Of a stretch of 64,000 nt of DNA, positions 1-64,000 are shown one piece after another; within the stretch, counting starts at the first letter, position 1; each line of letters starts with the position of its first letter. The stretch is from Puniceicoccaceae bacterium (GTDB lineage: Bacteria > Verrucomicrobiota > Verrucomicrobiia > Opitutales > Coraliomargaritaceae), in assembly GCA_018402305.1 (NCBI GenBank), contig JAGYJE010000015.1:1-64000 (forward strand), written 5' to 3'. The notes below the pieces were generated by a model that was given only the letters and a program-made list of their open reading frames with translations, searched no databases and was not told the DNA's origin. Made by a program: the position numbers and the translations under genes.

Positions 1-236
1 TTCAAAACGCATTGATCCATAAAGTGGCGACGGTAGTCATCGATGAGAAATTGGGCCGCCGCATGGCGAGACTGCATGAGTTGCGTGTGACTGGCAGTAT
101 CGGCATTCTGGTGAAAGCTTCGAAGGCGCGGCTCATTCCTGATTTAAATGACTGTTTCAATCGGATGCGTGAAAAAGGCGTATGGATCAGTGAAACGCTC
201 CAGGAACAGGCACTCCATGCAGCTAGATCGAATTGA
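1..236 (+). CDS. DUF3368 PIN-like protein, C-terminal part (cut by window edge)
   Basis: The frame is open from the left edge to a TGA at 234-236, so the start lies outside the window. The visible 75 or so residues match the C-terminal part of DUF3368 proteins: an acidic VVIDEKLGRRMA strand, the LRVTGSIGILVKA core, KARLIPDL, and a closing GVWISETLQEQAL helix. Members of this family are PIN-related and usually act as the toxin of a type II pair beside a UPF0175-like antitoxin, which would lie to the left and cannot be seen. The first in-window TTG at 12 is probably not the true start, because the conserved fold continues upstream of it. Whether the full gene is intact cannot be judged. Confidence 0.7.
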   Translation, partial: QNALIHKVATVVIDEKLGRRMARLHELRVTGSIGILVKASKARLIPDLNDCFNRMREKGVWISETLQEQALHAARSN

Positions 237-1148
237 CTTCGCGCACCTTCGCGCCCCAGTTTCATTCCCTCAAGTCTTCCTCCTTCGCCCTGCGGGACTA
301 GGGGCTTCCCGTTGCGACGCCCGCTCGAGACGGCGGACAGGCAGGTCTCACTTCAGGTTGTTCCGGTTAGCTATGCGCCCGGTCTTGTCGCTTCGCTCGG
401 AACAGGTTTCAAAAATCCTCCGCACCGGCAAGATGCCGCTGCTCCTTTTGCTCTATTGATTGTCGATATTTTCGGCGAGGTGCCCCCAAAACGGAGCCAG
501 GGCAGGATGCCCTGGGCTGAGCCAGAGAGTCGGTAATTTTAATTTTTACGAAGCGACCCCTTTTTCAGGCCCTGCGGGACTAGGGGCTTCCCGTTGCGAC
601 GCCCGCTCGAGACAACAGACAGGCAGGTCTCAGGTCTCAAGTCTCAGGTCTCAGGAGTCAGGAGTCAGGAGTCAGCCCCTCCTCAACCACCCACCACTCA
701 ACCACCCACCCTCGATCGGCTTCTCGCCTTAAACGGGCAGGTTGGCGGGAAAACATGGTAAATTGAACTGGTGCCCATTTGCGGCCCAATGGGAAGCAGC
801 CATAAATATCTCAATATACGGAATGACCCCTTTTAGCTCCTATTGATTGTCGATATTCTCGGCGAGGTGCCCCCCAAAACGGAGCCAGGGCATCCTGCCC
901 TGGGATGACCAATAGGTAGGGCCGAAAAGACGGAAACACACTTCTCCGAAGTATTGCTTAAATCCACCGGCAAGATGCCGCTGCTCCTTTTGCTCTATTG
1001 ATTGTCGATATTCTCGGCGAGGTGCCCTTCAAACGGAGCCAGGGCATCCTGCCCTGGGCTTGCCCAGAGAGTTGGTAATTTTAATTTTTACGAAGCGACC
1101 CCTTTTTCAGGCCTTACGAAGCGACCCCTTTTTCAGGCCCGGATAGGG
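237..1148. repeat. Gene-free region of decayed, repeated intergenic modules
   Basis: No credible gene is visible in these 900 bases. A 44-bp block at 287-330 recurs at 569-612. A module of about 147 bp at 424-570 (starting accggcaagatgccgc, ending in a GACCCCTTTTT motif) recurs at 966-1112, with a partial third copy at about 838-905. Each module contains a hairpin built on CCAGGGCA/TGCCCTGG. The tail ACGAAGCGACCCCTTTTTC is repeated in tandem at 1089-1139 and resembles the ACGAAATGACCCCTTTT motif near the decayed Y1 transposase at 41.2-42.0 kb. Short runs based on ggtctca and ggagtca occur at 630-675. This looks like accumulated non-autonomous repeat debris. Confidence 0.6.
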
Positions 1149-1631
1149 TTAGGCGTATTCGCGTTGTAAATAGTCGATGAGTGAGGGGATCGCCTCGGCC
1201 ATGGCATCCATGCAAGCGGCGTAGGCTGCGAAGTTTTGGCCGAAGGGGTCGGGGATCTCGATGTCGTGGTCCGGCCCCATGAACTCCCGGAAGAGATGCA
1301 GGCGCCCGGGTAGATTCGTGTGGTAGTGCTGGAGGATGTCGAGGTGCGACTGCGTCATCCCCAGAATCAGGAATGCCCGGTCAATCAGGTCTTGCGTGAC
1401 GGGTTGGCTCTTGTGGCAGCTCAAGTCCAATTGGACCTTCTTGAGCGAGGCCACCGAGTTGGTCGAGGCCGGATCCCCGTAGCCCGCCGCGACGCCTGCC
1501 GAGACGACTTCGATTTGATTGAGCGGCTCCGCCTGAGCGGCGAGGGCGTGTTGCAGCAGTTTTTCCGCCATCGGGCTACGGCAGATGTTGCCCGTGCAGA
1601 TGGTGAGGATCAAATTGCGAGGTTCGGCCAT
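1149..1631 (-). CDS. Low-molecular-weight protein tyrosine phosphatase
   Basis: A 160-residue cytosolic phosphatase of the LMW-PTP/arsenate-reductase-like fold. The P-loop CTGNICRS at residues 12-19 supplies the nucleophilic cysteine (Cys12) and the phosphate-binding arginine (Arg18). The IPDPFGQ motif near residue 128 carries the general-acid aspartate. Length is typical for the family. Relatives either counteract tyrosine kinases of exopolysaccharide export or act on metabolic phosphates. No kinase or polysaccharide export gene is adjacent, so the substrate is unknown. The gene is divergent from the DUF4126 gene, and the 110 bp between them must hold both promoters. Confidence 0.88.
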   Translation of the reverse strand: MAEPRNLILTICTGNICRSPMAEKLLQHALAAQAEPLNQIEVVSAGVAAGYGDPASTNSVASLKKVQLDLSCHKSQPVTQDLIDRAFLILGMTQSHLDILQHYHTNLPGRLHLFREFMGPDHDIEIPDPFGQNFAAYAACMDAMAEAIPSLIDYLQREYA

Positions 1632-1743
1632 TGATTAAGAAACTGTCGGTATTCTGGCTTTTGTAAAGCTACAAGCAGGCATTCGTTTCATCTAAACTCT
1701 ATGCTTCCCGTGAGGCGAAGATGTCTTTAGTCTCCAGCGCATA

Positions 1744-2400
1744 ATGAACGAATTGGTCGCTATTTTCGCAGGCGTTGGATTGGCTGCTGCCTGTGGCTTT
1801 CGGGTCTTTGTGCCCCTTTTTATAGCCAGTCTCGCGGCCAACACGGGGGTCGAGGCCTACAGCGGTATGGACTTCCAGGCCTTGCTCGGTACGGATTTCG
1901 AATGGCTGGGGAGCACGCCGGTGACGATTGCGCTGGGTGTGGCTACGGTTTTGGAGATCGGCAGCTACTACATACCCTGGCTGGATAACGCGCTGGATAC
2001 GGTGGCGACGCCGGCTGCAGTGGTCGCCGGGACCTTTATTTCCGGTGCCATGCTTCCCGAGTTTATGGGGGACGATGCCCTGAAGTGGATCGTCGCCGCA
2101 ATCATGGGGGGCGGCACGGCCGGTGTCGTGCAGGGTGCATCCGTCATCACGCGGGGCGCATCGACTGTATCAACCGGGGGGCTGGGCAATCCGGCGGTGT
2201 CGACCGCAGAACTCGGGGGCTCTGTCTTGACCGCGGGTCTGGCAATTATGCTTCCTATCGTGGCGGCCATTCTTGTACTGGTCATGCTGGTCTTTTTTAT
2301 CCGCACGATTGTTCGATACTTCTCGACTCGTGCCAAACGTAAGCAAGCGGCGGCGAGCGTGGCCGAGTCGGAGGCTTCCGGGCCGCCGCAGGTTGATTAA
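1744..2400 (+). CDS. DUF4126 integral membrane protein
   Basis: A 218-residue protein with the DUF4126 signature: an N-terminal GVGLAAACGFRVFVPLF segment, a central EIGSYYIPWLDNALD motif and several glycine/alanine-rich membrane segments. A strongly hydrophobic helix near residues 170-190 precedes a short basic tail. The family is widespread and membrane-embedded but has no established function. The stop at 2400 lies nine bases before the menA start, so the two genes are probably co-transcribed. The start at 1744 gives a natural N terminus without extra residues. Confidence 0.82.
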   Translation: MNELVAIFAGVGLAAACGFRVFVPLFIASLAANTGVEAYSGMDFQALLGTDFEWLGSTPVTIALGVATVLEIGSYYIPWLDNALDTVATPAAVVAGTFISGAMLPEFMGDDALKWIVAAIMGGGTAGVVQGASVITRGASTVSTGGLGNPAVSTAELGGSVLTAGLAIMLPIVAAILVLVMLVFFIRTIVRYFSTRAKRKQAAASVAESEASGPPQVD

Positions 2401-2409
2401 TCGACTCGA

Positions 2410-3306
2410 ATGGGCACACCTCGCAGCTCCCGCGCTCTCCATGTCTGGCTTGAAGCGACCCGGCCGAAGACCTTGCCGGCGGCGGTGGCACCGGTGTTGC
2501 TGGGGTCGGCCTTGGCCTGGGCGGACGCCGCTTTTCAACTGCTGCCCGCCCTGATTTGTCTGGTCTTTGCCCTCCTCATCCAGATCGGCACGAATTTCGC
2601 CAATGACTATCTCGACGGCGTGCGGGGCACGGATACCGAGGCACGCCTCGGGCCGCAACGGGCCGTCGCTAGTGGGCAGGTGGCACCTGCAGTCATGCGT
2701 GGGGCCGCGCTGGGGGTTTTGCTTTTGGCCTTTTGTCTGGGCCTCAGCTTGGTTTATTTCGGCGGCTGGTGGCTGCTTTGGGTCGGTGTGGCCAGCGTGA
2801 TCTGTGCTTGGATCTACACCGGCGGTCCATTTCCGCTGGCCTATAATGGGCTGGGTGACGTCTTTGTCGTGCTCTTCTTCGGTGTCATCGCAGTGGGCTG
2901 CACACACTACGTGCAGTCCGGCTATCTGCTAGGCGAGGCAGTTGTGCTCGGTGTGGCCTGTGGGCTGGTGGTCAATAATATCCTCGTGGTGAATAACTAT
3001 CGGGATATCGAGGAAGACCGGCAGGCGAATAAGCGAACGCTCGTGGTTTTGCTGGGGCGGCGCTGTGCGCTCTTGCAGTATGGGTTGTCGCTGCTCTTTG
3101 CGGTCGCGGTGCTCGGCTGGTTTGCCTGGAAGGGCTACGGGGCCTCCGTTGTGTTAGGCGTCCTGCCGCTTGTTCTCGGCGCTCGACAAATGCTTCGCTT
3201 GAAACAGGCCGTCAGCGCGGAGGATTACTTGGCCTCACTCAAGGGGACAGCCCTGGTGGTTGTTGGCTTCAGCGTGTTCACTTCGTTCGGGCTGTTCATG
3301 GGATGA
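2410..3306 (+). CDS. menA: 1,4-dihydroxy-2-naphthoate polyprenyltransferase
   Basis: A 298-residue UbiA-superfamily integral membrane prenyltransferase that attaches the isoprenoid chain to DHNA in menaquinone synthesis. The first Asp-rich motif appears as NFANDYLDG at residues 62-70. The second Asp-containing motif, NNYRDIEED, lies near residue 200 in the conserved position. The N-terminal LEATRPKTLPAA stretch is typical of MenA rather than UbiA. About eight hydrophobic segments are visible. It follows the DUF4126 gene closely. No other men genes are in the window, so the assignment rests on the family signature alone. Confidence 0.9.
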   Translation: MGTPRSSRALHVWLEATRPKTLPAAVAPVLLGSALAWADAAFQLLPALICLVFALLIQIGTNFANDYLDGVRGTDTEARLGPQRAVASGQVAPAVMRGAALGVLLLAFCLGLSLVYFGGWWLLWVGVASVICAWIYTGGPFPLAYNGLGDVFVVLFFGVIAVGCTHYVQSGYLLGEAVVLGVACGLVVNNILVVNNYRDIEEDRQANKRTLVVLLGRRCALLQYGLSLLFAVAVLGWFAWKGYGASVVLGVLPLVLGARQMLRLKQAVSAEDYLASLKGTALVVVGFSVFTSFGLFMG

Positions 3307-3376
3307 AAACACGCGTCTCCATTAAATCACCAGATTCTTGAGGCGCCCAGATCGGAAAGTGGCGCATCGGTTTTAA

Positions 3377-3619
3377 TCAGAGGCCCCACTCGTCTAATTC
3401 ACCGGCGCCCATGGGAGCGAAGGCGGCGTCTGGAATCTTAACCGGCTTGTCCATGACCTCTCCGACTCTCGGGCGCCGAGCCACATTCGGAGAAGAAAAA
3501 GCGACGAGTTTTGCCAGCGGTTTACGGCCCCGGGTTATGATAATCGTTTCCCCCTCACTAACCTCCTTTAAGTATCGGGAGAGGTGGGTTTTTGCTTCGT
3601 GGGTGGCAATCGTTTTCAT
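3377..3619 (-). CDS. Phd/YefM-type antitoxin without a visible toxin
   Basis: An 80-residue protein with the classic Phd/YefM N-terminal DNA-binding fold (MKTIATHEAKTHLSRYLKEV, then GETIIITRGRKPLAKL). The C-terminal tail, which in this family wraps the toxin, ends DEWGL. Normally a PIN or Doc toxin gene overlaps or follows immediately. Here only 70 bp separate the stop from the 3' end of menA on the other strand, leaving no room for a toxin. The antitoxin therefore looks orphaned, through loss of the partner or by acting in trans. The region upstream of the start is AT-rich and probably holds the promoter. Confidence 0.85.
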   Translation of the reverse strand: MKTIATHEAKTHLSRYLKEVSEGETIIITRGRKPLAKLVAFSSPNVARRPRVGEVMDKPVKIPDAAFAPMGAGELDEWGL

Positions 3620-3715
3620 TTGATGAGGTAAATAAACTTAGTCTACTTAGTCAATATCTATGTATCTTGCAAGGAAACGTGTCGGTTTCAGATCGATTCG
3701 GTCTAAACGATCCAG

Positions 3716-4594
3716 CTAACTAGGGATGAATCCGGCGCGGGCTGCGGCGAAAAGGTATTGTTGCGCATAGCCGGCGGCGGGTCCGAAATGAATCCGTGCA
3801 AAATCCTGTAGCTGGGGGAGTTTCCAGGCTTCGAGCTGGTAGGCGCGGATCAGGATTTTTTCAACCCAGGTGTCGATGGGGAAGGCTTCGAGGCGGCCGC
3901 CGCCGAAAAGCAGCACGCAGTCGGCGATTTTTCGTCCAACTCCTGGAAGTTCGAGGAGGCGGGCGCGGGCCTCCTCGGTGGGGGCGGCTTCGGTTGCTTC
4001 GAGCCAGCCGGGGCGCTCGGCGAGGAACTGGGCTGTCTGATAAATATAGCGCGCACGGTAGCCGAGCTTCGCGGCGCGCAGGGGCGCCTCTCCGGCGTCT
4101 GCGATTACCGACCAACTGGGGAGGGCATGGCTTCCGTCTGGCAGGGGTTCGCCCAGTTCGCGGGCCACGGTCTCACAGATCGCCTTAATCTGGGGGATTT
4201 GCTTAGTCGATGAGCAGAGGAATCCAAAGAGGGTCTCGCCGAAAGGTTGGCGCAGGATGCGCAGTCCGCGAAAGTGGTGAACGGCGGCGGCGAGGACCGG
4301 GTCGCTCCGCCAGGGAAGGGCGTCGGTCAGGGCTTCGAAGTCGGTCCCGCAGGCGAAGTAGGTCTTCAGGGCAAGCCGGGTTTCAACTGGATCCACTCCG
4401 GTTGGCGCGGCGTAGTCCACCTGTCCGCTGCGCGGGCGAAGCCGCACTACGTTGCGCCCCCAGCGTCCCTCAAAGCACTCGCCCTTGCGCTGCCAGCGAA
4501 AGGCTTGCCCGCCGTCGAGTGTTTCCGCAAAAGACACCGCAGTGAAGCGGGGGGCGTCGGACCAAACCTGCCAGTTGCCGAAGGTTGGCGGCAT
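3716..4594 (-). CDS. OGG-type 8-oxoguanine DNA glycosylase/AP lyase
   Basis: A 292-residue base-excision repair enzyme of the HhH-GPD superfamily, closest to the OGG1 branch. The N-terminal OGG domain contains DGGQAFRWQR at residues 27-36. The helix-hairpin-helix reads LPGVGRKIADCVLLF at 216-230, where Lys222 is the Schiff-base residue. Asp241 in FPIDTWVEK is the conserved catalytic acid. The GYRARYI stretch at 179-185 also fits the family. The start at 4594 lies six bases after the stop of the upstream lipoprotein gene, so the two are probably co-transcribed. A general DNA-3-methyladenine glycosylase II role is less likely because of the OGG N domain. Confidence 0.88.
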   Translation of the reverse strand: MPPTFGNWQVWSDAPRFTAVSFAETLDGGQAFRWQRKGECFEGRWGRNVVRLRPRSGQVDYAAPTGVDPVETRLALKTYFACGTDFEALTDALPWRSDPVLAAAVHHFRGLRILRQPFGETLFGFLCSSTKQIPQIKAICETVARELGEPLPDGSHALPSWSVIADAGEAPLRAAKLGYRARYIYQTAQFLAERPGWLEATEAAPTEEARARLLELPGVGRKIADCVLLFGGGRLEAFPIDTWVEKILIRAYQLEAWKLPQLQDFARIHFGPAAGYAQQYLFAAARAGFIPS

Positions 4595-4600
4595 TAGTCT

Positions 4601-5083
4601 CTACTGGCTCCAGAGAAAGCTTTGCGATGCGCCGAGCGTGTTGCCGTTGGGGCCGCGTATCGTGAATCGCCAGGCGGCTGGAATCGCGCTGGCGTCGGGC
4701 CAGTCGCTGCCGGTTAATCCCACGAAGAGCTCCCTTGTTTTGGGACGTCGGTTGGGGAGGGTGAACTCGTAGCTTTTCGGCTCGACCGAGTCGGGGCCGA
4801 AAAACTCGCCCACGATGGTGGTCCCTTTGGGCAGGCGCCTTACGTTCTCGTCGAGAATCAGCGTAAAGTAATAACCGCTCTTTGCGCCGGGCGAACTCCG
4901 CAGGAAGATGCGGTCCCCCTGGACCTCCTGCCCGGTGAAATACTCACTGGCCCGGGTCAATGCATCCGCTTCGATATAGCGGGGCTTGATCTCCTTGATT
5001 TCCACCGAGGTCAGGGCGGTCTTGGGCGTCGAAGCGCAGGCGGTCAAGAGGAGGCAGGCGAAAGCGGAAAGGAGGCAGCGCAT
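4601..5083 (-). CDS. Putative lipoprotein of unknown function
   Basis: A 160-residue protein with a signal peptide (MRCLLSAFACLLLTAC) ending in the lipobox LTAC, so it is predicted to be lipid-anchored. I recognise no functional domain. The mature part begins with a Ser/Thr-rich linker, then a mixed beta-like region containing a TGQEVQGDRIFLRSSP stretch. The ATG at 5083 is preferred over an upstream one because it places the signal peptide at the N terminus. The gene precedes the OGG glycosylase with six bases between, which suggests a transcript but not a shared function. Confidence 0.65.
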   Translation of the reverse strand: MRCLLSAFACLLLTACASTPKTALTSVEIKEIKPRYIEADALTRASEYFTGQEVQGDRIFLRSSPGAKSGYYFTLILDENVRRLPKGTTIVGEFFGPDSVEPKSYEFTLPNRRPKTRELFVGLTGSDWPDASAIPAAWRFTIRGPNGNTLGASQSFLWSQ

Positions 5084-5239
5084 GATGTGGAGATTCGTGA
5101 GTGGTCGGCGCTTGTCAAGTTTGCACCCCATTACTCTTTCGCTACCGGGGGGCCTCTGCGTTGCTCTCTGCGTCCTCGGCGACCTCTGCGGTTAAAACTA
5201 CGTTGGTTGGGCGGTGATGGGTTGGATTTTTGCATAGCT
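5084..5239. repeat. Short intergenic tract of CTCTGCG-type repeats
   Basis: The stretch at about 5151-5197 consists of iterated CTCTGCG, TCCTCGGCG and ACCTCTGCGG units. The same style of sequence appears once more, decayed, near 42000 (CTGCGCCTCTGCGCGAG) and near 18145. It has no coding or clear hairpin character. The rest of the gap between mutL and the lipoprotein gene shows nothing else. Confidence 0.4.
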
Positions 5240-7081
5240 TCAGTCGCCTCCAAATCGTCGGGCCCATTCGGCCCAGCTGATTTCGCTGAAAGTGGGTTTC
5301 CCTGAGGGCGCGGTGTGTGGTATCTGGCAGGCGAGCAAGGCCTCGGCGAGTTGTTGCACCGCGGCATCGCTCAGGCTGTCGCTTTGGCGGTAGCTGCCCT
5401 CCACCGCGAGCCGGGCCACGGCCTCCCAGATCAGCTCTCGTTGTTTGCGCGAGCCCCCGCGCTGGCGGAGCAGGTCGATCATGTCGCGGACAAAGCTCTC
5501 GGCCTGTTCGGGCTCCAGCCAAGTCGGCACAGCTTCGATCCGGTAAAAATTGCGCCCAAAGGCCTCGATCTGGAAACCCTGCTGGTTGATGAGGTCACGA
5601 TGCGTCCGCAGCGTCTCGACGGCGAGCGGTTCCAATTCGATGGGATGGGGGATGAGAAGGCGCTGACTGGGCGGGGAACTGCTGGCCTCGTAATCCTTTA
5701 AAATACGTTCGAAACGGACGCGCTGGTCGGCGTGCCGCAGGTGGAGCATGACAAGCCCGCGCGGCGTATCGAACAGCGCGTAGTGCCGTTTGAGTAGTGT
5801 GATCAGACGCCAATCGGGCAGACGCGTTGAGGCATTCGCCTTTTCGGGCGTCGCTTCGGGGGCAGGGGTAGCAGAGTTCGCGGGCCCCGAATCGCTGGGT
5901 CTTTGGGGCTGCGGCGGTTTCGGTGCAGGGACGGCTTGGGCCGGGTTGCCAGTCGCGCGGGGCCGCAGATCCGGCGCGGCGGGTTCGGCTGTTTCGTTCG
6001 GCCGCACCAACGCGGTATTCCCGCCCGGCCGAGCGGGGGCTGCCTGTTCCGGAGGCGGTGCCGCTCGCATCGACTCGGCCGGTTTCGACGCTTGTTCCAG
6101 AGTCTTGGAGATGGCGGCGAGGACGAAACGACGGATGCTGCCCTCATTGCGGAAACGCACCTCGCGCTTGGCCGGGTGCACGTTGACATCGACATCGCGG
6201 GGCTGGATTTCAAGAAAAAGAAAGGCAGGCGGGTAGCGGCCCTTTTGGATGCGGCCGTGGTAGGCGTCGAGCACAGCGAAACCGAGCGTGCGGCTATCGA
6301 CCGGCCTCCGGTTGACCAGGGTGACCAGTTCCCGCCGCGTCGACCGACCCACGCCCGGCTTGGCGGTCAGTCCTGTCAGCCGCAGACCCAGGGCTGCATC
6401 GCTTGCCTCGACCGGAATCAGATCATCCGCCAGACTGCGGCCCCAGATTTCACCGATCCGGTCGCGCAGATCCTCACAGGCCGGGGACTGAAAGACGATC
6501 CGCCCGCCCTCCAGCACGCGGAAGGCCACCTGCGGGTTGGCCACCGCGAAGAGCCGGGAGTTGTAGGTGATGTGCGCGGTCTCGGTGGGGTCCGTTTTGA
6601 GGAACTTGCGCCGGGCGGGCACCGAGTTAAAGAGCTGGGCCACCTCGATGACTGTGCCGACCGGCATCCCGCAGTCCCGCTTCTCAATGAGTTTGCCGCC
6701 GTTGATTTTGATTTCGGTGCCATGCGTCCAGCCCTCCGCCCGGGTGCGCAGGGTGAAGCGGGAGACCGAGGCGATGGAGGGCAAGGCCTCCCCGCGAAAG
6801 CCAAAGCTGGCGATCTCGTTGAGGTCCGCCGCCTCGCGAATCTTACTGGTGGCGTGCCGCTCCAGTGAGAGCAGGGCCTCGTCCGGGCTCATGCCCCGTC
6901 CGTTATCCTCAATCCGAATGTAGGACTTACCCCCGTTGCGAAACTCGATCTCCACTCGCGTGGCGCCGGCATCGATACTGTTTTCCACCAGCTCCTTGAC
7001 CACGGCGACCGGACGCTCGATCACCTCGCCCGCAGCGATTTGGTTGGCGACCCGGTCAGAAAGTATGCGAATGGAAGACAT
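5240..7081 (-). CDS. mutL: DNA mismatch repair protein MutL
   Basis: A 613-residue MutL homologue. The GHKL ATPase domain shows [18 protein letters not shown] near the start, then the N-box [17 protein letters not shown] and the [18 protein letters not shown] motif III. A Pro/Ala-rich linker follows around residues 345-420, then the C-terminal dimerisation domain. The C-terminal part lacks an obvious DQHAxxER endonuclease motif, instead reading [12 protein letters not shown] at that place, so nicking activity is doubtful. The ATG at 7081 was chosen because the family begins within two or three residues of the I-x-x-L-x motif; an upstream in-frame start would add 48 unconserved residues. No mutS is nearby. 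Confidence 0.95.
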
Positions 7082-7276
7082 GCAGTTTGGGAACGCTCTA
7101 TTTGTTGAAGCAGAGCGCCCGCGCTGCAACGCTATTTCTGACTCCGTGGATGCCAAACTCGATCCCCGGGGCGTTACCACGGGCTGGTTAGGGTTGGGCG
7201 CGAGTTGGGTGTCAGACTGTTTCACCTCGATGAGCAGCCCGGGTTTGGCGTTGCGTAGGACCAGGATTGCTTGATT

Positions 7277-7320
7277 CTATTTTGGTCCAAGCCAAAATAA
7301 AAGATAGTTTATTTTAGTCC
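7277..7320. promoter_or_regulatory. Palindrome between divergent mutL and DUF255 gene
   Basis: An 8-bp inverted repeat TATTTTGG/CCAAAATA with a six-base loop spans 7278-7299. A related direct repeat, CTATTTTGGTCC at 7277-7288 and TTATTTTAGTCC at 7309-7320, overlaps it. The tract is AT-rich between two GC-rich divergent genes, so it is the likely promoter and operator region. No regulator is identified. Confidence 0.35.
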
Positions 7321-7406
7321 TGCCGGGGGGCACCCTACTTGCAGAAAGACCTTGCCCGTTCAGGCTTCCCGGCGAAACGTAAACGCGACTTCAATCGAGA
7401 CAAGCC

Positions 7407-9413
7407 ATGCCCAACCGACTCTTCGACGAAAACAGCCTTTATTTACGCCAGCACGCGAACAACCCGGTGGATTGGTATGCCTGGGGTCCGGAGGCGATGG
7501 CTGCCGCGGAGGCAGCGGACAAGCCGCTGCTGGTGTCCATCGGCTATTCCGCCTGTCATTGGTGCCATGTCATGGCGCACGAGTGCTTTGAGGACGCCCA
7601 CATCGCGGGCATCATGAACAAGCATTTCATTTGCGTGAAAGTCGACCGCGAAGAGCGTCCGGATGTCGACCAGATCTACATGGAGGCGGTGCAGATGATC
7701 CAGCAACGGGGCGGCTGGCCGCTCAATGTGTTTTGCCTCCCGGACGGTCGGCCGTTCTTTGGCGGCACCTACTTTCCGCCGGAGGACCGGGGGCAGGGCA
7801 TCATCCCCTGGCCGCAGATGTGCATGCGGATCGCGGATTTTTATAAGCGCTCCAAGCCCGAGCTCGTCGAGAATGCCGAGGCCATCCAAAAAAACATCCT
7901 CGCCGCCACGCAGGCTGCGGGTTCCGGCGGGCCCAGCGACGCCTGGGGGGCTGCGTTGCTGGGCGAAGCCGGGCAGGGCATTTGCGGGAATCACGACGAC
8001 CAATACGGCGGCTTCGGTGGCGCTCCGAAATTCCCGCCCGCCATGGCGCTGAACTTTCTTGGAGCCCTGCGGCCATTGGCCGACCCGGAGCTGGCAAAGC
8101 GCATCGGTGAGGTGAGTCGCATCACGCTTCGCGCCATGGCGCATGGTGGCCTCTACGATCAATTCGGCGGCGGCTTTGCCCGCTACAGCGTGGATGCCCA
8201 CTGGCTGATCCCGCACTTCGAAAAAATGCTCTACGATAACGCACTTCTTATCGAGGCCTACACGCGCGGCTGGCTCGATGCCCAAGAGCCGCTCTACGCG
8301 GCGGTCATTGAGGAAACCATCGGCTGGCTGGAGCGTGAAATGTTGTCGCCCGAGGGCGGCTTCTATGCGGCCCTGGACGCGGACAGCGAAGGTGAGGAGG
8401 GCCGCTACTATGTTTGGACGCCGGAAGCGGTTGATGCCGTGCTCGGTCCAGCCCTGGCCCGGGAGGTGCGCGCCGCCTACAACATAACGGGCGAGGGCAA
8501 CTTTGAGCACGGCCAGAGCAACCCGGCTTTGGTCGAGCCTGATTTCGCCGTACGGGCCCGTCTCGCTGGGGCGCGGGAGCAGTTGCGCGCGCACCGTGAA
8601 GCGGAGCGGGTCCCCCCGGGCAAGGATACCAAGATCAGCCTCGCTTGGAATGCCCTGCTCATCCGTGCGCTGGCCGATGCGGGCTATTATTTGAATCGGC
8701 CCGAGTGGCTTCGGCGGGCGCAGCAGGCACTGGATTTTCTTTGGAAATCGCTTGTTCGCGAAACCGCGGACGGCTTGCGGGTTCAATCGGTTTACTACGA
8801 GGATGGCGGTGCCCGGGTGGATGGTTTTTTGCACGACTACGCGCTCCTGGCGGAGGCCTGTCTTGCGGTCGCGGGTAAGATCGACTGGATCGAGCCCGGT
8901 GCCGCAAAGCGCTACGAGGCGTGCGCCCAATCCTGCCTCGACCAGGCGCTCCGCAGTTTCGGGGATCCACACGGCATCGGGTATTATTTCACCGCCGAGG
9001 ATGCAGAGACCCCCGTGGCGCGGCGCAAAGAGTGGTTTGATAACGCCACCCCAGCGGGGAACTCCGTTCTGCTCCATGCCTTGAGCGGGCTCTACGCATT
9101 GACCGGCGAGGGGCGCTACGCCGCCGGGCTGGAAGCCTCGCTGCCGGCCTACACCGACTACGCTCGTAAAGTGGCAGCGGGGATCGCCCACGCTTTGGAA
9201 GCCGCGGCCAGTCATCGCGTCGGCATAGCGGTGGTTACCTTTGGCTCGGGCGTCGATCGACAAGCCCTGCGGGAGGCCCTTGCCGCGAAGCCCTGGCGCC
9301 GCACCTTCGTGCTGGCAAGTGATGCCTTGCCAGACGATGCCCTCCAGGTCTGCCTCGGCACCGAGTGCCATGCCCCCATCCAAAACATGGAAGCCGCCTT
9401 GACCGTTTTTTAA
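7407..9413 (+). CDS. DUF255 thioredoxin-like / glycosidase-fold protein (YyaL/SPATA20 type)
   Basis: A 668-residue protein of the YyaL/SPATA20 family. The N-terminal thioredoxin-like DUF255 domain starts at residue 1 ([21 protein letters not shown]) and has the CHWC active site at residues 50-53 followed by VMAHECFED. The [15 protein letters not shown] and [16 protein letters not shown] motifs are also characteristic. The remaining 450 or so residues form an alpha/alpha toroid resembling N-acylglucosamine 2-epimerases. Biochemical function is not established for the family. The sufU gene begins nine bases downstream, so co-transcription with an Fe-S scaffold gene is likely. Confidence 0.9.
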
Positions 9414-9422
9414 TTTTGGAAG

Positions 9423-9872
9423 ATGTCCGACGACCTACACGAACTCTATCAGGCGATCATCCTGGATCACAATAAACGTCCCCGGCACTACGGAGCGCTG
9501 GCGGAGGCCACGCATCGGGCCGAGGGCTTTAACCCGCTCTGTGGGGACAAGGTAGAAGTTTTTGTTGAGGTCAAAAACGGTGTAATCACAGCGATCCAAT
9601 TCGAGGCCGCCAGCTGCGCGATTTGCAAGGCCAGCGCCTCGATGATGACGAGTGCGCTTCAAGGGCAAAGCCTGGAAACCGCCGGGGCGGTTCTTCAATC
9701 GGTCAATGGTATCTTGAATTCGGATACGCCGGACACAAGTTTGGAGACCGCTGGCGAACTCGCCGCCCTGGCCGGGGTGCGCACGTTCCCCGCGCGGATC
9801 AAATGCGCGAGTCTACCCTGGCATACTTACACAGCTGCGCTGCAGGGTAAGGAAACGACCGAGCTTTCGTAG
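9423..9872 (+). CDS. sufU: SufU-type Fe-S cluster assembly protein
   Basis: A 149-residue member of the NifU N-terminal/IscU superfamily of the SufU type. The three conserved cysteines are present: Cys40 in NPLCGD, Cys65 in the ASCAICKAS segment, and the distal one in [11 protein letters not shown]. Asp42 next to Cys40 is the usual fourth ligand. SufU accepts sulfur from the SufS desulfurase, either as a zinc-dependent relay or a scaffold. A SufE homologue is encoded 42 kb away in this window, so the organism carries both types. The stop codon TAG at 9870-9872 lies inside the first unit of the repeat array, so the extreme C terminus may have been reset by repeat insertion. Confidence 0.9.
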
Positions 9873-10625
9873 CGAAGCGACGCCAGTCGCGTCGACTGTG
9901 GAGGTGGCGAGTTGACCTGCTTGGCCGTCGACCCCGCTGGCGCGGGTTCGCTACGGACTGGTAGCGAAGCGACGCCAGTCGCGTCGACTGTGGAGGTGGC
10001 GAGTTGATCGCTGGCCGTCGACTCGCCAGCGGGTTCGCTACGGACTGGTAGCGAAGCGACGCCAGTCGCGTCGACTGTGGAGGTGGCGAGTTGACCGCTT
10101 GGCCGTCGACCCCGCTGGCGCGGGTTCGCTACGGACTGGCAGCTAGCGCCGACGCCAGTCGCGTCGACTGTGGAAGTGGCGAGTTGACTGTTATCGTCGA
10201 CCCCGCTGGCGCGAGTTCGCTACGGACTGGTAGCGAAGCGACGCCAGTCGCGTCGATTGTGGAGGTGGCGAGTTGACCGCTTGGCCGTCGACCCCGCTGG
10301 CGCGGGTTCGCTACGGACTGGTAGCGAAGCGACGCCAGTCGCGTCGACTGTGGAAGTGGCGAGTTGACCGCTTGGCCGTCGACCCCGCTGGCGCGGGGTT
10401 CGCTGACTGGTGCAGCGAAGCGACGCCAGTCGCGTCGACTGTGGAAGTGGCGAGTTGACTGCTTGGCCGTCGACCCCGCTGGCGCAGGTTCGCTACAGAC
10501 TGGTAGCGAAGCGACGCCAGTCGCGTCGACTGTGGAAGTGGCGAATTGACCGCTTGGCCGTCGATCCCGCTGGCGCGGGTTCGCTACAGACTGGTAGCGA
10601 AGCGACGCCAGTCGCGTCGACTGGG
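9869..10625. repeat. Tandem array of nine ~91-bp palindromic units (REP/BIME-like family A)
   Basis: Units begin with GTAGCGAAGCGACGCCAG at 9869, 9961, 10048, about 10141 (variant), 10230, 10321, about 10411 (variant), 10503 and 10594. Each unit has a forward hairpin (CGACGC-CAGTC-GCGTCG) and, 55-60 bp later, a second hairpin in reverse orientation. Read on the other strand the second begins GTAGCGAACCCGCGCCAGC and pairs CCCGC with GCGGG. Forward and reverse arms therefore share the head GTAGCGAA, a GCCAG centre and a GTCGAC tail, forming an inverted pair. The array fills the space between convergent sufU and recQ. Repetitive open frames across it are artefacts. Confidence 0.9.
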
Positions 10626-10639
10626 GAGCCGTTCAAGTC

Positions 10640-12763
10640 TCACCCGTGCTCAGCAATGACCTGCAAAAAATCCGGCAGCACTGTTTTCAGCTTGGCCGGA
10701 CCGATGCCGCGTATGCTGATGGCTTCGCTCTCGTTGCGGGGTTTGCGATTGGCCAGCTCCAACAAAACAAAGTTCGGGAAAATCGTGTAGGCAGGCTTGC
10801 CGCTCTTTGCCGCCAGCTCGCTTCGCTTGGCGGCCAGTTTTTGGTAGAGCCCCTGATCGGCGGCCCCTTCGGGGATCTCGCCTTTTTTGACCTTTCGACT
10901 GCCGGCCTGTTCAATGGCACCGGCGGTGCGCCCGGATAGAGGGAGGGTGGGGCGTTCCACACCACGCATAACGCGGGAGCCGAGCTCGCTCAATTGGAGG
11001 AGGGGGAATTCGCCCTCGCTCACAGTCTCGACCAACCCCGCCTGCTCAAAGCACTCGAAGAGCGCGTCCACATAGACGCTGCCCTCGCGTTTAAGAATAC
11101 CATAGGTGGATAGTGCGTCGAGCCCGGCATCGAGGATCGGCGCGGCCTGGCTGCCGAGCAGGCACTGGATGATCTTGCGCTTCCCGAAGCGTGGTGCCCA
11201 GGTATCCGTGCCCTGCCGCGTGCTCATTCGAGCCACGCCACTGAGGGCCATTTTGACCAGTGTCCACTCGTCCGCCTTGACCTCCCGGTTGGCCTGTTGC
11301 CGTCGGCCCTGGCAGCCGTCGCAACGCCCACAGGGCCGGCTGTTGCGCTCGCCAAAGTAGTTTAAAATCCACTGCTGCCGGCAGCTGGAGGCATAGGCGA
11401 AGTCGATCACCGCCTTAAGCCGCGCCTCGTCACGCTGGGCTTTGACGGCGAGGGCCTCGGCGTCGAGCGGCAACTCGCTGCCGTGTTTGCCCAGTTGCCG
11501 GATGCGGGTGCCGCGCATGCGCCGCCCCGGTATGTCGAAGCGCTCGATCCACTTATGCCGCGCGAGAATCGAAATGGCGGTGCTCACAGCCATCGGGTTG
11601 ACCTTGCGGCCGCCGCTACTGATTCGCTCGACCAAATCGTCAATCGGGAGTTGCACCTCGTGGTTGCTGTCACTCTCCGCGCAAAGCAAGTCAAAAACCT
11701 CGGCGATGAGCCCTTTGCCCGGGTTAGCCCCCTCGATAAAAAAGTCCTGCACCCGTTTGTCCGCATAGGAAAAGAGCATCTCACAAACCGAGGGCGCCCC
11801 GTCCCGGCCGGCGCGGCCGCCTTCCTGGTAGTAGGCCTCCACGCTGCCAGGCATCTCGTAGTGGCAAACGAAGCGGATGTCGGCCCGGTCGATCCCCATG
11901 CCGAAGGCGTTGGTTGCCACCACGACGTCCGAGCGGCGCTGCATGAAGATTTCCTGCGCCTCGCTGCGTTCACTGTCGGAGAGGCCGCCGTGGTAGCGGA
12001 TAACCGATCCGGCCAGTGGCTCAATCGTCGCCGCCACGGCATCGACGGATTTTCGCGTGGCGCAATAAATGATGCCCGTTTTATGCTGCTTGATGAGGCG
12101 CAGCAGGGCGTCCTGCTTATCCGCCTTCGAGCCGATCTTGTGCACCCGGAAGCTGAGGTTCTCGCGCGCGAAGCCAGCTACGAACTCGGCGGGCTCCCGC
12201 ATCTCCAGGACCTTTTTTATATCGGCCTGCACGTCCGGCGTGGCCGTCGCGGTGAGGGCAATACAGGGTGGGGCGCCGATCGCCTTGCGGACCTCGCCCA
12301 GCCGCATGTAGTCCGGTCGAAAGTCGTGCCCCCACTGTGAGAGGCAGTGTGCTTCGTCGATGGCGAAGAGGCTGATCGCGTCGTGCGGCAGCGCCTTGAG
12401 AAAGCTCTCCGAGCGGAAGCGTTCCGGTGCGATATAGACCAGCTTGAGGGTGCGCTGGCGGATGGCGTCGAGGGTCGTGCGCTGCTCTTCGAGGGTTTGC
12501 GAGCTGTTCAGCAGCCCAGCCGGCAGGCCGCGCGCTTGCAGTGCATCGACCTGATCCTTCATTAAGGCGATGAGTGGCGACACCACCAGGGTGACCCCGG
12601 GCAAAAGCAGGGCGGGCAATTGAAAGCAAAGGCTCTTGCCGCCACCCGTTGGCATGACGACCAGGGTGTCCTTCTGCGCCAGCACCGAGTCGATAATCGC
12701 CCCCTGCGGCTGCCGGAAGGAGGGCATGCCAAAATAGGTCTGTAGGGCTTCTTCAGGTGTCAT
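10640..12763 (-). CDS. recQ: ATP-dependent DNA helicase RecQ
   Basis: A 707-residue 3'-5' superfamily 2 helicase with the complete RecQ architecture. The Walker A motif reads PTGGGKSLCFQLPALL, the DExH box AIDEAHCLSQWGHDFRP, and motif VI falls in the QEGGRAGRDG region. The RQC zinc-binding cysteines are in CRQQWILNYFGE and CGRCDGC. A winged helix follows, then an HRDC domain at the extreme C terminus (from KRSELAAKSGKPAYTIFP to GIGPAKL). The ATG at 12763 (MTPEEALQTYFG) fits family alignments. An ATG at 12787 would add eight residues and is equally possible. It acts in recombinational repair and fork processing. Confidence 0.95.
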   Translation of the reverse strand: MTPEEALQTYFGMPSFRQPQGAIIDSVLAQKDTLVVMPTGGGKSLCFQLPALLLPGVTLVVSPLIALMKDQVDALQARGLPAGLLNSSQTLEEQRTTLDAIRQRTLKLVYIAPERFRSESFLKALPHDAISLFAIDEAHCLSQWGHDFRPDYMRLGEVRKAIGAPPCIALTATATPDVQADIKKVLEMREPAEFVAGFARENLSFRVHKIGSKADKQDALLRLIKQHKTGIIYCATRKSVDAVAATIEPLAGSVIRYHGGLSDSERSEAQEIFMQRRSDVVVATNAFGMGIDRADIRFVCHYEMPGSVEAYYQEGGRAGRDGAPSVCEMLFSYADKRVQDFFIEGANPGKGLIAEVFDLLCAESDSNHEVQLPIDDLVERISSGGRKVNPMAVSTAISILARHKWIERFDIPGRRMRGTRIRQLGKHGSELPLDAEALAVKAQRDEARLKAVIDFAYASSCRQQWILNYFGERNSRPCGRCDGCQGRRQQANREVKADEWTLVKMALSGVARMSTRQGTDTWAPRFGKRKIIQCLLGSQAAPILDAGLDALSTYGILKREGSVYVDALFECFEQAGLVETVSEGEFPLLQLSELGSRVMRGVERPTLPLSGRTAGAIEQAGSRKVKKGEIPEGAADQGLYQKLAAKRSELAAKSGKPAYTIFPNFVLLELANRKPRNESEAISIRGIGPAKLKTVLPDFLQVIAEHG

Positions 12764-12898
12764 CCTGCCGACTGTGCAAATGTTCATTGATTTGCCAAGC
12801 GGGAATTTGAGCTGTCTTCGCCTTTCACCATCCTTCGCGAAGATACAACGAAAGATTTGGGTGGAAAGCGGGTCGAATATTTTGTTACGTTTAGCCCG

Positions 12899-13882
12899 AT
12901 GATGGAGTCCGGGAAAACAAGTTCGTGTTGCACGCCGTCGGGGAGCCGTGGGGTTGCGCCCGATTCTGCGCCGCCACTCGACGCTCAAACAGCTCCACGC
13001 CTTGCGTCAACGGCTGGCATGATTCGTGTGGAGGGCGGGCGCTATCGGATCGGTTACGAGGGGCCGGAGGCCTGGAAGTCCGACGGCGAGGGACCGGTGC
13101 GCGAGATTCATCTCGACCCCTATTGGCTCGATCAGACGGCGGTCAGCAATGTGGCTTTTGCCGAGTTTGTTGATGCGACGGGCTACGTCACCGAGTCGGA
13201 AAAATTTGGCTGGGCCTTTGTTTTTCAGGGGCAGCTTCCTAGATCAAAACAGCGCAAACTGCGCCAGACGCAGACCGTGAATCAGTTGCAGTGGTGGTAT
13301 GCGATCGACGGTGCCTACTGGCGGAAACCGGAGGGCCCGGGCTCAACCATCAAGCGCCGCATGGACCATCCGGTGGTCAGCGTTTCCTGGAACGATGCAG
13401 CGGCCTATGCTGCCTGGGCGGGGAAACGTCTGCCCACCGAGGCAGAGTGGGAAGTCGCGGCCCGCGGTCCGCAGAATGTGCAGAGCTGCTATCCATGGGG
13501 CACGGAGCTGGAGCCGGGCGGCAAGCACCGCTGTAACGTTTGGCAGGGGGCCTTTCCACATGCCAACACGGCGGATGATGGCTACCAGTGGACCGCCCCC
13601 GTGCGCGCCTACAGCCGAATGGAGGGCGGGTTCTATAATTTGATCGGGAACGTTTGGGAGTGGTGCGCGGATTGGTTTAGCCCCAATTGGCACGCCGCCG
13701 AGAGTGAGGCCACACGCGTCAATCCACGCGGACCCGTGCAAGGCGAAAGCAAGGTCATGAAGGGCGGCTCCTTTCTCTGCCACGAAAGCTACTGCAATCG
13801 CTACCGCCTCGGCGCGCGAACGGCCAATGCACCGGACTCAGCAACGACAAATCTCGGTTTCCGCTGTGCAGTCGATGCTTAA
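12899..13882 (+). CDS. Formylglycine-generating enzyme (sulfatase-modifying factor), probably cytosolic
   Basis: A protein of about 327 residues with the FGE-sulfatase fold. The catalytic cysteine pair is intact in GGSFLCHESYCNRYRLG, matching the two active-site cysteines of true FGEs. Other hallmarks are HPVVSVSWNDAAAYAAWAGK, RLPTEAEWE, GNVWEWCADW and the terminal NLGFRC. It converts a cysteine of type I sulfatases to formylglycine. The conserved domain starts only near residue 43 (MIRVEGGRYRIG), and no signal peptide is visible, so the exact start is uncertain (12899 or 12902). No sulfatase is encoded in the window. A second FGE lies at 19607-20686. Confidence 0.88.
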   Translation: MMESGKTSSCCTPSGSRGVAPDSAPPLDAQTAPRLASTAGMIRVEGGRYRIGYEGPEAWKSDGEGPVREIHLDPYWLDQTAVSNVAFAEFVDATGYVTESEKFGWAFVFQGQLPRSKQRKLRQTQTVNQLQWWYAIDGAYWRKPEGPGSTIKRRMDHPVVSVSWNDAAAYAAWAGKRLPTEAEWEVAARGPQNVQSCYPWGTELEPGGKHRCNVWQGAFPHANTADDGYQWTAPVRAYSRMEGGFYNLIGNVWEWCADWFSPNWHAAESEATRVNPRGPVQGESKVMKGGSFLCHESYCNRYRLGARTANAPDSATTNLGFRCAVDA

Positions 13883-13934
13883 TCGTGCTGTTGTCTTGAC
13901 CCTGCCGCTTTCTTCATTGGGTTCATGCGAAGCC

Positions 13935-13985
13935 TGTATGAGGCGCCCGCTTGATCAAGCTGCGGGTGCTTCAGCGTTTTTCAGA
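13935..13985. terminator. Hairpin between the FGE gene and ppc
   Basis: GCGCCCGC and GCGGGTGC pair around an inner TTGATCAA palindrome at about 13942-13969, followed a few bases later by a short T run. It could terminate the FGE transcript, but the T run is weak and separated from the stem. Confidence 0.3.
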
Positions 13986-13993
13986 TAAGCATT

Positions 13994-16666
13994 ATGAGCC
14001 AAACCAATCGCACCGACTTTCTTAAACTTGTTCAGACCGGCTTAGCCCAGGTCGAAGAGGAGCACCAATTCCTTCTCGATGCGTTTATTGAGGTCCTCAC
14101 AGATATGGGTGAGGTCGAGAGTGCGGCACTGCTGACCGGGGGATTCGATGTGGCTGACAACGACGAACCTCTGGGCGACGATGCGGTGCAGGCGATCTCG
14201 TTTTCCTTTCAATTGCTCAACCTCGCCGAAGAGCATGTGGCCGATAGCGTTCGTCGCACGCGGGAGTCGAAGCTCGGCACCTCGGCAGAGCCGGGGCACT
14301 GGGGCTACTATCTGAAACGCCTCAAGGACGAAGGTTTCGGCCCCGATGTGGTGCGCCGTGCCATCGCGGCTTTGCAGGTCGAGCCCGTCTTTACCAAGCA
14401 CCCGACCGAGGCGAAGCGCTGGTCGGTCCTTGAGTTGCACCGCGAAATCGTCCGCCTGCTGCGGGCCCGGGAGATGGCGCGAACCGAGCGCGAGATCGCC
14501 CGCTGTCATACACAGGCCCGGGGGGTGATTGAGCGGCTCTGGTTGACGGGTGAGGTGAACCAAAAAAAGCCGCGGGTCGAGGACGAGTTGGACAACCTGC
14601 TCTACTACCTGAGCGAGGTGTTTCCCAGCACACTGCACCGCCTCGATGACAATTTGCAAAACGCCTGGCTCGAAACCTGGCCGGATGAGGCACCCTTGAA
14701 AGTCGGCGATCTGCCGCACCTGCAATTTGGCTCCTGGGTGGGGGGCGATCGGGATGGACATCCTTTGGTTACGAGCGGGGTGACGGCCTCCACGCTGGCC
14801 CGGATGCACTCGACCGCGCTGAATATTCTGCGCGAGGCCCTGCGCCGCCTGGCGCGTCAGTTGCCGCTCACAGAGAGCCACAGCGAGATCCCCGAGGGTC
14901 TCGTCCTGGCGCTGCGGGAGTGGGGGATCGAGAACCCCGGGCAGGAGCCGTGGCGCACCTATGTCGAGGCCCTGATTGAGCGCCTGGAAACCGTCCGCCG
15001 TCCGGAACTGTATGAAAAGATTGAAGAACTTGCCGAGTGGCTGGAGCTGGCCAAGGCGAAGCTCACGGCGGTGTATCATGTGCGGCCGCTGCTGCGCTTG
15101 CTCGACTCCATTGGGCTCCACCTGGCTCGCACCGATATTCGGCAGAACAGTGCCTTCCACGAAAAGGCGCTCTCCCAAATGATGGTAGCGGCCGCCATCG
15201 AAGACGGGGCGAACTTTGCCAACTGGACGGAGGCAAAGAAACTGGCATTCCTCGAACATGAGCTGTCCACCCCGCGCCCGCTGACGCATCCCTCCATGCA
15301 CCTTCCGAAGGAGGCGGACGATGTGCGTCAGGCATTCGGCGTAGTCGCCGCGCATATCGACGCCTATGGTCCAGATGGCATCGGCGCCCTGATCGTCAGC
15401 ATGACGCGCAACCTCTGTGATTTGCTGACCGTCTACGTGCTCGCCAAAGAAGTGGGGCTTACCCATCAGAGCGAGAACGGGCTGGTTTGTGAACTCCCCG
15501 TCGTGCCGCTCTACGAGACCTACGAGGACCTCGAGCGCGGTCCAGCCATCACCGATGCCTTTCTTGCGCATCCTTGCACGCAACGGAGTCTTCGTATCGG
15601 TGAGCCTGATACGGATCCACGCCAGATGATCATGCTGGGCTATAGCGATAGCAATAAGGATACCGGCATCCTCGGTAGCCAATGGGTGCTCTTCAATGCT
15701 CAGCGTAACCTCGTCGCGGCGGGTCTGAAGCACGGTGTGAAAATCACCTTTTTCCACGGTCGGGGCGGCACAATCGGCCGGGGGGCTGGGCCCACCCACC
15801 GCTTCCTCGAAGCGCTGCCCGAGCAATCACTCGACGGGGGGCTCCGCGTCACGGAGCAGGGCGAGGTCATCGCGCAAAAATACAACACGCCCGCCACGGC
15901 CACGGCGAACTTGGAATGGCTCCTCGCCGGCAGCCTCGGGGCTCAGCTTCTCGCCACCCGGCACCCTTTGCCCGAGGCGGTCAGCGCCGTCATGACCCGT
16001 ATCGTGAGCGAATCGCGCAGAGCCTACCGCGCGCTGCTCGATGCGCCCGACTTCATGACCTTCTACCGCCAGGCCACCCCGATCGATGCTATCGAGCAGA
16101 GCCGTATCGGTTCGCGACCATCACGGCGCACCGGCCAAGCCACACTTGATGACCTGCGCGCCATACCCTGGGTTTTCAGTTGGAATCAATCGCGTTTCTA
16201 CTTACCCGGCTGGTATGGCGTGGGCAGTGCCCTGGACCTACTGGAGAAGGACGGCCCCGAAGCCTACGAAGCCTTTCAAAAGAGCATCCAATCCACGCCC
16301 TTCCTGCGCTACGTTTTTTACAACGTGGAGAGCAGCCTTGCCAGTTCCGACGAGAACTGGATGCGCACCTACGCGGGCCTGGTCAAGGAGGCCGACGTGC
16401 GGGAGCGCCTGCTGGGGCAAATTCTCGACGAGCGCACGCGCACCCAAAGCCATCTCAACAAGCTGTTCAGTCGTCCATTGCCGGAGCGGCGCCCGCGTTT
16501 CTACGAGACCATCCAGAAACGCGAGGCCCCGCTGACGCGCCTGCACCACCGCCAAATAAAACTGCTCCGCGAGACCCGAGCCGCCGAAAGGGTTGATGAG
16601 GATACCGTCGACCAGTTGCTCCGGGTGGTCAACGCCATCGCCAGCGGCCTCCGCACGACCGGGTGA
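13994..16666 (+). CDS. ppc: Phosphoenolpyruvate carboxylase
   Basis: An 890-residue bacterial-type PEP carboxylase that forms oxaloacetate from PEP and bicarbonate to refill the citric acid cycle. Conserved motifs are FTKHPTEAKRWSVLE (bicarbonate/PEP site region), GGDRDGHPLVT, MLGYSDSNKDTGILGSQW and the mobile loop FFHGRGGTIGRGAGP. The usual C-terminal NG motif is replaced by a short ASGLRTTG ending. Length is in the normal range. The start ATG at 13994 is followed by a natural short N terminus; no strong ribosome-binding site is seen. The gene is flanked on its 3' side by a decayed cyclase-family fragment on the opposite strand. Confidence 0.95.
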   Translation: MSQTNRTDFLKLVQTGLAQVEEEHQFLLDAFIEVLTDMGEVESAALLTGGFDVADNDEPLGDDAVQAISFSFQLLNLAEEHVADSVRRTRESKLGTSAEPGHWGYYLKRLKDEGFGPDVVRRAIAALQVEPVFTKHPTEAKRWSVLELHREIVRLLRAREMARTEREIARCHTQARGVIERLWLTGEVNQKKPRVEDELDNLLYYLSEVFPSTLHRLDDNLQNAWLETWPDEAPLKVGDLPHLQFGSWVGGDRDGHPLVTSGVTASTLARMHSTALNILREALRRLARQLPLTESHSEIPEGLVLALREWGIENPGQEPWRTYVEALIERLETVRRPELYEKIEELAEWLELAKAKLTAVYHVRPLLRLLDSIGLHLARTDIRQNSAFHEKALSQMMVAAAIEDGANFANWTEAKKLAFLEHELSTPRPLTHPSMHLPKEADDVRQAFGVVAAHIDAYGPDGIGALIVSMTRNLCDLLTVYVLAKEVGLTHQSENGLVCELPVVPLYETYEDLERGPAITDAFLAHPCTQRSLRIGEPDTDPRQMIMLGYSDSNKDTGILGSQWVLFNAQRNLVAAGLKHGVKITFFHGRGGTIGRGAGPTHRFLEALPEQSLDGGLRVTEQGEVIAQKYNTPATATANLEWLLAGSLGAQLLATRHPLPEAVSAVMTRIVSESRRAYRALLDAPDFMTFYRQATPIDAIEQSRIGSRPSRRTGQATLDDLRAIPWVFSWNQSRFYLPGWYGVGSALDLLEKDGPEAYEAFQKSIQSTPFLRYVFYNVESSLASSDENWMRTYAGLVKEADVRERLLGQILDERTRTQSHLNKLFSRPLPERRPRFYETIQKREAPLTRLHHRQIKLLRETRAAERVDEDTVDQLLRVVNAIASGLRTTG

Positions 16667-16701
16667 TTCGGAGGCGTGCGGGCGGTATGGCGCCAGGCTT
16701 C

Positions 16702-16899
16702 GAGGATGCCCACCGCACGCACAAAGCCGGCCGAGGCGGCTTTTATCTTAAACGGGAAGCAGGAAATGCGGAAGCCGGTGGCTGGGAGCTGGTCCAAGTT
16801 GCTTAACTTTTCGAGGTGGCAATAGCCGAAATCCATACTGGCGTGATGGCCTTCCCAGATAAACCAAACTCTGGCTGTGAGTTGCAGGGCTTGAAGACT
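16702..16899 (-). pseudogene. Remnant of a cyclase-family (kynurenine formamidase-like) protein
   Basis: Reading the minus strand from a stop near 16900, the frame gives VWFIWEGHHASMDFGYCHLEKLSNLDQL in pieces, then PATGFRISCFPFKI and AGFVRAVGIL. This is recognisable as the C-terminal end of the PF04199 cyclase family, where a conserved acidic/histidine segment precedes LTNLDxLP and a PLKIxxxSAxPVRAxA strand. The N-terminal metal-binding HxGTHxD region is absent, the frame is stopped upstream, and downstream it runs into the 3' end of ppc. It is therefore a decayed fragment. Confidence 0.6.
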
Positions 16900-16916
16900 T
16901 CAGTTTGTAAGACACA

Positions 16917-17069
16917 AAAAGTCATAAATGGCCGTAAAAGGCTTAAATAGGCTATTAAAAGTCATAAATGGCACCCAATAATCTAAATTTAGAATAAGTA
17001 GAATCAATTTAAGAGTCATTAATCGCAGAAAAAGCTTGAAAAATCTGGTTAAATGCCAAATATGGCATA
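16917..17069. promoter_or_regulatory. AT-rich hipB upstream region with repeated motifs and a palindrome
   Basis: AAAAGTCATAAATGGC occurs at 16917-16932 and again at 16957-16972, forty bases apart. A palindrome ATGCCA-AATA-TGGCAT spans 17053-17068 and ends just before the hipB ATG at 17070, covering the place where a ribosome-binding site would be. HipB-type proteins typically bind inverted repeats in their own promoter, so the palindrome is a reasonable operator candidate. The AT content is very unlike the flanking genes. Confidence 0.45.
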
Positions 17070-17426
17070 ATGCAAGATTGGAAAACATTAGGCGATGATC
17101 CTTTACTTGAGCGAATCGGCGAGCGCTTGGCGCGGGTGCGTTTGAGCAAGAATTGGACGCAAGCCTACGTGGCGGAGGAGGCGGGCATCGGTTTGCGCAC
17201 GCTCGCCCGGATGGAGCAGGGGGAGGCGGCCACGCGCTTGTCCTACTTTTTGAGGGTTTGTCGGGTTCTGGGCATTTTGGAACGGTTCGATGCCCTGCTG
17301 CCGGAAGAGCGGCCGGGGCCGATTGAGCAACTGCGCATGGAGGGTAAGCGTCGGCGGCGCGCGTCGGGCGGGCGCACGGTGGTGGAGGAGCCACCGGGTC
17401 CTTGGCGGTGGAGGGATGGAGCATGA
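17070..17426 (+). CDS. HipB-like XRE-family antitoxin/regulator
   Basis: A 118-residue DNA-binding protein with a helix-turn-helix (RLARVRLSKNWTQAYVAEEAG, then IGLRTLARMEQGEAATRLSY) typical of HipB-type XRE regulators. The protein reaches its dimerisation region with FDALLPEERPGPIEQL and ends in a basic tail. It overlaps the downstream hipA remnant by four bases (ATGA at 17423-17426), the standard HipBA arrangement. The reading frame is intact, unlike its partner. It probably still represses its own promoter through the palindrome just upstream. Confidence 0.82.
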   Translation: MQDWKTLGDDPLLERIGERLARVRLSKNWTQAYVAEEAGIGLRTLARMEQGEAATRLSYFLRVCRVLGILERFDALLPEERPGPIEQLRMEGKRRRRASGGRTVVEEPPGPWRWRDGA

Positions 17427-17791
17427 TCGCGGAGGTGCAGCTATGGGGGCGCACGATCGGGGCGGGGGGTAAGAATATCGCCTTCTTAATGAATCCCGCC
17501 GGAGCCTGGGAACTCGCGCCGGCTTTTGACGTGACCTACAGTTATAATCCTGAGGGTGCGTGGACGGGGCGGCACCAAATGACGCTACAAGGCAAAAGCG
17601 ATGGGTTTGAATTGGACGACTTCATCGCCTGTGCCGAGGTGGCGCAGATGAAGCGCGGCCGGGCCAAAGCCATCGTCGGCGAGGTGACGGAGGCGGTCGC
17701 GGACTGGGCCACATTCGCGGAAGAGGCCGGGGTTCCGGTGTCGTGGGCTGCGGCTATCCAAAAACATCACCGTCTCGAAATTTGCGGCTGA
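17423..17791 (+). pseudogene. HipA toxin kinase with large internal deletion
   Basis: This 122-codon frame joins the extreme N terminus of HipA (MIAEVQLWGRTIGA) directly to its C-terminal domain. The latter starts at GGKNIAFLMNPAGAWELAPAF and continues through DVTYSYNPEG and RHQMTLQGK. Full HipA proteins are about 400-440 residues. The missing middle contains the N-terminal subdomain 1, the ATP-binding loop and the catalytic Asp of the Ser/Thr kinase, so kinase activity cannot remain. The deletion is in frame and clean, and the four-base overlap with hipB is preserved. The product could conceivably still bind HipB through its C-terminal domain. Confidence 0.82.
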
Positions 17792-17932
17792 CCTGGGACG
17801 AGGGGGGCGTCGGGTGATGGCCAGTTTATCAGGTTCTGAGCCAGACATGCTTGATCTTGTCGTGGGACTGGCTGGACACGCGCTTGACTCAACCCGATCG
17901 GCCCACTTTGTATAAGGCGTCAAGGCGAGTCC

Positions 17933-18007
17933 GTCCCCGTAGTTCAACGGATAGAACTACTGTTTCCTAAACAGTCGATCTGGGTTCGATTCCCAGCGGG
18001 GGCACCA
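17933..18007 (+). tRNA. tRNA-Arg (anticodon CCT)
   Basis: A complete cloverleaf with acceptor stem GTCCCCG/CGGGGGC and anticodon arm ACTGT-TTCCTAA-ACAGT giving CCT. The T arm is CTGGGTTCGATTCCCAG and a genomically encoded CCA lies at 18005-18007. It reads AGG codons. No intron or integrase is adjacent. Confidence 0.93.
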
Positions 18008-18713
18008 CGCTTCGCTCTTCGAGCTACGCGTGGCTCTGCCACGTGTGGATCGAAGCGTGCCCTGCATAGTCCGTAGGACGACGCACGGGCTACTGGATGA
18101 TTAATGGACTTGAAGATGAAAACCTTGGGGTCTTTGGGTCTCTGCGTGAGCCGAAAAGGAACGGCGAACAAGGCGGTGATCTCAACTCGGAATCGCTGCG
18201 CTCCTCTCAGCACTGCTTACCGTTGTGTCTCCAACGACCGCAGGGAGTGGGTGGTGAAAAAAGAACCCAGCACGACGTGATAAAAAGCACTCGACCAGCC
18301 TATGCCCACCGGACAATTTGAATCTATATCCAGTCGCTGGTATCAATTGCTACGCCATCTCCGGCAGACCTCCGTCCGTTGCGCGCTCTGCCTTCACTCC
18401 GTGTGACAGCTCACCGTTGGAAAAAGAATTTGCAGAGCTGCTGAAAACTAGTAGCGTTCCCTTATGTCACGAATAGAAGTCACTGATTTCCCGGCAAGGC
18501 ACCGAGCGTTTTTTGCAGTTTCGAGCAGCGGAGAGAAGGAAGTTGCTTGATCACTTTGATCAGCTTGCAGCAAATGTGCACCTCGAACCAGCAGCCAGTT
18601 TTAGAGCGTCGGACGGGAAAGAATTCTCCATAAGCACCTTAGGGAAATCAAGTCTCCCGCCGTCGCTCTCCCAGCTATGGCGGACAGGCAGGTCTCCAAC
18701 TCATCCTTCCAGG
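18008..18713. other. Intergenic region without a supported gene
   Basis: Immediately after the tRNA is a palindromic tract (CCACGCTTCG near 18006 pairing with CGAAGCGTG near 18051), resembling the REP-like elements elsewhere. The rest contains only short, unconvincing open frames. A phrase at 18120-18155 (ACCTTGGGGTCTTTGGGTC followed by CTCTGCGTGAG) belongs to the low-complexity intergenic class also seen near 5160 and 42000. GGCGGACAGGCAGGTCTC at 18679 is shared with 333-350 in the left-edge repeat region. Confidence 0.5.
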
Positions 18714-19340
18714 ATGATACAGCTCTACGATAAAAGCTTTGTCAGTATCCGCATGCATTTTCTCACCTACACACCACAACGAGAACGTCTGATCGTCTTA
18801 CTTTGGGGCTTGCTCTTCGCAAAGTGTTTCATCGTCGAACATTACGTTCAAGCCTACGAGGTGCCGGTCAACTCGTGGCTATACGTGTGGGGCTTGTCGA
18901 TTGCCATGGCGACGGTAGCGACGATCGCGTTTTGGCGGATGCGGACGACCGAGCAGTTGCCACCCCGGGTGCCCCGTTCACTCTTGCTGGGCTGGGGGAT
19001 TTGTTTGGCGGCGGCAGCGCTCCTCTTCCTCGTGGCGAGGCTCACACCGCTCCTGCAATTGGGCGGTTTGCCGCTCCTGTTTTCAGTGATTTTAGGTGGG
19101 GGCTATAGCTGGCAGTTTCTTCATACCAAGGCACGGCTGGATGGGTTTCCGGCGGTGGGTTGGTGGTCGATGGCTGGCTGGCAACTGGCCCTGGACTCCG
19201 ATGATGCTTTGCTCGCCTTTGGTCTTGGGCTCGTCGCATTGGTTGTTGTCTCGATGGCCTGCAAGCTCGTGCTGGAGTGGTATGCGGCCAAGGCGGCAGT
19301 GCGCGCCCTGTATCGTGGGAATGAACTGGAAAAGAAATAA
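18714..19340 (+). CDS. Membrane protein of unknown function
   Basis: About 208 residues with five hydrophobic segments: LIVLLWGLLFAKCFIV, a YVWGLSIAMATVATIAF helix, LLLGWGICLAAAALLFLV, LGGLPLLFSVILGGGYSW, and LLAFGLGLVALVVVSMA. The last is followed by a charged C terminus ending in NELEKK. I recognise no family. Two starts are plausible, 18714 and 18753 (MHFLTYTPQRERL); the shorter version begins just before the first membrane segment. The upstream in-frame extension to 18513 is low quality and overlaps intergenic-type sequence, so it was not included. Confidence 0.6.
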   Translation: MIQLYDKSFVSIRMHFLTYTPQRERLIVLLWGLLFAKCFIVEHYVQAYEVPVNSWLYVWGLSIAMATVATIAFWRMRTTEQLPPRVPRSLLLGWGICLAAAALLFLVARLTPLLQLGGLPLLFSVILGGGYSWQFLHTKARLDGFPAVGWWSMAGWQLALDSDDALLAFGLGLVALVVVSMACKLVLEWYAAKAAVRALYRGNELEKK

Positions 19341-19606
19341 ACGCCGAGATACGGAGGGGTGGCCCCGGCGGTAGGTGGCGTTCCGCGATTTGCCTGTTCC
19401 ACCTGGGTGATGCGGCCACGCCGTGCTAGATTCAGGAGTAAGAACTTAGGAGTCGGAAGTTGGTCTCGGTTCATGAAAGGTGGGTGCATCACCCTCAAAA
19501 TAGTGGCATGGATTCCTGTTGGAAAAAATTTGTCAGGCACCCTCTTTTTGCGATCCTCAGCGCCGGGGCTTGCTTTGAGAACCAAGTTCTTTATAGTTCC
19601 AGGATA

Positions 19607-20686
19607 ATGAATCTGAATCAATTCGTTTTCTCTTTTTTCGCCGCCTCAGTCCTTATCGGCGGTGTCCCCATGCTGCAGGCCACCGAAGCCTTCAACAATG
19701 CCTTTGAGCCCACGGAGCCCGCTGCGCAGGCGGCTCCCGGCGACCCGCCGGAAGGGATGGTCTGGGTTCCCGGTGGAACCTTCAGTATGGGCATAGCGGA
19801 TCCACGGATGTTGCCAAGGGGCGGACGTGATGGCATGCCGGATGCACGTCCGATCCACCGCGTGCGGGTCGATGGCTTCTGGATGGATGCAACCCCGGTG
19901 ACGAATGCGGACTTTGCGAAATTTGTGGAAGCGACCGATTACCGAACCGTCGCAGAGCGGCCGCCTGAAATCGACGGCGTCCCGGGGGAGCAACTCGCTG
20001 AGATCGAGCCGGGCTCCATTGTTTTTCAGCATCCGGATCGCTTGGAAAACCCGCATGACTACACTCAGTGGTGGAAGTGGGTGCCGGGCGCGTATTGGCG
20101 CGCGCCGGAGGGCCCCGGCTCTAACGTTGAGGACCGTATGGACTACCCGGTCGTTCAGGTGGCCTGGGAAGACGCGGTCGCCTATGCGGATTGGGCGGGC
20201 AAGCGTCTGCCCACGGAGGCTGAGTGGGAGTTTGCCGCGCGCGGGGGCCTGTCGGGGCAGCCCTATCCCTGGGGGATGGACTTATTTCCCGAGGGCCAGT
20301 GGCAGGGCAATACCTGGCAGGGAGATTTCCCGAAGGAGGACAGTGGGCGCGACGGCCACGCGGGCTTGGCTCCTGTCGCGCAGTTCGCACCCAACGGCTA
20401 CGGTCTCTATGATATGGCCGGGAACGTCTGGGAGTGGTGCTCCGATTGGTATTTGTATGATCACTACAGCGAGCGCAGCCGCTCCGGCGAGCTTGTTGAG
20501 AATCCAAAGGGGCCGGACCGCAGTTTCGACCCGAATGAGCCGGGTATCGCTAAGCGGAGCACGCGGGGCGGATCGTTCCTCTGCACGGATCAATACTGCA
20601 CCCGCTACATGGTCGGCACCCGCGGGAAGAGCGAACCGAACTCAGCAGCCAATCACATCGGCTTCCGCCTGGTGCGCTCACAATGA
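19607..20686 (+). CDS. Formylglycine-generating enzyme, exported
   Basis: A 359-residue FGE-family protein with an N-terminal signal peptide (hydrophobic FVFSFFAASVLIGGVPML). The catalytic cysteine pair is conserved in GGSFLCTDQYCTRYMVG. Other motifs are GMVWVPGGTFSMG near residue 50, YPVVQVAWEDAVAYADWAGK, RLPTEAEWEFAARG and GNVWEWCSDW. It should modify sulfatases, but outside the cytoplasm, unlike the copy at 12899-13882. The start at 19607 is chosen because it places the signal peptide at the N terminus. Its last nine bases overlap the 3' end of the convergent channel gene. Confidence 0.88.
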   Translation: MNLNQFVFSFFAASVLIGGVPMLQATEAFNNAFEPTEPAAQAAPGDPPEGMVWVPGGTFSMGIADPRMLPRGGRDGMPDARPIHRVRVDGFWMDATPVTNADFAKFVEATDYRTVAERPPEIDGVPGEQLAEIEPGSIVFQHPDRLENPHDYTQWWKWVPGAYWRAPEGPGSNVEDRMDYPVVQVAWEDAVAYADWAGKRLPTEAEWEFAARGGLSGQPYPWGMDLFPEGQWQGNTWQGDFPKEDSGRDGHAGLAPVAQFAPNGYGLYDMAGNVWEWCSDWYLYDHYSERSRSGELVENPKGPDRSFDPNEPGIAKRSTRGGSFLCTDQYCTRYMVGTRGKSEPNSAANHIGFRLVRSQ

Positions 20687-21982
20687 GGATGCTTCCTCCC
20701 CGATGACTTGACCGAGCCGCGAGCCCGCCTTTTCAAGGTCGGCCCCGCTGGGCGACTGAAACGCGCTGAGGCCAAATTCGGGAAGGATGGAAAGCAAATG
20801 GTCGAACACGTCTGACTGGACGTCCTCGTAATTGGCCCAGTTCGTGTCGTTACAAAAAAAGTAGATTTCCAAGGGAAGACCATTGGCACCCGGGGCCAAC
20901 TGCCGGACGAGCAGCGTTAAATCCTGCCGGACTTTTGGATGCTGGCGGAGATAGGCCACGCAGTAGGCACGGAAGGTGCCGACATTTGTCAGGCGGCGGC
21001 CATTGATTAGTTCCGAGATTTGATCGCCCACTTCTTCGTTGTATTTCTGAATTTCATCGAGCTTCGCCTCCAGGTAGGGACGCAGGAGGCGGATACGCTT
21101 GAACTTCTCGAGTTGCGCCTCGTCGGCGAAACGGAGCGTCCGGAGGTCGATGTGGAAGGCACGCTTGACCCGTCGGCCGCCGGTATCCTGCATACCGCGC
21201 CAGTTTTTAAACGAGTCTGAAATCAGGGCATAGGTCGGGATCGTTGTAATCGTCTTATCCCAATTCTCTACCTTGACGGTGGTCAGGGAGACATCAATCA
21301 CATCCCCATCCGCAGCACGGGCCGGCATCTCGATCCAGTCGCCCACCATGACCATGTTATTGATCGAGAGTTGAAAGCCGGCCACCAGCCCGAGAATGGC
21401 GTCTTTAAAAATAAGCAGAAGGATCGCCGTGGCGGCTCCGAGACTGGAGAAGAGGACAAAGGGGGGGCTGCCGAAGAGCGTGGAGATGATGAAAATGAGA
21501 CCGATCAGATTGATCACAAGCTTGGCCGCCTGAACGAAGCTTTTCGCGGGGTAACGCTGGCCGGCGGGACTGCGCTCCCAGAGGGCACGGAAGAAGTTCA
21601 GTGCCGCATCAATAATCAGGAGGATGATGACGATCAGGTAAAGATTGACCAATTGATTGAACACCGCCGTGAGATCCGGATACTCCCTGAACAGAGTGGG
21701 CCCAACAAAATGAACAATCGCGGCGGGGACGATGTGCGAAAAGCGGATGAGGACGTTGTGCTCAATGAGTAGGTCATCCCAGCGGATGGTTGTTTTTGCG
21801 ATGACCGGATGCGCGATCAAAGCGATAAACCGCTTGGCAATGAAATTGGCCAGCAAGGCTAGGACGAGCAGAAAGAGCGTCGCCCCAAGCAGGCTCAGTA
21901 GTTCCGCGATTCCTGCGGGTATCTGTGCGCTTTCCAGTAATGAACGGATAAATTCAGGGGTCATGGGAGAAGGTATGGGCAT
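20678..21982 (-). CDS. MscS-family mechanosensitive channel, YbdG-like
   Basis: A protein of about 434 residues with several N-terminal membrane segments (LLGATLFLLVLALLANFIA, LVNLYLIVIILLIIDAALNF and others). The MscS core follows: a pore helix region FVLFSSLGAATAILLLIFKDAILGLVAG (read in pieces) and then QLSINNMVMVGDWIEMP. A long cytosolic domain containing TTIPTYALISDSFKNWRGM is typical of the YbdG/miniconductance branch rather than of MscS itself. It gates in response to membrane tension under hypo-osmotic shock. The start may be 21982 or 21964. The gene starts head-to-head with the next one, and the two starts are only about 20 bp apart. Confidence 0.85.
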   Translation of the reverse strand: MPIPSPMTPEFIRSLLESAQIPAGIAELLSLLGATLFLLVLALLANFIAKRFIALIAHPVIAKTTIRWDDLLIEHNVLIRFSHIVPAAIVHFVGPTLFREYPDLTAVFNQLVNLYLIVIILLIIDAALNFFRALWERSPAGQRYPAKSFVQAAKLVINLIGLIFIISTLFGSPPFVLFSSLGAATAILLLIFKDAILGLVAGFQLSINNMVMVGDWIEMPARAADGDVIDVSLTTVKVENWDKTITTIPTYALISDSFKNWRGMQDTGGRRVKRAFHIDLRTLRFADEAQLEKFKRIRLLRPYLEAKLDEIQKYNEEVGDQISELINGRRLTNVGTFRAYCVAYLRQHPKVRQDLTLLVRQLAPGANGLPLEIYFFCNDTNWANYEDVQSDVFDHLLSILPEFGLSAFQSPSGADLEKAGSRLGQVIGEEASSL

Positions 21983-21999
21983 TTCACAGGCCGTTGACA

Positions 22000-22800
22000 A
22001 TGCTTCGTTTCAGAAAGTGGAATTGGCTTGCGTTGGATCGGCTCCCGCCTCTTAATTTCAGGGTGTTGTTTCCCAAAGGCAGTCTTTTTTTTGTGCTCTT
22101 CTTAACACCGTTTGCTTTGATAGGACAGGACGATCGGGGGGAGGGTGTATTGCAGCGTATTTTGGCTCAATACACAGAAACTTACGGCGGACTTCGGGAT
22201 GCCACGGTGCTCAATTCGGTCAGTATTGAGGGAAGGCTTGTTCAGGATGGGAAAGAGCACCGGTTCATAATGCAACGCAAGCGCCCCAACCTCCTTCGCT
22301 ATCGCCTATTTTCGGATGCTCACTCGGTGACGGCGGGCTACGATGGCGAGATGGGTTGGCTTCGTACGCAGACGGGCGAGTCTGTTTCAATAGAGCGGCT
22401 CAGCGGCGTTGCGCTGGTCCGTTTGCGAGCTCAGGCGCATTTCGAAAGTCCGCTCTTTCAGCATCAGCGGAAAAACGAATATACGTTTAAGTTGAGGGCC
22501 TCCCGGTATCTAGGAGACCGCAGTGCTGAGGTCATCGAAGTCATCGACCCCGATGGATTGGTTTCGCATTACTTTCTCGATAGCCGGACAACGTATCTCC
22601 TGCGCATTGATCGGTTTGATGCAACGGCGTCGCTTGTGGGTCAAACGCTTTACAGTGATTACCGGTTGATGGAGGGCTACCCCTTTGCTCACCAAGTCGA
22701 GGAGCGTGCTGGAGAAAAGACGCTTTCCGTGGCCACGGTCGAGTCAATTTCGGTCAACTCGGGCTTGCTCAGTTTTCTATTCAAAGAGCCCGTGCGTTGA
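22000..22800 (+). CDS. Exported protein of unknown function, LolA-like features
   Basis: A 266-residue protein with a late hydrophobic segment (GSLFFVLFLTPFALIGQ, about residues 28-44) serving as a signal peptide after a basic N region. The mature part begins ILAQYTETYGGL, followed by a beta-rich pattern (VSIEGRLVQDGKEHRF, LLRYRLFSDAHSVTAGYDGEMGW, YFLDSRTTYLLRIDRF). This resembles outer-membrane lipoprotein sorting/LolA-like folds in which a curved sheet binds lipid. The assignment is from pattern only. The stop codon at 22798-22800 directly abuts the family C repeat array. Confidence 0.6.
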   Translation: MLRFRKWNWLALDRLPPLNFRVLFPKGSLFFVLFLTPFALIGQDDRGEGVLQRILAQYTETYGGLRDATVLNSVSIEGRLVQDGKEHRFIMQRKRPNLLRYRLFSDAHSVTAGYDGEMGWLRTQTGESVSIERLSGVALVRLRAQAHFESPLFQHQRKNEYTFKLRASRYLGDRSAEVIEVIDPDGLVSHYFLDSRTTYLLRIDRFDATASLVGQTLYSDYRLMEGYPFAHQVEERAGEKTLSVATVESISVNSGLLSFLFKEPVR

Positions 22801-23465
22801 GCTGCGGGGTTCGTTTTCGCGATCAATGCGGACTTGTTTGGCGCGATTCGGGCTGGTCTCCTTCCGGTCGGGCGATGACCACCCTGGGAAGGAGCTTTTT
22901 AAATAATTCCTCACCTCTGAGGGGAGGGGACTGGGCGCGCAGCGTGCGGTGGAGGGGTGCTGGCTGTAGCTGCGGCTCAGTTCGTTTTCGCGATCAATGC
23001 GGACTTGTTTGGCATGATTCGAGCTGGCCCCTTCCGGTCGGGCGAGCCGACCACCTTCCCCCGGAGGGAAGGAGTTTTTTAAATAATTCCTCACCTCTCT
23101 GAGGGGAGGGGGACCGCGCGCAGCGGGGTGGAGGGGTGCCGGCTGTAGCTGCGGCTCAGTTCGTTTTCGCGATCAATGCGGACTTGTTTGGCGCGATTCG
23201 AGCCGGCCCCTTCCGGTCGGGCGAGCTGACCACCTTCCCCCGGGGGGAAGGAGCTTTTGCCTTATTCCTCACCTCTCTGAGGGGAGGGGGACCGCGCGCA
23301 GCGCGGTGGAGGGGTGTTGGCTGTAGCTGCGGCTCAGTTCGTTTTCGCAATCAATGCGGACTTGTTTGGCGCGATTCGAGCCGGCCCCCTTTCCCCCCTG
23401 GCTGCCCTTCGGCTTCGCTCAGGAGAGCCAGGTGACCTTCCCCCCGGGGGGGAGGAGTTTTGGTC
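22801..23465. repeat. Array of four ~175-bp palindromic units (family C)
   Basis: Units each contain a TTCGTTTTCGCGATCAATGC segment, a GCCGGCCCCTTCCGGTCGGGC hairpin-like segment, then CCTCACCTCTCTGAGGGGAGG and a CCGCGCGCAGCGCGG hairpin followed by TGGAGGGGTG. Copies begin near 22801, 22969, 23150 and 23328, with small length differences. The array begins directly after the stop codon of the upstream gene and ends shortly before the 3' end of the convergent LON-domain gene. Another copy is at 33565-33770, and degenerate relatives are at 39600-39660 and 42190-42256. Confidence 0.85.
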
Positions 23466-23513
23466 CTTTGTGTTTTCAGCACTCTTGTCTGCGGAGATTG
23501 CCGCACACCTTTT

Positions 23514-24200
23514 TCAATTTTGCCCGATAGCGTCGTCGTCGAGGCCGCCCTTGAGTTGGCGGTCGGTTTTGAGGCGTTCGATCTGGGCGCGAAGGGCCCG
23601 TTCAAATTTCTCAAAGCGCGCAAGGATGCCGCGGGTCTCCAGTAGTTCCTGTTTGAGGCGACTGTCGGGGCAGAGGGTGTAGATTGAGAGGTCGAGCACG
23701 CTCTCCGGATCCCGTATATTGGAAAGAAACTGCACGACCTCTTTTGGAATGCGTGCCCCGAGTCGGATCTGGGTTTGAATGAGTGCCAGGAGCGTTGGTT
23801 GAATCGCTTGAAGTGTCTTCTCCGAGCCGTCGGCCTGGCTGACGATCTGGCGTATACGCGCCCGGCGGTAGGGCTCCTCGCAGACAATGGATTCGAATTG
23901 AACCCGGGCGAGCCCCTGAAGTATCAGATTAGACGTGCCGTCGGGATTTTCCTTGCAGGCCCGAATGACGCCGACACCAGCCACGGAGTAGGGCGTTTCG
24001 AGGGCTTCGGCATCCTCGTCGCGCTCGTCGAGGGCGGCCACGGCAAAAATCCGGTCGGTTTCGAGAACGTGCTCCAGCATCTCGCGGTAGCGGGGCTCGA
24101 AGATGAACAATGGCATCATGGCCTGAGGGAAGAGGATGGTCTGACTCATCGTCATGACGGGCACCTCGCGGGGAATTTCGATCTCCTGTTGTTCTAGCAT
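23514..24200 (-). CDS. LON substrate-binding (N-terminal) domain protein
   Basis: About 228 residues consisting of a stand-alone LON N-terminal domain. It begins IPREVPVMTMSQTILFPQAMMPLFIFEPRYREM, read in pieces, then has the FAVAALDERD and SVAGVGVIRACKENPDGT strands and a helical C-terminal part. It lacks the AAA+ ATPase and Ser-Lys protease domains of Lon itself. Such single-domain proteins are widespread and of uncertain function, perhaps as adaptors. The ATG at 24200 is chosen because the domain begins immediately after it. A Cdd1-like gene lies upstream in the same direction. Confidence 0.82.
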   Translation of the reverse strand: MLEQQEIEIPREVPVMTMSQTILFPQAMMPLFIFEPRYREMLEHVLETDRIFAVAALDERDEDAEALETPYSVAGVGVIRACKENPDGTSNLILQGLARVQFESIVCEEPYRRARIRQIVSQADGSEKTLQAIQPTLLALIQTQIRLGARIPKEVVQFLSNIRDPESVLDLSIYTLCPDSRLKQELLETRGILARFEKFERALRAQIERLKTDRQLKGGLDDDAIGQN

Positions 24201-24225
24201 AGGAATGAGAGGCTGGGCGCGACGG

Positions 24226-24510
24226 CTAATTCCATGCGTCCGGGTGGAGACGGGCCGTTTCCGGCGACTCACACTCGGCATAATACACAGCCATACGGAA
24301 ATAGCGAATGCGGTCCTGCGGAATTTCCGGGTTTTTCATGCGCGCATCTTCCATCAAAACTTCAGGTGCGCGGCCTTGGAGATCGTAGATTTCGCGTATG
24401 CCGAGGTCGATCAGGTCACGCGCTGCTGCCACATCCATGCGGGGAATTCGCATCAATGCTGAATTGAGCGCCTCATAGTCGACCTTCTTCTTTTTTCTCG
24501 GTTCAAACAT
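24226..24510 (-). CDS. Helix-hairpin-helix Cdd1-like ('pathogenicity locus') protein
   Basis: A 94-residue protein resembling the Cdd1 family (PF11731), in which a helix-hairpin-helix precedes a conserved tail. Visible features are IPRMDVAAARDLIDLGIREIYDLQG, in place of the usual IPNIGxATAxDLxxLGI motif, and the RYFRMAVYYAECES segment matching the family FRxAVYYA. DNA-binding or nuclease-related roles are suggested by the motif, but no function is established. It lies between deoC (6 bp upstream) and the LON-domain gene, all in the same direction. Confidence 0.65.
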   Translation of the reverse strand: MFEPRKKKKVDYEALNSALMRIPRMDVAAARDLIDLGIREIYDLQGRAPEVLMEDARMKNPEIPQDRIRYFRMAVYYAECESPETARLHPDAWN

Positions 24511-24516
24511 CCCTGC

Positions 24517-25221
24517 TTAGTAGGCCTCCGCTTCGCCATCGGCTGCAGCGTCAGTCGCTTCGCCGCTCTCCTTGCAAATCGCCTCGCAGGACGTCCAACC
24601 CACGCCGAGCCGGTGGGCGCCCATTTTCACAAATTGCTCCGCTTCGCTGCGGTTTCGGATGCCTCCGGAGGGCTTTACACGAATGCGGCCCGCGCCGGTT
24701 TTCAGCATGCACCGCACCGCTTCGATACTGGCACCGCTCCCGTTAAAGCCGGTGGATGTTTTGACGAAGTCAGCCCCTGCGCGGACGCAGACCTCCGTCA
24801 TTGTATCGACCGCCTGCAAGCTTAAATGAGCCGTTTCGAAAATGACCTTGAGCGGAACCCCGGCGGCCCGCGTCAGTTTGGCGACCCCCGCTACGTCGGC
24901 TTCGACCGCAGCCCAATTGCCGGAGCGTATCCAGCCGTAGTTCGCCACCATGTCGATCTCGTCGACCTTCATGGCGAGGTAGCGCTCGGCCTCATCGACT
25001 TTTGATGCCGGAAGCTGTACGCCGTGGGGAAAGCCCAGGACCACGCAGACTGCCGTTTTGGTGCCCTTGCAGTAGTTTTGTGCCAGCTCAATGTCGCACG
25101 GGCGGACACAGACACTGAAGGTTTCCAGGCGAATGCAATGCTCCAGAGCTCCGATGACGTCAGCTTGGGTGAACTCGGGTTTCAGGATGGCGGCATCCAG
25201 ATATCGGTTGATCGGTTCCAT
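24517..25221 (-). CDS. deoC: Deoxyribose-phosphate aldolase
   Basis: A 234-residue class I aldolase that cleaves 2-deoxyribose-5-phosphate to acetaldehyde and glyceraldehyde-3-phosphate in deoxynucleoside catabolism. The Schiff-base lysine is Lys154 in DFVKTSTGF. The proton-relay residues are Asp90 in DEIDMVANYG and Lys183 in VKPSGGIR. The early CVRPCDIELA and VVLGFPHG motifs fit the family. The ATG at 25221 gives the standard N terminus; a start at 25242 would add seven residues. No other deo genes are adjacent. Confidence 0.93.
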   Translation of the reverse strand: MEPINRYLDAAILKPEFTQADVIGALEHCIRLETFSVCVRPCDIELAQNYCKGTKTAVCVVLGFPHGVQLPASKVDEAERYLAMKVDEIDMVANYGWIRSGNWAAVEADVAGVAKLTRAAGVPLKVIFETAHLSLQAVDTMTEVCVRAGADFVKTSTGFNGSGASIEAVRCMLKTGAGRIRVKPSGGIRNRSEAEQFVKMGAHRLGVGWTSCEAICKESGEATDAAADGEAEAY

Positions 25222-25274
25222 GCGCGGAATTTGTTCGCACACAAAGGGCTGTCAATCCGGATTGCCCTGTCAGC

Positions 25275-25556
25275 TTGCTGGCACGCATCCCGACGCCCTG
25301 CCAAGCGAAGCAGTGGCTCTTGACTGTCCAAAGCGCCGAATGGGCCAATTTCTCCGATATACGTAACACGTACAATTCCGCCGACATAGTCCGCCTGGAC
25401 AGCGGCAGCACTGTTTACGTCTTCAACATCCGCTCCTATCGCCTGATCGCCGCCATTTATTTCACCTCGAAGAACCCTGGCCGGGGGCGCGTGTATGTCC
25501 AGGAATTTCTCACCCACCCCGAATACGACAAGAACACTTGGAAAGAAAGGAACTGA
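25275..25556 (+). pseudogene. HigB-like RNase toxin, 5'-truncated and frameshifted
   Basis: The frame carries most of a HigB-family toxin: AKQWLLTVQSAEWANFSDIR, NSADIVRL, SYRLIAAIYF and VYVQEFLTHPEYDK, ending just before higA. The segment that should precede it, GTHPDALPS, is found in a different frame at 25280-25306. A shift of one base near 25305 is therefore needed to join the two. The usual N terminus (an initiator Met and ISRKxLxxF) is missing because the region runs into the deoC promoter side. The only start available in this frame is a TTG. The toxin is most likely dead, but the C-terminal part is well preserved. Confidence 0.7.
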
Positions 25557-25559
25557 ACT

Positions 25560-25994
25560 ATGAATACGCTCATCGACCGAAAGACCGCACTCCCCGAAAG
25601 CTACGACGGGCTCGTCGCGGCCTTCACGCCGCGCCCGATCCACGACCAGGTCGGCCATGACAACACGCTCGCCATCATTGATGCGATGGCCGGCCGGGAT
25701 CTTAATGCGGAGCAAGAGGACTATCTCGATCTGTTGTCCATACTCGTCGAGGCCTACGAGGGTGATTGGCTTCACGAGGAATTGGCGACGCTTCCGCGGG
25801 GAGTCTCGATGCTACAATACCTCTGCGTGGAAAATGGAGTCAGTGGCGTTGAGCTTGGCCGTATTCTGGGCGTCGGACGCGCTCAGGCATCCCTCCTGCT
25901 CAAAGGTAAGCGAAACCTCACAGTCGCTCATTTGCGATGCCTGTCCAAACATTTCAAGGTGTCCTCTGAACTGTTCATGGAGCGGGCAGGCTGA
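25560..25994 (+). CDS. HigA-like antitoxin
   Basis: A 144-residue antitoxin with the HigA layout: an acidic N-terminal domain (HDNTLAIIDAM and NAEQEDYLDLLSILVEAYE), then an XRE-type helix-turn-helix with ENGVSGVELGRILGVGRAQ, SLLLKGKRNLT and FKVSSELFMERAG. The gene starts three bases after the higB remnant, with GAAAGGA as a good ribosome-binding site. The frame is intact although the toxin is broken. It may continue as a DNA-binding regulator. Confidence 0.87.
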   Translation: MNTLIDRKTALPESYDGLVAAFTPRPIHDQVGHDNTLAIIDAMAGRDLNAEQEDYLDLLSILVEAYEGDWLHEELATLPRGVSMLQYLCVENGVSGVELGRILGVGRAQASLLLKGKRNLTVAHLRCLSKHFKVSSELFMERAG

Positions 25995-26020
25995 TCGGCC
26001 TGAAGTCGCAAAGAACCAAA

Positions 26021-26095
<75 letters not shown>

Positions 26096-26241
26096 ATGAG
26101 TTCCAGACGGAAAGGATGTCGCTGTCCGTCGCTTTGGGTCAAGCTGGAATTCAAAGAATCCGGCGGAAAAGCGCGGGCGAGCGGACGCGCGGTCCCGCCA
26201 TGAGGCCTCGACGAGGGCTTCGCCCTTGATTCTAGCTGATC

Positions 26242-26679
26242 CTAGGCCGACCCCAGGTTTTTTTCTTCGATAAAATCCTGCAGAATGAGTGCGGCCGCGC
26301 GGGAGTCGATCTCCCCGCTCTGCCGGCTTGGTTTGCGCTTTTGGCCCCGCAGACCCTGCTCCACGGAGTGACTGGAGAGTCGCTCATCGATCCGGAAAAC
26401 CGGCAGGCGGAAGCGCGTTTCCAAGCCCTCGATGAACCCATCCACCTCGCGCGCCTTGAAGCCCACCGAACCATCCATATTCAGCGGGTAACCGACAACC
26501 AATGCGTCGACCTGCCTCTCGCGGACGATTGCCTCAATGTGCTGCATCCGCGCCTTCTTCGAGGCGGCCACCGCAGCTGGCAAGGGTAGGGCGATGCCGA
26601 TCTCGTCGGCAAAGGCCAGTCCGATGCGTTTTTCGCCCCAGTCAATGCCCAGGTAGTTTTTCAAATGAGACCCTTGCAT
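26242..26679 (-). CDS. ruvX: Putative Holliday junction resolvase RuvX/YqgF
   Basis: A 145-residue RNase H-like protein. The first catalytic Asp lies in LGIDWGEKRIGLA (Asp13). GYPLNMDGS, RIDERLSSHSVEQ and the terminal EIDSRAAALILQDF carry the other family motifs, with the final DSxAA Asp in place. YqgF proteins are linked to pre-16S rRNA 5' end maturation and to Holliday junction cleavage. The start overlaps the end of manC by 19 bases, so the two are translated from one message. Confidence 0.9.
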   Translation of the reverse strand: MQGSHLKNYLGIDWGEKRIGLAFADEIGIALPLPAAVAASKKARMQHIEAIVRERQVDALVVGYPLNMDGSVGFKAREVDGFIEGLETRFRLPVFRIDERLSSHSVEQGLRGQKRKPSRQSGEIDSRAAALILQDFIEEKNLGSA

Positions 26680-27752
26680 GCCTCCTTGGCCCCAAGGGTC
26701 TTAACCAGGTTTTTGATCTCCTGAGCCTGATCCTTATGGCAGACGAGTGTGGCGTCTTCCGTTTTCACGACGATGAGGTCCTGCACACCAATAAGGGCGA
26801 CGAGGTGCGCATCGTCGCGGCAGTAAACGATGTTGTTCGCCGAATCGGCCAGCTCGGTTTGGCCGCGTGTAACGTTTCCCTTCGCATCCTTCGGGTAGTG
26901 GCGCTCGATGGCGGTCCACTCGCCGACGTCATCCCAGTCAAAGCTGGCCTCCAGCATGACGACCCGCGCCGCTTTTTCGATGATCGCATAGTCGACCGAT
27001 ATTTTCTCCAGATCGGGATACCGGCTCGCGAGGAGCGCATCCAGATCATCGCCCGCTTGGAGGCCGCTGCGAATCGCCTGCAGCGCCTGCCAAAGACTTG
27101 GAGTGTTCCTTTCGAGTTCGGCTTGGATGGTGGCCACGGACCAGACAAACATCCCCGCATTCCAAAAGTAGCCGCCCGCGTCGACGTAGCCCTGCGCCGT
27201 TGCCAGGTCCGGTTTTTCAACAAAACGCTGCACCTCGTAAACAGTCCGTCCCGCGAAATCGCCGAAAGCGGGCCCCTGTTGAATGTAACCGTAGCCCGTC
27301 GCGGGAAAGCGGGCCGGGATGCCAATTGTGGCCAGCACCGGAGCGGCCTCGGCGACGGCAAAGCCCGACTCCAGGGTGGTCCGCAGCTCTGCGGCGTCAT
27401 GGATGACGGCATCAGCTGGCAGCATGGCAAAACTGGCCCCCGGATCTTCGCGACCGACCAAAATCGCTGCCAGTCCGACCGCCGCAGCGGTATCACGGCC
27501 GACTGGCTCTCCCACCACCTTCGCCGGGTCCAGTTGCGGGCAAATCTCGAGAACGGCGGCACGTTGCTCCGCGTTCGTGATAACAAAAATCGCATCCGCC
27601 TCGATCAGCCCGGACAAACGGTCAATCGTCTGCGCCAGCATGGGCCGATCTCCGACGATTGGCAGTAGCTGCTTCGGTCGTGTTGTGCGGCTTTCCGGCC
27701 AAAAGCGCTCTCCGCGGCCGCCCGCCATGATGACTATGTATCTCTTCGGCAT
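26661..27752 (-). CDS. manC: Mannose-1-phosphate guanylyltransferase
   Basis: A 363-residue nucleotidyltransferase that makes GDP-mannose from mannose-1-phosphate and GTP. The N-terminal signature MAGGRGERFWPESR and PKQLLPIVGDRPML are the GTP-binding and substrate motifs. FVEKPDLATA and the WNAGMFVW segment are also characteristic, and FDWDDVGEWTAI closes the catalytic core. It lacks the C-terminal phosphomannose isomerase domain of bifunctional ManC proteins. It feeds surface polysaccharide synthesis; a glycosyltransferase is encoded nearby at 28597. It overlaps ruvX downstream. Confidence 0.9.
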   Translation of the reverse strand: MPKRYIVIMAGGRGERFWPESRTTRPKQLLPIVGDRPMLAQTIDRLSGLIEADAIFVITNAEQRAAVLEICPQLDPAKVVGEPVGRDTAAAVGLAAILVGREDPGASFAMLPADAVIHDAAELRTTLESGFAVAEAAPVLATIGIPARFPATGYGYIQQGPAFGDFAGRTVYEVQRFVEKPDLATAQGYVDAGGYFWNAGMFVWSVATIQAELERNTPSLWQALQAIRSGLQAGDDLDALLASRYPDLEKISVDYAIIEKAARVVMLEASFDWDDVGEWTAIERHYPKDAKGNVTRGQTELADSANNIVYCRDDAHLVALIGVQDLIVVKTEDATLVCHKDQAQEIKNLVKTLGAKEACKGLI

Positions 27753-27920
27753 GCCCGTGAGATGCCGCCGCAGTCTTTAAATGGCAAGCGTAGAAATTCC
27801 CCTGGGGCAGGCGCCTGAGGGTGGTCCCATCAGTTCCGCCCGCCGAATAAGCTTACAAAAATTGTTCATCTCTTTCACGCCAAGGCTTGATCACCAGGCG
27901 CTCCGCTCTACGCTAAGGGA

Positions 27921-28556
27921 ATGTATCAACGCGTTGACATTAAAATCTGCGGACTGACACGGGATGCTGATGTCGACCTGGCTCTCTCCCTGGGGGCGGA
28001 CTATTGCGGGTTCATCGTTTACCCAAAGTCGCCCCGCGGGCTCAGTCTGGAGCGCGCGCAGGAGCTGGCTGCGCGTGTGCCTGCGGGCAAGCGCGTCCTG
28101 GTTGACGTCGAGACCGGTACCGAGGAACTGGAGCGTTACCGGGATGCCGGCTTTGACTACTTTCAAATCCACAGCGGCTTACCGGTTAGTTTGGAGACAC
28201 TGGCTGCCTGGTCAGGGCTGGTCGGCCCGGAGAAGCTCTGGCTCGCGCCCCGCGTTGGCCCTGCGGAGGCATTCCCCCTCGTGACGCTTGATTTTGCCCG
28301 GACCCTTCTGGTCGATACTTTTGACAAAAATCAGGTAGGCGGCACCGGCCAAGTCGGGGATTGGGAGCGCTTCAGAGACCTAAGCGCCCAGTATCCCGAG
28401 CGAAACTGGATCCTTGCAGGTGGCCTCACGCCCGAAAACGTTCTGCAAGCCGTCCGAGAGACCGGCACCGCACACCTTGACGTCAACAGCGGTGTGGAAA
28501 GCGCCCCGGGCATCAAGGATGCCGCCAAACTGCGAGAGCTGTTCAGCGTCTTATAG
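27921..28556 (+). CDS. trpF: Phosphoribosylanthranilate isomerase
   Basis: A 211-residue TIM-barrel enzyme for the third step of tryptophan synthesis. The catalytic Cys is in KICGLTR (residues 8-14), the catalytic Asp is in LLVDTFDKNQVGGTG, and the phosphate-binding end is ILAGGLTPENV and LDVNSGVE. GFIVYPKSPRGL is the usual active-site strand. The gene stands alone, without trpB or trpA in the window. It is divergent from manC. Confidence 0.93.
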   Translation: MYQRVDIKICGLTRDADVDLALSLGADYCGFIVYPKSPRGLSLERAQELAARVPAGKRVLVDVETGTEELERYRDAGFDYFQIHSGLPVSLETLAAWSGLVGPEKLWLAPRVGPAEAFPLVTLDFARTLLVDTFDKNQVGGTGQVGDWERFRDLSAQYPERNWILAGGLTPENVLQAVRETGTAHLDVNSGVESAPGIKDAAKLRELFSVL

Positions 28557-28596
28557 GTCTAGCCTGTGAGTGAAAAGTCTGAAAGGGAGCAACTCT

Positions 28597-29352
28597 ATGA
28601 AAATTTCTGTTATTACCGTGACTTACAATAGCGCGGCCACTCTGCTCGATACCGTGGCGTCTGTACTCGGGCAGACGCATCCGGCGGTGGAATACCTGAT
28701 CGTCGATGGCGGTTCGACAGACCACACACTAGCGAAGCTGGCGCCTTATCGTGAGCAAATCGATTGCTTGATCAGCGAGCCGGACGAAGGTATGTATGAT
28801 GCTATGAACAAGGGCATCGCGCATGCGACGGGCGACGTTGTGGCTATTTTAAACAGCGACGATGTCTATGCGGATTCGGAGGTTTTGTCGAAGATTGCGG
28901 CACTATTTCAGGACGCGGCGCTGGACTGCGTGTACGGCAATCTGCACTACGTGGCGTCGAACGACTTGAGCCGGGTGGTGCGCGATTGGCAGGCCGGCGG
29001 CTATGCGCCGGGACTGTTCCGGCGCGGCTGGCATCCGCCGCATCCGTCGTTTTTTGTGCGCCGGGGGGTCTATGAGCGGCTGGGCGGTTTTCGGCCCGAC
29101 TTGCGCATCGCGGCGGATTACGAGTTCATGCTGCGGGCTTTGGAGCGGGCGGGTTGTCCCGTGGCTTACTTGGATACGGTGCTCGTCAAGATGCGCACGG
29201 GTGGGGCGAGTAACCGCTCCCTTGGCAATATCTGGAAGGCCAACCGGGAATGTTTCCGCGCCTGGCGGATGAACGGCTACGGCCGATGCACCGCCGCGCT
29301 AGCCACGGCGGCTAAGCCGCTCGGTAAACTAAAGCAGTTGCGACGGGGTTGA
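28597..29352 (+). CDS. Family 2 glycosyltransferase
   Basis: A 251-residue GT-A fold glycosyltransferase. The N terminus ISVITVTYNSAATLLDTVASV, DGGSTDHT, and the DxD-like NSDDVYAD motif are typical of family 2 enzymes that use UDP- or GDP-sugars. EGMYDAMNKGIAHATGD and PHPSFFVRR also fit the WcaA-like branch. There are no membrane segments, so it acts at the cytoplasmic face. AGGGAG about nine bases before the ATG at 28597 is a good ribosome-binding site, which decides this start. The stop codon TGA at 29350-29352 is at the first base of the repeat array. Confidence 0.9.
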   Translation: MKISVITVTYNSAATLLDTVASVLGQTHPAVEYLIVDGGSTDHTLAKLAPYREQIDCLISEPDEGMYDAMNKGIAHATGDVVAILNSDDVYADSEVLSKIAALFQDAALDCVYGNLHYVASNDLSRVVRDWQAGGYAPGLFRRGWHPPHPSFFVRRGVYERLGGFRPDLRIAADYEFMLRALERAGCPVAYLDTVLVKMRTGGASNRSLGNIWKANRECFRAWRMNGYGRCTAALATAAKPLGKLKQLRRG

Positions 29353-30180
29353 TTTGTCCGGGATTCGCTTACGTGGTGTCCGAGCTTGCTCGGGCCTGCA
29401 GCGTTGTTGGCCATCGGCCCGGACCACCCAGCCAGACTTAGCGCAAGCCCGCGCGAGCGCGGACGCCACTGAAAGAGGCGCGGCGGTGGATTTGTCCGGG
29501 ATTCGCTTACGTGGTGTCCGAGCTTGCTCGGGCCTGCAGGGTTGTTGGCCATCGGCCCGGACCACCCGGCCAGACTTAGCGCAAGCCCGCGCGAGCGCGG
29601 ACGCCACGAGGAGGAGGCCCGGCGGTGGATTCGTCTGGGATTCGCTTACGTGGTGTCCGAGCTTGCTCGGGCCTGCAGGGTTGTTGGCCACCGGCCCCGA
29701 CCATCCGGCCAGACTTAGCGCAAGCCCGCGCGAGCGCGGACGCCACGAGGAAGAGGCGCGGCGGTGGATTTGTCCGGGATTCGCTTAGGTGGTGTCCGAG
29801 CTTGCTCGGGCCTGCAGGGTTGTTGGCCACCGGCCACGGCCACCCGGCCAGACTTAGCGCGAGCCCGCGCGAGCGCGGACGCCACGAGGAAGAGGCCCGG
29901 CGGTGGATTTATCCGGGATTCGCTTACGTGGTGTCCGAGCTTGCTCGGGCCTGCAGGGTTGTTGGCCCCCGGCCCGGACCATCCGGCCAGACTTAGCGCA
30001 AGCCCGCGCGAGCGCGGACGCCACGAGGAAGAGGCGCGGCGGCGGATTTGTCCGGGATTCGCTTACGTGGTGTCCGAGCTTGCTCGGGCCTGCAGGGTTG
30101 TTGGCCCCCGGCCCGGACCACCCGGCCAGACTTAGCGCAAGCCCGCGCGAGCGCGGACGCCACGAGGAAGAGGTGCGGCG
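29353..30180. repeat. Tandem array of six 138-139-bp units (REP/BIME-like family B)
   Basis: Each unit reads TTTGTCCGGGATTCGCTTAC, then hairpin 1 (GTGGTG-TCCGAGC-TT-GCTCGGGC), CTGCAGG, a CCGGCC-rich centre, CTTAGCGCAAG, then hairpin 2 (CCCGCGC-GAGCGCGG-ACGCCAC) and a purine-rich GAGGAAGAGG tail. Heads are at 29373, 29511, 29650, 29789, 29928 and 30067. Hairpin 2 on the other strand begins GTGGCG-TCCGCGC, so the two are an inverted pair of one motif. The array starts exactly after the glycosyltransferase stop. Another array is at 50527-51150 in the opposite direction. Confidence 0.92.
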
Positions 30181-30231
30181 GGACGGACGGATGAGGCCGC
30201 TGCTTCTTTCTTTCTGCTCTGCGGGCACAGA

Positions 30232-30681
30232 TCACTCCACCTTCTCGGTGGGGATTTTGTTGGCACAGGTGACAGCGAGAACGGGGATCTTAGTCTTGAT
30301 CCAGACGTTTTGCTCTTTGAAGAGTTTTGCGGTGACGACCTCGCAGGCTTCGCCGATGGTTTGCACCGGCATGCGGCGCCCCTTCGGTGTGGAGTTGAAC
30401 TCGTAGGCGGCTTTGATGATGCGCTCCGGTGCGGCCGTCACGCTGTCGTCCTCCGGCAATTGGACGACCCAGCCGGTCAGGTCCTTTTCCGAAAGTTCGC
30501 CCTCGGGATCGGATAAGATGATGGAAAACTGCTTTTTAATGGGCGGCGGGCGGTTCGCTTTTTCCTCCTCCTCAGCTTTGAGCTCCATCTCGACTTCGTT
30601 CATGATGTCGTTGACTTTACGGATGTCCGGCTCGTTGCGCTGGAGGATGAATTTGAGGGTTTCTACGTCTATTTTAGCCAT
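30232..30681 (-). CDS. Conserved hypothetical protein
   Basis: A 149-residue, highly charged soluble protein without a signal peptide. It begins MAKIDVETLKFILQRNEPDI, has an acidic coiled segment (MNEVEMELKAEEEEKANRP) and then a mixed alpha/beta part with FSIILSDPEGELSEKDLTGW and an even AAPERIIKAAYEFN helix. I recognise no domain. The ATG at 30681 begins the conserved-looking part; the longer frame would cover intergenic sequence. It follows the M16 peptidase gene by about 80 bp in the same direction. Confidence 0.65.
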   Translation of the reverse strand: MAKIDVETLKFILQRNEPDIRKVNDIMNEVEMELKAEEEEKANRPPPIKKQFSIILSDPEGELSEKDLTGWVVQLPEDDSVTAAPERIIKAAYEFNSTPKGRRMPVQTIGEACEVVTAKLFKEQNVWIKTKIPVLAVTCANKIPTEKVE

Positions 30682-30760
30682 GATTTGGGCGGCGGATCTC
30701 GCCGGGTGAAAGTGATAGTGACCCCTAAGTGAAAATGTGGGCGGGGATGGGCTGCAACCC

Positions 30761-33526
30761 TCAAATTCCGGATGCGTCCTCGTCGGTTCCGTCGACAAAG
30801 GTTCCCGCCGCGACTTCGATCATTTTTTCGGGGTTGAAGTAGGTGCGAATTGCTTGGTTAACCGCGTCCGCAGTCAAGGCCTCAAGCTCGAGGGGGTAGC
30901 GGTCGATGTATTCCGGCGGAAAGCCGCGCTCCATAAAGCTGTCGACCTGTCCGGCGACGCGCCCGGTGGTGGAGAGTCCCACGAGGTAGGTGCCGGAAAG
31001 CGTCTCAATAGCTGCGCTGACTTCCTCGGGGGAGACGCCGCTCTCGAACCAATCGTTGAGGACGCCGCGGGTGGCCTCGATCCCGGCCTTGAGCTGGCCC
31101 GGCGAGAAACTGGCACTGACCATCCAGTTGCCCGGCGTGATGATGTCGCCCTCGTGGCCGCTCCGTATGCTATAGGTGAGGCCGCGCTCCTTGCGCACCT
31201 CGGACATGAGCCGCGAATGAAAGCTGCCGCCGAGTAGGTAGTTGCCCAGCATGAAGGGCAGGTAGCCCGGGTCGGTGCGCTGCAAGCCGGTATTGAGCCC
31301 GAGCCGAACGGAAACACTGGTCTTGTCGTCGATGAAAATGCGCTCGGCTTCGGCAGCATGGTCGGTTTGGCGGGTCGTCAGCTCGGGGTAGTCGCTCCCG
31401 CCTTCCCAGCCGTCGAAGGCGTCGGCCACGGCCGCTTTGAGGGCTTCAAAATCGATGTCGCCGACAAAGACCAAGCGCATCGACTCAGGGCCGTAATGCG
31501 CCGCATGAAAAGCAGCGAGGTCCTCGACCCTAGTGGCTTCGAGGTCGTCGATCAGGGTTTCGAGGTCGGTGCTGTGGTTGACGTGCCCAGCTGGGTAGAG
31601 TTGCCGGGAAAGCAGGGCGCTCGCGCGGTAGTCCGGGTTGTCAATGGCTTGGAGGAGGCCGGCTTTTTGACGGCTTTTAATTGTTTCAAAAACTGCGGGA
31701 TCAAAGCTCGGGTTGCGGAGCTGGTCAGCGATGATGGCCATGACGGCGTCGGCGTCGGGTCGGAGGAATTGCCCCGAAAAACGGACGCTTTGCTTCCCGG
31801 CGGAAAACCCGAGATTGGCCCCCAGTGCCTCGAGTTGCTCGGCGATTTGAAAACGATCGGCGGAGGTGGTGCCCTTGTCGAGCATGCTGGCGGTGAGGCT
31901 GGCCAGCATGGGCGCATCCTCGGGGCTCAGGCTGTCGCCGCCGGGAAGGCTGCCGACGAAGGAGACGACGTTATCAATCGGCATACCGATAGCGACCAAG
32001 TCAATCGGCCCGACTTGGGCGCGCTGCAGGTTGGCGGAAAAGTCAACAATACTTTCGGGAGTGCCGGAGGGGCCCACTCTGCCTTCGGGTGCGGTCTTTG
32101 GCTCGGGGCCAAAAACTGCCGGGTCCCGAAAGTAGACGGGGCCGGCGGCGGCATTTGCACCCGGACTCACGCGGTTGCTCGACTCCGGCACAAACCAACC
32201 GGTCGTGCTACGGTTGTCGACAAAGTACTTCGCGGCGACTTCGGTCAGCGCACTGGCGGGCGTGTCCTGGATGGCATTTGGGAGGTGCACGTAGGCGCTC
32301 CAGTCACCCATGGCGATGGCTTCATTGAGCTGATCCGCGATTTGATAAGGACCGTCGCGGCCGTAAAAGGTGCTCGCCTGAATGACCGATTTGGCCCGCG
32401 CCAGTTCGTCTGCGCTGACGCCATCCGCGATCAGTTTCTCAATTTCTTCGAGGATGATGGCCTCGACGTTTTCATGGTTGGCATCGGGAGTTAAGTAGGC
32501 TCCGAAAATAAAGAGGCTGGGGTCGCGCAGTTGGGGCGCAAAGGTGAAGGTGGCGTTGGCCAGGCCCCGGTCCTCCAGGGCGCGGTAGAGGCGTCCGGTC
32601 TTATCCGCACCGAGGATTTGCTGAAGCAGGGTGAGCGCGGCCCAGTCTTCATGCCGCCCCTCGGCGACCTTAAACCCGATCATGACGACCCCCGTTTGCC
32701 CGGCGCGGCGGATCATGACGCGCCGCGGCCCCGTCTGCTCCGGCTCGACGGTGGTGACTTCCGGAATCGCCTGAGGTGCGTTTGGGATGTCTCCATAGTG
32801 CGCGGCAATGGCCTCCAGAGTAGCGGTCTTGTCGAAGCCCCCGATGATCGTCAGAACGCTGTTCTCGGGCCAGTAGTAGGTGTCGTAAAAAGCGCGCAAT
32901 TTCTCGATGGAGGTGTTTTCAATGTCCGACTCCCAGCCGATCGTGGGGTGGTTGTAGGGGTGCGCCAGAAAGGCCGCGCCAAAAAGTTCGTTGATGAGCG
33001 TGCGAACCGGGCTGTTTTCGCCCCGCTCGTATTCGTTGCGCACAACCGTCATCTCCGAGGCCAAATCCGCTTCTTTGATCAGAAGGTTTCGCATGCGGTC
33101 CGCCTCCAGTTCGATGGTCATGGGCACATATTGACTGGGTAGCGTGGCGTAGTAATTCGTGCGGTCGAACCAGGTGGTGGCGTTGGCAATCGCACCGATC
33201 CGCTCCATCGTGCTGGAGTAGTCGTTACCCTCGGCGCTGTTGAAGCGCTCCGTGCCTTTAAACATCATGTGCTCAAGGATGTGCGTGGCACCCGTGGTTC
33301 CTGTGACTTCGTTGCGCGAGCCCACCTCGTAGGTGACCATGACCGTGGCGACCGGCAAGCCGTCGATCGGCATGAGCAGAACCTCCAGATCGTTTGAAGC
33401 GAGGCGGTAGGCCTCGACCTTGCCCAGCGTCTCGACCGGCTCAATGCCCTCCGGGAGGGCGGCCGGGGCAGTTGAAGTGGCGATAGCGAGAGCAATTAGA
33501 GAAAGTGATTTGCGTAGCTGCATCAT
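30761..33526 (-). CDS. M16-family zinc metallopeptidase, exported
   Basis: About 921 residues with a signal peptide (KSLSLIALAIATSTAPA) and two tandem M16 halves. The inverted zinc motif HILEH is at residues 82-86, and the downstream acidic ligand falls in the EMTVVRNEYERGEN region. The second half (from about residue 480) has no HxxEH, as usual for the inactive partner domain; FSAGKQSVRFSGQF and RLGLNTGLQRTDPGYLPFMLGNYLLGG mark it. The family digests peptides or processed signal sequences in the periplasm. ATG codons at 33526 and 33523 both fit. Confidence 0.9.
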   Translation of the reverse strand: MMQLRKSLSLIALAIATSTAPAALPEGIEPVETLGKVEAYRLASNDLEVLLMPIDGLPVATVMVTYEVGSRNEVTGTTGATHILEHMMFKGTERFNSAEGNDYSSTMERIGAIANATTWFDRTNYYATLPSQYVPMTIELEADRMRNLLIKEADLASEMTVVRNEYERGENSPVRTLINELFGAAFLAHPYNHPTIGWESDIENTSIEKLRAFYDTYYWPENSVLTIIGGFDKTATLEAIAAHYGDIPNAPQAIPEVTTVEPEQTGPRRVMIRRAGQTGVVMIGFKVAEGRHEDWAALTLLQQILGADKTGRLYRALEDRGLANATFTFAPQLRDPSLFIFGAYLTPDANHENVEAIILEEIEKLIADGVSADELARAKSVIQASTFYGRDGPYQIADQLNEAIAMGDWSAYVHLPNAIQDTPASALTEVAAKYFVDNRSTTGWFVPESSNRVSPGANAAAGPVYFRDPAVFGPEPKTAPEGRVGPSGTPESIVDFSANLQRAQVGPIDLVAIGMPIDNVVSFVGSLPGGDSLSPEDAPMLASLTASMLDKGTTSADRFQIAEQLEALGANLGFSAGKQSVRFSGQFLRPDADAVMAIIADQLRNPSFDPAVFETIKSRQKAGLLQAIDNPDYRASALLSRQLYPAGHVNHSTDLETLIDDLEATRVEDLAAFHAAHYGPESMRLVFVGDIDFEALKAAVADAFDGWEGGSDYPELTTRQTDHAAEAERIFIDDKTSVSVRLGLNTGLQRTDPGYLPFMLGNYLLGGSFHSRLMSEVRKERGLTYSIRSGHEGDIITPGNWMVSASFSPGQLKAGIEATRGVLNDWFESGVSPEEVSAAIETLSGTYLVGLSTTGRVAGQVDSFMERGFPPEYIDRYPLELEALTADAVNQAIRTYFNPEKMIEVAAGTFVDGTDEDASGI

Positions 33527-33564
33527 AGGTGGAGATAGTGTCTCTTTCAGATGAGTCAATGTTC

Positions 33565-33770
33565 CACAAGAATTCCTCACCTCTTGGAGGGGAGGGGGAC
33601 CGCGCGCAGCGTGGTGGAGGGGAGCCGGCTGTAGCTGCGGCCCAGTTCGTTTTTGCTATCAATGCGGACTTGGTTGGCGCGATTCGAGCCGGCCCCCTTC
33701 CGGTCGGGCGGCAAGCCCTTCGGCTTCGCTCAAGAGAGCCGGATGACCTTCCCCTGGGAAGGAGTTTTTA
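33565..33770 (+). repeat. Single family C palindromic element
   Basis: This copy repeats the order seen at 22.8-23.5 kb: CCTCACCTCTTGGAGGGGAGG, CCGCGCGCAGCGTGG, a GTAGCTGCGGCCCAGTTCG segment, ATCAATGCGGACTTG, then a GCCGGCCCCCTTCCGGTCGG hairpin and CTTCCCCTGGGAAGGAG. It contains an extra AAGCCCTTCGGCTTCGCTC insert also seen in the fourth unit of the array. It fills the space between the divergent M16 and DUF4212 genes. Confidence 0.8.
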
Positions 33771-33816
33771 CGGTAAAAAAGGTATTTATCAGCATTGAAA
33801 TCTTGTGCTGGAGCTT

Positions 33817-34107
33817 ATGAGTGCTATCAAACTAACTGCTATGGACGAGAATCACCCCCGAGCGCACCGGCGCGCCTGTCTGAAAATTACCCTAAGTCTA
33901 CTTGCCGTCTGGTTCCTCATCAGTTTTGGGGCAGCCATTTTGGCGCGCGACTGGTTGGATGCAAATCTGCCAACGGTGGGCCATGCGCCCTTCGGCTTTT
34001 GGATGGCGCAGCAGGGCTCCATTATCGGATTTATTCTGATTCTGATAACCTATGCTTTCCTTATGAATCGGCTCGACCGCAAGCATGGCTATTACGAAGA
34101 GCACTAA
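33817..34107 (+). CDS. DUF4212 small subunit of a sodium:solute symporter
   Basis: A protein of about 96 residues with two membrane helices (SLLAVWFLISFGAAILA and SIIGFILILITYAFLMNRLD). WFLISFGAAILARDWLD and the FWMAQQGS element between the helices are the DUF4212 signature. These small proteins are encoded directly upstream of a VC_2705-type sodium:solute symporter and are presumed partner subunits. The symporter gene follows 124 bp later, with a repeat tract between. The ATG at 33817 has a nearby GGAG; one at 33841 is the alternative. Confidence 0.87.
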   Translation: MSAIKLTAMDENHPRAHRRACLKITLSLLAVWFLISFGAAILARDWLDANLPTVGHAPFGFWMAQQGSIIGFILILITYAFLMNRLDRKHGYYEEH

Positions 34108-34200
34108 ACAGCCCCGCACAAGACAGCCCCGCACTAGACAGCCCCGCACTAGACAGCCCCGCACTAGACAGCCCTGATCCGGCCTGATCCGGCCTGACCC
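34108..34200. repeat. Short tandem repeats between the two symporter genes
   Basis: A 16-base unit, ACAGCCCCGCACTAG plus one base, is repeated about four times at 34112-34172, followed by CTGATCCGGC twice and further CCCCAAGCC repeats to about 34228. The tract lies in the coding gap of a two-gene operon and contains no promoter-like sequence. Slippage here could change the distance between the two genes. Confidence 0.75.
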
Positions 34201-34231
34201 CAAGCCACGACCCCAAGCCCGCCCCAAGACA

Positions 34232-36088
34232 ATGACACAGGATACCCTTAACTTTATTTTCATCGGGCTCAGTTTTGCCCTCTACATTGTGATAGCAGCG
34301 CGTTCCCGGGCGGGCTCGACAGAGGAATACTACACGGCGGGCGGAGGTGTGTCCCCCTTTGCCAACGGCATGGCAACGGCGGCGGACTGGATGTCGGCCG
34401 CCACGTTTATCTCGATGGCGGGAACGGTGGCAATCAGCGGTTACGACGCCTCGCGCTTCCTCATGGGATGGACGGGGGGCTTTGTCCTCCTCACGGTTTT
34501 GATGGTCCCCTATCTCCGGAAGTTCGGCAAGGCAACGGTGCCTGACTTCATAGGTGATCGCTACTACTCGAAGCTCGCCCGCGGGGTGGCGGTGATCTGT
34601 GCGATTTTTATCTGCATGACCTACATCATGGGGCAGATGCGCGGGGTGGGGGTGGTTTTCTCGCAACTTTTCGGGATTAGCATTCCATTTGGGGTGCTCA
34701 TCGGTTCGGCGATTGTTTTTGCCTACGCCGGGCTGGGCGGCATGAAGGGGATCACCTACACGCAGGTCGCGCAGTATTGCGTGATGGCCTTCGCCTACAC
34801 CATTCCGGCGGTCTTTATCGCGATGGCGATGACGGGTAACGTCATCCCCCAGCTTGGCCTGATTGGGACTTACACTGCCGATGGTGGCGGGGTGCCTTTT
34901 TTAACCAAGCTCAACGCCATCAATACGGAGCTCGGCTTTCAGGAATATACCTCCGGCAAAATGTCGACGGTCAACATGTTTTGCATCACGGCCGCGCTTA
35001 TGTGTGGCACGGCTGGACTGCCCCACGTCATCGTGCGGTTTTTTACAGTAAAGAACGTCCGTTCGGTTCGGCGTTCGGCGGCCTGGACGCTTAGCTTCAT
35101 CGCCGTCATTTATTTGACCGCGCCCACCATCGGCGCCTTCTCCCGGGTGAATCTGATCGAGAACCTGAACGGCACCGCCTATGTGGAGGCACCCGGCTGG
35201 TTCTATGAGTTTGAGGCAACAGGGCAAATGGCCTGGGTCGATAAAAACGGGGACGGCCGAATTCAATATGCCGGACCCGGCAAATCGGACATGGGCACCT
35301 TCAGCGTTTTCCAAGGTAAAGCGCCCGTGTATCCGACCTACGACGCTCCCGAGCACCAGAGAATTGGTCCGAGTGGCGAACGGCTGCTGGCCAGTAAGGC
35401 GGACGACTCGAATCCGAACGAACTTTGGTTTGGCAACGACATCATGGTCATGGCCAATCCCTACATGGCGGGCCTGCCCATGTGGGTCATTGCCCTGCTC
35501 ATGGCGGGCTGTATCGCCGCAGCGCTCTCCACCGCGGCGGGGCTCCTGCTGGTGCTCTCGACATCCATCTCGCACGATCTTATGAAAAAGATCGTCAAGC
35601 CCGACCTGTCCGACAAAGAGGAGGTCAGCTACGCCCGGGCTGCATCCTTTGTCGCACTTGGGGTGGCGGCTTATTTCGGGATCAACCCGCCTTCGGCCTT
35701 CATCGCACAAACCGTGGCCTTCGCCTTCGGGTTGGCCGCTTCCTCCTTTTTCCCCACACTGCTGCTCGGGATCTTTTCCTCGAAAATGAACAAACAGGGC
35801 GCGATTGCCGGGATGTTGGCCGGCATTTCCTTCACAGTTGCTTACATTGTCTACTTCCAGTTCCTCGAGGGACCGGCCGACCAGTTGCTTTTTGGTATCA
35901 CCCCGGAGGGGATCGGATTTATTGGCATGCTGATCAACTTCGCCGTGGCCTTCACGGTGAAGGCCTTCACCGGAGATGCACCCGAACACATCCAGGAAAT
36001 GGTCGCGGAGATCCATATCCCCAGCGCCAAAAAAACTGCGGTCCTCCGGAGAGAACCGCAGCCAAATGGCGGGATAGACGGGACTTGA
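34232..36088 (+). CDS. Sodium:solute symporter, ActP/VC_2705-like
   Basis: A 618-residue SSS-family transporter with about 13 membrane helices, partnered with the DUF4212 protein just upstream. The N-terminal [29 protein letters not shown] is the typical ActP/VC_2705 motif. A large extracellular insertion at about residues 320-390 contains [10 protein letters not shown], which resembles a calcium-binding loop. The substrate is probably a short-chain carboxylate such as acetate, by analogy. The C-terminal 20 residues overlap the terminator of the opposite-strand tRNA-Asp and its duplicated 3' end, so the stop at 36086-36088 lies within the island attachment repeat. Confidence 0.88.
36029..36061 (-). 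terminator. Rho-independent terminator ancestral to tRNA-Asp, now detached
   Basis: On the minus strand CTGCGGTTCTC and the complementary GAGGACCGCAG form a strong stem, followed by eight T residues. It lies just beyond the left attachment repeat, so before island insertion it followed the 3' end of tRNA-Asp. It is embedded in the 3' coding end of the symporter. Confidence 0.75.
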
Positions 36089-36090
36089 AC
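36064..36090. other. attL: duplicated 3' end of tRNA-Asp
   Basis: 27 bases are identical to 40653-40679, covering the CCA, discriminator and acceptor/T-arm part of tRNA-Asp. The sequences differ immediately outside. This direct repeat marks the left boundary of a 4.6-kb island whose right boundary is the intact tRNA gene. Confidence 0.88.
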
Positions 36091-36234
36091 TCGATTACAG
36101 TTATGCTAATAATATAATTGCAGTTCACTGCATATTACTAATCAACACTTTGTGGATTTATCGGGATGTCTGCTGATGTCGTGAAATGCAGGCCTTTTCA
36201 TCGGAATTGGCAAATTTTTGGCAAATGACCTCGG

Positions 36235-37266
36235 CTAGTTTTTCAGGGCTGTCTCGATTTGCTGGAGCGTGGAGAGTAGCTCGGAAAATGACGGCGCATC
36301 GCCGAAGAACATCGACTCCATCTTGCGGTAGTCGTTTCTCCATGCGGCGACTTCCGCCTCAGACGGATGCAATACCAGATCACCCGGCTTCAGGGATCGG
36401 TGATCCACCCAGTTGTAGCTGAAAGCACTGGCGCGGTGCTGCATGACTGCATAAAAGACGGGCAAGTGTTCCTGTAGCGTAGCCCCGATCTTTTCTTCAT
36501 TCCAGAGTTGGTGCAGGTCGTAGAAGTGGCGTGAGTGGCGCTCTCCAGGTGCTTTGCGCTCTGGACGAACATTGTGCTCGTGGACTAGGGCGATCTTTTC
36601 CCAAAAAGTCCGAACCGGCCGCACGCTTCTGATTTCGTATTGCCGACCGGGTGGCTCGACAGCGGGAAACTCCTGCGTGACATAGGGCTCAACCGAGCGG
36701 ACAGCAGCGGGCATCCCCTCGGCCCGACCACTGAGCTCAATCTTTACCTGTGGCTTAAAGTAGTCGGAAGGCGGCAGGAGCTTCGTTTCGGGATAGCGAA
36801 CCAGGAGAACAAAGGGATCCCGCGCTTTCTTCAGGTCCTCCACAACAATCCTTTTGTCTGCGTCATGAACGAAAGGCCTCATACACTCCACCATATAAGG
36901 CGCGATCGCCTGCTCGATAACTTCCCGGCACTGCCTGCGAAGTTGCTTCAGGTGGCGCTCCTGGGCGCTAGGGCTGGCACCGGGATCGGGGGCCTCAATC
37001 GGTGCCCCGGTCATCGTCCAATTCCGACTCATGGCCAGATCAATATCTTCTGAAAAGCGGCGGATGCAGCCCCATGCCTTCGAGAGTGAAGTGCCTCCGC
37101 GAAAAACAAGATGCGGGGCAATGTCGTTACTGGTAAACAATTGCGAGAGCGTCCAGCATACCCAATAGTCCTTCTCGATGTGGAAGGGGTGAATGCCCTG
37201 ACGCACGCCCGTTTCAGTAAAGACTGCTTCCCGCTCTTCCGCGGACATGCGCGCGAGTTGGCTCAT
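36235..37266 (-). CDS. AbiEii/AbiGii-type nucleotidyltransferase toxin
   Basis: A 343-residue DUF1814-family nucleotidyltransferase. The fold begins IHPFHIEKDYWVCWTLSQLF, and the active site is VFRGGTSLSKAW followed by RFSEDIDLAM, with the two aspartates of the NTP-binding DxD motif. Further conserved segments are VKIELSGRAEG and RTFWEKIALVHEH. AbiEii toxins transfer nucleotides to tRNA acceptor ends and abort phage infection. Its start overlaps the antitoxin stop by four bases (37263-37266). The frame appears complete. Confidence 0.87.
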   Translation of the reverse strand: MSQLARMSAEEREAVFTETGVRQGIHPFHIEKDYWVCWTLSQLFTSNDIAPHLVFRGGTSLSKAWGCIRRFSEDIDLAMSRNWTMTGAPIEAPDPGASPSAQERHLKQLRRQCREVIEQAIAPYMVECMRPFVHDADKRIVVEDLKKARDPFVLLVRYPETKLLPPSDYFKPQVKIELSGRAEGMPAAVRSVEPYVTQEFPAVEPPGRQYEIRSVRPVRTFWEKIALVHEHNVRPERKAPGERHSRHFYDLHQLWNEEKIGATLQEHLPVFYAVMQHRASAFSYNWVDHRSLKPGDLVLHPSEAEVAAWRNDYRKMESMFFGDAPSFSELLSTLQQIETALKN

Positions 37267-37880
37267 CGCTCATCGCCTTTCCCATCAGCGGCAATCTGCC
37301 TGAAAATAGGCCCCATCCATGCCGGCGCATAGGGGATATCCTGAAACAACTGCTGCCGCTGCTTCGGATTCAGACGCTTGCGCAGCTTGCGCACCACTTC
37401 CGGCCCCACCGCTCCCTTGCCGAGGTAGCGCAGGGCCTGGATGACGACACCACTCACCCGGTCCGCAGTTGCCAGATTCTTCGCAACCGTCGGACGAAGC
37501 GTCACCATTAGATTCTTGATCTTCGCCTGCCGCTTCGGCCCGCTCGTTAGGTAGGCTACCTTCATGGGCACCTGATCGCTCAGTCCGAGCATATTGGCCG
37601 CCATGGCACCCGTTGGCAGCAGCCTCGCCGCGTCACGACGCGCCAATGCCTTTGCCACAGCCTCCGGCGAAGGCGAAAGCTGCCCCAATAAAGGGTCTTG
37701 CTTCGGGTAGTTGTAAAGCCCCCGATCCACCCGCTGGAGCACTCCCTTCCGCGTTAGGCGCGACAAGCCCTGATCCACCGCATCGCGACTCCCCGACTTA
37801 AGAAAATCAAAGGGCGTAACCACAGCCCCTTTCCCACGGCGCTGAACCCCCTTCATTATAGTATCTTCGATGCTTTTCAT
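37263..37880 (-). CDS. AbiEi-type antitoxin (DUF6088 family)
   Basis: A 205-residue protein that begins with a winged-helix DNA-binding domain (KGAVVTPFDFLKSGSRDAVDQGLSRLTRKGVLQRV, read in pieces) and the LYNYPKQDP element. The C-terminal domain contains LTSGPKRQAKIKNLMVTLR. This is the arrangement of AbiEi/DUF6088 antitoxins, which neutralise the AbiEii enzyme and repress their own operon. An inverted repeat 22-53 bases upstream is a good candidate operator. Confidence 0.83.
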   Translation of the reverse strand: MKSIEDTIMKGVQRRGKGAVVTPFDFLKSGSRDAVDQGLSRLTRKGVLQRVDRGLYNYPKQDPLLGQLSPSPEAVAKALARRDAARLLPTGAMAANMLGLSDQVPMKVAYLTSGPKRQAKIKNLMVTLRPTVAKNLATADRVSGVVIQALRYLGKGAVGPEVVRKLRKRLNPKQRQQLFQDIPYAPAWMGPIFRQIAADGKGDER

Positions 37881-37901
37881 AGCTCTTAAGCTACATAAAT
37901 A

Positions 37902-37933
37902 TTGTCAGAAAACAAGGGTATTATTTCTGACAA
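37902..37933. promoter_or_regulatory. Candidate AbiEi operator
   Basis: A perfect 10-bp inverted repeat, TTGTCAGAAA and TTTCTGACAA, separated by 12 bases, lies just upstream of the antitoxin start. AbiEi proteins are known to repress their own operon by binding inverted repeats of this kind. The AT-rich spacer may hold the -10 element. Confidence 0.6.
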
Positions 37934-38009
37934 AAAGCCCTCGACTATCAGAAGATCGGCTCGCCCTTTTCGGATTCGCCTGATTCGGCGAGGGCGTCAC
38001 CGACTGAAG

Positions 38010-38050
38010 TGGAGGCAATGTTTTTGGGGCTTGTAACGTTTTTGTAGGGA
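38010..38050. repeat. Direct repeat flanking the LRR gene, left copy
   Basis: GGAGGCAATGTTTTTGGGGC then TTGTAACGTTTTTG at 38010-38050 closely matches GGAGGCAATGATTTTTGGGC then TTGTTACGTTTTTG at 39303-39342. The right copy lies just upstream of the LRR gene on its own strand, the left copy just beyond its 3' end. They may be the remains of tandem LRR genes, each with the same leader. Confidence 0.6.
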
Positions 38051-38116
38051 GATCGAGGCCGGGGGCGCATCCGTTCCCCGAGCGAGCGGAGCGAGCGCAG
38101 GGGTTGGCGGGGAGCG

Positions 38117-39274
38117 CTACTCCTGCATTTTGAAGCGGTAGAAGCGGGCTTGGGCGGGGGCGTCGATCTCGATGGTGTGGTCGGTCTTGGTAGGAGTTGA
38201 CCAGTCGCTGAGATCGGAGGTCTCCTCGAGGGTCATCGTGATGCGTGCTTTGCCGCCTGAGACGTCTATCCTGGTGGCACCCGGGCGAGCATCCATTATC
38301 TGAGAGGCTGTGAAAAGGTTGAAGCTGGCGGGGTCGTTGATAACATCCTGCTGGCCGGCGGTGCGGGCGGCGGTGACTTCGCTGGGGGTGGCCAGATCGA
38401 AGGATGCGGGGTCGGCGAGCACGGAATTGATGCCCTGCTGCTCGACAAGGGGCAGTTCTTCCTTGGTGGCGAAGCCGGAGTTGTCTTGCGCGGCGAGCAT
38501 GGCGGCAGCGACGGCGGCAATGAACTCGGAATCGTCTTTCAAAACATCGGCAATCGCTCCGTAGAAGATGTCTGGGATGAGATCAATTGGCACGTCTTAC
38601 TTAGGCAATGCTGGTGCAAAACGGTTGGGTATCGTGATGCTGGTTAGGTTGGTGCATTGGTAGAAGGCTCCCTCTCCGATGCTGGTGAGGCTGTCGGGGA
38701 GGGTGATGCTGGTCAGGCTGGTGCAGAGGGAGAAGGCATAATTCCTGATGCTGGTGACGCCTTCGGGGAGGGTGATGCTGGTCAGGCTGGTGCAGTAGGA
38801 GAAGGCAGAATACCCGATGCTGGTGACGCTGTCGGGCAGGGTGATGCTGGTCAGGCTGGTGCAGTTGTTGAAGGCATAAGCCCCGATGCTGGTGACGCCT
38901 TCGGGGAGGGTGATGCTGGTCAGGTTGGTGCAGTTGTAGAAGGCTCCCTCTCCGATGGTGGTGACGCCGTCGGGGATTGTGATGCTGGTCAGGCTGGTGC
39001 AGTCGAAGAAGGCATACTCCCCGATGCTGGTGAGGCTGTTGGGGAGGGTGATGCTGGTTAGGCTGGTGCAGTTGTTGAAGGCCGCATCCCCGATGCTGGT
39101 GACGGGGAGGCCGTTGTAGGTGGCGGGGATGGTGAGGGCGCCGGAGGCGGATGTACGGCAATCGCTGACTTCGTAGGCGGTGCCTTCGTTGATCAAGGCG
39201 AATGACAGATCGCTGACGGAAGCGGCGGTGAGTGAGAGTATGGGGAGGAGGAGGATTGGTATAAGGCGGTGCAT
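38117..39274 (-). pseudogene. BspA-like leucine-rich repeat surface protein split by an in-frame stop
   Basis: The 38597-39274 part has a signal peptide (LIPILLLPILSLTAASV), then seven LRR_5 units of 23 residues with the form TSIGEYAFFDCTSLTSITLP. A TAA at 38597-38599 follows IPNRFAPALPK. The same frame then resumes through DVPIDLIPDIFYGAIADVL to 38117. The second part is the C-terminal module common in this phylum: FATKEELPLVEQQG, VINDPASFNLFTASQI and a final RFYRFKMQE, which resembles a cell-surface sorting region. A single nonsense change therefore splits one gene of about 385 codons. The tail could restart at a GTG at 38593, but would lack export. Confidence 0.78.
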
Positions 39275-39362
39275 GGCGAGAGGGAGATTGGCTTTTGAGG
39301 CGGTGGAGGCAATGATTTTTGGGCTTGTTACGTTTTTGTGACTTAGGTGGCGGGATGTGGGC

Positions 39363-39560
39363 TTAGGGCTTTGCTTGGTCGAGGGTGCGGCTCCAGCCTG
39401 GATTTTCTTCGAGCCATTTGAGGGCTGCCTCTACGGTGGATCGGTAGCCGGGCATTTTGAAGCCTGCTTTTTTCATCCGATAGACGTAGTTGGGGTGGCG
39501 GTTGAGGCGCCAGGCGAGTTCTTTGACGGTGAGGAGTTGGGTGTCGGTGGATTTTAACAT
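39363..39560 (-). CDS. Excisionase/AlpA-like helix-turn-helix protein
   Basis: A 65-residue protein with a winged-helix or MerR-like DNA-binding fold: QLLTVKELAWRLNRHPNYVYRM, KKAGFKMPGYRSTVEAALKWL. This resembles excisionase or AlpA-type regulators found next to integrases. The ATG at 39560 is supported because the helix-turn-helix begins right after it, while upstream sequence is a repeat element. It may have controlled excision of the island. Confidence 0.6.
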   Translation of the reverse strand: MLKSTDTQLLTVKELAWRLNRHPNYVYRMKKAGFKMPGYRSTVEAALKWLEENPGWSRTLDQAKP

Positions 39561-39589
39561 GGTTGGTGTGATTTGAGTTGTTGAGTCGT

Positions 39590-39665
39590 TAAGTTGTGAG
39601 TGGGAACCACCCCGACCCGGCGAGCGGGTCACCCCTCCTTGGTAAGGAGGGGAGGTTTCTGGGTG
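39590..39665. repeat. Degenerate family C-type palindromic element
   Basis: ACCACCCCGACCCGGCGAGC then GGGTCACCCCTCC contains a GACCCG/CGGGTC hairpin. CTCCTTGGTAAGGAGGGGAG follows as a second hairpin. The same framework with different stems recurs at 42190-42256, indicating a family with conserved ACCACCCC/ACCCCTCC linkers and variable stems. Confidence 0.6.
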
Positions 39666-39746
39666 CGACCACTTGGACCACTTGGGGGTGAATATCCCTA
39701 ACTTTTTTGTGTGTTTTGGGTTTTGGATGGGTTCTTTACGCAAAAG

Positions 39747-39995
39747 TTAGGGGTGAAGGGGTGAAAGTGTTCCATGTGTCCGCGTTTTCTGGGTGAGGCC
39801 GTCGCGTGTGGTGGGATCGGCGAAGCGGATGCGGCCGGCCCATTGTTTGCGGCGGGAGGCGGCGCGGGCATCGAAGCCGCCCTGCTTGGCATACCAGACG
39901 AGGGTGGCGATGCCTATCTGATCGAGCTTATGCCGCCACAGGCACGTAGCGGACCTTAAACTTGGGCACATCAAGAACCGGATCTTCAGCGACAT
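39747..39995 (-). other. Open-frame fragment, unassigned
   Basis: An 82-codon minus-strand frame overlaps the end of the integrase remnant. Its later part, IGIATLVWYAKQGGFDARAA and RRKQWAGRIRFADPTTRDG, has the look of a real protein terminus, ending at 39747. I do not recognise it. It may be the tail of a gene whose front was lost when the integrase was truncated. Confidence 0.3.
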
Positions 39996-40596
39996 ACTTT
40001 TCTGAACGGCAAAACTTGAAGAACGTGCTCAGATAGCCTCTACGGTTGTTCCAAGTTTTGAGTGAAGCGGCTCGGCGCGAATCCTTCAATTCGCCTTCGA
40101 GGTAAGCCTTTAATTCCTGCGACTGTAACTCATCAAGCTGCCGCGAACCAAAAACCTTCTTAAGGGTGAAGAGTTCACGGTAGATAGAATCATATTGCCT
40201 GGCAGTGATGAGACCACGCTCCTGATCTCTGGATCGCGCATCGAGATAGATTTGCGATACTTCATCGACTGTGGCTTGATTCGCTGCTTCCTTGAAATGC
40301 TCGGTCAGGTAATTGGCCGCAAACGTGAGCGAACGCTGAATGCCCGCGCGCTTAAGTATGTTGACTGCTGCAATGGCGTCGCGGTTCTGATCGTGGGTAA
40401 GCGTGGTCTAAACTGTCTGTCCGTCCGACTGACCATTCAGATGCTCAATATCGTATTCCTGGCGCTTGGCTGCCGCGTTTTCCCTCGACTTGTAGTTTTC
40501 CCGGATGCGTTTCCCATTGAGAGTGCCAGACAAGCGGTAAACTTGGGCACCGCTTGGATTCTTAAACTTCGTGATTTTGAAACGTGATTTTGCCAT
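39928..40596 (-). pseudogene. Tyrosine recombinase (phage-type integrase), N-terminal part only
   Basis: Reading from the ATG at 40596 gives an arm-binding domain (MAKSRFKITKFKNPSGAQVYR) then EYDIEHLNGQ. A TAG at codon 63 (40408-40410) is followed in the same frame by the core-binding domain (RAGIQRSLTFAANYLTEHF, ITARQYDSIYRELFTLKK, LKTWNNRRGYLSTFFKFC) to a TAA at 39928. The catalytic domain with R..HxxR..Y is absent, so the recombinase cannot act. The position, directly against the tRNA-Asp attachment site, is that of an island integrase. Downstream DNA (39747-39925) carries an unrelated open tail of uncertain origin. Confidence 0.72.
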
Positions 40597-40655
40597 AAAG
40601 AAGCCCCGATTTGCCATTTCAGATTGGCAAATCGGGGCTTAGTATCCATTGTAAA

Positions 40656-40732
40656 TGGCGGGATAGACGGGACTTGAACCCGCGGCCTCCTGCGTGACAG
40701 GCAGGCGCTCTAACCAACTGAGCTACTACCCC
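40656..40732 (-). tRNA. tRNA-Asp (anticodon GTC); island attachment site
   Basis: On the minus strand GGGGTAG pairs with CTATCCC, the anticodon arm CCTGC-CTGTCAC-GCAGG gives GTC, and the discriminator is G as expected for Asp, with CCA encoded. The 3' 24 bases are part of the 27-bp repeat (40653-40679) also found at 36064-36090. The gene remains intact because the incoming element restored its 3' end, but its original terminator is now 4.6 kb away. Confidence 0.94.
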
Positions 40733-40858
40733 AAAAAGTCGAGAAGGGCTGGAGCGTAGAATCCGATAAGACCATGTCAAGCGGTGTTTTTTACAAAAGT
40801 AAATTTTTAGTTCTTCGCCGAATCGCAGGGCAGAGACTTTCCCTTGAGGCTCTAAAAA

Positions 40859-40932
<74 letters not shown>

Positions 40933-41102
40933 TTAGTTTCCTTTCTGGAGTGAGCAACATAGGTCGTATGAAATCAAGTCAAAATGATGATTTATTTGCA
41001 GCTTTGCAGGGACTCAACGAAGAATGCGGCATAAAGTGCCCTTTGATTTGAAACGAGACTTGTCATTGTGGCGAAAGCCTTTTTTAGATAGGGGTTTGGT
41101 CG

Positions 41103-41194
<92 letters not shown>

Positions 41195-41214
41195 CGACGG
41201 GGCTATAAAAGGGG

Positions 41215-41702
41215 TCATTTCGTAAATTTTTGAATAAACTTCTGGTAGGCTTCAGAGGCGTCTCCACCTTTTGAGGCGAAACGCCCGACGTGAACGCTGA
41301 CGGCTTGGGACACACCCATGTGCAGCTGCTTGGCGATCCAAGCGTTCGGCGCGTTGGTGCGGCGCTTCAACTCGTGGGCGACCCATATTTTCCACGCTTC
41401 GGATTTCTTCTGAACGCGCGCGGAACGCTCGGTCTGCCGGGCCGCACGCAGACCGAAGTCCCCAGCAACCATTTCATGCCCGAGGAGAGATTCCCCCGGG
41501 GCGTGCGCACTACCAGATGGAAGTGGTTCGTCATCACACAAAAGCCCTCCAGCACCCAACCTGACTTTTCGCACGCCTCAAATAGACAAGTTTCGAAAGA
41601 CTGATGCGCACCCTCGTTGACAAACAGATCCTGCCGGTAATTCCCACGGTTGATTACATGATATACCCCGCCCTCGCGCTCAATCCGTAAACTTCGTGCC
41701 AT
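41215..41702 (-). pseudogene. REP-associated Y1 transposase (RAYT) with internal deletion
   Basis: The N-terminal frame (41702 down to about 41462) reads MARSLRIEREGGVYHVINRG, then GFCVMTNHFHLVVRTP with the HxH of the HUH nuclease motif, and GNLSSGMKWLLGT. The frame then shifts near 41460 to a C-terminal part: ERSARVQKKSEAWKIWVAHE, LKRRTNAPNAWIAKQLHMG and SVHVGRF, a tail found in longer members. About 100 residues between, including the catalytic tyrosine helix, are missing. The element is flanked by a perfect inverted repeat, GGGTCATTTCGTAAA at 41213 and TTTACGAAATGACCC at 41748. Confidence 0.78.
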
Positions 41703-41759
41703 ATCGCGATATTCATGGGGAACCATCAGACTCACGAAGTTTATCTTTACGAAATGACC

Positions 41760-41933
41760 CGAATGGCGCTAACTTAAGCTGATTGAGTCAGTTAAAGGCG
41801 AACTGGGATGGGCTGCTTCAGCTGCCCTTTTGGATATGTAAAAAGCTTTTAATCAGTTAATTATTCTAAATCGGCAGCTAAAGCAGCCGTTCCCAGTAAG
41901 GGCTTTCCTACCGCTTAAGTTAGCGCCATTCCG
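41760..41933. mobile_element. 174-bp MITE-like palindromic element
   Basis: Perfect 18-bp terminal inverted repeats, GAATGGCGCTAACTTAAG and its complement, bound the element. Inside, ACTGGGATGGGCTGCTTCAG and its near complement CAGCCGTTCCCAGT side also pair, so almost the whole element can fold into one hairpin. It sits beside CGAAATGACCC on both sides, consistent with an 11-bp target duplication. It contains no gene. Confidence 0.75.
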
Positions 41934-41995
41934 AAATGACCCCTTTTGGTTGGCCCGAAATGACCCCTTTTGGTTGGCCCCTTTTGGTTGGCCAA
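41934..41995. repeat. Tandem GAAATGACCCCTTTTGG motifs beside the MITE
   Basis: CGAAATGACCCCTTTTGGTT with GGCC is repeated twice, then CCCCTTTTGGTTGGCC once more. It shares its core with the inverted repeats that flank the transposase remnant and with the ACGAAGCGACCCCTTTTTC tails at 550-570 and 1089-1139. Confidence 0.7.
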
Positions 41996-42391
41996 AACCA
42001 CTGCGCCTCTGCGCGAGACTAAATTCTCCAAATGTCTAGTTCCTAGCCATTTTTAATGCTCAAAATGAAGGCATTTATTCAGGTTGGGAAAAATTTGTTA
42101 TGCACCCATGTAGGATGTTGGATAAATAATGGGCCCTCCTTCGCTTTGCGAGCTACGGCGGGTCTGCGAGGATATGGAAGATGGGATGTGGGACCACCCC
42201 GCCTCGCTGCGTGGCCACCCCTCCTATCCGGCGGTGGCCGGACAGGAGGGGAGTTTTTTCTGACTTCCGAGTGACCGGAAAAACCAGACTGTAAGTAATT
42301 GATTATCAAGAAACCAAAGCGGTCATAGGGTGTCCTTAAAATTGTGAAAAAAGGGTATTTGAGGGAAAAATCATAATCGACCTACGAGCCC
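41996..42391. other. Gene-free region with repeat fragments
   Basis: The stretch contains CTGCGCCTCTGCGCGAG near 42000, a 25-base motif (GTTGGGAAAAATTTGTTATG then CACCC) at 42083-42107 also found at 19518-19542, and a family C-like double hairpin at 42190-42256. At 42331 AGGGTGTCCTTAAAATT resembles the GGGTGTCCTAATTTC near 61475. No convincing coding sequence is present. Confidence 0.5.
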
Positions 42392-43627
42392 CTAGATAAA
42401 GGGCACGTGATCGAAGCTTTGGCCAAGGATTTTGCTGGAGTCGGCTTCCAGCCACTTGTCGAGGACGCTGCTGTAGATGCCGCGGAAGTCGGTGGAATAC
42501 TGTAGGTCATTTTTCGGGTCGCTGACAAGTTCGGGGGCCTGGCCGAGCAGGCCGCCATTGACCTTGGAGCCCATGACAAAGAGGGGGGCCGCGGTGCCGT
42601 GATCGGTGCCGGCGCTGCCGTTTTCGGCCGGGCGGCGGCCGAACTCGGAGAAGGTGAGGGTGAGGACCTGATCGTCTTTCTGGTGGGCGGTGAGGTCTTT
42701 TTGAAAGGCCCGCATGGCGCCGGAGAGCTCGGTGAGGAGGCGGGCGTGATTGACCAACTGGTTGGCATGGGTATCATAGCCGCCTTGGGAGACGAAGTAG
42801 ACCCGAGTCTCGAGGTCGGCGTGAATGAGGGCTGCGACGCGTTTCAGAGACTGGGCCAGACGGGTGCCGGGGTAGGGCGTTTTGGCTTTGTATTTGGAGA
42901 TAATTTGCTCGACCCGGCGCTCGGTCACGAGGGTGTTCATCATGGTGTGCTGCAGGTAGCTGGCGTTGCCCTCAATGTGGTCGGCTTGGAGCAGTTTTTC
43001 GTAGGCGAGGTCGGCGGGGTCGCGGCTGGGGTCGAAGCGCCCCAAGGGCTTCATGCCAAAGAGGGCGTGCGATTTGGCGGAAAGATAGCTGTGGGGAATC
43101 ATGTCGCCGACATGGATGCCGCAGGGGTCCGGAGCTTTACCCTTTGCGGCATCGGGGCGGCCGGCGCAGCTGTTGTCAAAGTAGCGGCCGAGCCAGCCCT
43201 CGCGCTGGCTCTCGCTATCGCTGCCGGTTTCCCATATCTCGGTGGAACGGAAGTGGCTGCGGTTGGGGTTGGGGTAGCCGACGTTTTGCACGATTGAAAG
43301 CTGTCCCTCATCGAAGAGTTCATGAAGCGGACGGCAGGCCGGGTGGAGCGCGAGGTCATCGCTTATAGGGAGCAGGCCCTCGCGCAGGGCCAAAGTGGGG
43401 CGCAGTTTGTGGTAGCGGTCGTCGGTGAAAGGGATGACGGTATTGAGGCCGTCGTTACCACCGGCCAGTTGGATGATGACGAGGATACTGCGGTCGCGCT
43501 CCGGCGCGGGGGTTTGGGCCATGGCACTGCGCGCCAAAAAGGCGGGGGCCACGCCGCTGAAGGCGAGGAAGCCAAGACCGGCGCCGCCCCGGATGAATTC
43601 GCGACGAGTGAGGGGAAGGGTATTCAT
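42392..43627 (-). CDS. DUF1501 protein with Tat signal
   Basis: A 411-residue exported protein. The N terminus has a twin-arginine signal (LTRREFIRGGAGLGFLAFSG). The mature part is alkaline-phosphatase-like: ILVIIQLAGGNDGLNTVIPF, QGGYDTHANQLVNH, LTFSEFGRRPAENGSAGTDH and FVMGSKVNGG. DUF1501 proteins are encoded next to DUF1800 proteins in many Planctomycetes, Verrucomicrobia and Proteobacteria; the function of the pair is not established. The ATG at 43627 starts at the Tat signal. The upstream bases are an iterated GGGATGC tract. Confidence 0.9.
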   Translation of the reverse strand: MNTLPLTRREFIRGGAGLGFLAFSGVAPAFLARSAMAQTPAPERDRSILVIIQLAGGNDGLNTVIPFTDDRYHKLRPTLALREGLLPISDDLALHPACRPLHELFDEGQLSIVQNVGYPNPNRSHFRSTEIWETGSDSESQREGWLGRYFDNSCAGRPDAAKGKAPDPCGIHVGDMIPHSYLSAKSHALFGMKPLGRFDPSRDPADLAYEKLLQADHIEGNASYLQHTMMNTLVTERRVEQIISKYKAKTPYPGTRLAQSLKRVAALIHADLETRVYFVSQGGYDTHANQLVNHARLLTELSGAMRAFQKDLTAHQKDDQVLTLTFSEFGRRPAENGSAGTDHGTAAPLFVMGSKVNGGLLGQAPELVSDPKNDLQYSTDFRGIYSSVLDKWLEADSSKILGQSFDHVPFI

Positions 43628-43719
43628 GCGGGATGCGGGATACGGGATGGGGGATGCGGGATGCGGGATGCGCTTTGACAACTGGAAACTGATTCACTGA
43701 CAACGAGAAAACCTGTGCG
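43628..43719. repeat. GGGATGC-type microsatellite in the DUF1800-DUF1501 gap
   Basis: About six imperfect copies of GGGATGC/GGGATAC occupy 43630-43672, directly before the DUF1501 start where its ribosome-binding site would be. The remainder of the gap shows no hairpin. Confidence 0.6.
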
Positions 43720-45225
43720 TTAGCACAGATTGTAAGCGGGTGACTGCAGGAGGGCGATCATGGCGTGGCGGATGCCTTGGCTTGGGTTGTTCGCGTTGGC
43801 GATGATCTCGGCTAGGATTGGCTGGTAGGCGGCCTGGAAGGGGGGGGTGAGGAAATAGGTGGCGAAGTGGGTCGCGAGGTCGGAGGCATCCGTCTGCGCA
43901 ACTTGAGCGAGGCGCTCGGGCGTGACGAGGAAGTGGCCGCGGTCTTCCTCGCGGGCTTGTTTGAGGGCCCGCTGCTCATTGGCGTTGAGCTTGGCCTCAT
44001 TGAGGTTGGCAAAGAGGTAGTCGACCAGTTGGCGGCGGCCGCTGATCGTTGTGGAGTTGATCCAGTGCTCGCCATAGAGCCAACCGCGAACATTGGGCGG
44101 ATCGTAGAAGGCTTGGCCCATGATGGCCATATTTCTTAAGAGTCGGCTTTCGAGGGGAATCACGTCAAGGCGCAGGTCTTGGCAGAGCCCGAGGTAAAAC
44201 TGGATGGGGCTTTTCACGAAATTTCCCCGATAGGCGGGGTGAAAGAAGAGGCGGCTCTGGAAGAAGGTCTCGCAAAGGTAGCGCAGGCTGAAGTCGTGGC
44301 GGGCCCACTGCTCGCCCAATGCTTCGATATAGGCTTCGTGGACGGGTTGATCGGTTAGGTAGAATTTAATTAACTCCCGAATGAGGAAGGTCTGCGAGGC
44401 AGGCTGGCGGAAGGTGAGGTCGATGACGGCATCTCCATCCCAGTTACCGGTTGCGCCGAAGATGGTTTTCGGGCCATCGTCGTGTAGACTTTTTTGCAAG
44501 AAGAACTCTGTGCGGTTTTTGATACGGTAGCCGGTGAAGGCCCGAGCGGCTTCTTTGATATCAGCCTCGGTGTAGTTGCCCTCGCCCAGGGAGAACAGCT
44601 CGAAGAGTTCACGGGCAAAGTTTTCGTTGGGCTTGCGTGCGGTGTTTTTGTCGAGGTCGAGGTAGCGCACCATGGCGGGCTCCCGGCTGACCTGTTTGCA
44701 AAGTTCCCGGTAGTCGCCGGTGCAGCCGGCCCGGAGGGTTTGTTGCAGGTTAAAGAGGGCGTAGCTCTCTCTCACGACGGTCCGCTCAACCACGAAGATG
44801 TCCTGCAGAAAAAGGACGAATTTCTCCCGCGCACTGTTTTCCGCTTGGCGCGCATAGCGGAACCAGGCCATCGCGTATTCCTGAAAGTGTTCATTGTCCT
44901 CCTGCCGGATGGCGCGACGCAGGTCGTTCTTTGTGATTTGGTCAGCTGAACTGGTATAGATCGCCCGGTAGCGCTCGTGGATCTCCGCTTCAAAGCGGGC
45001 GAGCCCTTCCGGTTTCGCCATGGTCACGCCACCAGGGAGGAAAGCAGCCTCCCAGCACTTTTTAGGTGAGGTGCGAAGCGCTGCGGAGACCGCCTCCGGA
45101 GGGGCGGCAAACCCGACCCGGCGCAGCCAGTGCTGGGCTTCTTCGGTGCGCCAGAAGCCCATCGGTAGTGGCTTCCAGGCGTCATCGACGGAAAAATTAT
45201 CAGGGGTGGGGGCAGGATGCGACAT
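43720..45225 (-). CDS. DUF1800 protein
   Basis: About 501 residues with the DUF1800 pattern: an N-terminal HWLRRVGFAAPPEAV segment, the FRYARQAENSAREKFVLFLQDIF region, PNENFARELFELFSLGEGNYTE, the IKEAARAFTGYRI segment, and a C-terminal DPPNVRGWLYGEHWINSTT. It is paired with DUF1501 92 bp downstream in the same direction. No signal peptide is visible at the chosen start. Longer in-frame extensions exist but are of low quality; an alternative start is 45246. Confidence 0.88.
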   Translation of the reverse strand: MSHPAPTPDNFSVDDAWKPLPMGFWRTEEAQHWLRRVGFAAPPEAVSAALRTSPKKCWEAAFLPGGVTMAKPEGLARFEAEIHERYRAIYTSSADQITKNDLRRAIRQEDNEHFQEYAMAWFRYARQAENSAREKFVLFLQDIFVVERTVVRESYALFNLQQTLRAGCTGDYRELCKQVSREPAMVRYLDLDKNTARKPNENFARELFELFSLGEGNYTEADIKEAARAFTGYRIKNRTEFFLQKSLHDDGPKTIFGATGNWDGDAVIDLTFRQPASQTFLIRELIKFYLTDQPVHEAYIEALGEQWARHDFSLRYLCETFFQSRLFFHPAYRGNFVKSPIQFYLGLCQDLRLDVIPLESRLLRNMAIMGQAFYDPPNVRGWLYGEHWINSTTISGRRQLVDYLFANLNEAKLNANEQRALKQAREEDRGHFLVTPERLAQVAQTDASDLATHFATYFLTPPFQAAYQPILAEIIANANNPSQGIRHAMIALLQSPAYNLC

Positions 45226-45406
45226 AACTTGGGTTAAATGATACATCGTCAGCCGGAAAAGGAAAGTTTCAAATAACGATCGATTTTTTTGCCATTGAAT
45301 CCGCAGGCAGTCTTGGCCGAGCCCGCGCAAGCGCAGCCACCAAGGAATCAATGAAAATAGGGGAAAAGCGTTGAACAAAGTGTGAGCGGGGCTTTCGTAG
45401 GCGGGA
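45226..45406. other. Divergent promoter region with a degenerate family B element
   Basis: The region between DUF1800 and the ABC transporter contains one degraded family B hairpin at about 45313-45345 (minus strand GTGGCTGCGCTTGCGCGGGC). Otherwise it is plain, moderately AT-rich sequence that should hold both promoters. Confidence 0.5.
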
Positions 45407-47248
45407 ATGCGCAAAGTTTCTTTCATCCGATACGCTACCGGCACGTGCTTCATGAGTGCGTCGCTCTGGCTATGCGGCTGTGGGGAACCGCCCGCGATTG
45501 AGCGCGGCCAGCACCCGGTTCCAGAGGATGCGCTGGTGACGAGCTCGGAGCCGGGGGCGTATGGCGGTTTTTTTGTGCTCAATGAAACCACGCAGCCAAC
45601 GACCTTCAATCCACAGGTCCCGAACAATCTGAGCACCAATCTGATCCTCTCGCGAATCCTCTCCGGGCTGATCGACTTCGACCCACGAACGGAGCAATTC
45701 GTGCCCGCTCTGGCGCGATCGTGGGAGGTGAGTGATGACAACCAATCCTACACCTTTCACCTGCGGCGCGATATTCGCTGGAGTGACGGGACGCCCTTTA
45801 CGGCGGATGACGTGATTTTTACCTTTGATTGTATCCTGACCGAGGTGGAGGACCCAACAACGGGCAAGTTGCGGCCGAAATACCCTTCCCGTTACTATCA
45901 GCAGTATCACATCAACGGCGAAAAGCTGCGCTACCGCAAGATCGACGCGCACACCGTGCGCTTCGACCTGCCGACGGTCTATGCCCCCTTTCTCTACGAC
46001 ATCGGCCAGCCGATTCTGCCAAAGCATAAACTGCACGAATCCTTCGAGGATGGGAGCTTCACCAAACAGTGGTCGACTCAAACGGCCATCGAGGCACCCG
46101 CCGAAATCGTGGGGACGGGCCCCTTCCGGATTCATTCTTACAAACCCGGCGAGCGGCTTGTCCTGACGCCCAACCCGCATTTTTGGAAGGTCGACTCGGC
46201 CGGGCAGCGGCTGCCCTATCTGGATTATTTGATCGTGAAATTCGTTGCGGAATCCAATACGGCGGTGGCTCACTTTGCCACGGGCAAGAGCGATGCCTCA
46301 GGAATTGGCGCGGAGGATGTGCTTTGGGTCCGCCGCGCGGAGGCGACCTACGACTTCACCATCTACGAGCGGGGACCCTCGACCAGTGTGAATTTCTTTT
46401 GGTTCAACCAGCACCGCGGGCAGAACGAGGCAGGCGAGCCCTTTGTAGCACCGCACAAACTACGCTGGTTTACCGATAAGCGCTTTCGTCAGGCCGTGCA
46501 TTACGGGACGAATCGGCAGGGCATGATCAACGCGCTTCTTTTCGGGAAAGGGGAGCCGCTCACCTCCATCATTCCGCCCGCGCAGGGGAGGTGGCACAAC
46601 CCGGACCTCCCGACCTACGACTACGATCCGGAGCGTGCCCGCGAACTGCTCCGGGAAGCCGGCTTTTATTGGGACGAACGTGGACGCCTGCATGACCGCG
46701 AGGATGTGCCGGTCGAGTTTACCCTGCTCCTCGTGGAGGCGGCCTCGTATGATACGATTGGCGTGACCTTTGTAGAAAATATGAAAGCACTCGGTATGGC
46801 GGTCAAAATGGAGCGGGCGGATTTCGCCACCCTGTTGAGTCGCACGGATGGGACCTTTGACTACGACATTACGATGCTGGGGTGGGGATCGAGTAGCGCG
46901 GCCTACGACCCGTCAGGAAGCAAGGCGCTCTTTTTAAGCAGCGGCAAATACCATCAATGGCATCCCGAGCAAGCGGAGCCCGCGACTGAATGGGAAGCGC
47001 GGATCGATGAATTGATCGGCCTGCAGGAGCGCACGCTCGACATGGAAAAGCGCATCGCCTATATGCACGAAGTGCAGGCGATTCTGGCAGAGGAACTGCC
47101 CTTGCTTTATGGATTCACCCCTTACGGTTACACCGGGGTGAAAAACCAGTGGCGCAATCTCTATGTGCCCGCTGCGGGCACCAGCCTTTGGAATATCGAG
47201 GCAATTTGGACACCTCAGGCGGAAGCACCCGGGGAGGGGGATCTCTAA
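45407..47248 (+). CDS. Peptide ABC transporter substrate-binding lipoprotein
   Basis: A 613-residue family 5 extracellular solute-binding protein. The signal peptide ends in a lipobox (SLWLCGCGEPP), so it is lipid-anchored. Core motifs include QPTTFNPQVPNNLSTNLIL, FTFHLRRDIRWSDGTPFTADDV, and GTGPFRIHSYKPGERLVL. The family binds oligopeptides or dipeptides, sometimes sugars or nickel. The fused permease gene begins three bases after the stop, so the operon is tight. It is somewhat longer than most DppA/OppA proteins. Confidence 0.92.
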   Translation: MRKVSFIRYATGTCFMSASLWLCGCGEPPAIERGQHPVPEDALVTSSEPGAYGGFFVLNETTQPTTFNPQVPNNLSTNLILSRILSGLIDFDPRTEQFVPALARSWEVSDDNQSYTFHLRRDIRWSDGTPFTADDVIFTFDCILTEVEDPTTGKLRPKYPSRYYQQYHINGEKLRYRKIDAHTVRFDLPTVYAPFLYDIGQPILPKHKLHESFEDGSFTKQWSTQTAIEAPAEIVGTGPFRIHSYKPGERLVLTPNPHFWKVDSAGQRLPYLDYLIVKFVAESNTAVAHFATGKSDASGIGAEDVLWVRRAEATYDFTIYERGPSTSVNFFWFNQHRGQNEAGEPFVAPHKLRWFTDKRFRQAVHYGTNRQGMINALLFGKGEPLTSIIPPAQGRWHNPDLPTYDYDPERARELLREAGFYWDERGRLHDREDVPVEFTLLLVEAASYDTIGVTFVENMKALGMAVKMERADFATLLSRTDGTFDYDITMLGWGSSSAAYDPSGSKALFLSSGKYHQWHPEQAEPATEWEARIDELIGLQERTLDMEKRIAYMHEVQAILAEELPLLYGFTPYGYTGVKNQWRNLYVPAAGTSLWNIEAIWTPQAEAPGEGDL

Positions 47249-47251
47249 GCT

Positions 47252-49561
47252 ATGCTGGCCTTCATTCTTCGACGCCTCCTCTCGCTCATCCCGCTGCTCC
47301 TCGGGGTCAGTCTGCTGGTATCGCTCCTCATGTATCTTTCGCCCGGTGATTTTCTCACGCAGGCGCGGGCGGCCAAAGATATCGATCCAGCCGTGATCGA
47401 GCAACAGGAACGGCAGCTTGGGCTGGTCGACGAAGCTGGTGAGCCGACCGCCTGGTATGTGCGCTACGGATACTGGATGGTCAATATCTCGCCGGTTAAA
47501 TACGGCCCCTGGGTGGGGGAACCCGAGCGAGGCCTCCATTTCGGCTGGCCCTATTTCGGGGAGTCGTGGACTTACAAAGTCGAGGTGCTCACGCTGCTCA
47601 AACAACGCGTTCCAGCCACCTTTATTCTCTCGCTCACCTCCATTCTCTTTGCCTGGAGCATTGCCATCCCGCTGGGGGTGCTGGCGGCGATCTACAAAGA
47701 CTCCATCTTCGACCGGCTGAGCGCGCTGCTCGCCTACGCCGCTCTGTCGATACCGGAGTTCTTTCTCGCGATTCTGGCGGTCTATTTTGCGGCGGTCACC
47801 GGAATCTTTCCGGAGGGGGGCCGCTCCTCGGTGGAGAGCGAGTTTTTCAGTTTTGGCCCCCGCATGCTCGACTATGCCTACCACCTCATTCTGCCCACCA
47901 TCGTCCTGGGCATCGGCAGCGTGGCGGGGATGATGCGGATCATGCGGGCGAACTTTATCGACTACATGCAGGCCGAGTTTGCCACCACGGCACGGGCCAA
48001 GGGGCTGCGCGAGCGGGTTATCATGTTTAAGCACGTCCTGCGAAACGCGATCAATCCGCTCATTACGTCCTTCGGCTATGCCTTCTCCTCCCTGCTTTCG
48101 GGGGCATTGCTCGTAGAGAACGTCATGAACTACCCTGGGCTCGGGCAGCTCATCTACGACGCGCTCATTCGCGAGGACCAATACGTCGTCATGGCCGGTG
48201 TCCTGATCGGGGTGGTCATGCTGGTCTTTGGCAATCTGCTGGCCGATTTGCTGCTCGGCTGGAGTGACCCCCGGATACGCCTGGAAGGCGGCAGCCGTGG
48301 TGGGGCGCTGAGCCGTCGGGCAAATTTGGTTTGGTTCTTCATTTTGGGTATGATTGCCCTGGAAATTCTTTTGGAGGCCTTTGCGCCGGCCTTGTTGGGT
48401 GTGATCGCCGTCGGCCTTAAATACCTGGGGCTACTCCTCGTCGGCTTGCTGGCCATCGCTTGCGTGCTGCTGGTGGGCTACATTGTATGCCTCCTCTTTC
48501 GTCAGTTGCTCGGCAAGGTCTTGCGGCGACCGCTGGGTGCTGCCGCCCTGGCGGTGCTTGCCGTGCTCTATTGCAGCGCGCTCTTTGCGCCGTTCTTTGC
48601 ACCCTACCGAATCACCGCGCAAAATCTCGACACGCCCTACCACCCGCCGAGCAGCTACACCTGGAAGGATGGGGGTCTGCACGTAAAGCTTTTGGAAAAA
48701 GAGGCGGTCGGTTCGCCGACCTACGTGCACAGGGGGGACCGCACCGCAGCGGTTCGGTTTTTTGCCAAGTCGGAGCCCTACAAACTGCTGGGGTTGATTC
48801 CAATGGAACGAAAACTCTTCCAACTGGAGACGGACGATCCCGGTGCGCGGATCTACCTGCTGGGCTCGGACGACACGGGGCGCGATATTTTCAGTCGTTT
48901 GCTGCACGGGTCACAAATCTCCCTCTCGATTGGTTTTATTGGGATTTCGATCACGCTGATTCTCGGCTTCATCGTCGGCTCGCTGGCGGGCTACTACGGG
49001 GGGACGGTCGATTTTGTTTCGATGCGACTGGTGGAATTGCTCATGTCGATCCCGGCGCTCTACCTCCTGCTGGCCCTACGGTCGGCCCTGATGAATCCCG
49101 ACTTTTCGCCGACCCAGGTGTACATGGTGATCGTGGTTATCCTCTCCGTCATCGGCTGGGCAGGCACGGCACGGATCATTCGCGGGATGACTTTGTCAAT
49201 CCGCAACCGGTCCTTCGTCCTCGCGGCAGAAAGTATGGGCCAGAGTGTGCCCAGGATTTTAATTAAGCACATCCTGCCCAACCTCGCCAGCTACCTGCTC
49301 GTCGCGGCCACCCTCGCTATCCCCGGCTATATCTTGGCCGAGGCGGCGCTCTCCTTTCTGGGTCTGGGGATTTCCGAGCCGTCGGCCTCCTGGGGGCTCA
49401 TGCTCAAACAGTCGCAGGGGAACATGATCGTATTTTTTATGAATTTCTGGTGGATGCTGACACCCGGCTTCGCCATCTTCATCACGGTGATCGCCTACAA
49501 TGTGCTGGGCGATGTGCTCCGCGACATCGTGGATCCGAAAGGTCAGATAGAGCGCGGCTAG
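47252..49561 (+). CDS. Fused DppB-DppC type ABC transporter permease
   Basis: A single 769-residue protein carries both membrane subunits of a peptide ABC transporter. The DppB-like half spans about residues 1-345: MLAFILRRLLSLIPLLLGVS at the start, the coupling-helix segment ATTARAKGLRERVIMFKHV, and LLSGALLVENVMNYPG. Residues 346-410 are a hydrophobic linker. The DppC-like half spans 410-769: LLGSDDTGRDIFSRLLHGSQ, RNRSFVLAAESMGQSVPRIL, GYILAEAALSFLGLGISEP. Normally these are two genes. The ATPase gene follows after 128 bp. Confidence 0.92.
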   Translation: MLAFILRRLLSLIPLLLGVSLLVSLLMYLSPGDFLTQARAAKDIDPAVIEQQERQLGLVDEAGEPTAWYVRYGYWMVNISPVKYGPWVGEPERGLHFGWPYFGESWTYKVEVLTLLKQRVPATFILSLTSILFAWSIAIPLGVLAAIYKDSIFDRLSALLAYAALSIPEFFLAILAVYFAAVTGIFPEGGRSSVESEFFSFGPRMLDYAYHLILPTIVLGIGSVAGMMRIMRANFIDYMQAEFATTARAKGLRERVIMFKHVLRNAINPLITSFGYAFSSLLSGALLVENVMNYPGLGQLIYDALIREDQYVVMAGVLIGVVMLVFGNLLADLLLGWSDPRIRLEGGSRGGALSRRANLVWFFILGMIALEILLEAFAPALLGVIAVGLKYLGLLLVGLLAIACVLLVGYIVCLLFRQLLGKVLRRPLGAAALAVLAVLYCSALFAPFFAPYRITAQNLDTPYHPPSSYTWKDGGLHVKLLEKEAVGSPTYVHRGDRTAAVRFFAKSEPYKLLGLIPMERKLFQLETDDPGARIYLLGSDDTGRDIFSRLLHGSQISLSIGFIGISITLILGFIVGSLAGYYGGTVDFVSMRLVELLMSIPALYLLLALRSALMNPDFSPTQVYMVIVVILSVIGWAGTARIIRGMTLSIRNRSFVLAAESMGQSVPRILIKHILPNLASYLLVAATLAIPGYILAEAALSFLGLGISEPSASWGLMLKQSQGNMIVFFMNFWWMLTPGFAIFITVIAYNVLGDVLRDIVDPKGQIERG

Positions 49562-49689
49562 AGCTGCTCAAACGTGGAACATTCACCCTTCAAGACTAAA
49601 CTTCGAATTATGCAGTCAAGTTATTTAGAAACTGAAAACCTTCATTCAAAGTTGGACGTTGAACGTTCAATGTTCAACGTTCTTTCAAC
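49562..49689. other. Gap before the ATPase gene with an iterated GTTGAACGTTCAA tract
   Basis: At 49652-49683 GGACGTTGAACGTTCAATG is followed by TTCAACGTTC, a partly palindromic low-complexity tract. It ends at the start of the ATPase gene. The rest is AT-rich without a clear promoter. Confidence 0.4.
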
Positions 49690-50526
49690 ATGACCGACCT
49701 ACTCAACGTCTCCGATCTCCGCATCGCATTCCCCTCGCGCGGCGAGGCCAATGAGGTGGTGCACGGCATCGATTTCGCCGTAAGCGGAGGTGGGCAAACG
49801 ATAGCCATCCTCGGTGAGAGCGGGAGTGGGAAGAGTGTCAGTTGCATGGCCTTGACGAAGCTTTTGCCCAAAGCGCCCGGCTGCACGGTGACGGGGGAGA
49901 TTTCCTTCAAGGGCAAAAACATCCTCGAAATGAATGCCGACGCGATCCGCGAGGTGAGGGGGAAGGGGATCGCCTATATTTTTCAGGAACCGGGGTCCTC
50001 GCTCAACCCGGTCTTCACGGTGGGCTATCAGATCGCCGAGGCAGTACGGCTGCACCGGCCCGACATCTCCGATGTAAAAGGGCGCGTGGTGGAGCTATTG
50101 GAGTTGGTCGGTATTCGCGACGCGGCCATGCGCTACGGGGCCTACCCGCATGAAATGAGCGGCGGCATGCAACAGCGCGTCATGATCGCCATGGCCTTGG
50201 CCTGTGAGCCGGATCTCTTGATCGCGGATGAGCCGACGACCGCCCTCGATGTGACGATTCAGGCCCAGATCATGGACTTGCTGCGCGAGCTTCGCGTGAA
50301 GCTGGGTATGAGCATTATTCTGATTACGCACAACTTTGGTATCGTGAACGGCTTTGCCGATGAGGTGCTCGTCATGTATCGCGGCGACATCGTGGAGCGG
50401 GGTCCGGTTAAGCAGATCCTAAACGAGCCGCAGCACCCCTACACCAAGGCATTGATCGCCTGCATCCCGAAACTTGGGCAAAAGCAACACCGGTTGACCA
50501 CGATCGCTCAGGAAATGGCGGACTAA
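49690..50526 (+). CDS. Peptide ABC transporter ATP-binding protein (DppD-like)
   Basis: A 278-residue ATPase. Walker A is [16 protein letters not shown], the signature is [17 protein letters not shown], Walker B is [13 protein letters not shown], and the H-loop is LITHNFG. The C terminus ends soon after [15 protein letters not shown], so the usual OppD/DppD extension that carries further substrate-linked features is short. Peptide importers generally need a second ATPase (DppF). None follows; the family B repeat array starts right after the stop codon. The protein may act as a homodimer or with an ATPase elsewhere. Confidence 0.92.
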
Positions 50527-51150
50527 TCCGCCGCCGTGTTTCTTCCAGTGGCGTCCGCGCTCGCGCGGGCTTGGGCTGAGCTTGGCAGGGTGGCCTGGAC
50601 CGGTGGCCAACAACACTGCAGGCCCGAGCAAGCTCGGACACTACGTAGGTGTGCTTCTTCCAGTGGTGTCCGCGCTCGCGCGGGCTTGGGCTAAGCTTGG
50701 CAGGGTGGCCTCAGCCGGTAGCCAACAACGCTGCAGGCCCGAGCAAGCTCGCACACTACGTAAGTGTGCTTCTTCCTCGTGGTGTCCGCGCTCGCGCGGG
50801 CTTGGGCTGAGTCTGGCCGAGTGGCCTGGACCGGTGGCCGACAACACTGCAGGCCCGAGCAAGCTCGGACACCACGTAAGCGTGTTTCTTCCAGTGGCGT
50901 CCGCGCTCGCGCGGGCTTGGGCTGAGCTTGGCAGGGTGGCCTGGACCGGTGACCAACAACACTGCAGGCCCGAGCAAGCTCGGACACTACGTAAGCGAAT
51001 ATCCCGGACAAACCGGCCGCGTGCTTCTTCCTGTGGTGTCCGCGCTCGCGCGGGCTTGGGCTAAGCTTGGCAGGGTGGCCTCAGCCGGGAGCCAACAGCG
51101 CTGCAGGCCCGAGCAAGCTCGGACACTACGTAAGCGAATCCCAGACAAAT
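50527..51150. repeat. Second family B array, five units in opposite orientation
   Basis: Heads GTGGCG/GTGGTG-TCCGCGC are at 50548, 50663, 50779, 50894 and 51033. The first three units are 115-116 bp and lack the 23-base CGAATCCCGGACAAA segment; the later unit is the full 139 bp. The array has the same inverted hairpin pair as the array at 29.35-30.18 kb. It begins directly after the ATPase stop and ends within the 3' end of the DUF983 gene. Confidence 0.92.
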
Positions 51151-51590
51151 CAGCGCCGCGCTTCTTCCTCAAAAAGCAGATCGTCGCTGGTATCGGGTCG
51201 ATTGGCATGCAGTTCATCGGGGAGAAAGAAATAGTAAAGCATGAGCCAGAGGCTCCAGGATGTGCGGTAGAGAAGAACAGGCAACAGAACGCCACCGAGC
51301 AGCGCGAGGGGCAGCGCAACCTGAATGGCAAGCCAACCGGCCACACCGAGCAGGAGCACGGGGGCCACAAAGCCGAAAGCGACGAAACCGTAGTTGATAC
51401 AGAGGGGGCCGAGGTAGTAGCCGTCGCCGCGTTCCAGCGTCATGCCGCAGTGCGGGCAGCGGTGATGAATCCGCAAGCCCGAGCGGAATAGCTTGGCCAG
51501 ACCGCAATTGGGACAAAGACCCTGTATGCCGCGCCGGAATATTTGGGGACGCCTTACGCGGGGGGCTGGCTGTAAAATGAGATTAGTCAT
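51150..51590 (-). CDS. DUF983 zinc-ribbon membrane protein
   Basis: A 146-residue protein with two CxxC knuckles (CPNCG and CPHCG) forming a zinc ribbon, then two membrane segments (FVAFGFVAPVLLLGVAGWLA and ALLGGVLLPVLLYRTSW). This is the DUF983 layout; function is unknown. The last codons (EEARR and stop) coincide with the edge of the family B array, so the C terminus may have been replaced by repeat sequence. Confidence 0.85.
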   Translation of the reverse strand: MTNLILQPAPRVRRPQIFRRGIQGLCPNCGLAKLFRSGLRIHHRCPHCGMTLERGDGYYLGPLCINYGFVAFGFVAPVLLLGVAGWLAIQVALPLALLGGVLLPVLLYRTSWSLWLMLYYFFLPDELHANRPDTSDDLLFEEEARR

Positions 51591-51644
51591 CAGAGTGCGG
51601 AGGCAAGGCAGGCATGGTGAATCGGGTCCCTCCGCAGGCGGCTC

Positions 51645-52067
51645 TTAGGAGGATTTTGCCAAACAGCTTTGGGCGAAGCGCTGAATGGATTCAACGATGC
51701 GACTAAGCCCGTTCCGGCGATTGGGGGAGAGGTGCTGGGTGATGCCCACTTCGCCCAGGAAATCGGCGTCGGTCTCGACGATTTCCTGCGGTTTTGCAGC
51801 ACTGTAAAAATTACAAAGTAAGCTGGCGATTCCTTTGACAATGGCCGAGTCGGACTCGGAGTGGTAGTAGCAGAGGCCCTCTTTAAATTCCGGCACCACC
51901 CAAAGTTGCGACATGCAGCCCTCGATCTTAAAGCTGTCGATGCGCAGATCGTCGCTCAGCCCCTCCGCTTTTTTGCCCCGGTCCACAATGTAGCCAAGGC
52001 GCTCATAGGGGTCCGGGATCAAGTTGATTTCTTCAACGAGTGCGTTTTTTTTCTCTGCTAAGTTCAT
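51645..52067 (-). CDS. sufE: SufE-type sulfur acceptor protein
   Basis: A 140-residue SufE homologue. The active-site cysteine is in KIEGCMSQLWVV (Cys51), which takes persulfide from a SufS desulfurase. PDPYERLGYIVDRGKK and LSPNRRNGLSRIVESIQ match the family. It is odd to find both SufE and SufU in one genome window, because SufU usually replaces SufE. They are 42 kb apart, and no sufBCDS genes are seen here. The enolase gene upstream is in the same direction but separated by a terminator. Confidence 0.9.
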   Translation of the reverse strand: MNLAEKKNALVEEINLIPDPYERLGYIVDRGKKAEGLSDDLRIDSFKIEGCMSQLWVVPEFKEGLCYYHSESDSAIVKGIASLLCNFYSAAKPQEIVETDADFLGEVGITQHLSPNRRNGLSRIVESIQRFAQSCLAKSS

Positions 52068-52199
52068 AATGCAATCCTGAGCATAATCGAGGCGTTTGCC
52101 GTAGAAGTCAAAGACCGGCTTGGATTCGGCGGAGCTTTTCCGAGGATTTCGTGGTAATGACTACGTCGGGTAAGCTGTGGGTTGCGAAGTTCGTGCTGT

Positions 52200-52320
52200 G
52201 TTGAGATTGAGCCGGTGTATTCGTCGATCCGAGCAGGCGGGCGGCAGAGCCAACCCGCCTACGTAGCGAGGTTGGCTCCGCCGCCTCGCTGGCGTTGTCG
52301 GCGCGTTTGCCTGCGACGGC
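52200..52320. repeat. REP-like hairpin element
   Basis: GGCGGCAGAGCCAACC pairs with GGTTGGCTCCGCCGCC, and a nested GTAGCGAGG/CCTCGCTGGC hairpin lies inside, with a GTAG head. It resembles the other palindromic families in design but not in sequence. It sits in the sufE upstream region just before the enolase terminator. Confidence 0.6.
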
Positions 52321-52328
52321 AACAAACC

Positions 52329-52361
52329 AAAAAAAGCCCGACCGTTTGACGGGTCGGGCTT
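52329..52361 (-). terminator. Rho-independent terminator of eno
   Basis: On the minus strand AAGCCCGACC and GGTCGGGCTT pair around a seven-base loop and are followed by a run of seven T residues. It lies 25 bases beyond the enolase stop codon. Confidence 0.85.
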
Positions 52362-52385
52362 GGAAATTTTGATCGGCGAAACTCT

Positions 52386-53768
<1,383 letters not shown>

Positions 53769-53779
53769 TCAGCTGTCAA

Positions 53780-53970
53780 CCTTGCATGCCAAGGTGGCCT
53801 GTAATGCCGCGACCCCGAGCAAGCTCGGACACCACGTTGACAGACTGTAGTTTTTGGTAGCGTCCGCGCTTGCGCGGGCTTGGGGAGCTGGGGAAGTCGG
53901 CAAATCGCTACTTCGGCTTGCAAGCTGCAAGCCCGAGCAAGCTCGGACACCACGTTTGCTCGTTGCAGGA
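53780..53970. repeat. Scattered family B hairpins upstream of eno
   Basis: Three hairpins occur: CCGAGCAAGCTCGG at 53815-53830 and again at 53932-53947, and GGTAGCGTCCGCGCTTGCGC at 53854-53875. The last has a GTAG rather than GTGG head. Their order and alternating direction match the paired arrangement of the arrays. Confidence 0.8.
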
Positions 53971-53990
53971 GCCCAAATGCCCTACAAAGC

Positions 53991-54683
53991 CTACCGGCCT
54001 TGCTGCTGATACATGGCAAGGCGTTGCTGCCATTGGCCAGCCAGCTCGGAATTTTCGATTTGAGCGGTGTAGCGGTCGAAATCGTCACTGCGTCCCGCGA
54101 GGTCCGCTTCGATGGCGAGGTGGTAGGCCGCTTCGGCGCGGGTCGCCTCGGCGAGGGATGCGTTGGCGGCGATGTCCACGAGTTGCGCCAGGGCATCGGC
54201 TTCCTGCCCGTTGTAGAAGCGGGCGAAGGCCTGGCCAATCAGAGCGCGACCCTCAAGGATCGAGTCCTCTAAGCCGCCGCTGGCGATTGTATAAAAGTTG
54301 ATGGCACGCTCGAAATCGGCGGCCTCGTAGGCCGCGTCCGCTACGGACAGCGCAGCCAGGCCACCGAGTTCGCTGCCGGCATTGGCTTGGGCGAAGGCGT
54401 CCAGCGTATCGGCTGCTTTGGCTTCGGCATAGGCCGCCTGAACCTTGGCCTCAGCCTGGCTTTGCAAGATCCGCATGCCGTTGAAACCGATGATGACGAG
54501 GGCCAGCACGAAAATGGAGCCACTAATGAATCCCTTGTTTTCGGACCAGTAGATGCGGATGCGGTCTTCGAAGGAAATTTCCTCGGACTCCCTGGCATCA
54601 ACAAGATGGCGCTCGTCAACAACGTCCTGCTGATCGTCGGGAAGGGTGGGATTGTGGATTTTGTTTTTCTTTGGGCGGTGCAT
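53991..54683 (-). CDS. YfgM-like membrane-anchored TPR protein
   Basis: A 230-residue protein with a charged cytosolic N-terminal part, one membrane helix (GSIFVLALVIIGFNGMRIL at about residues 55-73) and a helical periplasmic region of TPR-like repeats (AALSVADAAYEAADFERAINFYTIA and a similar later helix pair). This is the layout of YfgM/ancillary SecYEG-associated proteins. Gap to purU is nine bases, so it is the last gene of the leuS operon. Identification as YfgM is by layout only. Confidence 0.7.
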   Translation of the reverse strand: MHRPKKNKIHNPTLPDDQQDVVDERHLVDARESEEISFEDRIRIYWSENKGFISGSIFVLALVIIGFNGMRILQSQAEAKVQAAYAEAKAADTLDAFAQANAGSELGGLAALSVADAAYEAADFERAINFYTIASGGLEDSILEGRALIGQAFARFYNGQEADALAQLVDIAANASLAEATRAEAAYHLAIEADLAGRSDDFDRYTAQIENSELAGQWQQRLAMYQQQGR

Positions 54684-54692
54684 AGTAAGCGG

Positions 54693-55544
54693 TCAGTCGA
54701 ATACGACGGTTTTGTTGTTGTAAACTAAAATACGGTTATCGAGGTGGAGCCGAATGGCTTGGGCAAAGACGGATTTTTCCAGATCGCGACCCTTGCGGAT
54801 CAGATCGGGGATGGCGTTGCGGTGATTGATACGCGTAACGTCCTGGTGAATAATGGGGCCTTCGTCAAGGTCGGCGGTGGCGTAGTGCGCGGTGGCGCCG
54901 ATGATTTTCACGCCGCGGCTATGTGCTTGGTGGTAGGGCTTGCCCCCGGCGAAGGCGGGGAGGAAGGAGTGGTGAATGTTGATCACGGGGCACCCGGCCT
55001 CCTTGAGAAAGCGGTCGGAGAGCACCTGCATGTAGCGGGCCATGACCACCAGCTTGGCGCCGCAGGAGCGGATGACCTCCAGTTGGGCGTCTTCGGCTTG
55101 TGCTTTGCTCGCCTTCGTCACCGGGATGTGGTGGAAGGGGAGGCCGTAGCGGGCGGCATCGTCGGCCAGGGTTTCGTGATTGGAAACCACACAGGCCAAG
55201 GAGCCCGCCATTTCCCCGGAGCGAAAACGCAGGATCGTATCGTGAAAGCAGTGGTCGATCTTCGAGACGAAGAGGGCCACCTTGGGCCGGTCGGTGGAGA
55301 GGGCGACGCTGACCGTCATCCCAAGCTCATCACTGGCAAACTGCTCAAAGGCGGCCGCCTCGCTTTCGATCTGGCCCGAGGGGATCCATTCCACGCGTTG
55401 AAAGAAAATGCCCGCCTCGGGATCCTCGTGCTGGTCGGCGTGCACGATATTACTCCCCCGCAAAAAGATCCAACTGGACACACGGGAAACCAGGCCCGGC
55501 TGGTCGGGACCGTGGATCAGTGCGATGATGCTGGGAGGTTTCAT
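54693..55544 (-). CDS. purU: Formyltetrahydrofolate deformylase
   Basis: A 283-residue enzyme with an N-terminal ACT domain (LIHGPDQPGLVSRVSSWIF) and a C-terminal formyltransferase-fold domain. The catalytic Asn, His and Asp are seen in INIHHSFLPAF and the ATAHYATADLDEGPI segments. It hydrolyses 10-formyl-THF to formate and THF, balancing one-carbon pools. The ATG at 55544 gives the standard N terminus (MKPPSIIALIHGPDQPG). It lies between lpxI and the TPR gene in a same-strand block. Confidence 0.93.
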   Translation of the reverse strand: MKPPSIIALIHGPDQPGLVSRVSSWIFLRGSNIVHADQHEDPEAGIFFQRVEWIPSGQIESEAAAFEQFASDELGMTVSVALSTDRPKVALFVSKIDHCFHDTILRFRSGEMAGSLACVVSNHETLADDAARYGLPFHHIPVTKASKAQAEDAQLEVIRSCGAKLVVMARYMQVLSDRFLKEAGCPVINIHHSFLPAFAGGKPYHQAHSRGVKIIGATAHYATADLDEGPIIHQDVTRINHRNAIPDLIRKGRDLEKSVFAQAIRLHLDNRILVYNNKTVVFD

Positions 55545-55603
55545 AAAAAAGTGTTGAGCATGGGCTCGACGTGCCCGTCTGCAATTCTTAAGTATTCTTG
55601 GGG

Positions 55604-56485
55604 TCAATCGGATTTAAAGCCAATCAGTTCGATCTTTCGTTTTGTGGCCAGCTTGAGGAGTTCGGCTTTGTTGAGCATGATCACCCGGCCTGCTTCCAGG
55701 ACGGCGGTCCGGATACCGGCGCGATGCATGACATCGAGGGTGCGTTCGCCGAATACAGGCACATCGAAGCGGTAGTCCTGCAGGCGTTTGACCGTTTTGA
55801 CGAAAATCAGGCCATCGGTTTTGAAGCTGCCCGCGCGTTCCAGCATGATGTCGGTGCCCTCATAGGCCTCGACCGCGAGCACGGTGCCTTTGCGCACGAC
55901 GGCACCCTGGCCGATGTCGAGTTCGGTGATGCCCTTGGCAATGCGGATGCCGTGTTCGACGTATTCGGGTCCAGCCTGTGGGCGTCCGGGGGTCATGGGG
56001 CCCTCGCTGGCCATTTGGTCGTCAAGAAAACTGCGGGCATCGAGCATCGCTATGTCGAGCGCTTCGATTTCTGCCGCAATCGCACCGAAGAGGGTCTCGG
56101 CATTCTTGATTTTCAAACGGTTGAGAAGAGCGAGCGCCTTGAGGTCGGGACGGAGCCCGTGGAAAAGCCGCTTAGGCGTGATCTGCCCGGCCATCACGGC
56201 GTAGCGGCAATTGTGCTTTTTAAGAGCCGCCAGTAACTTACCGAGCTGACCTACCTTGATTTCAGTCTGTGCTTCCGCCGGCAGGCTTTGCAGCAGCTCA
56301 GGGGCCGTCTCCCCTTTGAAGGAAACCAGTCTGAGCGGGAGGCCCGCCGCTTGAATGCGCTCCGCCATGAGCATCGGGTAGAGGCCCTGGCCGGCAATCA
56401 AACCGATCGGACCCGCGGTGAAATCCTCCGGTAAAAAGACGGATGCCACTCTGGGTGCGACGTCAGTCTCAGTCATTGTACTCAT
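55604..56485 (-). CDS. lpxI: LpxI-type UDP-2,3-diacylglucosamine pyrophosphatase
   Basis: A 293-residue DUF1009/LpxI protein, an alternative to LpxH for cleavage of UDP-2,3-diacylglucosamine in lipid A synthesis. The family motif VEAYEGTDIMLERAG with its essential Asp is present, as are GLIAGQGLYPMLMAER at the N terminus and AVMAGQITPKRLF. Its presence indicates that the organism makes lipid A. The start overlaps the end of the FecR-like gene by 17 bases. An alternative ATG is at 56476. Confidence 0.9.
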   Translation of the reverse strand: MSTMTETDVAPRVASVFLPEDFTAGPIGLIAGQGLYPMLMAERIQAAGLPLRLVSFKGETAPELLQSLPAEAQTEIKVGQLGKLLAALKKHNCRYAVMAGQITPKRLFHGLRPDLKALALLNRLKIKNAETLFGAIAAEIEALDIAMLDARSFLDDQMASEGPMTPGRPQAGPEYVEHGIRIAKGITELDIGQGAVVRKGTVLAVEAYEGTDIMLERAGSFKTDGLIFVKTVKRLQDYRFDVPVFGERTLDVMHRAGIRTAVLEAGRVIMLNKAELLKLATKRKIELIGFKSD

Positions 56486-57329
56486 AAGGACGGGGGCTCG
56501 TTTGTTTGAAGTATTCCGGACGAAGGACGAGGACGGGTTCGGGTGCCTGGCCGCTTGCGGCGTTGGCTTTGAAAAGGACTCGCCGGCTGGCGTGGGTCGT
56601 TGCACGGTGAAGTTGCACGGCTTCGGCTGAGAGGGCGTCGAGCGATCCGCGGTCGGCGATTTCCCGGCGACGCGCGCTTTGTTCGCTGATTCGTAATAGG
56701 GTCCCGGCGGAGACGAACTCCCGCGTCGATTCGTCGGGGTAGTCGTAGGTCAGATTACCCTCAATCACCGCGATGTGGAGTCCGGTTGAGTCGTTGCGAA
56801 GGAGCACTGTGCCACGGTGAACGCGCAGCGACCCGTAGGGCAGACGCACCCGTAAATCTGAAATAGGGGAAAGGCGCTGGCAGGACAGGGCGATTTCGCC
56901 GGATTTTAATTCCAGCATGAGCTTGGATTCGGAGGGCTCGTAGTCGAAGCCCGCTTTTTCCGGCCCAAAGGGTTTTTGCTGAAAATCGATAATTTGCAGC
57001 CGGGTGTTCGCGCCAATGCCAAGCGCCGTTCCGTTTGAAAAGGCGATAAAGGCGCCTGCATCTTTGGCGCTGTTCCAATGCAGTCCGCTCGGGCTGAACG
57101 GCAGGCGCGGCTGGATCGCACGTTTTTCACCAGAGGCATCTATCACCTCAACGCTCCCGTTCCAGCTCGTAACGAGCGCGTTGCCTTCGATTATGGCCTG
57201 CGCCGAAAGCCCCACCGGGAGAAAGACGCCAGCCGTCAGGAGACGCACGGCAAAACGGAACACCACTGCCATCCGCTTTAATTGGCGGTGTGGGTGCCGA
57301 TCGTGCCCTTGCATGCGAAAGCCACTCAT
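56469..57329 (-). CDS. Exported FecR-domain-like protein
   Basis: About 286 residues with a basic N region and signal peptide (VFRFAVRLLTAGVFLPVGLSAQA). The following beta-rich part has the pattern of a FecR domain: GSVEVIDASGEKRAIQP, LGIGANTRLQIIDF, GEIALSCQRLSP and LRVRLPYGSLRVHRGTV. FecR-like exported proteins of this kind are common in this phylum and are not tied to iron uptake here. The start at 57329 follows the leuS stop by six bases; a start at 57272 is equally possible. Confidence 0.7.
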   Translation of the reverse strand: MSGFRMQGHDRHPHRQLKRMAVVFRFAVRLLTAGVFLPVGLSAQAIIEGNALVTSWNGSVEVIDASGEKRAIQPRLPFSPSGLHWNSAKDAGAFIAFSNGTALGIGANTRLQIIDFQQKPFGPEKAGFDYEPSESKLMLELKSGEIALSCQRLSPISDLRVRLPYGSLRVHRGTVLLRNDSTGLHIAVIEGNLTYDYPDESTREFVSAGTLLRISEQSARRREIADRGSLDALSAEAVQLHRATTHASRRVLFKANAASGQAPEPVLVLRPEYFKQTSPRPYEYND

Positions 57330-57335
57330 TGAACT

Positions 57336-59915
57336 CTAGACGGCCACGATGTTGACGAGCTTACCCGGCACGTAGATCTCTTTTTTGATCTGCTTGCCTT
57401 CGATGAATGCCTGCACACGCTCGTTGGCCTTGGCGGCGGCGAGGGCTTCATCTTGGGTGAGGTCCGACGGCAGTTGCGCGTCGCCCCGGTATTTGCCGTT
57501 GACCTGAAAGATGATTTTCACACTGGCCTCAACCAGCTTGCTGGCATCGTATTCCGGCCATCCGCCGTCGACCACACTGCCCGCATGACCGAGGCGCTGC
57601 CAGAGCTCCTCGGCGAGGTGGGGGGCGAGTGGGGCGAGCAATCGAATGAAGTCCTCCACGGCAGCACGGGGCAGGGCCTCGGCCTTGGCCAGGTGGTTGA
57701 GGCAAATCATCATTTGAGAAATCGCCGTATTGAAACTGAGGCGCGCGTAGTCCTCAGTGACTTTTTTGATCGTGGCATGCAAGACACGCTCCGCCTCGGG
57801 ATCGAGGGCGTCGCTTTGCCCGATGCCAAACTGGGGCTCGCCGTCCTCGCCGACGATGAGGCGCCAGGCTTTGCGCAGGAAACGGGCGATCCCCTCGATG
57901 CCCTTCGTATTCCACGGCTTCATCGCTTCGAGTGGACCGAGGAACATGAGGTAGAGGCGCAGCGCATCGGCCCCGTAGCTTTCAATAATCGTTTCCGGGT
58001 TGACGACGTTGCCGCGGCTTTTGGACATCTTTTCGCCGTCCTCGCCGAGAATGATGCCCTGGTGAAAGAGCTTTTTAAAAGGCTCGGGATCGCTCACGAC
58101 GCCTAAGTCATACAACACATGATGCCAGAAGCGGGCATAGAGCAGATGCAGCACGGCGTGCTCCGCGCCGCCGATGTAAAGATCCGGCATGCCCCAATAC
58201 GCTTCTTTCGCGGGGTCGATCAAGGCCGCCGGATTCCGGGGATCGATATAGCGCAGGTAATACCAGCAGGATCCCGCCCACTGCGGCATCGTATTGGTTT
58301 CGCGAATACCGGGAATCCACCCGTCTTTGGACTCGGGAGCCGTCGCACCGGTCTTCGGATCGATATAAACGTGGAGCCAATTGCCTGCCTTGGAGAGCGG
58401 GCTCTGCCCGTCGGGTGACGGTGTGTAGCTCTCGACCTCGGGCAGCACCAGCGGCAGCTCGGCATCGGATAAACGGATCGCGTAGCGCAGCTCGCCCTCG
58501 ACCACGCAGGTGACGGGCCGTTCGACCGATTTCAAGGAATCGTCGACTTTGGCGTAGTCGGCCTCGCTGACCCAAAGGATGGGAAAGGGCTCGCCCCAGT
58601 AGCGCTGCCGGGAAAAAAGCCAGTCCCGCAGTTTGAAGTTGGTCGTGGCGCGCCCGCGATCCTCGGCGGCGAGTTGCTCGATCACGGCTGCTTTGGCGGA
58701 CTCGGAGTCGAGCCCACTCAAAGACCCTGAGTGCACCAGCTTGCCCGGTCCCGTGTAGGCTTCGAGCAGAGCGCCGTCGGCGTCCTTCCCGGCCTCGCCA
58801 GCATCGTCAATGACCTGAAGAATTTCCAAATTGAAGGTCTTGGCGAATTCGAAGTCGCGCAGGTCGTGGGCCGGGACAGCCATGATGGCGCCCGTTCCGT
58901 AGCTCATCAGCACGTAGTCGGCCACCCAGATTTGAATGCGCTGGTTGTTGACCGGATTGATGGCGTAGGCACCGGACCACACGCCGGTCTTTTCCTTGGA
59001 CAGTTCGGCGCGCTCCAGGTCGGACTTGCTCTTTGCCTTGTCCACATAGGCCGCGACCGACGCGTGCTGCTCCGGAGTGGTGATCGTGGCCACCAGCGGA
59101 TGCTCCGGGGCGACGACCATATAAGTCGCTCCGTGAAGAGTATCGGGACGCGTCGTGAAAACGGTGATCGCCGCGTCGTGCCCGTCCACGTCAAAACGGA
59201 CCTCGGCGCCCTCGGAGCGGCCGATCCAGTTCTCCTGCAAACGCTTGGTCGAGTCCGGCCAGTCGAGATCCTTCAAACCGGCGATGAGGCGCTCCGCATA
59301 TTCCGTGATACGCAAAACCCATTGCCGGATCGGGCGTCGCTCCACCGGGTAGTTTCCACGCTCCGAGCGCGGGCCTTCCGGGGTGGTCAGGACCTCTTCG
59401 TTGGCCAGAACGGTGCCCAGATCGGGGCAGAACCAGACGGGTTTCTCATCAACATAGGCGAGCCCCTTTTTGAACAGCTGCATGAATATCCATTGTGTCC
59501 ACTTAAAGTAGCCGGGGTCGGTGGTGTTGACTTCGCGATCCCAGTCGTAAGTAAAACCGAGCTGCGTTAATTGCTTGGTGAAGTTGGCTACGTTTTGCTT
59601 CGTCGTGATGGACGGGTGCGTGCCGGTCTTGATGGCATATTGCTCCGTGGGCAGACCGAAGGCATCCCAACCCATGGGGTGGAGCACGTTGTAGCCCTGG
59701 GCCTTTTTGAAGCGCTTCAGGGCGTCACTCGCCGTGTAGCCTTCCGGGTGGCCGATGTGCAGGCCGGCCCCCGAGGGGTAGGGGAACATGTCGAGGACAT
59801 AAAAAGTCGGTGCCTCCGCGAAGTCTTTCGCCGCGAAGGTATTGTTCTCAGCCCAGTAAGCCTGCCACTTCGGCTCGATGCTGGAAAAGTCGTAGTTGTG
59901 ATTGGAGGTCGCCAT
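57336..59915 (-). CDS. leuS: Leucyl-tRNA synthetase
   Basis: An 859-residue class I synthetase. The HIGH motif is in [16 protein letters not shown] and the KMSKS loop reads [13 protein letters not shown]. The editing (CP1) domain has the [21 protein letters not shown] signature. The zinc-domain region and [13 protein letters not shown] also fit. Length and layout are standard for bacterial LeuS. It is the first gene of a tight block with FecR-like, lpxI, purU and the TPR gene. Confidence 0.96.
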
Positions 59916-60214
59916 GTTTCAGAAACCGGCGGATTTAGAGGACTCGCCGCTGCCGCGTCAACGCCGTATGCACCCTCGTTGAGAGGTGAAACCTGCGACC
60001 TGCCTGTCCAGCATAGCTCGAAGAGCGACGCTGGAAAACCTAGAGTGGCGTCCGCGCTCGCGCGGGCTATCTGAATTGAGCGAGCGCGAGATCCAGCGAC
60101 GCTTGGTGGCGTCCGCGCTCGCGCGGGCTATCTGCGGCGTCAACCGGAGCGGGGCCCAAGCACCTTGGGGGAGACTCAATTGACATTTTTCGATCAAGCG
60201 CCAAGCTCTCAATC
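59916..60214. repeat. leuS upstream gap with two family B hairpins
   Basis: GTGGCGTCCGCGCTCGCGC then GGGCTATCTG is repeated at about 60042-60072 and 60108-60137, both in the same direction, with an intervening GAGCGAGCGCGAGATCC. Unlike the arrays they lack the AGCTTGCT partner. The rest should contain the divergent promoters of leuS and the DUF4136 gene. Confidence 0.75.
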
Positions 60215-60781
60215 ATGCGCAATCTTTTCAAAACACTGCCCCTTTGCGTTTTGCTCAGTTTTTTTGCAGCCTGTGCCACAACACAACCGCATTCAGAGTT
60301 CGTCAAAACGGTCAATTTCAGCTCGCTCAATACCTTTAGTTACAAGCACACCATGGTCACCGGCATGGAGTTTCGGGATTCGGAAAAGCGGCTGCTGGAG
60401 TCGCTCTCCGAGGCGACCATTTCGAGTGGGTTGCAGGCCCTGGGCTTTGAGGCCGCTGTGGAGCCGGCCGAGGCTGATTTTTTTGCCGTCGTGAAGTGGA
60501 AAAAAGCGGTTAGCGCCAGCGTCAACCCCTTTCAGCACATCGATCCCTACCAGGAGCTCATGGACCGCCGCGAGCAGGCCACGCAGTTTGCCTCACGCAT
60601 CCACCTCACCCTGGAAATCTACGAGACGGAGTCGGGCAATCTTTTCTGGCGTAAGGACCTGCCCAATAGTTTCGACGCCCTGCAGCTTACCGAGGAGCGC
60701 GTGACACAGTCCCTGATGCGTGCCATGGCCAACTTCCCGGAGCATATTAAAAAAGACCCAAACCTGCCGAGCATCGAGTAA
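60215..60781 (+). CDS. DUF4136 lipoprotein
   Basis: A 188-residue lipoprotein with a signal peptide and lipobox (LLSFFAACATT). The mature part shows the DUF4136 pattern: FSSLNTFSYKH, a conserved ISSGLQALGFE helix, ADFFAVVKWK and a final LFWRKDLPNSFDALQLTEER. The family is probably located in the outer membrane and has no established role. The downstream MazG-type gene begins 38 bases later. Confidence 0.82.
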   Translation: MRNLFKTLPLCVLLSFFAACATTQPHSEFVKTVNFSSLNTFSYKHTMVTGMEFRDSEKRLLESLSEATISSGLQALGFEAAVEPAEADFFAVVKWKKAVSASVNPFQHIDPYQELMDRREQATQFASRIHLTLEIYETESGNLFWRKDLPNSFDALQLTEERVTQSLMRAMANFPEHIKKDPNLPSIE

Positions 60782-60819
60782 GCTTGTTGTTTTTCAAAAT
60801 CCGCTTCAGGGTTTCGTTT

Positions 60820-61185
60820 ATGAATGATGCTGAAACGCCCCTCGTAAAAATTAAAAAGCAGGTGCTGGCTTTTGCCCGCGAGCGGGATTGGGAGCAGTTC
60901 CACTCGCCGAAGAACCTGTCGATGGCCATTGCCACGGAGGCCTCGGAACTGATGGAGCATTTTCTCTGGCAAAGCCCGGAGGCTTCGCGCGAGCAGATGG
61001 ATACGGAAAAGCTCCGGAGTCAGGTGGCCGAAGAACTGGCGGATGTCTTCATCTTTGCCATCGAGTTTGCCAATATCACCGGAATGGACATCGCCTCGAT
61101 CATCGAGGCGAAGATGCAACGAAACGCCGAAAAGTATCCGGTCGAGAAGGCGAGGGGGCGGAGCACAAAATACACCGAGCTTTGA
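60820..61185 (+). CDS. MazG-like nucleotide pyrophosphohydrolase
   Basis: A 121-residue all-alpha NTP pyrophosphohydrolase of the iMazG/RS21-C6 type. The metal-binding motif has EASELMEHFLW (ExxxxE-like) and ELADVFIFAI (ExxD). FARERDWEQFHSPKNLSMAI is the typical N-terminal helix pair. Such enzymes hydrolyse non-canonical dNTPs such as modified dCTP. The ATG at 60820 gives the standard N terminus. The 3' 265 bases of the region (60940-61204) are copied at 62893-63157. Confidence 0.88.
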   Translation: MNDAETPLVKIKKQVLAFARERDWEQFHSPKNLSMAIATEASELMEHFLWQSPEASREQMDTEKLRSQVAEELADVFIFAIEFANITGMDIASIIEAKMQRNAEKYPVEKARGRSTKYTEL

Positions 61186-61200
61186 TTAGAAAGTCGCTCG

Positions 61201-61374
61201 ATGCTGGCGTGTATGGCGTATGTGAACCTAAATTCGGTGCGTGCGCAACTGGCAACAAGCCAGGAGGATAATGAGTTCACGAGGGTCTATGATTGCTTAA
61301 TGGCAGAACGCGCAAAGCAGCGCCTGGAGGTTGCTGCTAAGGTGGTGAATCCAACCCCTCGCCTTCTCGAATAG
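61201..61374 (+). pseudogene. C-terminal remnant of a long Y1-type transposase
   Basis: The frame reads MLACMAYVNLNSVRAQLATS, QEDNEFTRVYDCL and ends RLLE-stop at 61374. The MAYVxLNxVRAxLA motif, followed by EDxEFT, is the C-terminal signature of a long IS200/Y1-like transposase group. Nothing of the catalytic domain remains. It lies directly after the first copy of the 265-bp duplication. A GGGTGTCCTAATTTC tract at 61474 may belong to the same element. Confidence 0.6.
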
Positions 61375-61586
61375 AAAGTCGCCGTGCTTCTCTCCGGTAA
61401 TTCTTTGGCGGTAGGTGTAAAATGGCCGTGCATTTTTCAATAAGCCTGAGGTGATGTACGGGGTAAAAAAATATGGGTGTCCTAATTTCTTCTCTAATTT
61501 CTCTCCTTAATTGTTCACCTTACGCCTGGAATGAAAGGGCATTTTTTCTCTCGTCATACCAATATAAACCTGTAATAAATCTTTTC
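61375..61586. other. AT-rich leader of the AAA ATPase gene
   Basis: No gene is visible. The tract contains TTCTTCTCTAATTTCTC type runs at 61485-61510 and a possible element end (ATGGGTGTCCTAATTTC at 61473). The composition differs from flanking genes and suggests acquired DNA. Confidence 0.4.
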
Positions 61587-62843
61587 ATGAAAGAAGATTT
61601 ACAGGTAAAAAGATGGATGGCGCAGCGATTACCTGCTTTGGCAGAGCGGGGCTTGGTTTTGTTGACCGGGGCGCGTCAGACCGGAAAGACGACCCTGGTG
61701 CGTGCTCTGTATCAGGAACTGCCGTATTACAATTTGGACGCGGTTGAGTATCGTGAGCAGTTAAGCCGTGTGAGTTCGTTTGCCTGGGCGGAAACGGTGG
61801 GGGCAGCGGTCTTGGATGAGGTGCAAAAAGAACCGAACCTCCTGGATAAGGTGAAGTTTGCCTATGATGCGGGCGACTTGGATTTTTCCGCACTGTTGGG
61901 CTCGGCTCAAATTCTTTTGCTGAAACGCGTCAAGGAGACCTTGGCGGGGCGGGTCTTCGTCTTTGAGCTGTTTCCCTTGATGTTGTCGGAGTTGGGCGCG
62001 GGTCAGTCGGCTCTGAAGACGCCTCTTCTCGGGCGGCTGTTGGCAGGGGCGGATCCATTGGAAGTGCTGCGGCATGAGTCCCCGGTGTTAGTGGGGCGTG
62101 GGGAGGATGCCATCCGACGTGCCGAGCAACATCTCTTGGAGTGGGGGGGGATGCCGGGCTTGCTCCCACTGGGCACGGAGCGTCGGCGGCAATGGATGCG
62201 GTCGTATGAATCCACCTACCTGGAGCGTGACCTGGGGGATCTGGCTCGCTTGGATGATTTGAAGCCCTTTCGGCGTTTCCAAAAACTGGCGGCGCTGCGC
62301 TCCGGCCAGATGCTCTCCTTTTCCGAATTGGCGAGGGATGCAGGTGTGGCGGTTGAGACAGCGCGCCGCTACCTTGAGTATCTGCGCCTGTCCTATCAGG
62401 CGTTCTTGTTGCAACCCTTTTCAGAGAATGTCACCAGCCAGGTGGTGAAGACGCCTAAAATTTACTGGGCGGATTGCGGCTTGTTACGCTCCTTAGCGGG
62501 CCGCGAAGCGGATGCTCCGGTGGACGGCCACTTTTTTGAGAGCTACTGTGCAGCCGAACTAATGAAGTATTTGAGGAGCTTTCAGCTCAATGCACAGCTC
62601 TTTTATTACCGCACCCGCTCGGGCCTGGAGATTGACTTTTTGTTGCAGACCTCCCGAGGGATTCTAGGTCTTGAGGTGAAAGGGCGGGAGTCGGTCGTCG
62701 GCTCGGACCTCCGTTCGATGAAACGGGTTGCGGCTGAGCTGGGAGGACGCTGGCTTGGCGGATTGGTGCTCTATCGCGGGCGGGAACTCTATGAGGTCGA
62801 GCCCGGCTTTTGGGCGGTGCCCACTTACCGGTTTTTTGCTTAA
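61587..62843 (+). CDS. AAA ATPase with DUF4143 domain
   Basis: A 418-residue ATP-binding protein. Walker A is LLTGARQTGKTTLVRAL near residue 26, and Walker B is GAAVLDEVQKEP. GGMPGLLPLG and the LERDLGDLARLDDLKPFRRF segment lead into the C-terminal DUF4143 domain, with a terminal nuclease-like EIDFLLQTSRGILGLEVKG motif. The last has the D...ExK spacing of PD-(D/E)xK-type nucleases. These proteins occur singly in many genomes, often as horizontally acquired genes, and have no agreed function. Here it lies between the two copies of the mazG duplication. Confidence 0.85.
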   Translation: MKEDLQVKRWMAQRLPALAERGLVLLTGARQTGKTTLVRALYQELPYYNLDAVEYREQLSRVSSFAWAETVGAAVLDEVQKEPNLLDKVKFAYDAGDLDFSALLGSAQILLLKRVKETLAGRVFVFELFPLMLSELGAGQSALKTPLLGRLLAGADPLEVLRHESPVLVGRGEDAIRRAEQHLLEWGGMPGLLPLGTERRRQWMRSYESTYLERDLGDLARLDDLKPFRRFQKLAALRSGQMLSFSELARDAGVAVETARRYLEYLRLSYQAFLLQPFSENVTSQVVKTPKIYWADCGLLRSLAGREADAPVDGHFFESYCAAELMKYLRSFQLNAQLFYYRTRSGLEIDFLLQTSRGILGLEVKGRESVVGSDLRSMKRVAAELGGRWLGGLVLYRGRELYEVEPGFWAVPTYRFFA

Positions 62844-62892
62844 AAGCAGGGGTGCGAGGTTTCAAAGTGAACCCGCCCCTGAATGGCATTGA

Positions 62893-63157
62893 GCCTCGGA
62901 GCTGATGGAGCATTTTCTCTGGCAAAGCCCGGAGGCTTCGCGCGAGCAGATGGATACGGAAAAGCTCCGGAGTCAGGTGGCCGAAGAACTGGCGGATGTC
63001 TTCATCTTTGCCATCGGGTTTGCCAATATCACCGGAATGGACATCGCCTCGATCATCGAGGCGAAGATGCAACGAAACGCCGAAAAGTATCCGGTCGAGA
63101 AGGCGAGGGGGCGGCGCACAAAATACACCGAGCTTTGATTAGAAAGTGGCTCGATGC
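62893..63157 (+). pseudogene. Duplicated 3' part of the MazG-like gene
   Basis: This 265-bp block is nearly identical to 60940-61204, with about four differences, including one that changes IEF to IGF and one Ser to Arg. It encodes residues from ELMEHFLWQSPEA to the stop at 63138. There is no start, N-terminal helix or first metal ligand region, so it is not a functional enzyme. The duplication brackets the transposase remnant and AAA ATPase gene. Confidence 0.88.
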
Positions 63158-63292
63158 GGTCCGCGACGATGGAGGCGGCCATTTGGCTGAACCGGTTCGA
63201 ATCGCAGTAGCGGCTGGACAGGAGAACGGGGCTCGCTTCGTTAATCTGAGAATCGAGAGAACAGGTCGCATGAATTCAGAGAATTGTGGATC
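63158..63292. other. Short gap after the duplicated block
   Basis: No credible gene or hairpin is visible. The frame that continues the duplicated block is not conserved in appearance. Confidence 0.3.
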
Positions 63293-63589
63293 CTAGTTCC
63301 CGAGGTTTTGGTTGCGGGCCTTCCGCCAGCTTTCGCGGTGTTTGCGAATCCAATCGAGGAGGGCGCGCTCGAAACCGATGTCTTTGCCCTGCTTCTCGGA
63401 TTCGATCCACTTGTGCCGGAGAATTTCCTCACGCTCGGCAAGGAATTCCTGATAGAGGGTGGACCGCTGGGCGAAACCCTGATCGCTAGCGGTGGTGCTG
63501 GCAGAGGCAGGTGAAGCAGGTGAAGCAGGTGAAGCAGGTGAGGCAGGTGAAGCAGGCATAGCACGCATGGCTTTTTTCTCCTCGTTCAT
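63293..63589 (-). CDS. Small hypothetical protein with an N-terminal PAS tripeptide repeat
   Basis: A 98-residue protein. The first part contains (P-A-S) repeated five or six times, encoded by a 9-bp tandem repeat (GCAGGTGAA on the plus strand at about 63508-63555). The second part is well conserved in appearance: LYQEFLAEREEILRHKWIES, then EKQGKDIGFERALLDWIRKH. I recall similar HKWxESExxGxDxGFExAxxDW proteins in other bacteria but know no function. The ATG at 63589 is chosen; the repeat may be a flexible linker that varies in length by slippage. Confidence 0.65.
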   Translation of the reverse strand: MNEEKKAMRAMPASPASPASPASPASPASASTTASDQGFAQRSTLYQEFLAEREEILRHKWIESEKQGKDIGFERALLDWIRKHRESWRKARNQNLGN

Positions 63590-63680
63590 ACTAGAACCTA
63601 ATGGAAACACAGAGTGTCATAAGCATAAAAGTGTGTAGTCCGCTTCAAAAAGTTTGGCTAGTGAAAAATGACCCAGAGTT
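63590..63680. other. Gap before mrp
   Basis: AT-rich, about 90 bases, between two genes on the same strand. It probably holds the promoter of the PAS-repeat gene. No clear terminator of mrp is visible. Confidence 0.3.
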
Positions 63681-64000
63681 TCATTTTTTCACAAGATTGT
63701 TAAGCACTTGCTGTGCAATTTTAACAAAAGTCTGAGCAGCAACGGAGTCCGGGTCGCTCACAACAATGGGAATCCCACGGTCACAACCGATTCGGATATT
63801 GGGGTCGAGGGGGATCTGGCCGAGGAGTTGCGTCTTAAGTGAATCGGCGGTTTCCTGGCCGCCACCTTCGCCAAAGAGCTGCTGTCGGCTGCCGTCTGGG
63901 CCCTCCAGGTAGCTCATATTTTCGATCACCCCGAGTTGCGGCACGCTGACTTTGTCAAACATACGTGCCCCACGCCGGGCCACATTGGCGGCGGCTGGTT
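63681..64000 (-). CDS. mrp: Mrp/ApbC-family P-loop ATPase, C-terminal part (cut by window edge)
   Basis: The frame is open to the right edge; its front, including the Walker A motif and the CPxC cysteines, is outside. The visible part has VPQLGVIENMSYL, FGEGGGQETADSLKTQLLGQIPLDPNIRIGCDRGIPIVV (read in pieces) and VAAQTFVKIAQQV, the typical C terminus of Mrp/NBP35 ATPases. These carry Fe-S clusters to target apoproteins. The ANVARR just before the first in-window GTG continues the fold, so 63983 is not the start. Confidence 0.87.
   Translation of the reverse strand, partial: PAAANVARRGARMFDKVSVPQLGVIENMSYLEGPDGSRQQLFGEGGGQETADSLKTQLLGQIPLDPNIRIGCDRGIPIVVSDPDSVAAQTFVKIAQQVLNNLVKK

Follow-up and report, generated by a model that had tools for sequence, protein, structure and literature searches.

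The BIME-2 elements of E. coli combine two head types with linkers of variable length. They have been described as tandem REPs of alternating orientation (PMC2817692), and a GTRG foot followed by an imperfect hairpin is presented as the hallmark of RAYT-associated REPs (PMC3733652; PMC2817692). For P. fluorescens SBW25, the account of Bertels and Rainey (2011, PMC3116915) describes facing REP pairs that form tandem, near-identical units together with their flanks, a cluster beside each of three RAYTs, and two large tandem REP arrays that are nearly identical but oppositely oriented, and its Discussion raises the possibility that CRISPRs derive from REPIN-like elements. Within the Verrucomicrobiota, GTAG REP families have been reported from Opitutus terrae, comprising GTAG-tagged palindromes, dimers and groups (PMC3733652). 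As palindromic repeats, REPs and the repeats of CRISPR arrays are generally regarded as distinct. Cas1-Cas2 can reportedly place spacers outside the CRISPR array as well, at off-target or neo-CRISPR loci, a result attributed to Nivala and colleagues in 2018.

The window analyzed here, by which we mean the whole 64-kb stretch of DNA, resembles SBW25 as described in having facing pairs, tandem arrays, a RAYT-adjacent cluster and a pair of arrays in opposite orientation, but it differs in sequence and phylum and in having some heads at 61 bp with 33-bp spacers between them. Tandem alternating REPs are common to E. coli BIME-2 and to this genome, although the sequence differs. Opitutus terrae belongs to the same phylum but its families are other ones, likened to ours by description and not by head sequence, and no CRISPR-like arrays feature in the sections describing them. 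RAYT-associated REPs carry inserts with type I-E geometry here and, in contrast to neo-CRISPR loci, the inserts sit in members of a dispersed and probably mobile REP family, at four loci. In our reading, it is probable that the REPIN array arose by RAYT-driven spread followed by local growth, and that the same REP hairpin served at four loci as a stand-in CRISPR repeat.

Sequence analysis resolved a tandem array of five units of 97 bp each at 50,548-51,129, with the following features in and around it.

49690..50526, plus strand: peptide ABC-transporter ATPase gene, ending 21 bp before the array
50548..50644, plus strand: REPIN unit 1 (head GTGGCGTCCGCGCTCGCGCGGGC, facing head GTAGTGTCCGAGCTTGCTCGGGC)
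50663..50759, plus strand: REPIN unit 2 (facing head with one mismatch)
50779..50875, plus strand: REPIN unit 3
50894..50990, plus strand: REPIN unit 4 (one difference from unit 1)
50991..51032, plus strand: long linker of 42 nt between units 4 and 5; the remaining three inter-unit linkers are 18, 19 and 18 nt
51033..51129, plus strand: REPIN unit 5 (three differences from unit 2)
51130..51149, plus strand: tail of the long type 3' of unit 5 (CGAATCCCAGACAAA at 51135-51149), reaching the stop codon of the gene that ends at 51150
51150..51590, minus strand: DUF983 protein gene, convergent, its stop codon abutting the array tail

Each unit consists of two facing REP heads, each a GTRG with an imperfect hairpin, reading GTGGYGTCCGCGCTCGCGCGGGC on one strand and GTRGTGTCCGAGCTTGCTCGGGC on the other (with a mismatch in one copy). 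The units start at 50548, 50663, 50779, 50894 and 51033, giving steps of 115, 116, 115 and 139, and the 23-24 bp by which the steps differ falls wholly within the linker, unit length being constant at 97 bp in all five. The first-pass annotation had described two unit lengths, with three units lacking a 23-base segment and one retaining it. The two spacing classes are real, but there is a single unit length and linkers of either 42 or 18-19 nt; the counts of three and one describe the four linkers between five units, and the missing piece measures 24 bp and lies in the linker, 23 holding for the 19-nt linker only. The long-linker spacing is common to all units of the array at 29.35 kb, and the short linker looks like a version of the long one from which the stretch between two GCG triplets was deleted. 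The array is a tandem REPIN (BIME-like) cluster of an ordinary, known kind.

This array occupies the whole gap between the two convergent genes, a site that would also suit a satellite or terminator array with no link to a RAYT. A long hairpin can be drawn for the unit, but single-strand folding is unremarkable and not clearly better than that of shuffled sequence (z -0.18 to -1.88), and an Rfam search of the 64-kb window returned tRNAs only. The same GTRG heads recur at approximately 90 sites in the genome and a RAYT candidate lies inside their biggest cluster, both of which make the satellite or terminator explanation very improbable.

Further copies of the family were found elsewhere in the window.

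29373..30163, minus strand: sister array of six REPIN units in opposite orientation, all linkers long (41-42 nt)
45318..45342, minus strand: degenerate single head, identified by eye
53813..53953, plus strand: a diverged REPIN at 53857-53953, with an additional head on the minus strand at 53813-53835

That the 50.5-kb array repeats the 29.35-kb family in reverse orientation, as first annotated, was borne out: mean identity between the two sites is 0.873, compared with within-site means of 0.961 at 29.35 kb (six units) and 0.915 at 50.5 kb (five units). Units of either site share only 0.75-0.77 with those at C67, the site of the largest head cluster, where within-site means are 0.899 in the first cluster (three units) and 0.923 in the second (six units). 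The single hairpins listed along with the arrays fared unevenly. The family is indeed present at 53.8-53.95 kb, but as one 97-bp facing pair plus an extra head, with one mismatch, and the head at 45.3 kb can be discerned by eye at about 45318-45342 yet is not recovered by a head search allowing up to four substitutions. Family heads also occur at 60.04-60.14 kb, where they are two identical direct heads 61 bp apart, something other than a plain dispersed copy.

A phylogeny of units from all sites, the check proposed with the first-pass annotation, was built from 25 of 35 candidate pairs; pairs with other spans or poor partner heads were excluded, as were the direct 61-bp heads. Four groups were labeled, namely 29.35 kb, 50.5 kb, C67 (both clusters together) and all others (five lone units). 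The site label requires four changes on this tree where the minimum is three, compared with a mean of 13.9 for shuffled labels, none of the 200 shuffles being as low; good support is limited to 1/22 inner branches, and two changes are needed for the 50.5-kb group alone. The units thus group by site, from which it follows that arrays grow locally, and the relatedness of units in the arrays extends outside the palindromes, where unrelated sequence would have spoken against the annotated family. Local expansion, which is known biology, is therefore favored.

Within the 50.5-kb array, units 1 and 4 differ at 1/97 positions and units 2 and 5 at three, while neighbors differ at 8 to 13, a pattern which suggests that blocks of units may have been copied. 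A simple block duplication does not fit fully, as linker 1-2 is short but linker 4-5 is long, so that exchange or later deletion is needed. The original suggestion of recombination, or of amplification of a deleted variant, accordingly survives as local amplification with exchange inside the array, which the data support, and not as plain copying of a block. Since both the unit type and the linker segment are common to the two sister arrays, the copied segment seems to have been larger than one REPIN.

The family extends beyond the window. In the genome, an assembly of 3,125,301 bases in 76 contigs that is 90.4% complete, the head pattern (up to two mismatches) matches 91 sites on 15 contigs, compared with three for a reversed control pattern. 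Facing pairs are spaced 72-74 bp in the main family and 63-67 bp in diverged pairs, many heads are single, and two head types occur, GAGC/GCTC and GCGC. The family therefore combines the features by which REPs are recognized: a GTRG foot with an imperfect hairpin, a high dispersed copy number, facing pairs at near-constant distance, and a candidate RAYT among the same REPs. A dispersed family inside 64 kb had been annotated, and its repeats are real, but its REP/RAYT nature and the special character of the pair at 60 kb had been overlooked. Diverged heads (GTGGCGTGCGAGC..., GTGGTGTCTGCGC...) were also seen at C34:167825-167967, C3, C4, C10:27067 and C56:4221; they resemble the REPs beside the RAYTs of G005 and G003 and are perhaps older REP generations.

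The largest head cluster spans C67:119,635-124,077 and contains a gene of 187 aa that is likely the RAYT of this REP family. It scores 82.5 against the NCBIfam model REP_Tyr_transpos (NF047646; cut-off 80), and the protein resembles E. coli TnpAREP 4er8 (E 9.2e-5). Matches to it were found in 18/56 genomes, our own included, and when the flanks of the best 17 of 30 RAYT loci (E 6.8e-21 or better) were examined, repeated GTRG hairpins were present at 13 of these 17, compared with 0/26 control loci. The other Y1 genes of the genome had repeated GTRG hairpins at 0/5 loci, and of 18 pieces of the window six had them, all at hairpin arrays or pairs. In G005, the closest relative, related heads such as GTAGTGTGCGAGCTTGCTCGCGC stand beside a gene that is 67% identical. 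It would be the C67 RAYT that moves these REPs, spreading heads as facing pairs, after which REPIN arrays may lengthen locally via recombination or slippage. The genome has 35 stretches matching Y1_Tnp, several of which are two pieces of one gene; many lie in frames of 330-390 aa, pointing to a large and varied transposase set for a 3.1-Mb genome. One short Y1_Tnp (IS200-like) gene of 122 aa falls within the window (41367-41735, minus strand); it scores 26.4 against the RAYT cut-off of 80, and the flanks examined are free of repeated GTRG hairpins.

The heads at 60 kb are arranged differently from all of the above.

60045..60072, plus strand: first 28-bp REP repeat of a CRISPR-like mini-array
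60073..60105, plus strand: unrelated 33-bp spacer, s6, with no protospacer found
60106..60133, plus strand: second 28-bp REP repeat, identical to the first

Heads in direct orientation occur at four loci: two at 60,045 in the window (C7), two at C9:45,243, three at C56:61,630 and three at C75:94,851. All six steps between neighbors at these loci are exactly 61 bp, made up of 28 duplicated bases and 33 bp between them. The first 28 bases from the GTRG are identical in 5/6 neighbor pairs, the exception being C75 pair 1-2, which differs at two core bases, and the match between neighboring repeats extends five bases (six at two loci) beyond the 23-base core. The bases just 3' of the core are specific to each locus (TTGCC, TTGGG, TTACG and TATCT), and among 2,052 unlinked head pairs only 4% agree over exactly five or six post-core bases. 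The REP 28-mer is itself symmetric, with 5 nt on either side of an 18-nt stem-loop, and visual inspection of the four loci revealed no shared leader-like sequence.

The spacing is not a general habit of the family. Among 35 same-strand neighbor pairs within 150 bp (heads with at most one mismatch, in the fetched loci), no others lie between 37 and 96 bp, and the genome has one pair of more diverged heads (two mismatches) 55 bp apart. Isolated duplications of 24-32 bp at a step of 61 were found solely at the four loci in 174,466 bases of the genome, bearing in mind that three of the seven stretches scanned, and the window, were chosen in the knowledge that they contain these loci; two further isolated duplications (steps of 93 and 118) fall in hairpin arrays of the window. 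A 61-bp direct head pair was not found in 108 other genomes of the order, and across 109 genomes, our own included, the only direct head pairs at other steps are one at 46 bp in G061 and the 55-bp pair just mentioned. A scan of genome_contigs with the GTGG-first core returned one locus only, with a spacing of 46 and none at 61; this sole match is a Verrucomicrobiota MAG identical over 69 bases to the head pair of G061, a genome of the same family, which suggests that the genome studied here probably belongs to that phylum too.

Could this be ordinary REP biology throughout, with single heads inserted by the RAYT that happen to sit 61 bp apart, head-to-tail? Head-to-tail REP dimers are described for GTAG families, most with dimer spacers of 20-100 bp (PMC3733652), and the first C75 spacer, s3, looks REPIN-like. 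It starts like the body of a REPIN (TTTGCCAAGCCG, as in C67:119,845), and C75 repeats 1 and 3 share 11 post-core bases instead of five, so s3 may be what remains of a REPIN or may derive from the genome itself; with that reservation, the 33-bp spacers are mutually unrelated. We nevertheless regard such a coincidence as unlikely, given that six of six steps fall at exactly 61 with spacers otherwise unrelated, that the identity of neighbors stops 28-29 bp from the head start with last bases peculiar to the locus, and that one spacer matches a viral contig at 31/33 positions with an AAG PAM.

These dimensions are those of a type I-E CRISPR array. In E. coli, I-E protospacers measure 33 bp and the PAM supplies the final base of the 29-bp repeat (PMC10011333), so that 28 + 33 gives 61. 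A type I-E array is also found in G001, a genome of the same genus, where L105:6298-8101 holds 30 repeats with 29/29 steps of 61 bp, is adjoined by Cas1 and Cas6e matches, and shows on the cas strand, for 29/29 spacers, a G directly following the 28-bp repeat. The mini-arrays are alike in their 61-bp step, 28-bp repeat, 33-bp spacers and spacer-start G (5/6 here), whereas the G001 array lies near cas genes, counts 30 repeats and differs in the sequence of its repeat; the REP 28-mers agree with its repeat at 11-15/28 positions on the better strand, the shuffled mean being about 8 and these values being reached by 0.35-12% of shuffles. Among 56 genomes searched, our own included, Cas6e was matched in G001 only.

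Of the six spacers, one (s4) has a protospacer. It is identical at 31/33 positions to bases 4597-4629 of the IMG/VR contig L084 (IMGVR_UViG_3300017514_000030), where the best agreement is 18-20 for the other five spacers and no higher than 20 for 30 shuffled versions of s4; once the pattern has matched, at least 31 identities would arise by chance with a probability of 4e-5 to 2.5e-4, varying with base composition. The two mismatches fall at third codon positions and do not alter the product of the ORF, but as the search pattern allowed differences at third codon positions only, their silence is not independent evidence. The ORF containing the protospacer had no PHROG match; phage-type genes of L084 include one for a metallophosphoesterase (E 1.4e-54) and another whose product shows short matches to tail-fibre and other families. 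On the non-GTGG strand the 5' flank of the protospacer ends in AA, which together with the first spacer base gives the PAM AAG. A G at the spacer start is seen on the expected strand in five of six spacers (P about 0.01; 0.03 without s3), the exception being the window spacer s6, which starts with C. Taking the GTGG strand as the spacer strand would give a PAM of ATG, a choice disfavored by the PAM-base count and by the AAG on the other strand.

The IMG/VR search used codon-degenerate patterns for all six spacers, of which s4 and s6 gave one match each; s1, s5, s3 and s2 gave none, nor did s6 in two other codon phases. Since every viral-contig scan relied on a single exact degenerate pattern, it would have overlooked most diverged protospacers. 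The s6 match, in viral contig L083, was rejected, being 24/33, about chance level, and out of frame with the ORF. Joined spacers searched against phages and plasmids gave nothing over chance, and apart from their own loci the spacers had only chance-level matches in their own genome (E 0.29 and 0.54). The spacers were also searched against 55 relatives; s1 resembles a gene in G029/G035 (lactonase-like by eye) at 82%, a weak match that was not counted, and likewise set aside was a match in G024 (E 0.001) running across the artificial junction between s5 and s6.

Terminal CRISPR repeats are often divergent. At C75 the leftmost repeat differs from the other two, as does the end repeat of the G001 array (L105:6298), and geometry, PAM and the one protospacer all fit type I-E, which raises the question of whether all four loci descend, as decayed orphan arrays, from a true I-E CRISPR whose repeat resembles the REPs by chance. 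The arrays of one system normally share one repeat, however, while here the last five bases differ by locus; C9 uses a GAGC/GCTC head and the other three loci GCGC, which are both head types of the REP family; and the sequence 3' of the last C9 repeat is like that after a C67 REP. A decayed array with a chance likeness to REPs hence appears quite improbable. Neither a repeat conserved across the loci nor Cas1 or Cas6e genes were found when tested for, and for this reason the mini-arrays are not filed as a CRISPR-Cas locus.

The mini-arrays are best explained by I-E-type integration into REP hairpins, a process that works like off-target spacer capture. Because the last bases of the 28-mer are specific to each locus, Cas1-Cas2 apparently took REPs that were already in place as its repeats. 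Inverted repeats guide Cas1-Cas2, which can also attack cruciform-prone sites. A type I-E Cas1-Cas2 integrase would recognize the symmetric REP hairpin, duplicate 28 bp and insert 33-bp fragments, at least one of them of viral origin, and at two of the four loci insertion would have happened twice in succession. Searches of the 90.4% complete genome for Cas1, Cas6e and an I-E-type array found none, and we therefore only infer the integrase that would have made the mini-arrays; its I-E system may have been lost, may lie in the missing part of the assembly or may have acted from another source. The argument as a whole draws on a single assembly with four loci and six spacers. In literature on REPs with CRISPR and on off-target spacer integration, largely open-access, we found no report of spacers inside REPs.

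If this explanation is true, off-target spacer capture leaves lasting natural traces, with mobile palindromes as a possible target, and the growth of CRISPR arrays from REP-like elements becomes an idea that can be tested in the laboratory. A broader and more tentative proposal, which we consider possible but would not favor, is that the CRISPR adaptation complex naturally accepts REP hairpins spread by RAYTs as integration sites, so that a mobile repeat family seeds new arrays around the chromosome, some of which may be transcribed and confer immunity; if true, it would provide a living example of the REPIN origin proposed for CRISPRs in 2011.

The window is rich in other repeats. A further GTAG-headed hairpin array at 9869-10627 has 91-bp units with heads GTAGCGAAGCGACGCCAGTCGCGTCGAC and GTAGCGAACCCGCGCCAGCGGGG..., and probably represents another REP family, distinguished by its head. 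A 178-bp tandem repeat family occupies 22809-23388, with a further copy about 10 kb away at 33545-33710, and a 265-bp duplication with 98% identity links 60940-61204 to 62893-63157, its first copy lying mostly within a small ORF (60784-61185). At 38634-39104, tandem repeats of 69 bp, a multiple of three, run within the ORF 38597-39274 on the minus strand, which suggests that it may encode a repeat protein.
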